A stretch of DNA of 21,562 nucleotides from a virus. The stretch is taken from positions 1 through 21,562 of the IMG/VR virus record IMGVR_UViG_3300010430_000511; one strand, 5' to 3'. Every line of letters begins with the position of its first letter. Within the stretch, counting starts at the first letter, position 1. A program made the translations under genes and the position numbers. The notes below the pieces were generated by a model. That model had not been told where the DNA came from. It made no database searches and saw nothing but the letters and a program-made list of their open reading frames with translations. Positions 1 through 21,562 of this stretch are shown here, in pieces.

Positions 1-32
1 AACAAAGAAAGTTTAAAATAGACCACTCGAAA

Positions 33-464
33 ATGAACGCGGGAGGATTTTATGAGGGTATGCCAGGAGTAACCACCGACACACACGGCAACCGCAAAAT
101 GATTGGTTTCTTTGTAGAAAAAACAGGGTTCGGAAACGCTTACATTCATGCAGCCCCACGAATGGCTAAGGTATGTATTGAAGATGTTTGCAGACATAAC
201 CCAATGATAAAGGGAATAGTTAGAGCCGCAGCCCTTGACGATTTGTTGAGCAATAAAAACCCTTTTAATTGGCCTTTTATCCTCCGCTATCGTCTACTAT
301 TGTGGTGGGAGGAAAAGAAGTACAACCACAAACTAAAGAAAAGACTAAAAGAAGATGCGAAACGGATGGGGGATAATATTAAAGACGGTTCCACACAGGC
401 CGAGGGGCCAGAACAAAGTAAGAGCGAAAGCCAACCAGAGGGCGCGGAACACACAAAGGAATAG
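33..464 (+). CDS. Hypothetical protein, possibly 5'-truncated by the window edge
   Basis: Not recognised. From the ATG at 33 the product is 143 aa. The same frame is open back to position 3 with no stop, so the gene may begin before the window and 33 may be an internal methionine. The first ~80 residues look globular, with several Cys, His and aromatic residues. A tryptophan-rich stretch near residues 80-92 leads into a Lys/Arg-rich helix. The last ~35 residues are a hydrophilic Glu/Ser/Gln-rich tail, probably disordered. Its place just upstream of the terminase genes fits a small packaging-region or late phage protein, but no function can be assigned. Confidence 0.6.
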   Translation: MNAGGFYEGMPGVTTDTHGNRKMIGFFVEKTGFGNAYIHAAPRMAKVCIEDVCRHNPMIKGIVRAAALDDLLSNKNPFNWPFILRYRLLLWWEEKKYNHKLKKRLKEDAKRMGDNIKDGSTQAEGPEQSKSESQPEGAEHTKE

Positions 465-648
465 TAAAAGGATAAAAAATTGGTCCTTTTGTTGTGACAT
501 AAACGCAATACCAGACGGCGCTGTTTCTTCAAATATTAAAAAAGCCTACATAATGGACCTAGAGACAGGGGCGATACTTTACAGCGTGGAGCACCAAGAC
601 GCGGAGATAATAGAACCTAAACAGCTAACCGATGGCAAACAAACATAG
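355..648 (+). CDS. Small hypothetical protein, start uncertain
   Basis: The C-terminal ~55 residues look like real coding sequence (segment IMDLETGAILYSVEHQDAEI), and the stop overlaps the terS start by 17 nt, the spacing typical of this genome. The start is a problem. The ATG at 355 forces a 110-nt overlap with the upstream gene and gives an Arg/Asn-rich N-terminus that reads like an out-of-frame translation. No ATG, GTG or TTG lies in frame between the upstream stop (464) and the ATG at 553, which would leave only 31 aa. A non-standard start such as ATA at 472 is possible. No function recognised. Confidence 0.4.
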   Translation: MRNGWGIILKTVPHRPRGQNKVRAKANQRARNTQRNSKRIKNWSFCCDINAIPDGAVSSNIKKAYIMDLETGAILYSVEHQDAEIIEPKQLTDGKQT

Positions 649-1051
649 AGACATAAACCCCGACGAACTACTACAAAACGCCTACGACTATTTGGATGAG
701 TGCATAGCTAACTCAAAAGAGCACGCCACCCACTCTGGAAAGATCGTAAACGTGCAGGATAGACACATTCCAACCGTCGGCTACTTTCGAGACCATTGGC
801 TCAGACAACAAAGAAAACCCTTTTGGGATAATATGATTAAATCCTCTCAATGGTATGAGGCGGCAAAGGATGAGACACACCCATTGTCGGACACTATAAA
901 AAAGATTAGAGAGCTTTTCGACACCCTAGCCACCGACATTGTAGCCAACGAGGGCAAAGGTATTTTCTATGCAAAGAACCGTTTAGGAATGACCGACAAG
1001 CAAGAGATAAGCGGCAATAAAGACCAGCCTCTTTTTGGTCCAAAGGAATAA
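632..1051 (+). CDS. terS: Terminase small subunit
   Basis: A 139-aa protein directly upstream of the large terminase. The C-terminal part (residues ~108-128, GIFYAKNRLGMTDKQEI) matches the pattern seen near the end of many phage small terminases, where a predicted helix ending in an alternating K-N-x-G-W/M-x-D-K-Q-E-I motif precedes a short tail. TerS binds the packaging site on concatemeric phage DNA and recruits TerL. The N-terminal ~50 residues are helical and would hold the DNA-binding part, but I cannot delimit a helix-turn-helix by eye. The length is normal for the family. Family assignment rests on motif and position. Confidence 0.75.
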   Translation: MANKHRDINPDELLQNAYDYLDECIANSKEHATHSGKIVNVQDRHIPTVGYFRDHWLRQQRKPFWDNMIKSSQWYEAAKDETHPLSDTIKKIRELFDTLATDIVANEGKGIFYAKNRLGMTDKQEISGNKDQPLFGPKE

Positions 1052-1080
1052 GGGTTCAATTTGTCTTAGACATAGAACCC
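1052..1080 (+). promoter_or_regulatory. Nested dyad element carrying TGTCTTA, upstream of terL
   Basis: The gap between terS and terL holds an outer inverted repeat GGGTTC (1052-1057) / GAACCC (1075-1080). Inside it is a second perfect dyad, TGTC (1062-1065) / GACA (1069-1072), around TTA. The core TGTCTTA recurs at 9438-9444 and 17719-17725, again just ahead of gene blocks. No T-run follows, so it is not a classical terminator. Role (operator, promoter part or RNA hairpin) is unknown. Confidence 0.4.
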
Positions 1081-1101
1081 CAAGGGATACAGAGCTTTTA
1101 A

Positions 1102-2256
1102 ATGTTCCAATACACCACCGCAATAGATAAGGTCCGAAACCTCACAGCCCGTAAGAAGGTGGTCCAAGGCGGAAAGGACGCAGGGAAAACGTGGGCGATC
1201 CTCCCCAACCTAATCAATGACGCAATCGAGGAGCCACTTGATGAGGTTAGCATAGTGTCCGACACAATGCCAAGCCTCAGGCGGGGAGCAATCAGAGACT
1301 TTCTAAAGATCATGAAGGATACAGGGCGCTATCGCCCTCAATGCTGGAATAAATCAAGCTTTACTTATACCTTTCCAAACGGATCTTGGATTGAGTTCTT
1401 TAGTGCTGACTCCGAGGACAAGGTTAGAGGGCCACGCCGTAAGAAGCTCTACATAAACGAGGCCAATAGGCTGGACTTTGAAACCTACCACCAACTAGCG
1501 GGCCGTACTTCTGGAGATATTTACATCGACTTTAATCCTACTTCTGAGTTTTGGGCACATACTGAGGTATTAAAAGAGCCAGACGCAGAGCATTTGATAC
1601 TAACCTATAAAGATAACGAGGCGGTCAGCCAACACGTTATAGACGACTTTGCTATTGCTGAAACCAAAGCAGCCGACGGCTCTAAGTACTGGCAAAACTA
1701 CATAAGGGTTTACAGGGACGGACAGATAGGACAACTTCAAGGATCAGTATTTGAACGCTGGGACGTTGTTGAGGACGTGCCCGAGAAAGCCAAACTACTT
1801 GGATACGGTTTAGATTTTGGATGGGAAGCCCCTGCGGCGGTTGTTGCGGTCTATCAAATGGATAATAGATACTATTTCGACGAGGTTATTTATGAGAGCA
1901 AACTATCAAATCAAGCAATTGCCAGGATGCTCCTCGATATTGATATTGGCGGGGACATGGTTATTGCCGACTATGCCGAACCGAAATCAATCGAGGAGAT
2001 CAGACGCGAGGGCATTAATATTCATGGGTGCGATAGTAAAACAGACATTCGACCTTATGCAATTAGACGCTTAAATAATGACGAGTTTTTCGCCACCAAG
2101 CAAAGCGAGAACATTATTAGTGAACTGAGGGGCTACATTTGGGACCGCGACAGCAAAGGGGTTGCCACAGGTAAACCAAAGAAAGGAAACGATCACGCAA
2201 TGGATGCGCTAATTTATTTCGTTGGAACTGTTGATAAATTCGACGGGAGTTATTAA
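1102..2256 (+). CDS. terL: Terminase large subunit (packaging ATPase and nuclease)
   Basis: 384 aa. TerL is the motor that pumps DNA into the prohead through the portal and cuts the concatemer. The ATPase part shows a Walker A loop QGGKDAGKT (residues 22-30), a Walker B-like strand KLYINEAN (115-122, Glu120 the likely catalytic residue) and a coupling-like motif YIDFNPTSEFW (141-151). The nuclease part shows the three acidic clusters of an RNase H-like fold: LDFGWE (Asp238), IADYAEP (Asp290) and GNDHAMDAL (Asp364/Asp368). All key residues are present. It starts 50 nt after terS, behind an AT-rich leader and the TGTCTTA dyad, and is followed by a strong terminator. The N-terminus is compact, with Walker A very close to the start, as in many phages of this type. 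Confidence 0.95.
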   Translation: MFQYTTAIDKVRNLTARKKVVQGGKDAGKTWAILPNLINDAIEEPLDEVSIVSDTMPSLRRGAIRDFLKIMKDTGRYRPQCWNKSSFTYTFPNGSWIEFFSADSEDKVRGPRRKKLYINEANRLDFETYHQLAGRTSGDIYIDFNPTSEFWAHTEVLKEPDAEHLILTYKDNEAVSQHVIDDFAIAETKAADGSKYWQNYIRVYRDGQIGQLQGSVFERWDVVEDVPEKAKLLGYGLDFGWEAPAAVVAVYQMDNRYYFDEVIYESKLSNQAIARMLLDIDIGGDMVIADYAEPKSIEEIRREGINIHGCDSKTDIRPYAIRRLNNDEFFATKQSENIISELRGYIWDRDSKGVATGKPKKGNDHAMDALIYFVGTVDKFDGSY

Positions 2257-2302
2257 CTTAGCCCTCAGAACTGTTATCGCCGTAACATTTCTACAATTAT
2301 CT

Positions 2303-2354
2303 AAGAGGGGGAGGGTTTGGTTTTTTCATAATTAACGTTTCCCTCCTCCTTTTT
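2303..2354 (+). terminator. Rho-independent terminator after terL
   Basis: The arms 2303-2315 (AAGAGGGGGAGGG) and 2341-2353 pair over 13 positions with two G-T wobbles, around a 25-nt T-rich loop. The 3' arm runs into five T residues (2350-2354). It lies 47 nt after the terL stop and 11 nt before the next gene, so it separates the terminase unit from the cassette. A promoter for the following genes would then have to lie in or near this hairpin. None is clear. Confidence 0.65.
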
Positions 2355-2364
2355 AAAAGCGACA

Positions 2365-2499
2365 ATGCCAAGATTCAAGTTATACAAAGCTGGAAAGGAC
2401 CACAAGCCGCCAAAGGATAGCCGACAGGCTGAGGCGGTTGCCGTTCTTATTATTTCGATATTAGTATTAACCTCAATAATTTTATTAATTGTGTTATGA
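2365..2499 (+). CDS. Small single-span membrane protein
   Basis: A 44-aa ORF. Residues 1-23 are basic and hydrophilic (MPRFKLYKAGKDHKPPKDSR). Residues ~24-44 form one uninterrupted hydrophobic segment rich in Ile, Leu and Val that ends at the stop, so the protein should be tail-anchored. Its stop overlaps the next start in an ATGA arrangement (ATG at 2496, TGA at 2497-2499), typical of translational coupling, which supports both being genes. It sits between the terL terminator and the carbohydrate genes. A holin-like or anchoring role is possible but nothing in the sequence decides it. Confidence 0.55.
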   Translation: MPRFKLYKAGKDHKPPKDSRQAEAVAVLIISILVLTSIILLIVL

Positions 2500-2603
2500 C
2501 AGAAGAAAAAGAAAAAAAAGGGGGTTGCCTCCAAACTACTCTAGCCCTAGCGGGTTTTGCGGTGGCTATTTATATTATCGGCGTTGGCCTCGGGTGGTGG
2601 TAG
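2496..2603 (+). CDS. Small single-span membrane protein, coupled to the previous gene
   Basis: A 35-aa ORF that starts inside the stop codon of the preceding 44-aa gene (ATGA overlap). The N-terminus is highly charged (MTEEKEKKGG). Residues ~13-35 are hydrophobic and end in Gly-Trp-Trp, a plausible single transmembrane helix. Its stop (2601-2603) is one base before the ATG of the next gene, which supports it as part of the operon. No family recognised. A two-component membrane pair with the upstream gene is a possible reading of the coupling. Confidence 0.5.
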   Translation: MTEEKEKKGGCLQTTLALAGFAVAIYIIGVGLGWW

Positions 2604-2604
2604 T

Positions 2605-3009
2605 ATGAAGGCAGCGGAGCTAAGAATTGGGAATTGGGTTAATATGAGAGCGGTTAATTATAGCGATTTAAATTACAGAAGGGACGAACAAATATACAGC
2701 ATAGCAAGAAATGGCAATTCATATAGTATTAACTCTCATTATTTTGCTACAGGCAACGTGTTTAGTAATGATGTTACAGAACTACAACCCATACCCCTAA
2801 CAGAAGAATGGCTCAAGCGATTTGGTATAAACGGCTGTACTTGGGAACATCCTACGGGCTCAAACGGCTTATTTTGGAGTGAAGAACAAAAGTCGTTGCA
2901 TTTTTACGACCAACGAGACAGTGAGTATTCCTTCGTTATTGATTGTGAGTATGTACATCAGTTTCAAAACGCTTTCGCTTTGACAGGTGAAGAACTACAA
3001 TGCTCGTAA
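2605..3009 (+). CDS. Conserved hypothetical protein of the PIPLTEEW type
   Basis: 134 aa from the ATG at 2605. The in-frame ATG at 2557 is rejected because it lies inside the preceding membrane-protein gene and because the family normally begins MKAxELRIGNWV, exactly as at 2605. Two further landmarks fit this small protein, common in Bacteroidota phages and mobile elements: PIPLTEEWLKRFG in the middle, and YVHQFQNAFALTGEEL at the C-terminus (usual form VHQLQNLYFALTGEEL). The function of the family is, to my knowledge, unknown. The 3' end overlaps the next start by 10 nt. Confidence 0.8.
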   Translation: MKAAELRIGNWVNMRAVNYSDLNYRRDEQIYSIARNGNSYSINSHYFATGNVFSNDVTELQPIPLTEEWLKRFGINGCTWEHPTGSNGLFWSEEQKSLHFYDQRDSEYSFVIDCEYVHQFQNAFALTGEELQCS

Positions 3010-4250
3010 TAATATTCACATACAACCGCCCCGAGAAGTTAGCTAGATTGGTTAAGGAGATCGAAGGGCATGACTATTTAATAATTGACGACGGGACAGA
3101 CAACAACCCCAACGACTTCACACCTAAGAACTACCTCAAAACTCCACACGAAGGGAAACAAGGCTTTTGGAAAAAGTGGATTATAGCGAGGCAACTAGCT
3201 TTAGGCTCAGAGCATAAATATTTTCTTTTACTACCTGACGACGTTAGCAGCCTCGACCTTAAAACGATCAAAGCAATAACTCAACAAGGCTGGGATGACG
3301 CTCTTTTTGCCGTCAATGTAATCAATGACGGGCGTACTGATTGCTGGGGTATATTCAAAACAGGGCAAGAGAGCTTTAACGTAAACGGCAGCGAATTATT
3401 TGAGGTGGGTTTTGTAGATTGTGGTTTCCTAACCAATCGGGAAACCCTTCTGCATTGCCCTATTGAACAAGTTCAATCCTCTTGGTTTGACAGAGCCGAC
3501 AAATCTAGCGGGGTAGGCTATCAAATGACGCAAACCCTCAGGAGATTGCAGACGCGCATGCTAATGGCCTCCCCAACGCTGGCAGATCATGGGGCTCATT
3601 TTTCAGTTATGCACCACGAGCACCGCGACGAGGTTCCTTTAATCGCTGGAGGGCTAGAAATACCCGCCTATGTCATTAACCTAAAGAGCCGACCTAAGAA
3701 ATGGGAGCAATCCAGAGAGGAGTGCAGAAAGATAGAAACAACCCCCGAAAGGTTCAACGCTTTTAAACGCCCTCAGGGTTGGGAGGGGTGTAGAGTTAGC
3801 CACCTTACACTAATGAAGAAAGCCAAAAAGGACGACGTTTTCATGATCCTTGAGGATGACTTTGTTTTTTGTGTCCCCAACCCTAAAGAAATGATACGGC
3901 AGGCAATGGACGAATTGCCCGACGATTGGGATATACTTTACTTAGGAGCCACTTTAAACGAGCCGCTAGAGAGATACAGTAAAAACCTTTGCATTTTAAA
4001 AAACGGCTGGACCACTCACGCAATGATATTTAACAACGAGGGGGGAGTTGTTGATTACATACTTGAGCACGACGGTGGCGGGCGCAAAATAGACGTGTTT
4101 TATAACGAAGTAATTCAAGAGGAGTTTAATTGCTTTGTCTCGGCCCCAATGATTGCCAACCAACGGGACGGGTTTAGCGATATTTTAAATAGAGATGTTG
4201 ATAATGGCAAGATTATTAAGGACAGGTTTAAGCAGTTCACAGATGGCTAA
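3000..4250 (+). CDS. Bidomain glycosyltransferase: GT2-like plus GT25
   Basis: 416 aa with two catalytic domains. The N-terminal half (~1-215) looks like a GT-A fold: strand and loop VIIFTYNRPEKLARL (3-17), IIDDGTD (28-34), and an acidic metal-binding-like motif LLPDDV (77-82). The C-terminal half (~221-405) matches glycosyltransferase family 25 (LPS beta-1,4-galactosyltransferase type): entry strand YVINLKSRPKKW (224-235), GCRVSHLTLMKKA (263-275), the metal-binding ILEDDF (283-288) and DILYLGA (311-317). Two transferase domains in one chain suggest two consecutive sugar additions. No signal peptide or membrane span, so it should be cytoplasmic. It overlaps both neighbours by 8-10 nt. Donor and acceptor cannot be read from sequence. 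Confidence 0.85.
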   Translation: MLVIIFTYNRPEKLARLVKEIEGHDYLIIDDGTDNNPNDFTPKNYLKTPHEGKQGFWKKWIIARQLALGSEHKYFLLLPDDVSSLDLKTIKAITQQGWDDALFAVNVINDGRTDCWGIFKTGQESFNVNGSELFEVGFVDCGFLTNRETLLHCPIEQVQSSWFDRADKSSGVGYQMTQTLRRLQTRMLMASPTLADHGAHFSVMHHEHRDEVPLIAGGLEIPAYVINLKSRPKKWEQSREECRKIETTPERFNAFKRPQGWEGCRVSHLTLMKKAKKDDVFMILEDDFVFCVPNPKEMIRQAMDELPDDWDILYLGATLNEPLERYSKNLCILKNGWTTHAMIFNNEGGVVDYILEHDGGGRKIDVFYNEVIQEEFNCFVSAPMIANQRDGFSDILNRDVDNGKIIKDRFKQFTDG

Positions 4251-4449
4251 GAGGGGCGTAATAATAGGCAACGGGAATTGCACCCAACCAGACGGGCGAG
4301 GAGTCGAGCACCCTTTTGAGTTAGGTGACAGGGTGTTAATAACTAAAGAGATTGCAGACGACAAAGGCAAACTAAAGCGTTACATTTGTAAAGACGGGCA
4401 CGGCAGGGAAAGGATTGTTATGCCTGAGCACGTTAAGATAACAGAATGA
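4243..4449 (+). CDS. Small hypothetical protein, possibly SH3-like
   Basis: 68 aa from ATG 4243. An upstream in-frame ATG at 4195 is less likely because it lies far inside the glycosyltransferase gene, whereas 4243 overlaps it by only 8 nt as elsewhere in this operon. The middle segment FELGDRVLITKEI, followed by a short charged turn and RYICKDGHGRERIVMPEHVK, suggests a small beta-barrel of SH3 type, but this is only a pattern impression. No known family is recognised. Confidence 0.6.
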   Translation: MAKRGVIIGNGNCTQPDGRGVEHPFELGDRVLITKEIADDKGKLKRYICKDGHGRERIVMPEHVKITE

Positions 4450-4652
4450 TTAAGCAGAGATATTATTTACAGCAACAAAGGAATAGCCTGTATAAAGTCA
4501 TAGACTACGAAACAGGGGAAAGCGTGTATTATGGCAAGCAGAAAGATTGCGAGGCTCAAGTGTGGAAGGTTTTAAACCCAGGGCAAATCTTAAATATTCA
4601 TCCTTATGTAAGCGACAAACTATTAGAGTATGTTAAAACACCACACTTTTAG
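4446..4652 (+). CDS. Small hypothetical protein
   Basis: 68 aa, beginning 4 nt before the stop of the preceding gene and ending 23 nt after the start of the next one. The sequence is mixed alpha/beta with many Tyr and Gln (YYLQQQRNSLYKVIDYETGE). The stretch YKVIDYETGESVYYGKQKDC looks like a small beta-hairpin domain. Not recognised. It sits between carbohydrate-active genes, which says nothing firm about its role. Confidence 0.55.
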   Translation: MIKQRYYLQQQRNSLYKVIDYETGESVYYGKQKDCEAQVWKVLNPGQILNIHPYVSDKLLEYVKTPHF

Positions 4653-5331
4653 TAATAGTCGTATGACAATAAGCGCCGACAGGTGCGTTTCCTCAGCCCT
4701 CAATTACGGCTGCAATAGCTCTGTTGTGTTTAGGGAAAACCATATTGATAGGGATTTTTTCGAGGCTAACAAAAGCGTTTTAGAAGATGAAAGGGGCGCG
4801 GGGTTCTGGCTTTGGAAACCGTACTTTATCTTGCAACAACTCAACAGGTCCGAGAATGGGGACATCATTATTTACACCGACGCAGGGCTTGACTTTGTGA
4901 CTGACATTAATAAGCTCCTAAAGGAGATGAAGGGCGATATTATGCTATTTGGCAACGGATGGAGGCACGGCGATTGGTGCAAGACTGACGTATTAAAAGC
5001 GATGGATTGCGAGGAGTACGCAGATCGACAGCAATGCCAGGCGAGTTGTGTTATAGTTCGCAAGAGTGAGGAGAGTGTTGCTTTTATCGCCGAGTGGTTA
5101 GCGTGGTGTCAAAAGCCAGGTTTCATTGACGACAGCCAAAGCGTCATAGTTAACCCTGAGGGGTGGCGAGAGCATAGACACGACCAAGCGATTTTAACAA
5201 ATATGGCCTACCTTTACGGGATCGGTTTAAACAGGTGGCCCGCTCAGTATAAACTACAAAGGCAAGACGAGTTTAGCAATCAGTACCCTATGATATTTCA
5301 CCACCACAGAAAGCGTAACAATGAGTACTAA
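4630..5331 (+). CDS. Probable GT-A-type glycosyltransferase
   Basis: 233 aa from ATG 4630. An ATG at 4663 (residue 12) would avoid overlap with the previous gene and is a real alternative. Motifs: GAGFWLWKPYFILQQL (56-71) followed by GDIIIYTDAGLDF (77-89), an arrangement of a WxWKPY helix and a hydrophobic strand ending in Y-T-D-A-G found in a group of predicted nucleotide-sugar transferases. The Asp in YTDAG probably takes the place of the DxD metal motif. Cys-rich middle (QCQASCVIVR) and a C-terminal FHHHRKR tail. Cytoplasmic by lack of signal or span. The precise GT family and sugar are unknown. Confidence 0.65.
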   Translation: MLKHHTFSNSRMTISADRCVSSALNYGCNSSVVFRENHIDRDFFEANKSVLEDERGAGFWLWKPYFILQQLNRSENGDIIIYTDAGLDFVTDINKLLKEMKGDIMLFGNGWRHGDWCKTDVLKAMDCEEYADRQQCQASCVIVRKSEESVAFIAEWLAWCQKPGFIDDSQSVIVNPEGWREHRHDQAILTNMAYLYGIGLNRWPAQYKLQRQDEFSNQYPMIFHHHRKRNNEY

Positions 5332-5524
5332 AGCCCGTAGACTGTTAAAAGCGATTACTTGGCGATTGGTGGCCTCTGGAGCAACCTTCTTATTTAGTCT
5401 GTTGTTTTTTCAAGACTCTCCTAACCTTGTTGAAAAGTCGGCGGGATTGGTAGCCAGTTTAATTGTGGTTAAAATAGCATTGTTTTACCTTCACGAAATT
5501 ATTTACGAGAAATGGAAAGGATAA
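5321..5524 (+). CDS. DUF2061-family small membrane protein
   Basis: 67 aa with the layout of DUF2061 proteins: a basic start (STKARRLLKAITWRL), a first hydrophobic span (~16-31, VASGATFLFSLLFF), a second span (~41-56, GLVASLIVVKIALFYL) and the closing HEIIYEKW motif, the usual ending being HERxWxxI. Inserted in the inner membrane. From general knowledge, DUF2061 genes in marine Bacteroidota often lie near sulfate-activation genes, which would fit the sulfotransferase-like gene two positions downstream. That link is from memory and inference. It overlaps the glycosyltransferase before it by 11 nt and the methyltransferase after it by 13 nt. Confidence 0.8.
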   Translation: MSTKARRLLKAITWRLVASGATFLFSLLFFQDSPNLVEKSAGLVASLIVVKIALFYLHEIIYEKWKG

Positions 5525-6099
5525 CAGACAAAAGATGGGACGAGGCCCAAAAGGCAGAGCGAGAATGTCACGACAAATTCCTAAAGTCGGCGGGGTTTGA
5601 CCATGTAAAGGACCACTACAAAGCCACCTATCAAAAATACTTTAAGTATCTCGACATTGATCCCATTTGTTTAGACGGGCTTACTATTATAGAGATAGGT
5701 TGCGCGGATTTTCCAGCCCTTGAGTATTGCAATGTTGACAAGGGTATACTTGTCGAGCCGTTACCCTCAGATATTTTAATACAAATGGTTGACTATTATG
5801 AGCATTTGTATTTAATTCAATCGAAGTGTGAGGATATTGAGCTGCCACAAGCTGACGAGATTTGGCTCTTAAACGTCATGCAGCACGTACAAGATCCCGA
5901 CAAGTTTATTGAGAACTGTAAAAAGGCCGCCAAGGTTATTAGATTCTTTGAGCCCATCGAATGGCCTATTGAAATCTACCACCCTCACACGTTTACCCAT
6001 GCTTATTACTTAAAGCATTTTCCTGAGGCGGTCCGATACGAGGGGACCGATAGAGAGTTTCATACTGCAAGATGTTCATACGGTGTACATAGAGCATAA
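5512..6099 (+). CDS. Class I SAM-dependent methyltransferase
   Basis: 195 aa. The Rossmann-fold SAM site is visible as IIEIGCADFPAL (59-70), a variant of the usual E/DxGxGxG with Cys-Ala-Asp after Gly. It is followed by a strand ending in an acidic residue (GILVEPL, Glu82, expected to hold the ribose) and a motif IV-like ADEIWLLNVMQHVQDPDKFI (114-133), typical of type 11/12 methyltransferases. It is small for the family, with a ~50-aa helical N-terminal lead. Placed among glycosyltransferases, it most likely methylates a sugar or sugar-linked group, but a protein or small-molecule substrate cannot be excluded. Confidence 0.8.
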   Translation: MERITDKRWDEAQKAERECHDKFLKSAGFDHVKDHYKATYQKYFKYLDIDPICLDGLTIIEIGCADFPALEYCNVDKGILVEPLPSDILIQMVDYYEHLYLIQSKCEDIELPQADEIWLLNVMQHVQDPDKFIENCKKAAKVIRFFEPIEWPIEIYHPHTFTHAYYLKHFPEAVRYEGTDREFHTARCSYGVHRA

Positions 6100-6703
6100 G
6101 GGCAAAAAAATAGTATTCATTCATGTAGGAGGTAACGCGGGGACCTCAATAGAATGGTATTTGCATACAATCGACAAGCCCCAAAGCGTTCATATTGAGA
6201 AATTCAAAGATAACAACCACAGCCATATTGATATAATACGGGCCGAGGGGTTCCCACCGCCTGGACAGCACGAGCCTTTAAAGTGGTACAATACCCACGA
6301 CGTTAGCTTTGCGGTGGTGCGTAACCCGTTTCGGCGTATGCTTGCAAAATACTTTGCCTCACCTCATTCAAAGGACGCTAAAAACCATGAGCGGGCTTTT
6401 GAGGAGTTTATCGTTGAGTGCTACGAGTACAAAACAGCGTTTGCACAAGGGCAAAGAATACACACCCAATGCCAGAGCGTTCTACTTGAGGGGGTTGACG
6501 TTGTGCTGAGGTTTGAAACTTTACAAGAGGACTTTAATAGCTTTTGCATGGTCCACGAGTTACCAATACGCGACCTAGTTAAATGCAACTCAACAAGCCA
6601 CCCCGCTAAAAACATGGGGCTCTATACCATGAAAGGGGTTGAGCTAGTACACTACCACAACGAGGAGGTTTTCAACAAGTATTATGGGAAAGATAAACAC
6701 TAA
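6083..6703 (+). CDS. Sulfotransferase-family protein with altered PAPS loop
   Basis: 206 aa. The start IVFIHVGGNAGTSIEWYL (10-27) lines up with the 5'-phosphosulfate loop of the carbohydrate sulfotransferase family (usual form IHVPKTGGTSI), and FAVVRNPFRRMLAKYF (76-91) lines up with the 3'-phosphate motif (usual form RxPxxRxxSxY). These enzymes move sulfate from PAPS to a sugar hydroxyl. Two usual PAPS contacts are changed: the Lys of PKTGG is replaced (GGNAG), and the Ser eight residues after the conserved Arg is Ala88. Fold assignment is fairly firm; sulfotransferase activity is less so. It overlaps its neighbours by 17-20 nt. Confidence 0.75.
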   Translation: MYIEHKGKKIVFIHVGGNAGTSIEWYLHTIDKPQSVHIEKFKDNNHSHIDIIRAEGFPPPGQHEPLKWYNTHDVSFAVVRNPFRRMLAKYFASPHSKDAKNHERAFEEFIVECYEYKTAFAQGQRIHTQCQSVLLEGVDVVLRFETLQEDFNSFCMVHELPIRDLVKCNSTSHPAKNMGLYTMKGVELVHYHNEEVFNKYYGKDKH

Positions 6704-6986
6704 AATCGAGCGGTTTTGCATGATCGACAGGGCTATTATGACGGGCAACTCGTCAAGCCAGCAAGCAATTGCCGACTACGTTGCTGACAAGTTGGGCTTT
6801 CCTGTTTGCTCGGGGACGATCAAAGCAGACCTAGAGCGTATGCGGCGAGATTTTAAAGCGCCCATTCAATACGACACAATAACAAAAGAATATCGTTACA
6901 GCAAGCCCTATGAGTTTAGCGAGGCGTTTATTAGATACTGGAGCGAGTACATGGTTTTAAGTAAAGAACTGGCTAAGATATGTTAA
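6684..6986 (+). CDS. Orphan winged-helix DNA-binding protein, WYL-regulator N-terminus type
   Basis: 100 aa. It resembles the N-terminal DNA-binding part of YafY/WYL transcription factors: an R-x-x-x-I-D-R-like first helix (IERFCMIDRAI, 8-18), a helix-turn-helix with recognition helix CSGTIKADLERMRRDF (42-57), and the wing APIQYDTITKEYRYSKP (59-75), equivalent to the 'APIxYDxxxxGYxYS' strand pair of that family. The WYL ligand-sensing domain is missing; the chain ends ~25 residues later. It could regulate the phage's own cassette or host genes, or be a modified DNA-binding adaptor. It is the only recognisable regulator in the window and overlaps the genes on both sides. Confidence 0.7.
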   Translation: MGKINTKIERFCMIDRAIMTGNSSSQQAIADYVADKLGFPVCSGTIKADLERMRRDFKAPIQYDTITKEYRYSKPYEFSEAFIRYWSEYMVLSKELAKIC

Positions 6987-7723
6987 CCTATAAAAACCTA
7001 GGACGATACGGACGCATAGGAAATCAAATGTTTGAAATAGCGGGCACAATCGGCTTGGCTAAAAAGTACGGCTATGAATTTGGTTTCCCTTACTGGCAGA
7101 ACTACGACCAACTAGAAAGGTTTGGAGGAGGTGAGGATATTGATATACAAAAATGGTTTAAAAACCCGCTACCCTTAATCGACGAGGATATTGATTACGG
7201 GCTTTTTAGAGTTCCTTGGGGTTATCACGACGTTGAGGTTGGGGACAACCATAACATCGAAGGGCATATGCAAAGCGAAAGGTATTTTTTACATTGTGAC
7301 AAACTTATACGTCATTACTTTACCTTTGCAAACGAAACAGAAAAGAATGACAACACTCTTGCAGTTCACTTTCGGGGAGGCGATTACGGTGGAGACTATC
7401 ACCCTACCATGTCTGAGCGATACTATGCAGGAGCTCGTTCTAAGTTTCCCGACGATATGCGTTGCCTGCTTTTCACAGACGATCCACAACGAGCCGCCCA
7501 GGCAATACCTTTTAATTATGAATTAGTAGAGGGCAATCATTCAATGATTGACATGGAAATAATGAGTAAGTGTGACCACCATATTATTGCAAATAGCACG
7601 TTTAGCTGGTGGGGTGCTTGGCTGGCAAACAGCAAAAAGGTTGTCGCTCCTCGCAAGTGGTTTGGCAAGGAAGCGAAAATTAACGGTAACGATTTATATT
7701 GTAAAGGATGGGAAGTATTATAG
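6980..7723 (+). CDS. Alpha-1,2-fucosyltransferase-like enzyme (GT11)
   Basis: 247 aa with the full set of family GT11 motifs in order: GRIGNQMFEIAGTIGLAKK (11-29), GHMQSERYF (95-103), HFRGGDY (130-136; usual HxRRGDY), FTDD (165-168) and IIANSTFSWWGAWL (202-215). GT11 enzymes transfer fucose (some transfer galactose) from GDP-sugar to a terminal sugar, often in O-antigen or capsule. The basic HxRGGDY motif binds the GDP-sugar. It is shorter than most (~290 aa) because of compact loops, but no core motif is missing. No GDP-fucose synthesis gene is present, so the donor would come from the host. It starts 7 nt inside the end of the winged-helix gene. Confidence 0.85.
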   Translation: MLTYKNLGRYGRIGNQMFEIAGTIGLAKKYGYEFGFPYWQNYDQLERFGGGEDIDIQKWFKNPLPLIDEDIDYGLFRVPWGYHDVEVGDNHNIEGHMQSERYFLHCDKLIRHYFTFANETEKNDNTLAVHFRGGDYGGDYHPTMSERYYAGARSKFPDDMRCLLFTDDPQRAAQAIPFNYELVEGNHSMIDMEIMSKCDHHIIANSTFSWWGAWLANSKKVVAPRKWFGKEAKINGNDLYCKGWEVL

Positions 7724-7824
7724 TAGCTTATTTAGTTGGAATATTCACAGGTTTTGCCCTTGCTTTTGCAATTGGCAAACATTACGCAGACAAAAGAGAT
7801 GAAGATAATAAAGATAGTGACTGA
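7708..7824 (+). CDS. Small single-span membrane protein
   Basis: A 38-aa ORF, overlapping the end of the fucosyltransferase gene by 16 nt. Residues ~3-23 form one hydrophobic helix (IIVAYLVGIFTGFALAFAIG) with small residues spaced along it. It is followed by a short, strongly charged tail (KRDEDNKDSD), a classic tiny bitopic membrane protein. No family recognised. It could anchor the sugar-modifying enzymes or serve another membrane role. Support comes from its composition and tight fit in the overlap chain. Confidence 0.5.
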   Translation: MGSIIVAYLVGIFTGFALAFAIGKHYADKRDEDNKDSD

Positions 7825-7975
7825 TTGGCAGCCCTCAGAAAAGGAGCGGGCCGAATTGATTAAACAGTTTCATGGTGACGGGATTGAGAAAACAATTAAC
7901 CGCAAAAAGTATAAGGCCGTAGGTATGCAAGCAACAGACAAGGGGCTTAGAATATCATTCGAACCATGCGAGTAA
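7799..7975 (+). CDS. Small hypothetical protein
   Basis: 58 aa from ATG 7799. An in-frame ATG at 7736 exists, but the residues between are an out-of-frame reading of the membrane-protein gene, so 7799 is preferred. The sequence reads as a small alpha/beta protein: MKIIKIVTDWQPSEKERAEL, a Lys-rich loop, then KGLRISFEP. It overlaps the next gene by 10 nt. Not recognised. Confidence 0.5.
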   Translation: MKIIKIVTDWQPSEKERAELIKQFHGDGIEKTINRKKYKAVGMQATDKGLRISFEPCE

Positions 7976-8643
7976 GCGCCAACATTGCGACATATCCACC
8001 GAGAAAGCAGAGCCTTTTAAAAATGCTCGACTCTATTTATAGTCAATTCGACGTAATAAGAGTCTATCTAAACGGCTACAATGAGCCGCCCGCGTTTGAC
8101 GATCCTCATAACAAAATGGTCTGGCTCATGGGCGACGACCTAACGGACAACGGCAAATTTTTCGCCCTAGACCATATCAAAGAGGATGAATACTACTTTA
8201 CCCTCGACGACGATTTAATTTATAGTGCAGATTATAGGGATGTAACTATTGAGAACATCATTAGATTTAACTGCATTGTAACATATCACGGCAGGGAATT
8301 ACTCGGGACGGGCCGAGACTATTATAAAGGCCACCGTTCGCACCGATGTCTCGACAGGGTTACAGGCAACTATTCTATCGACGTGGCTGGGACGGGAGTA
8401 ACCGCTTTCGATACTCGGTATTTTCACCCCAAAGAACTAGCACACCACCCAAAGCAGAAAATGAGTGATCTATTATTTAGCTTTGAGGCGGCAACGCAAG
8501 GGGCTAAAATAATGGTTTGCGAACATGGTTACGGGTGGATAACTCACATACACAACGACGAGACAATTTACGAGACTGAAACCGCTAAAGGGATAACAGT
8601 ACAAAACCAAATAGCCGACCTTATTTATGGACTCAGAAATTAA
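7966..8643 (+). CDS. GT2-like glycosyltransferase (GT-A fold)
   Basis: 225 aa. The N-terminal strand and helix SANIATYPPRKQSLLKMLDS (4-23) is the GT2 entry motif (usual 'TYNRPxxLxxxLxSI'), followed by VIRVYLNGYNEPP (30-42) and the metal-binding acid triad YYFTLDDDLIYSADY (76-90). The stretch GVTAFDTRYF (~140-150) is typical of the strand that closes over the acceptor in phage-type members. No membrane segment, so cytoplasmic. The last 17 nt overlap the following virion gene, tying the sugar cassette to the late operon. The transferred sugar is unknown. Confidence 0.75.
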   Translation: MRVSANIATYPPRKQSLLKMLDSIYSQFDVIRVYLNGYNEPPAFDDPHNKMVWLMGDDLTDNGKFFALDHIKEDEYYFTLDDDLIYSADYRDVTIENIIRFNCIVTYHGRELLGTGRDYYKGHRSHRCLDRVTGNYSIDVAGTGVTAFDTRYFHPKELAHHPKQKMSDLLFSFEAATQGAKIMVCEHGYGWITHIHNDETIYETETAKGITVQNQIADLIYGLRN

Positions 8644-9307
8644 GATTAAAATACCGTCCTCGGTTCAAAATATGCAGATAAAGCACGTCAAATACTTGCA
8701 CGGCCTTAGCCGACTTGTGGAAGATCAAGAGGTAAAAGACTACGATAGCGTTGAGCCCTCAGACGAGGAGCTTTGCTATCTGCTTTCTGTATTCACAGGG
8801 ATAACAATGGACGTGTTTAAGGTCACGACTAAGCTCGACAACCTCGAGCTATTCCAAGTCATAAACGGAGTCTTTAAGACGTACATAAAAAATCTAACTA
8901 TTCCAGACCATTTAGAATATGAAGGACAGAGGTACACCCTTCAAACTGATTTTACCAAGCTCCCGACCTCTTGGTTTATGGATCTTAGTGTTTCAGATTG
9001 GGACGAGAACCCCGAGGACTTGATGAGTTTTTGCTATATCGAGGAGGGCATGACCTACGGAGAGACAGACAAGCACGGCGGGATAGTTAACCCCCGAGCG
9101 AAACGAAATGAGGTATTTAATAAGCACGTCCCTTTGGATTTATACCTAGATGTTAACGGTTTTTTTTTGGACAAATGGAGCTTGTTGCGTCCATCCTTGG
9201 GCGTGATACTGAGCGACAAGGAGCTAAAGTCATTCTCAAACCGTATGAATGGGAGGAAACGATTAACGCCGTTAGCGAAAAGTATCGAGCGACATGGTTC
9301 GAAATAA
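8627..9307 (+). CDS. Possible tail assembly chaperone, zero-frame product
   Basis: 226 aa in the zero frame. The N-terminal region (IKIPSSVQNMQIKHVKYLHGL, read from residue 5 on), a stretch near LLSVFTGITMDVFKV and a beta-hairpin near LEYEGQRYTLQTDFTKL recall a loosely conserved group in Bacteroidota phages that I link to tail assembly chaperones. That assignment is tentative. From residue ~181 the zero frame becomes Arg/Lys/Ser-rich and unlike the rest, while the -1 frame continues with a natural-looking protein. The switch falls exactly at a run of nine T, so the main or alternative product is probably a 266-aa frameshifted chain ending at 9426. Tail chaperones of many siphophages are made as such a frameshift pair. 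Confidence 0.6.
   Translation: MDSEIKIKIPSSVQNMQIKHVKYLHGLSRLVEDQEVKDYDSVEPSDEELCYLLSVFTGITMDVFKVTTKLDNLELFQVINGVFKTYIKNLTIPDHLEYEGQRYTLQTDFTKLPTSWFMDLSVSDWDENPEDLMSFCYIEEGMTYGETDKHGGIVNPRAKRNEVFNKHVPLDLYLDVNGFFLDKWSLLRPSLGVILSDKELKSFSNRMNGRKRLTPLAKSIERHGSK
9160..9168 (+). other. T9 run: candidate -1 frameshift or slippage site
   Basis: Nine T residues read as GGT TTT TTT TTG in the zero frame (codons at 9158, 9161, 9164, 9167). A -1 slip keeps perfect codon-anticodon pairing and moves reading into the open frame ending at 9426. Seven bases further, ATGGA (9175-9179) can pair with TCCAT (9190-9194) around a 10-nt loop; TGGAC/GTCCA (9168-9172 / 9189-9193) is an alternative. Both are weak stems. 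Transcriptional slippage or a sequencing indel could give the same picture. Confidence 0.5.
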
Positions 9308-9426
9308 TGAACTGGAACTTTTTAGTATTCTGTCATAGGGTTGACTTTATGAACCATGAGCATCGTCAAGACCAGCTCAAACAAAATCAAAAACACGTCC
9401 ACCCCTCACACCGTAAGAAACAATAA
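9166..9426 (+). CDS. C-terminal extension of the 8627 gene in the -1 frame
   Basis: This open frame continues the 8627 gene after a -1 shift at the T run, adding 86 residues for a 266-aa product. It has its own ATG at 9175 (83 aa) but no sign of an independent start signal. The sequence looks far more protein-like than the overlapping zero frame: ILGRDTERQGAKVILKPYEW, then ATWFEIMNWNFLVFCHRVDF, then a His/Gln/Lys-rich tail. By analogy with gpG/gpGT of lambda-type phages, the long form may carry a domain that binds the tail tube or tape measure while the short form coats it. The analogy is inference. Confidence 0.55.
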   Translation, partial: FGQMELVASILGRDTERQGAKVILKPYEWEETINAVSEKYRATWFEIMNWNFLVFCHRVDFMNHEHRQDQLKQNQKHVHPSHRKKQ

Positions 9427-9431
9427 CGGGG

Positions 9432-9450
9432 TTTTACTGTCTTATAAGTA
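9432..9450 (+). promoter_or_regulatory. TGTCTTA element ahead of the tail gene block
   Basis: TTTTACTGTCTTATAAGTA lies in the 25-nt gap before the ATG at 9452. It matches the element at 17712-17731 (TTTTCATTGTCTTACAAGTA) at nearly every position if one gap is allowed, and shares the TGTCTTA core with 1062-1068. It contains the palindrome CTTATAAG (9441-9448). It is too close to the start codon for an ordinary promoter with a leader, so an operator or RNA-level role is more likely. Confidence 0.4.
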
Positions 9451-9451
9451 G

Positions 9452-9991
9452 ATGGCAGACGACGACGCACTATCATATTTAGAAGATTTAGGGAAAGCCC
9501 AGGAGGATATAAAAAGCCCCTCGGGCCCTTTGGCTGTCGTCATAAAGGAATGGGGAGAGCAAACCATTGACGAGATGAAAAAAAAGGCCCCTAAGGGCTC
9601 GGGCGATCTTCGGCAATCAATAGCATTTGAGTTTAAAACAGAAAAAGGGGCGATAGTCATAGACTTCACAGCCAACGACTATTGGGATTTCATCAACTCA
9701 GGGGTTAAAGGAACTCAAGGGGGCTCATCAAAAAAAGGCTACTCGTTTAGCAACCACGCCAAAACCTCAAGCTCGGGGGTTAATTTTAAGGAGTCAATAA
9801 AGGAGTGGATTATCAACAAAGGGATAAAAGCACAGGACGGCGATTACGACGCTCTGGCTTTTGTTATTATGAGAGCGGTCAAGCGTAAAGGAATAAAAGC
9901 GACAAACTTCGTGGACGATGTACTAACCGAGGGCAATATTGAGGGGCTACAAAACGCCCTGTTTGAAGCTTATAAAAAACTTGTAACCTAA
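9452..9991 (+). CDS. HK97 gp10-like tail completion/neck protein
   Basis: 179 aa. The core KKAPKGSGDLRQSIAFEFK (~43-62) followed by a strand-rich section and YWDFINSGVKGTQ (~76-88) is the signature of HK97 gp10-like proteins (usual 'APxxTGxLxxSI...YxxFvexGt'). A second landmark is the C-terminal IMRAVKRKGIKATNFVDDVL, where family members often have a 'GIKPTxFFxxa' stretch. These proteins act at the head-tail joint or tail terminator during assembly. Length is normal. It is the first gene after the chaperone-like pair, and its stop overlaps the next ATG by one base (TAATG). Confidence 0.75.
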   Translation: MADDDALSYLEDLGKAQEDIKSPSGPLAVVIKEWGEQTIDEMKKKAPKGSGDLRQSIAFEFKTEKGAIVIDFTANDYWDFINSGVKGTQGGSSKKGYSFSNHAKTSSSGVNFKESIKEWIINKGIKAQDGDYDALAFVIMRAVKRKGIKATNFVDDVLTEGNIEGLQNALFEAYKKLVT

Positions 9992-11154
9992 TGGCTGTAA
10001 CTATTCACCAAACCCCCGAGGCTTTTACGCCCTCAGACAATCCCGTTGTCTGGACATTCTCAAGCGACCAAACCGCTCAGAGTAATTTTTACTATCAAAT
10101 ATCTATCTACATAGACGACGCGCTTGTTGCTGAGGAGCAAATTTTCCCCGAGTCTGGAATATACGCCAAATACGACGCAAGCGATTGGGCTAGTAATTCA
10201 TGCAACAGACCAACCACCTCAACAGCAATGGAGGCAGACGCAGCCAACACTTGCGAGGTGAGGATTACAATTACTGAAAGATATGGGACACCCGTAGCCG
10301 ACCAAGCCAGCACCGCAGGGACTAATATAGTATGCTGGAAAGCGGGAATGTTTAACGAGGATTTTGCCGCTTGGGACTCTAGCGCCTATGTAGTGGACGG
10401 GGTTACAACAGATTTAAAATGGCTAACTAACTTCCCAACAGAGTACTATCAAAAGGTCGGGCTAACTGAGCACGTTAGACTTATGCTATTAACCGATGAG
10501 ACAGATGTAGACCTTACAATTACCCTCTACGATGAGGACGACAATAGTATTGCAAGCGCCTCCTCTACTTATGGGGCGGCTAACTTTGTCAGTATATTTA
10601 ATTTCGCCCCTGACGTTATAGTTGACGACACGGCTATAACTGACGCGAATTTTTCAACGTGCTCCTATTATATTATATCGGAGGATTCGGGAGAGGTAGA
10701 GGACTACCGTTTTGAGATCCAAACCGATTGCCAATACGACAGTTATAAGCGCCTCCACTTTCTTAGCACATGGGGAAGTATTGAGTCTTTAAGCTACAAC
10801 CTAGTGAGCCGCGTATCAAATAACCCTAAATCGTATGGCTATCGCAGATATTGGGGAGAGTGGAATAGTTCAGCATTTGAGTTTAACGACTCTCAAGGAA
10901 CCGACTTAGATTTTGCTAAGATTGTAACCAGAAGCATGAGGATTGAGAGCGATTGGCTATTTGAAGAAATCCAACATTGGATAGTTGACAACCTACACAC
11001 CTCGAATTTAGTCATGATTGAGGACACGGCGGGGGTTTTACTTGAGAGAAGTATAAAGGCCCGACGCTCAGAAAAGAAGTGGAATAAAGAGGACCAACTT
11101 TTTACGGATAAGGTAACGGTTGTAATGCCGTCGCTAATTAATGCAAGGCTTTGA
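9991..11154 (+). CDS. Tail protein of Bacteroidota-phage type, lies before the 852-aa tail protein
   Basis: 387 aa. The N-terminal segment MAVTIHQTPEAFTPSDNPVVW, then FYYQISIYIDDALV (~33-46), is the pattern of a phage tail family in Bacteroidota where a 'P.y.P.ynpi.w...' start leads to a fibronectin-like beta domain. The C-terminal part RSMRIESDWLFEEIQHWIVD to LVMIEDTAGVLLERSIKARR matches the part where the same proteins resemble distal-tail or hub proteins. It and the next gene form a pair: the stop (TGA 11152-11154) overlaps the TTG start of the following gene. Probably a distal tail or baseplate component. The exact role is not established from sequence. Confidence 0.6.
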   Translation: MAVTIHQTPEAFTPSDNPVVWTFSSDQTAQSNFYYQISIYIDDALVAEEQIFPESGIYAKYDASDWASNSCNRPTTSTAMEADAANTCEVRITITERYGTPVADQASTAGTNIVCWKAGMFNEDFAAWDSSAYVVDGVTTDLKWLTNFPTEYYQKVGLTEHVRLMLLTDETDVDLTITLYDEDDNSIASASSTYGAANFVSIFNFAPDVIVDDTAITDANFSTCSYYIISEDSGEVEDYRFEIQTDCQYDSYKRLHFLSTWGSIESLSYNLVSRVSNNPKSYGYRRYWGEWNSSAFEFNDSQGTDLDFAKIVTRSMRIESDWLFEEIQHWIVDNLHTSNLVMIEDTAGVLLERSIKARRSEKKWNKEDQLFTDKVTVVMPSLINARL

Positions 11155-13709
11155 AGTTAGAACTATTTATAGACGGTCAAAAAATAGACCTACCAAAAGA
11201 CACCCGAGGGCTCGAGGTGGCTATGTCGTATTCGCAGGCAGATTTTAAAGAGCCAAACAAGCGCCAGAGATCCCTAAGTAAAAACGTCAAGCTCCCAGCG
11301 ACACGAAAAAACAATCTCTTTTTCCATTCAGCGTATGACCTTGCCAGAATTGACACCGACCTTGAGGGTTTTGGGTTTGAGTTCAACCCCGCCGAGAGAT
11401 ACCCAGCCAGAATATTAAGAAACGGGGCCGTAGTGTTTTCTGGAGGGATCAACTACGAGCAATGCGAACTAAAGAACGGTAAGCCTGTTTTCCATAATGT
11501 TACTTTTTACTCGGCAATGACTAACATTTTCCAGAAGTTGGGGGACGTTTTAGTTTCAGAGCTTGGGTGGGATTCTTACGACCATGTTTTGAGCGTGGCA
11601 AACATAGCGGCAAGCTGGACGGCTGGAACAGGATCGTCGTATTTATATCCACTTATTGATTTCGGCCTTACAAACAACCCGCTAAAATATAAGACGAATC
11701 AACTTTATCCATTTGTCTATGTCCGTGAGATTATAGAAAAGTGTTTTACTTATGCGGGCTTTACCCTTGACTCGGATTTTTTAACAACAACGTCCTTTGA
11801 TGAGTATTGCTGGGGCTCGGGTGGAGGTGAAAGGGTTACTATTTCGGTGGCTGACCAAACCCTAAGGCGTTGCCGCTACTCAGGGGACGGGGGACTTACT
11901 CGAAACTATCCACCGAGCGACGTTATTGTAGTTACCTACGAACCGATACCGATATTCTTTTATAACTACGCTTTCCATAAAACGGACAACCTTAGAGACT
12001 CGGACAGCATTACCACCGCAGTAACAACCGACTCCCTTAGCCAGTACGACACAACAACAGGAAACATTACAATAGCCAACACAGGCTTTTATCATTTAAA
12101 CGTGAGCGCCGACGTTCTTTATAGCTGGGCGGTCACAGGCGGCGGGACGTGGAATATAAACACAAGAGCGGAGTTGATCGTTTATAAAAACGAGGCCGAG
12201 ATTGCAAGGCATACGCTTTCGTATAATGACACAGGAGCGGGATCGACAACGGCAAACCTTACACTTTCGCAAGATTTTGATTGCGACGCGGGCGATAATA
12301 TTCGGTGCGCTTTCAGATTTGGAACGGCTGACGAGTCGGGCACGTTAAGCTGGTCGTCTGAACCTGGAACTTTGTCCCTTACTTGGGATTACGACAACAC
12401 AATCGACATGGACCTAACAGCCACTAACGGGGAGGTTGTTGACGGGGACACTATTGTTATGGCCTCGGTTTTGCCAAGGGTAAAAGCACAAGACTTTTTA
12501 AAGGACATGGTTATTGCTTTCAACCTGTTTATCGACGAGCCCGACGCAGACCAAAACGTTAAGGTTGAGGATTTCGACGGGTTCTATTATGAAACCGACG
12601 ACGTTGACCAATGGACCGACCTAGTTGACACCTCCCGAACTATGTCGATAAAACCAGCCTCGACCATCGAGGGCAAGACGTATCAATTTAGATTCACTCA
12701 GGATAGGGACTATTATAAAATGCTGTACTTTAAACAGTACGACATGGACTACGGAGATTATGATTATAACGTGCCTTCGACTTACAAGACAGGAACAAAG
12801 CCCTACATGCTTAAAAATGTTGCTCAAAGCGTTCCCGTCCAGATCGAGGGGACAAGTAATTTAATTATCCCAAGGATATTGGACTACGACGAGGCCACAG
12901 GAGTAACCAAAGCCCACAAAGGTAAGCCCCGAATGTTTATTTATCACGGCCTCATAAGCTCCGACACATGGACGCTAATAAACTCCGACACCCTAGCCGA
13001 AACAGACTACACGAGTTACCCAAGAGTTCACCACCTTGACGATCTTACGAGCCCGACAAAAGACTTTAATTTTTCAAAGCCGACAATTGTGTTTTATGCC
13101 GCCTCAGCTTATTCAAACAACAACCTTTTTTATCAAGGTTACGCTCGGCTCATTAGAGAGCTAACAGGTAGGGACTCTAAAATAGTAAACGCCTTTATCA
13201 AACTAAACGAGACAGACCTCTACCCAGGCTTTTTAAGACGGCAGGCAAATATAAACGGGACGCTCTTTAGAAAAAACATAGTAAAGGATTTCGTTGTTAA
13301 CGATGTCCGAACTACCAAGGTAGAACTAATTAGGCTCGTTGAGAGTTTTAGCGACAGAGATTTTAACACTTCGCTGCCAGAGCAAGGGCTCCCTAATTTT
13401 GGGGACGGCGGGGGAGGCTTTGACGATCCAATTACGGACGATGAGGACGTTTACGGCTGGCAATCTAACTATATGGTTGACGCCTCAGGGGGGGACGTAA
13501 CGATTTCGGCAGACGTGGCACACATGATTAAAGGGCAAACCTTTTCAGTTACAAAGGTAGATAGCTCCCCTGGGAAGGTGACTATAAGCCTCACAGATAG
13601 TAACGGGATTTTAACCCCCACAATATACGGCGAGACAAGCCTCGATTTAGAACTAGAGGGCGAGGTTGCTACAATTTTCTACGATGGTGAAAACTTTAAT
13701 TTAAACTAG
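11151..13709 (+). CDS. Large tail protein (distal tail/tip candidate), TTG start
   Basis: 852 aa. The start codon is TTG, overlapping the upstream stop as TTGA. No ATG lies between the in-frame stop at 11139 and residue 26, and the resulting N-terminus MKLELFIDGQKIDLPKDTRG matches the family's conserved start ('iyingqeidLp.d..i.lty...d...l.kr...yS...klPgTkkN...F'). KRQRSLSKNVKLPATRKNNL at ~37-56 fits the second part of that pattern. The middle is beta-rich; FYHLNVSADVLYSWAV (~310) resembles a jelly-roll/C1q-like module. A glycine-aspartate-rich linker (FGDGGGGFDDPITDDED, ~753-769) precedes a small C-terminal beta domain. Likely tail tip or host-contact protein. Confidence 0.65.
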   Translation: MKLELFIDGQKIDLPKDTRGLEVAMSYSQADFKEPNKRQRSLSKNVKLPATRKNNLFFHSAYDLARIDTDLEGFGFEFNPAERYPARILRNGAVVFSGGINYEQCELKNGKPVFHNVTFYSAMTNIFQKLGDVLVSELGWDSYDHVLSVANIAASWTAGTGSSYLYPLIDFGLTNNPLKYKTNQLYPFVYVREIIEKCFTYAGFTLDSDFLTTTSFDEYCWGSGGGERVTISVADQTLRRCRYSGDGGLTRNYPPSDVIVVTYEPIPIFFYNYAFHKTDNLRDSDSITTAVTTDSLSQYDTTTGNITIANTGFYHLNVSADVLYSWAVTGGGTWNINTRAELIVYKNEAEIARHTLSYNDTGAGSTTANLTLSQDFDCDAGDNIRCAFRFGTADESGTLSWSSEPGTLSLTWDYDNTIDMDLTATNGEVVDGDTIVMASVLPRVKAQDFLKDMVIAFNLFIDEPDADQNVKVEDFDGFYYETDDVDQWTDLVDTSRTMSIKPASTIEGKTYQFRFTQDRDYYKMLYFKQYDMDYGDYDYNVPSTYKTGTKPYMLKNVAQSVPVQIEGTSNLIIPRILDYDEATGVTKAHKGKPRMFIYHGLISSDTWTLINSDTLAETDYTSYPRVHHLDDLTSPTKDFNFSKPTIVFYAASAYSNNNLFYQGYARLIRELTGRDSKIVNAFIKLNETDLYPGFLRRQANINGTLFRKNIVKDFVVNDVRTTKVELIRLVESFSDRDFNTSLPEQGLPNFGDGGGGFDDPITDDEDVYGWQSNYMVDASGGDVTISADVAHMIKGQTFSVTKVDSSPGKVTISLTDSNGILTPTIYGETSLDLELEGEVATIFYDGENFNLN

Positions 13710-15173
13710 ATGAGCTGGTTCAGAAAAGTAAAAATAGATAACAATACAAGTGCTTTCGGGGAGATAATGACGGCCCACAAAACACCCATAGTACAGCTTG
13801 AAAACAAATATAAAATAGATCCCGCCGAGCTTGACGAGTTAGAAATTTATGAAAACTCAAGCGGGAGCGCCGACAATAATGGTAATAAATTTCGCTGTCA
13901 AACTGGAACCCAAGCGGGGGGTTATGGAGTTATACGAAGTAAAGACAGTATTAACTATCATGCAGGGCAGGGGGTTGAGTGTCAAATAACCGCCACTTTT
14001 ACCACAGGAATAGCAACCTCCACACAATTCGCGGGGATGTTTTCACTTACCGAAACCCTAGCCTTTGGTTATGACGGCGCGGATTTTTCAGTTATTCACG
14101 AATACGGAGGCGAGGCAGAGGTCCAAAAATTAACAGTAACGGTGTCAGGAACGGGAACGACCACAATAACTCTTGATAGTGACGCCGTAGGAATAACAAC
14201 AGCGGCGGGCGATTCTTTAGCGACAACGGCAGAAAAATTGAGGGCTGGATTAGCGGGCGACGCTACTCTATCTGGCAAATGGAGATTTGAGCAGATAGAC
14301 GACATGGTTTTTTGTATCTCTAAAAGTGTAGGTAATAAGACGGGAACAATGAGCGTAACGGGAGCCTCCACCGTTTCAATAGCAGAGGACACCCAAGGCG
14401 TAAGCAAAACCACAAACAACACGGCTAAAGCTAGTTGGTCAGAAACTAGCACACCATTTACTGGCTACGATCCTACACAAATAAATTTATATAAAATTCA
14501 ATTCGGCTATTTAGGGGCGGCTAATATTAATTTTTTTGTTTATAGCCCCGACTTGGGCGATTGGGTTCTAGTTCATATTGAAAAATGGGCTAACACTTCC
14601 GACGACCTTAACCTTGGAGATCCCAACCTAAAGGTTGGCTGGACTTCTGCGAGCCTTGGAAGTAGTGGGACGAATTTAACAGTACAGGGCGGCTCGTGCT
14701 CGCTTATGATGGAGGGGGACGAAGTAATTAAAAACGATGTCCATGCGGAGAGATTTATAGACACAGGAGTAACCGCTACATCTAGTAATTTAATCACTTT
14801 AAAAAATAGGATAGTTTACGGGGGCGAGTTTAATCTTAGTAAAGTACTCCCCGTTAGGGTTTCGGTAGACAACGAACACAACAAAGGAACTATTATAGAG
14901 ATATATAAAAACCCGACAGTCGGAGGGACACCCAATTTTCAGTACCATGATGAATTTAATAGCGTGGCGGCTTATGACACCTCAGGGACAACTATAACAG
15001 GGGGTGAATTTATCGACGGGTTTACGGTGGCGACAAATGCCGCCGAGGTTGTTGATTTAACAATATTATCAACCGAGCTCCTCCCTGAGGATACGCTCGT
15101 ATTTTCGGCTAGAACTGTCTCAGGAAGTGCCACAAACGTAACTATAATAGTAACATGGAAAGAGGAAAAATAA
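13710..15173 (+). CDS. Beta-rich virion protein, probable tail tip/baseplate component
   Basis: 487 aa, starting at the base after the previous stop (TAGATG). The opening WFRKVKIDNNTSAFGEIMTA is followed by a beta-sandwich-like region containing QAGGYGVIRSKDSINYHAGQ (~68-87), a pattern I associate with a marine phage structural family. Residues ~135-235 look like an inserted alpha/beta module: TVTVSGTGTTTITLDSDAVG, a helix AGDSLATTAEKLRAGL, then VFCISKSVGNKTGTMSVTG, like modules inserted in some tail proteins. The C-terminal half holds YKIQFGYLGAANINFFVYSP, a lectin-like strand pattern. Position between tail tip and tape measure supports a tail or adsorption role. Exact function unknown. Confidence 0.55.
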   Translation: MSWFRKVKIDNNTSAFGEIMTAHKTPIVQLENKYKIDPAELDELEIYENSSGSADNNGNKFRCQTGTQAGGYGVIRSKDSINYHAGQGVECQITATFTTGIATSTQFAGMFSLTETLAFGYDGADFSVIHEYGGEAEVQKLTVTVSGTGTTTITLDSDAVGITTAAGDSLATTAEKLRAGLAGDATLSGKWRFEQIDDMVFCISKSVGNKTGTMSVTGASTVSIAEDTQGVSKTTNNTAKASWSETSTPFTGYDPTQINLYKIQFGYLGAANINFFVYSPDLGDWVLVHIEKWANTSDDLNLGDPNLKVGWTSASLGSSGTNLTVQGGSCSLMMEGDEVIKNDVHAERFIDTGVTATSSNLITLKNRIVYGGEFNLSKVLPVRVSVDNEHNKGTIIEIYKNPTVGGTPNFQYHDEFNSVAAYDTSGTTITGGEFIDGFTVATNAAEVVDLTILSTELLPEDTLVFSARTVSGSATNVTIIVTWKEEK

Positions 15174-15174
15174 A

Positions 15175-17697
15175 ATGGCAGCAGACAGAGAGATAGTATA
15201 CAGCATGACCGTCAACAATGACGGTTTATTAAAGGGGACTAAGGCAGCACAAGACGCGGTTCAAAAACTCACAGAGGAAACCCAAACCTTAGCCGAGGCA
15301 ATCACGGAGGTAGAGGACGACATTAGAAACGTATCGAAAGCCAGCGCCGAGAGTAAAGCAGCCGAGAACTTTGAAAAGCTCAATAAGATAGTTGACGAAA
15401 ATGTTTTATCTATCCAAGAGCTAGGGACCGCAGCCGACAATTATAAAAATATTGCTCTAGCGGCTGGTAAAGAGTCGCCAATTGGTCAGCAAGCCTTGCA
15501 AATGGCGGCAGACCTTGAAAAACAAATGGACGAAACGACTCGATCCGTTGACGCTTTAAAAGAGGGGGGTAGAGGGTTAAGCACCGCCCTATCATTAGGC
15601 TCGGGCGTTGTTGCTGGTTATACTGCTTTTGAGTCTGTTACGGCCTTGGTTGGGGTTGAGAGTGAAAAACTACAAGAGACATTTGTAAAACTACAAGCAG
15701 CGCAAGCCGCTTTGATGTCTATACAGGAATTGAAGATTGCCCTTGATAAAGAGGGGCTACTTGTCACAAGAGCCCAAGCGATAGGGACTAAACTATTAGG
15801 GGCCGCGACAGCCTCCTATAATATTATTGTCGGGACATCTACGGGGCTAATGAAAGCGTTTAAACTTGCCCTAGCAGCCACAGGGATAGGGCTTATTATT
15901 GTCGGGATTGGTATGCTTGTCGCAAATTGGGAGGCGTTCACAAGCTGGGTATCCAAGTCGGTTAAAGCCTTGAAAGACTTTGCTCTTGCAATGGCTGAAA
16001 TGATCCCGTTTTTAGGCGACTATGCAAAGGCTCAAAGGTTAGCCGCAGAGGCAGAGGCAGCCGCCGCAGCCGAGAGAGCCCGAGCGCACAAAGCACTAGC
16101 AGAAGAAACCGCCGAGCGTATAAGATTAGCAGAGGAGGAGGCCAAGGTTAAGCTAAAAGCACTAGACGAAACGATTGCGGCCCTTGAGCTTGAAAAAGAC
16201 ACCCTTGAGGCAGAAGGCAAGACCTCCGACGAGGTTACTATTAAGATCCTCGAGGCAGAAAAGGAGAAACTTGTTGCCGTGTTAGAGGCTAACAAGGAGA
16301 AAATTGCAAGCTGGACAGCATACTATGAAGGGCTGGCAGCGATGAGCGGAAAGTCAACCGAGGACTTTAAGGAGGAGATGAAGCTTAGAGGGGTTGACCT
16401 TGACAACTTCCAAGAGCAAGCAAATGACGCTCTAGCAGATCAAGAGAACGCCGTACAATTTGCTGAGAATAGGATAACAAAATTCAAAAGAGAGCAAGGG
16501 GAGAAACGAGCCGCCGACGCTAAGACCGCCAGGGACAAAATGGAGGCCGACGCTAAGGCAGCCGAGGAGAAAATGCTTGCCCTTGAGAAAACCCTTACAG
16601 ATTTACGCCTTGAAAACATAGAAAACGCCAATCAAAAAGAGATTCAATCCTTAATGGAGAAACACCGCCGCGAGTCGGAGGAGATGAAAAAACAATTTGG
16701 CGAAAACTCCGACCTTGAGCAAGAGCTTTTAATAAAGCACCAGGGAGAAATGGAGGTTCTTTTTGATAAGTTCGACGCGGATAGGGTTGCGGCTGAGGAG
16801 GCTATCATTCAAGAGCGGTTAAAGCTAATGAAGGACGGCGCGGACAAGGAACTTGCTATAATGAAGGACAAGCACCGCCTCGAAAGGGAGGAACTTGTTG
16901 CAAAGTTTGGAACCGAGACAGATTTATTACAGGAATTAACAGCCAGACAGGAGGAGGAGCTTGCCGAGTTTAACGCCGAGCAAGACGAGATTAAAAAGGA
17001 GGAGCAAATGGCTAAGATTAACGAGAACTTGGAGATAGCCAACCAAGCCCTCGCATCCATGCAAGAGGTCGCCGCCTTAATTGACCAGATAAGCGCCCAT
17101 AGAAAAAAGAAAATTGACGAGGCTAGAGACATCGAACTAAAAGACCTCGACAAACAGAAGAAAAGAGAGCTTGCAAGAGAGGGCTTAACAGCCAAGCAGA
17201 AGATTGCTATTGAAAATAAATTCGCTTTAGCCGAGCATAAGGTAAAAGTCGCAAGCGCCAAGCAAAAGGACAAGATTGCAAAGCGGGAATTTAACAGAAC
17301 CAAGGCCCTAAAGCTTGTTGAGATAGGACTCAACACGGCGGGCGGTGTTATGCAGGCGCTCGGATCATTCCCGCCTCCTGCGTCATTCATCTTTGCAGGG
17401 ATTACGGCAACGATTGGAACCGTGCAGGCGGCTATTGCGGCGGCTCAGAAGTTTCAACCCTCAAGCGACTCAATCCCGCCCCCTCAACTTCAAAGCTTTT
17501 CAATCCCTTCTGGAGCGGCGGGCGGCGGCGGTGGTGGCGGTGGTGGTGCTGGCGGTGGCGGTCCACTTCAAGACGACACAACCACAAACTTAGAGGATTT
17601 AGAGGAGGACGAAAAGACCAGCGTAACCATTTCACAGGTCGAGATAAACGAGAACCGTGACCAAATGGAGAAGGTCAAACAGGTAGCCACTATCTAA
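15175..17697 (+). CDS. Tape measure protein
   Basis: 840 aa, sitting one base after the previous stop. The whole protein is helical and coiled-coil-rich, as expected for the rod that fixes tail length and leaves with the DNA. Two hydrophobic segments (~229-256 and ~726-760) are typical of tape measures and may insert in the host membrane. Residues ~285-700 are a long charged coiled coil with a 70-residue repeat (units at ~478-547 and 548-617). Near the C-terminus is a glycine run (about residues 783-797) and then an acidic tail. At ~1.5 angstrom per residue the tail would be ~120 nm, a family rule of thumb, not a measurement. Confidence 0.9.
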   Translation: MAADREIVYSMTVNNDGLLKGTKAAQDAVQKLTEETQTLAEAITEVEDDIRNVSKASAESKAAENFEKLNKIVDENVLSIQELGTAADNYKNIALAAGKESPIGQQALQMAADLEKQMDETTRSVDALKEGGRGLSTALSLGSGVVAGYTAFESVTALVGVESEKLQETFVKLQAAQAALMSIQELKIALDKEGLLVTRAQAIGTKLLGAATASYNIIVGTSTGLMKAFKLALAATGIGLIIVGIGMLVANWEAFTSWVSKSVKALKDFALAMAEMIPFLGDYAKAQRLAAEAEAAAAAERARAHKALAEETAERIRLAEEEAKVKLKALDETIAALELEKDTLEAEGKTSDEVTIKILEAEKEKLVAVLEANKEKIASWTAYYEGLAAMSGKSTEDFKEEMKLRGVDLDNFQEQANDALADQENAVQFAENRITKFKREQGEKRAADAKTARDKMEADAKAAEEKMLALEKTLTDLRLENIENANQKEIQSLMEKHRRESEEMKKQFGENSDLEQELLIKHQGEMEVLFDKFDADRVAAEEAIIQERLKLMKDGADKELAIMKDKHRLEREELVAKFGTETDLLQELTARQEEELAEFNAEQDEIKKEEQMAKINENLEIANQALASMQEVAALIDQISAHRKKKIDEARDIELKDLDKQKKRELAREGLTAKQKIAIENKFALAEHKVKVASAKQKDKIAKREFNRTKALKLVEIGLNTAGGVMQALGSFPPPASFIFAGITATIGTVQAAIAAAQKFQPSSDSIPPPQLQSFSIPSGAAGGGGGGGGGAGGGGPLQDDTTTNLEDLEEDEKTSVTISQVEINENRDQMEKVKQVATI
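16606..17025 (+). repeat. Two 210-bp (70-aa) diverged tandem units in the tape measure coiled coil
   Basis: Units 16606-16815 and 16816-17025 align without gaps over their first ~52 residues, sharing about 18 positions, among them RL at the start, KE, KHR, FG, DL and QEL. The register is exact: the KHR motif falls at residues 496 and 566. The end of the second unit is less clear. The pattern fits growth of a tape measure by duplication. Confidence 0.55.
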
Positions 17698-17715
17698 CCA
17701 ACAAAAACGGCTTTT

Positions 17716-17746
17716 CATTGTCTTACAAGTAAGAACTAAGACAATG
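17716..17746 (+). promoter_or_regulatory. Perfect 10-bp inverted repeat over the protease start codon
   Basis: CATTGTCTTA (17716-17725) and TAAGACAATG (17737-17746) are exact reverse complements with an 11-nt loop. The ATG of the next gene is the last three bases of the 3' arm, so an RNA hairpin would bury the start codon. As DNA it is a strong dyad that could bind a dimeric protein. The loop side also holds CTTAC-AA-GTAAG, an overlapping alternative dyad. The TGTCTTA core is shared with 1062-1068 and 9438-9444. No T-run follows, so it is not a terminator. Confidence 0.55.
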
Positions 17747-18874
17747 CCAGAGCGTTTACCAATTTACGAATTAGTAATTGACGAGACTGACGGGGCCGTC
17801 GGTATGGATTACATGGGGCTTGTGGACTATCCCGCGCACGGAAAGGCGTGGATTTCATTTAACCAAGCACCAAGCACGCCCCAAGTCAAAAGTCACTTCA
17901 ATGAAGAAAAAAGGATAGTCAAAGGGGTAGCAATCGCCACCGATTTACAGATTTACAGACGACGAGAGGATGGGAGCGAGTACAACGTTGTATTTAGAAA
18001 AAACGAAGTACTCAAACTCTTAAAGTTATGGGCCAAAAACGGCTACTATAACAACGTCAACCTTATGCATGATCCTAGCCAGAAGATGGAAGGGGTTTAT
18101 ATGATTGAGGTATTTCTCATAAACGACAAAGGGGACAACGTGCCCGAGGAGTTTAAAGGTCAGAACGTTCAACCTGGTTCACTCATTATGAGTTATTGGG
18201 TTGAAAATGATGACGCTTGGAAGTTTATCAAAGAAAAGGGCGCGGGCTTTAGCATTGAAGGCTGGTTTAAAGAAATCGAAATCAATATTAAAAAAATGAA
18301 AACAAAAAAACGCAGTTTAAAGGGCCGTATCAAGGTTCTTATGAGCGGAATCGAAACGCGCAAAACATTCGATAAGGAAACAATGGGCGAGGCTGTCACG
18401 GTTGACGGTTTAGCTGTCTTTTGGGACGGCGATCTTGAGGCTGGTAAAGCCCTTTACATTGTAGACGAGGAAAACCCCGAGGAGGGAATACTTGCAAACG
18501 CTGATACCTATTCATGGGAAGCTGACGGGGCGACTTTGGTCGTGACTGTTGACGAGGCTGGACTTATTACCGACATCACAGAGGGCGAAGGAGCCGAGGA
18601 GGAGGAAGAACTCAACGAGGAGGAAATGAATACAGACCAATTCGAGGCTTTTAAAGCCATGAAAGACGGATTTGACTCTATGCTTAAAGCACAGGAGGAA
18701 AAGTTTAACGCTGAACTCGAAACCCGAAGCAAGGCTTTTGACGAGCTAGTGGAAACTATCGAAGCACAAGAGAAAGCTCTCGAGGATCTTACTGAGGTTG
18801 TTGAGCAAATCCATGAAGGCAAAGAAAGCAAGCACCTTAAACAACAAAAATCTCCAGCTTGGAGAAAAAAATAA
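17744..18874 (+). CDS. XkdF-type prohead protease with C-terminal scaffold
   Basis: 376 aa. The N-terminal ~175 residues match phage serine proteases of the XkdF / peptidase S78-like group: LPIYELVIDE, GLVDYPAH (25-32), EEKRIVKGVAIATDLQIYRR (54-73), VNLMHD with the likely catalytic His109, YMIEVFLIND, and KGAGFSIEGWF with the likely catalytic Ser170. After this comes a small beta domain (~200-280), a Glu-rich linker (EGAEEEEELNEEEMN) and a coiled coil (~300-362), as expected for a scaffold. It should guide capsid assembly and then cleave scaffold and capsid-associated proteins. The ATG at 18296 (residue 185) follows an A-rich tract and may start a separate 192-aa scaffold. The gene precedes the capsid gene by 27 nt. 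Confidence 0.85.
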   Translation: MPERLPIYELVIDETDGAVGMDYMGLVDYPAHGKAWISFNQAPSTPQVKSHFNEEKRIVKGVAIATDLQIYRRREDGSEYNVVFRKNEVLKLLKLWAKNGYYNNVNLMHDPSQKMEGVYMIEVFLINDKGDNVPEEFKGQNVQPGSLIMSYWVENDDAWKFIKEKGAGFSIEGWFKEIEINIKKMKTKKRSLKGRIKVLMSGIETRKTFDKETMGEAVTVDGLAVFWDGDLEAGKALYIVDEENPEEGILANADTYSWEADGATLVVTVDEAGLITDITEGEGAEEEEELNEEEMNTDQFEAFKAMKDGFDSMLKAQEEKFNAELETRSKAFDELVETIEAQEKALEDLTEVVEQIHEGKESKHLKQQKSPAWRKK

Positions 18875-18901
18875 ATTCATTAACATTTAAAACTTAAAGA
18901 A
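18875..18901 (+). promoter_or_regulatory. A/T-rich leader of the major capsid gene
   Basis: The 27-nt gap before the capsid ATG carries ATTAACATTTAAA-like sequence and ends TAAAGAA before ATG. Read ungapped with its ATG, it matches the leader of the 19977 gene at 23 of 30 positions. There is no Shine-Dalgarno site. This fits the A-rich translation-initiation regions known in Bacteroidota and may mark the two most highly expressed virion genes. Confidence 0.45.
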
Positions 18902-19924
18902 ATGCCACAACGATTTAAAACACACAGAAAAGCGGAGCGTAAAACCTTCGACCAGGTAATTCGGGACGAGTTCGATTATGACGTTTCGGCGCTCCCAGCA
19001 TACGTGGACGAGCAAAGCCCTGAGGTAATCGCTGACCTAGTATCAAGCGGAAACCTAAAGAGCCGTATCTCTATTATGGACAATGTAAAGGGATCAAAAT
19101 TGATTAAACTTAAAACTTCCGCGCCTTCTTTGCAGGCTGCGAACACTTGCGGCTGGAACGCCTCGGGCGGGATTGTCTTAACTGACAAAACTATCTCGAC
19201 TTCTCGCGTAAAGATTCAAGAGGAGTATTGTAACGAGGACCTTATTGACGTATGGCCTCAGATCGAGCTAATGGCTGGAGCTAACACAATGGATGAGGAA
19301 GCACCAGACTTTGCCGATACAATGATTATGTACTACCAACAAAGAGCGCAAGAGCTTGACGAGAATTTGATCTGGAACGGGGACACCGACAGCGCAGATT
19401 CAAACCTTGCACACTATGACGGGCTTATCAAGCAATGGAAAAACGATGACGACGTGCATATTTTTCACGCTGGATCTGTCACTATTGACGAGACAAACGC
19501 ATACGACCAACTTAAAAACTTGGACGGGCGAGTTCCTAACATTGTTAAGCGATACCGCTCGACAGTTGGATACGAAATCGTTTGCGGGCGTAATGTCGCG
19601 GAGGATTGCCTTGCTCAGATTTGGGAGGATAAAGACTATAATGGAGCTTTAGAGTTCACAGACGAGGACGGCTCTATTACGTTTATGTTGCCAGCAACGC
19701 AAACGCGAGTACGTTCTTATCCTGAGCTTGATGACACTCAAGAAGTCTGGGGAGTTCCTTACGGGTATATTTTCTATGCTACGGATTTGGAGTCTGATAT
19801 TGACGATTTTGGGTTTAGATTCAACTACCACGACGAGCACCTTAGATTTGGTGTAAAGTGGTTTTCTGGAATTTCCTACGTATACGGTCAGTATTTCACG
19901 AGATTGCTATTAGCAGCATCCTAG
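18902..19924 (+). CDS. Major capsid protein (HK97 fold)
   Basis: 340 aa, directly after the protease/scaffold gene. Features that fit an HK97-fold capsid protein are an N-terminal helical arm, the strand-turn-strand SRISIMDNVKGSKLIKLKTS (~54-73), the segment GGIVLTDKTISTSRVKIQEEYCNEDLIDVW (~89-118), a long 'spine'-like helix with DTMIMYYQQRAQELDENLIWNGD (~139-161), and a C-terminal WFSGISYVYGQYFTRLLLA. The sequence has the LIWNGD element (where a helix ends in 'W.Gd') common to Bacteroidota phage capsids. No separate scaffold gene is present, so the C-terminal part of the protease gene probably serves. Assignment rests on context and these patterns. Confidence 0.8.
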   Translation: MPQRFKTHRKAERKTFDQVIRDEFDYDVSALPAYVDEQSPEVIADLVSSGNLKSRISIMDNVKGSKLIKLKTSAPSLQAANTCGWNASGGIVLTDKTISTSRVKIQEEYCNEDLIDVWPQIELMAGANTMDEEAPDFADTMIMYYQQRAQELDENLIWNGDTDSADSNLAHYDGLIKQWKNDDDVHIFHAGSVTIDETNAYDQLKNLDGRVPNIVKRYRSTVGYEIVCGRNVAEDCLAQIWEDKDYNGALEFTDEDGSITFMLPATQTRVRSYPELDDTQEVWGVPYGYIFYATDLESDIDDFGFRFNYHDEHLRFGVKWFSGISYVYGQYFTRLLLAAS

Positions 19925-19931
19925 AATTAAT

Positions 19932-19953
19932 GGGGGGTTAACGCCCCCCTTTT
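19932..19953 (+). terminator. Rho-independent terminator after the capsid gene
   Basis: GGGGGG (19932-19937) and CCCCCC (19944-19949) form a 6-bp all-GC stem around TTAACG, followed by TTTTATT. It lies 7 nt after the capsid stop and 23 nt before the next start. Partial termination here would set the capsid transcript level above that of downstream genes. Confidence 0.8.
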
Positions 19954-19976
19954 ATTAACTTTTAAACTCTAAAAAA
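19954..19976 (+). promoter_or_regulatory. A/T-rich leader of the tail-tube-like gene
   Basis: ATTAACTTTTAAA followed by CTCTAAAAAA before the ATG. It is similar to the capsid leader (23 of 30 positions identical when the ATG is included). Because it follows a terminator immediately, it may also carry promoter information, but no clear promoter boxes can be defined by eye. Confidence 0.4.
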
Positions 19977-20507
19977 ATGAGTGCAGAAATATTTGGATAT
20001 GCCAAAAACTATTGCGCCGAAAACGGTGGAGTTGATGAGGTAATTATTTACGACATGGAGCGCGTTAGTACGCTGACATTCGCAAATAATATCGTTTCAG
20101 CTTTAACCCTTGAGGACAGTTATAAGGCATATCGTATTATAACAGACATGGAAAGCTCGAACTTTACAGATGTATCGACTCGAAGCCGAGCCAACAATTC
20201 TAAAATGGTAGCCCAAACGGGCCTTATCATTGTTAAGGATTACGACCTTGCAACGGTTCAGCTAGTAGAGCAACTTTCTTTAGCTTACCTTGGAATGATT
20301 GCCAAGTTTTCAATGGCAGACGGGACAAGTAAATGGCATCACTACGGACTACTCAACGGTATGACAATGACAACGGGAGAGTCAACTATTGGACAGCTTT
20401 ATGAAGATTTAAGAGGGACAACTCTTAACTTTGAAGGTAAAGAACTTACCAAAGCGCCAGAAGTAGACAACGCTATTGTACAAGCATTGTTAACGCCAAC
20501 TTCATAA
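19977..20507 (+). CDS. Virion structural protein, likely tail tube
   Basis: 176 aa. The pattern resembles a virion family found near capsid genes in Bacteroidota phages: a short N-terminal part with a Cys, a YKAYRII strand, a region of TQxxxxSRxN type (here FTDVSTRSRANNSKMVAQTG, ~63-82), then VQLVEQLSLAYLGMIAKF, LLNGMTMTTGES and the closing LRGTTLNFEGKELTKAPEV, which matches the 'G.tltFtGkE..pa' ending of these proteins. Strand-rich and of tail-tube size, so a major tail tube protein is the best guess. Its own leader and flanking terminators suggest high expression, as for a tube. Not proven. Confidence 0.6.
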   Translation: MSAEIFGYAKNYCAENGGVDEVIIYDMERVSTLTFANNIVSALTLEDSYKAYRIITDMESSNFTDVSTRSRANNSKMVAQTGLIIVKDYDLATVQLVEQLSLAYLGMIAKFSMADGTSKWHHYGLLNGMTMTTGESTIGQLYEDLRGTTLNFEGKELTKAPEVDNAIVQALLTPTS

Positions 20508-20524
20508 GTGGGAATATAAACAAC

Positions 20525-20553
20525 GGGGGCGGTAAAACATCGCCCCTTTTTTT
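20525..20553 (+). terminator. Rho-independent terminator after the tail-tube-like gene
   Basis: GGGGCG (20526-20531) pairs with CGCCCC (20541-20546), with a possible extra G-T pair, leaving a loop of about 7 nt (TAAAACA). Seven T residues follow (20547-20553). It lies 18 nt after the stop. The next start is only 10 nt further on, so downstream genes depend on read-through or on an unrecognised promoter. Confidence 0.85.
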
Positions 20554-20563
20554 ACTTTAAGCG

Positions 20564-20836
20564 ATGAAAATAAAAAAGGAATTTTTAGGGGCAATCTGTA
20601 AGACTTCCACGATGGGGGTTATTAAGATTGTCGATGAGCCTTGGGTGCTAAAATTGCTAGTTAGTGAAAATAAGTTTTTCATGCTAGAAGATCCACCCGT
20701 AAAGGCTAAGAAATTGGTCCCTCTTGAGGACAAGCCAAAAAAAGAACTTATTAAACTGGCTAAGGATTTGGAGGGCTACGAGTCCTCAATGACTAAAGCC
20801 GAACTTGTTGAGCTTATACAAAATGCTCCATCTTAG
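20564..20836 (+). CDS. Small protein with a C-terminal helix-extension-helix-like domain
   Basis: 90 aa. Residues 1-42 look like a small beta domain (KEFLGAICKTSTMGVIKIV, then VLKLLVSENKFFMLED). Residues ~58-86, KPKKELIKLAKDLEGYESSM and TKAELVELIQ, have the spacing of SAP/Rho-N/HeH-like domains, which bind nucleic acid or act as small packing modules. This domain is often seen at the C-terminus of small phage head-region proteins. It overlaps the next gene by 14 nt. Function not assigned. Confidence 0.65.
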   Translation: MKIKKEFLGAICKTSTMGVIKIVDEPWVLKLLVSENKFFMLEDPPVKAKKLVPLEDKPKKELIKLAKDLEGYESSMTKAELVELIQNAPS

Positions 20837-21191
20837 CACAGGAGTAAATACCATTTATATAAATGTCTCGGATATGGTTATTGTAACCACTCCGATTTAC
20901 TTGTTTAGGTTCAAGCACAGCAAAGACAATACTGAGTATTTGGTTGAGCTTTCAAATGAATTACCAGCCAACGACAGGACTGACAAGTTTACTTTAACCC
21001 TACCAACAGACGCAGACCTCCAGCCAGGCAAATTGGAGCTAACAGTTTACGAGAGTGAACTTATAGGCGACGAGGATTACGAGTCAATGAGAATATTAAA
21101 CGTGTACCCTGTAACGATGTCAGGGGACGCGTACAGCGACACAACCTACGAGACTAATGACGGAACCGATACAGTCTACCAAACCGACTAA
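20823..21191 (+). CDS. Conserved phage structural-region protein
   Basis: 122 aa from ATG 20823. The ATG at 20805 is possible but increases the overlap with the previous gene, and the family usually begins just before a 'n.i.l.ls....i..p.YLF.f....' pattern, as here: INVSDMVIVTTPIYLFRFKH. Next come YLVELSNELPANDRTDKFTL and QPGKLELTVYES, a beta-sandwich-like layout seen in small proteins of Bacteroidota phage virion regions. The acidic C-terminus overlaps the portal start by 35 nt. Exact role is unknown; a tail or neck component is likely by context. Confidence 0.6.
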   Translation: MLHLSTGVNTIYINVSDMVIVTTPIYLFRFKHSKDNTEYLVELSNELPANDRTDKFTLTLPTDADLQPGKLELTVYESELIGDEDYESMRILNVYPVTMSGDAYSDTTYETNDGTDTVYQTD

Positions 21192-21562
21192 GACGCGACG
21201 AGAAAGGAATAAACTCGCCTCGCATGGCTTTTTAAAGGCCAAAGTAAATGCTATTCCGTCACCCGAGCAAAAGGTTGACAAAAAGAAAGATATATTACTT
21301 TGGGGAGAGGGTAATAAATACCCTTATTTTTTAAACTACCTATTCAAAAATAACCCCATTCACGCGGGCATAGTTCGCTCAAAAGTCATTTATACTACCT
21401 CGGGGCGACTACAATACTCAGGGGTAGATACGGAGGCTTGGGACGTTTTTTACAAGAACGGAGCCAAGCATTTTAATGATCCTAGTCTTGACAAAGTAGG
21501 GGACGAGGCAAGCCTTAATTTAGAAAAGGCGAATATTATGTTTTATAAGGTTGTGCTTTCTC
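21157..21562 (+). CDS. Portal protein, N-terminal part (runs off the window)
   Basis: The frame is open from ATG 21157 to the window end (135 codons). The start overlaps the previous gene by 35 nt; no in-frame ATG occurs between 21157 and the last codons of the window, so this is the only sensible ATG. A basic lead (KPTKTRRERNKLASHGFLKA) is followed by DILLWGEGNKYPYFLNYLFK, NNPIHAGIVRSKVIYTTSGR and a 'LDKVGDEASLNLEKANIMFY' stretch. This is the pattern of portal proteins in Bacteroidota phages (usual '.WGe.N.YP.fl..L...s..h.aiv..K..yi.G.Gl', then 'dle.fG'). The portal forms the dodecameric ring through which TerL packs DNA. Confidence 0.7.
   Translation, partial: MTEPIQSTKPTKTRRERNKLASHGFLKAKVNAIPSPEQKVDKKKDILLWGEGNKYPYFLNYLFKNNPIHAGIVRSKVIYTTSGRLQYSGVDTEAWDVFYKNGAKHFNDPSLDKVGDEASLNLEKANIMFYKVVLS

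Follow-up and report, generated by a model that had tools for sequence, protein, structure and literature searches.

The 5' arm of a perfect 10-bp hairpin that encloses the start codon of a phage protease gene carries a conserved promoter-like core, a feature overlooked in the first-pass annotation, which had singled out the hairpin itself. The hairpin is private to the contig analyzed here, a virus record of 21,562 bases (the window), and is not conserved in relatives, so that attention moves from a one-off hairpin to the conserved element. From this element, sites of late transcription initiation can be predicted across a large group of uncultured phages; its placement suggests leaderless or nearly leaderless late mRNAs. 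As for the hairpin, the sequence suggests a scenario that we favor tentatively, with slightly more doubt than confidence, namely, that in it a promoter is folded over the start codon, an arrangement that would silence read-through RNA of the protease.

Table 1. Features of the window discussed in the text
Feature	Position	Strand	Notes
Protease gene, XkdF-like (Peptidase_S78_2)	17744-18874	+	Pfam PF14550, PHROG 15223
Co-directional gene upstream of the protease gene, tape-measure-like judging from size and position alone	15175-17697	+	ORF; possible read-through source
Capsid-like gene, 3' of the protease gene	18902-19924	+	PHROG 11320, PHROG 1623
Upstream block ACAAAA, possible -35-like part	17701-17706	+	13 nt before GTCTTA
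Second element copy, ACAATA-N13-GTCTTA	9420-9444	+	7 nt ahead of the gene 9452 start codon
5' arm of hairpin	17716-17725	+	CATTGTCTTA; exact complement of 17737-17746; holds core GTCTTA (17720-17725)
Hairpin loop	17726-17736	+	11 nt
3' arm of hairpin	17737-17746	+	TAAGACAATG; terminates in the start codon (17744-17746)

The protease gene and its hairpin

The original assignment of the gene as a phage protease holds: the protein is XkdF-like and is encoded just before a capsid-like gene. The match of the window protein to PF14550 (E 4.3e-4) is just under the family cut-off, of the 14 aligned members, 9 match this profile at E 0.01, the best of them with E 8.3e-13, and PHROG 15223, annotated 'protease', is matched at E 8.4e-5. 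The N-terminus aligns with those of 13 relatives to within a few residues, which backs the start at 17744. Because the one cultured match (28% identity over 46% of the protein) is from a flavobacterial phage, Nonlabens phage P12024L/S, we infer that the host belongs to the Bacteroidetes. For the capsid-like protein, the PHROG matches are 11320, of unknown function (E 8.1e-12), and 1623, annotated as virion structural protein (E 6.5e-7); it shows 45-58% identity to proteins in 20 viral loci. Family searches with the gene upstream of the protease yielded no usable match. The stop codon of this gene (17695-17697) ends 18 nt ahead of the 5' arm. At this distance a terminating ribosome would probably not melt the hairpin, so that the earlier suggestion of opening by a translating ribosome lacks support. 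No terminator-like sites were found between 17400 and 17743; the single one detected in a scan of 17400-17900 lies within the protease gene and inside shuffle expectation. A sigma-70 scan of 17400-17900 found no promoter of the E. coli type.

Several other features of the window were observed in passing. G/C-rich terminator-like hairpins with T-rich sequence lie directly 3' of the capsid-like gene (19932-19949) and of the gene that follows it (20525-20547), and by eye, among the matches listed, similar hairpins precede 15 of 16 homologs of gene 19977 and all 6 homologs of gene 20564, in a survey of 19 chosen loci, some of them on one contig. A 13-bp hairpin of very high stability, with a T-run at its end (2303-2353; z -3.64 for the folded stretch 2260-2360) lies 3' of the terminase gene and is a likely terminator. 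Between the terminase and tail genes, the region 3000-8643 encodes glycan-type functions, namely, glycosyltransferases of families 25 and 11 and a sulfotransferase, and looks like cargo placed within a late region. Upstream of the terminase start, at a distance of 21 nt, there is a hairpin (1052-1080; -11.3 kcal/mol, z -1.39) of the form GGGTTC..GAACCC, with an inner TGTC/GACA stem containing TGTCTTA (at 1062, 33 nt from the ATG), which may or may not act as a promoter.

The geometry described in the first-pass annotation is exact: the two arms at the protease start, 11 nt apart, are exact reverse complements that form a perfect 10-bp stem, and the ATG of the ORF 17744-18874 comprises the last letters of the 3' arm. 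The RNA of 17708-17760 folds with -14.8 kcal/mol (z -3.67), better than all 200 shuffles, whereas the segment originally suggested, 17690-17800, is less striking (z -1.94, with 7 of 200 shuffles as good). The idea that the stem is opened by temperature is not supported, and a thermosensor is rejected, given that the predicted pairing of the start codon is 0.996 at 37 C and still 0.97 at 60 C. A search of the window for Rfam cis-regulatory RNAs gave no matches above the gathering score.

How improbable is such a stem? Shuffling of its own start region reaches 10 bp over the ATG in 9 of 20,000 cases. Among 466 near-clade gene starts, the window included, 0.23 start-codon stems of 10 bp are expected and one is seen; for stems of at least 7 bp the count is 11 against 11.1 expected, and for at least 8 bp, 1 against 3.8, that is, no enrichment. 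In the whole window there are two perfect stems of at least 10 bp with loops of 3-20 nt (0.4 expected), and at least one appears in 24.5% of 200 whole-window shuffles. Thus, the protease-start stem is unlikely at its own spot and insecure once all inspected starts are counted. The second perfect 10-bp stem of the window (5778-5787/5803-5812) lies within the ORF 5512-6099.

Relatives that keep the gene but lack the pairing had been named beforehand as a refuting finding, and such relatives are what we found, which counts against a conserved switch. We compared 137 distinct protease starts, window included, each with at least 40 nt of upstream sequence, from 203 records gathered by scans of viral contigs, two of them capped (one at the best 80 loci of at least 481 relatives, another at the best 80 of 332), plus one phage record. 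A stem of at least 8 bp that covers the ATG is seen in the window only (1 of the 137 listed), the closest proteases among the matches listed being only about 50% identical. Among genome contigs, no relatives of the protease were confirmed in 34 pattern matches and none of the capsid protein in 108.

A conserved element close to late start codons

In the upstream regions listed, near-clade relatives carry [GC]TCTTA close to the protease ATG, and the distant clade has a counterpart, CGTTATA. The form [GC]TCTT[AT] occurs within 30 nt of the ATG in 21 of 36 near-clade protease starts, the window included, and in 15 of the 23 that are left when those more than 70% alike are removed (window again included), against 1.09 expected from mononucleotide shuffles; the 8 starts without the core include that of L010, one of the nearest relatives. 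De novo motif search in 22 non-redundant near-clade upstream regions, with the window held out, recovered ataA[GC]TCTTAT with a log-likelihood of 67.0, compared to at most 34.2 in 20 shuffled sets; in 17 of the 22, a distance of 4-9 nt separates the end of the best hit from the ATG. The two window copies fit the core of this motif, GTCTTA, but match its flanks poorly, and the 16 best-scoring motif matches within the window include neither of them. At the window's protease start the core is 18 nt away from the ATG, as opposed to 5-9 nt.

The element appears to consist of two parts. Of 17 near-clade elements, 7 have a CAAA block 12-20 nt upstream of the core, the window's element with its block at 17701 being one of the 7; in the distant clade the block accompanies 16 of 26 elements, compared to 30 of 220 control upstream regions. 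Both forms are found between genes more often than the intergenic share of the loci would predict, with the caveat that these fractions, as well as the 'divergent' neighbors below, are approximate, gene calls being ORF picks from ATG. Specifically, 38 of 142 CGTTATA occurrences in 80 distant loci (redundancy kept) are intergenic, when only about 4.5% of the sequence is, and 17 of the 142 lie exactly 5 nt ahead of a called ATG; in 39 near loci (4.4% intergenic), 16 of 107 matches to CAA-N14..18-[GC]TCTT[AT] are intergenic, one site being counted twice. The element is not confined to the protease gene. The second window copy, which has CAAT rather than CAAA in the upstream block and no 10-bp start-codon hairpin, precedes a neck-like gene (PHROG 5, E 2.2e-4), and among the matches listed the homologs of this gene in L104 and L103 have CTCTTT and GTCTTT, respectively, each 6 nt before the ATG, so that three genomes place the element before this late gene as well as, in related phages, just before the protease. 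Elsewhere in the window, the 20-nt element has no repeat with up to 3 mismatches; TGTCTTAYAAGTA occurs exactly only at the two sites from which it was derived, and with up to 3 mismatches it is found 13 times in the window (12.3 by chance), which is no excess. In four distant loci, L061, L075, L086 and L089, there are three or four CGTTATA-type elements each, the protease's included, a few nucleotides before an ATG and several of them after a terminator-like T-run; together they are candidates for the late promoters of a large group of phages.

From these sequence patterns, we read the conserved element as a phage promoter. The alternative that it is a signal for translation initiation, with the hairpin tuning initiation on all messages, could draw on the usual proximity of the element to the ATG noted above, but appears quite improbable. 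Such a signal would hardly be accompanied by the upstream block, which is enriched in the distant clade over the control regions. Nor would it be expected in divergent gaps: in L006, L008, L011, L012, L017 and L022 the ORF upstream of the protease gene is divergent, the protease message therefore most simply begins in that gap, and the core is located 5-8 nt from the ATG in five of the six, L022 having just the variant ATCTTT. Furthermore, among the non-protease CGTTATA sites listed, 16 of 35 come, as counted by eye, after a terminator-like T-run. Finally, initiation in F. johnsoniae is described as favoring little structure and an A at positions -3 and -6 (PMC6847099).

If the element is a promoter, it does not appear to be one of the host type. 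The Bacteroidetes sigma-A promoter (TTG ... TAnnTTTG), scored as a strict pattern, was rejected as a candidate, with TAnnTTTG found in none of the six divergent gaps and nowhere within 17698-17743 of the window. The phage sigma factor family PF08281 was found in none of 14 relatives' records, which are possibly incomplete. None of the open-access papers listed in searches on this element, or on late promoters in phages of Bacteroidetes, named it, and the portion of PMC8375218 available to us does not give the motif.

A third reading takes the site as a DNA operator, with TCTTACAAGTAAGA (17721-17734) being a palindrome over the promoter that is bound by a repressor. Indeed, TCTTAC-AA-GTAAGA is a perfect inverted repeat, and short inverted repeats are also present in L120 (TCTTTA/TAAAGA), L011 and L126, which makes 4 of the 15 near-clade elements counted; however, by the same rule such a repeat is missing from the other 11 and from the window's copy at 9439, and the repeats over the core differ in sequence. 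We consider an operator very improbable.

Proposed long and short protease messages

Because the 5' arm holds the promoter-like core, RNA started there would be without the hairpin, which probably exists on long read-through messages alone and not on the gene's own message. The scenario that we infer is as follows. The GTCTTA of the 5' arm, together with ACAAAA, would be the window copy of the promoter-like element, and transcription would start at approximately 17731, inside the loop, leaving a leader of about 13 nt from which the 5' arm is missing. This position is derived from the element-to-ATG spacing in relatives combined with the 4-5 nt promoter spacing of F. johnsoniae; by the same 4-5 nt spacing, the start sites in most relatives would fall at or near the ATG. 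RNA reading through from the gene 15175-17697 would contain both arms, hide the start codon and be translated poorly, whereas the promoter-started RNA would have an ordinary opening energy at the start and ordinary translation. As a result, translation of the protease and capsid module would rely mainly on RNA started at its own promoter.

Folding predictions are compatible with this scenario and support the earlier suggestion that RNA containing both arms keeps the start codon within the stem. The predicted cost of opening positions -10 to +16 is 8.1-12.4 kcal/mol for RNAs with 5' ends at 17600-17719, against 4.65-5.0 kcal/mol for 5' ends at 17722-17737 and a median of 4.7 kcal/mol over the 466 near-clade starts, among which the window's protease start ranks 7th. 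In the short RNA, the start codon is still predicted to be paired (about 0.94), in a weak downstream stem, so that the difference between the long and short forms is one of energy and not of a fully open start.

Could the promoter element be real and the hairpin a functionless by-product? We consider this nearly as likely as the silencing scenario, although still short of an even chance. A pyrimidine-rich element and an A/G-rich leader might pair by accident, or a template-switch (quasi-palindrome) event might have perfected the pairing. The solitary occurrence of the hairpin among the 137 listed starts and the lack of enrichment of start-codon stems, with 0.23 such stems expected in 466 starts, are both in line with a by-product. 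So are L003 and L120, two relatives in which a similarly long leader follows the element but no comparable pairing is seen (583 and 408 of 5000 shuffled leaders, respectively, pair as well; no excess). An accident, however, has to contend with the rarity of a 10-bp stem in shuffles of this start region, with the high rank of its opening energy and with the fact that none of 5000 shuffled leaders pairs with the window's element as well as the actual leader does.

Beyond the window, silencing of read-through RNA is not supported as a trait shared by the clade. In the long fold, the protease start regions of the 26 relatives compared show more structure than do 441 other gene starts (p 1.6e-4, the starts not being independent), which is also the reverse of what would be expected of an initiation enhancer; the long-minus-short difference in opening energy is larger at these proteases than at other genes as well (p 0.015, again not independent), and there is no difference in short-form structure (p 0.20). 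The 27 proteases in this comparison were picked by hand, with the near-duplicates L118 and L119 included. Structure is no lower in relatives whose upstream gene is divergent and where read-through is not expected (15.1 kcal/mol in L011, 11.0 in L012 and 9.9 in L022); hence structure does not track possible read-through.

Comparison with known systems

The primary promoter of F. johnsoniae, a member of the Bacteroidetes, has a -7 element, TAHHTTTG, with 4-5 nt from element to start (PMC6847099). The phage element would occupy the same place (-12 to -5) if RNA starts at or near the ATG, but its sequence differs, TAnnTTTG being absent from all six divergent gaps. Whereas 87% of the predicted leaders in F. 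johnsoniae exceed 10 nt (PMC6847099), most phage elements would leave almost none.

The closest parallel to the proposed function of the hairpin comes from phage T4, where the late promoters of gene e and I-TevI are placed such that the late RNA omits the 5' strand of a hairpin over the start region (PMC3014915, PMC2988022); soc and 49 are also given as having sequestered start regions, and T4-type relatives keep such leaders. As in gene e and I-TevI, the start region of the window would be sequestered, here by prediction, on any longer upstream transcript, a shorter transcript would be without the hairpin, and the gene belongs to a co-directional unit. The differences are in the element and in the evidence: in T4 the late promoter, TATAAATA, is known, as is the phage sigma factor gp55, and 5' ends have been mapped, whereas the window has [GC]TCTT[AT], with no Shine-Dalgarno-type site evident by eye, and a hairpin in one contig. 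A broader scenario, which we regard as unlikely, is that a widespread phage group, probably infecting Bacteroidetes, starts its late messages at or very near the AUG from a non-host-type promoter, CAAA-N13..16-GTCTTA/GTTATA, and that the present lineage moved the promoter about 12 nt upstream, creating a self-silencing cassette independently of T4 but in the T4 manner. Should the proposed function of the hairpin be correct, the T4 solution for barring late proteins from read-through messages arose again, in phages whose hosts, provided that they are indeed Bacteroidetes, are not dependent on Shine-Dalgarno sequences.
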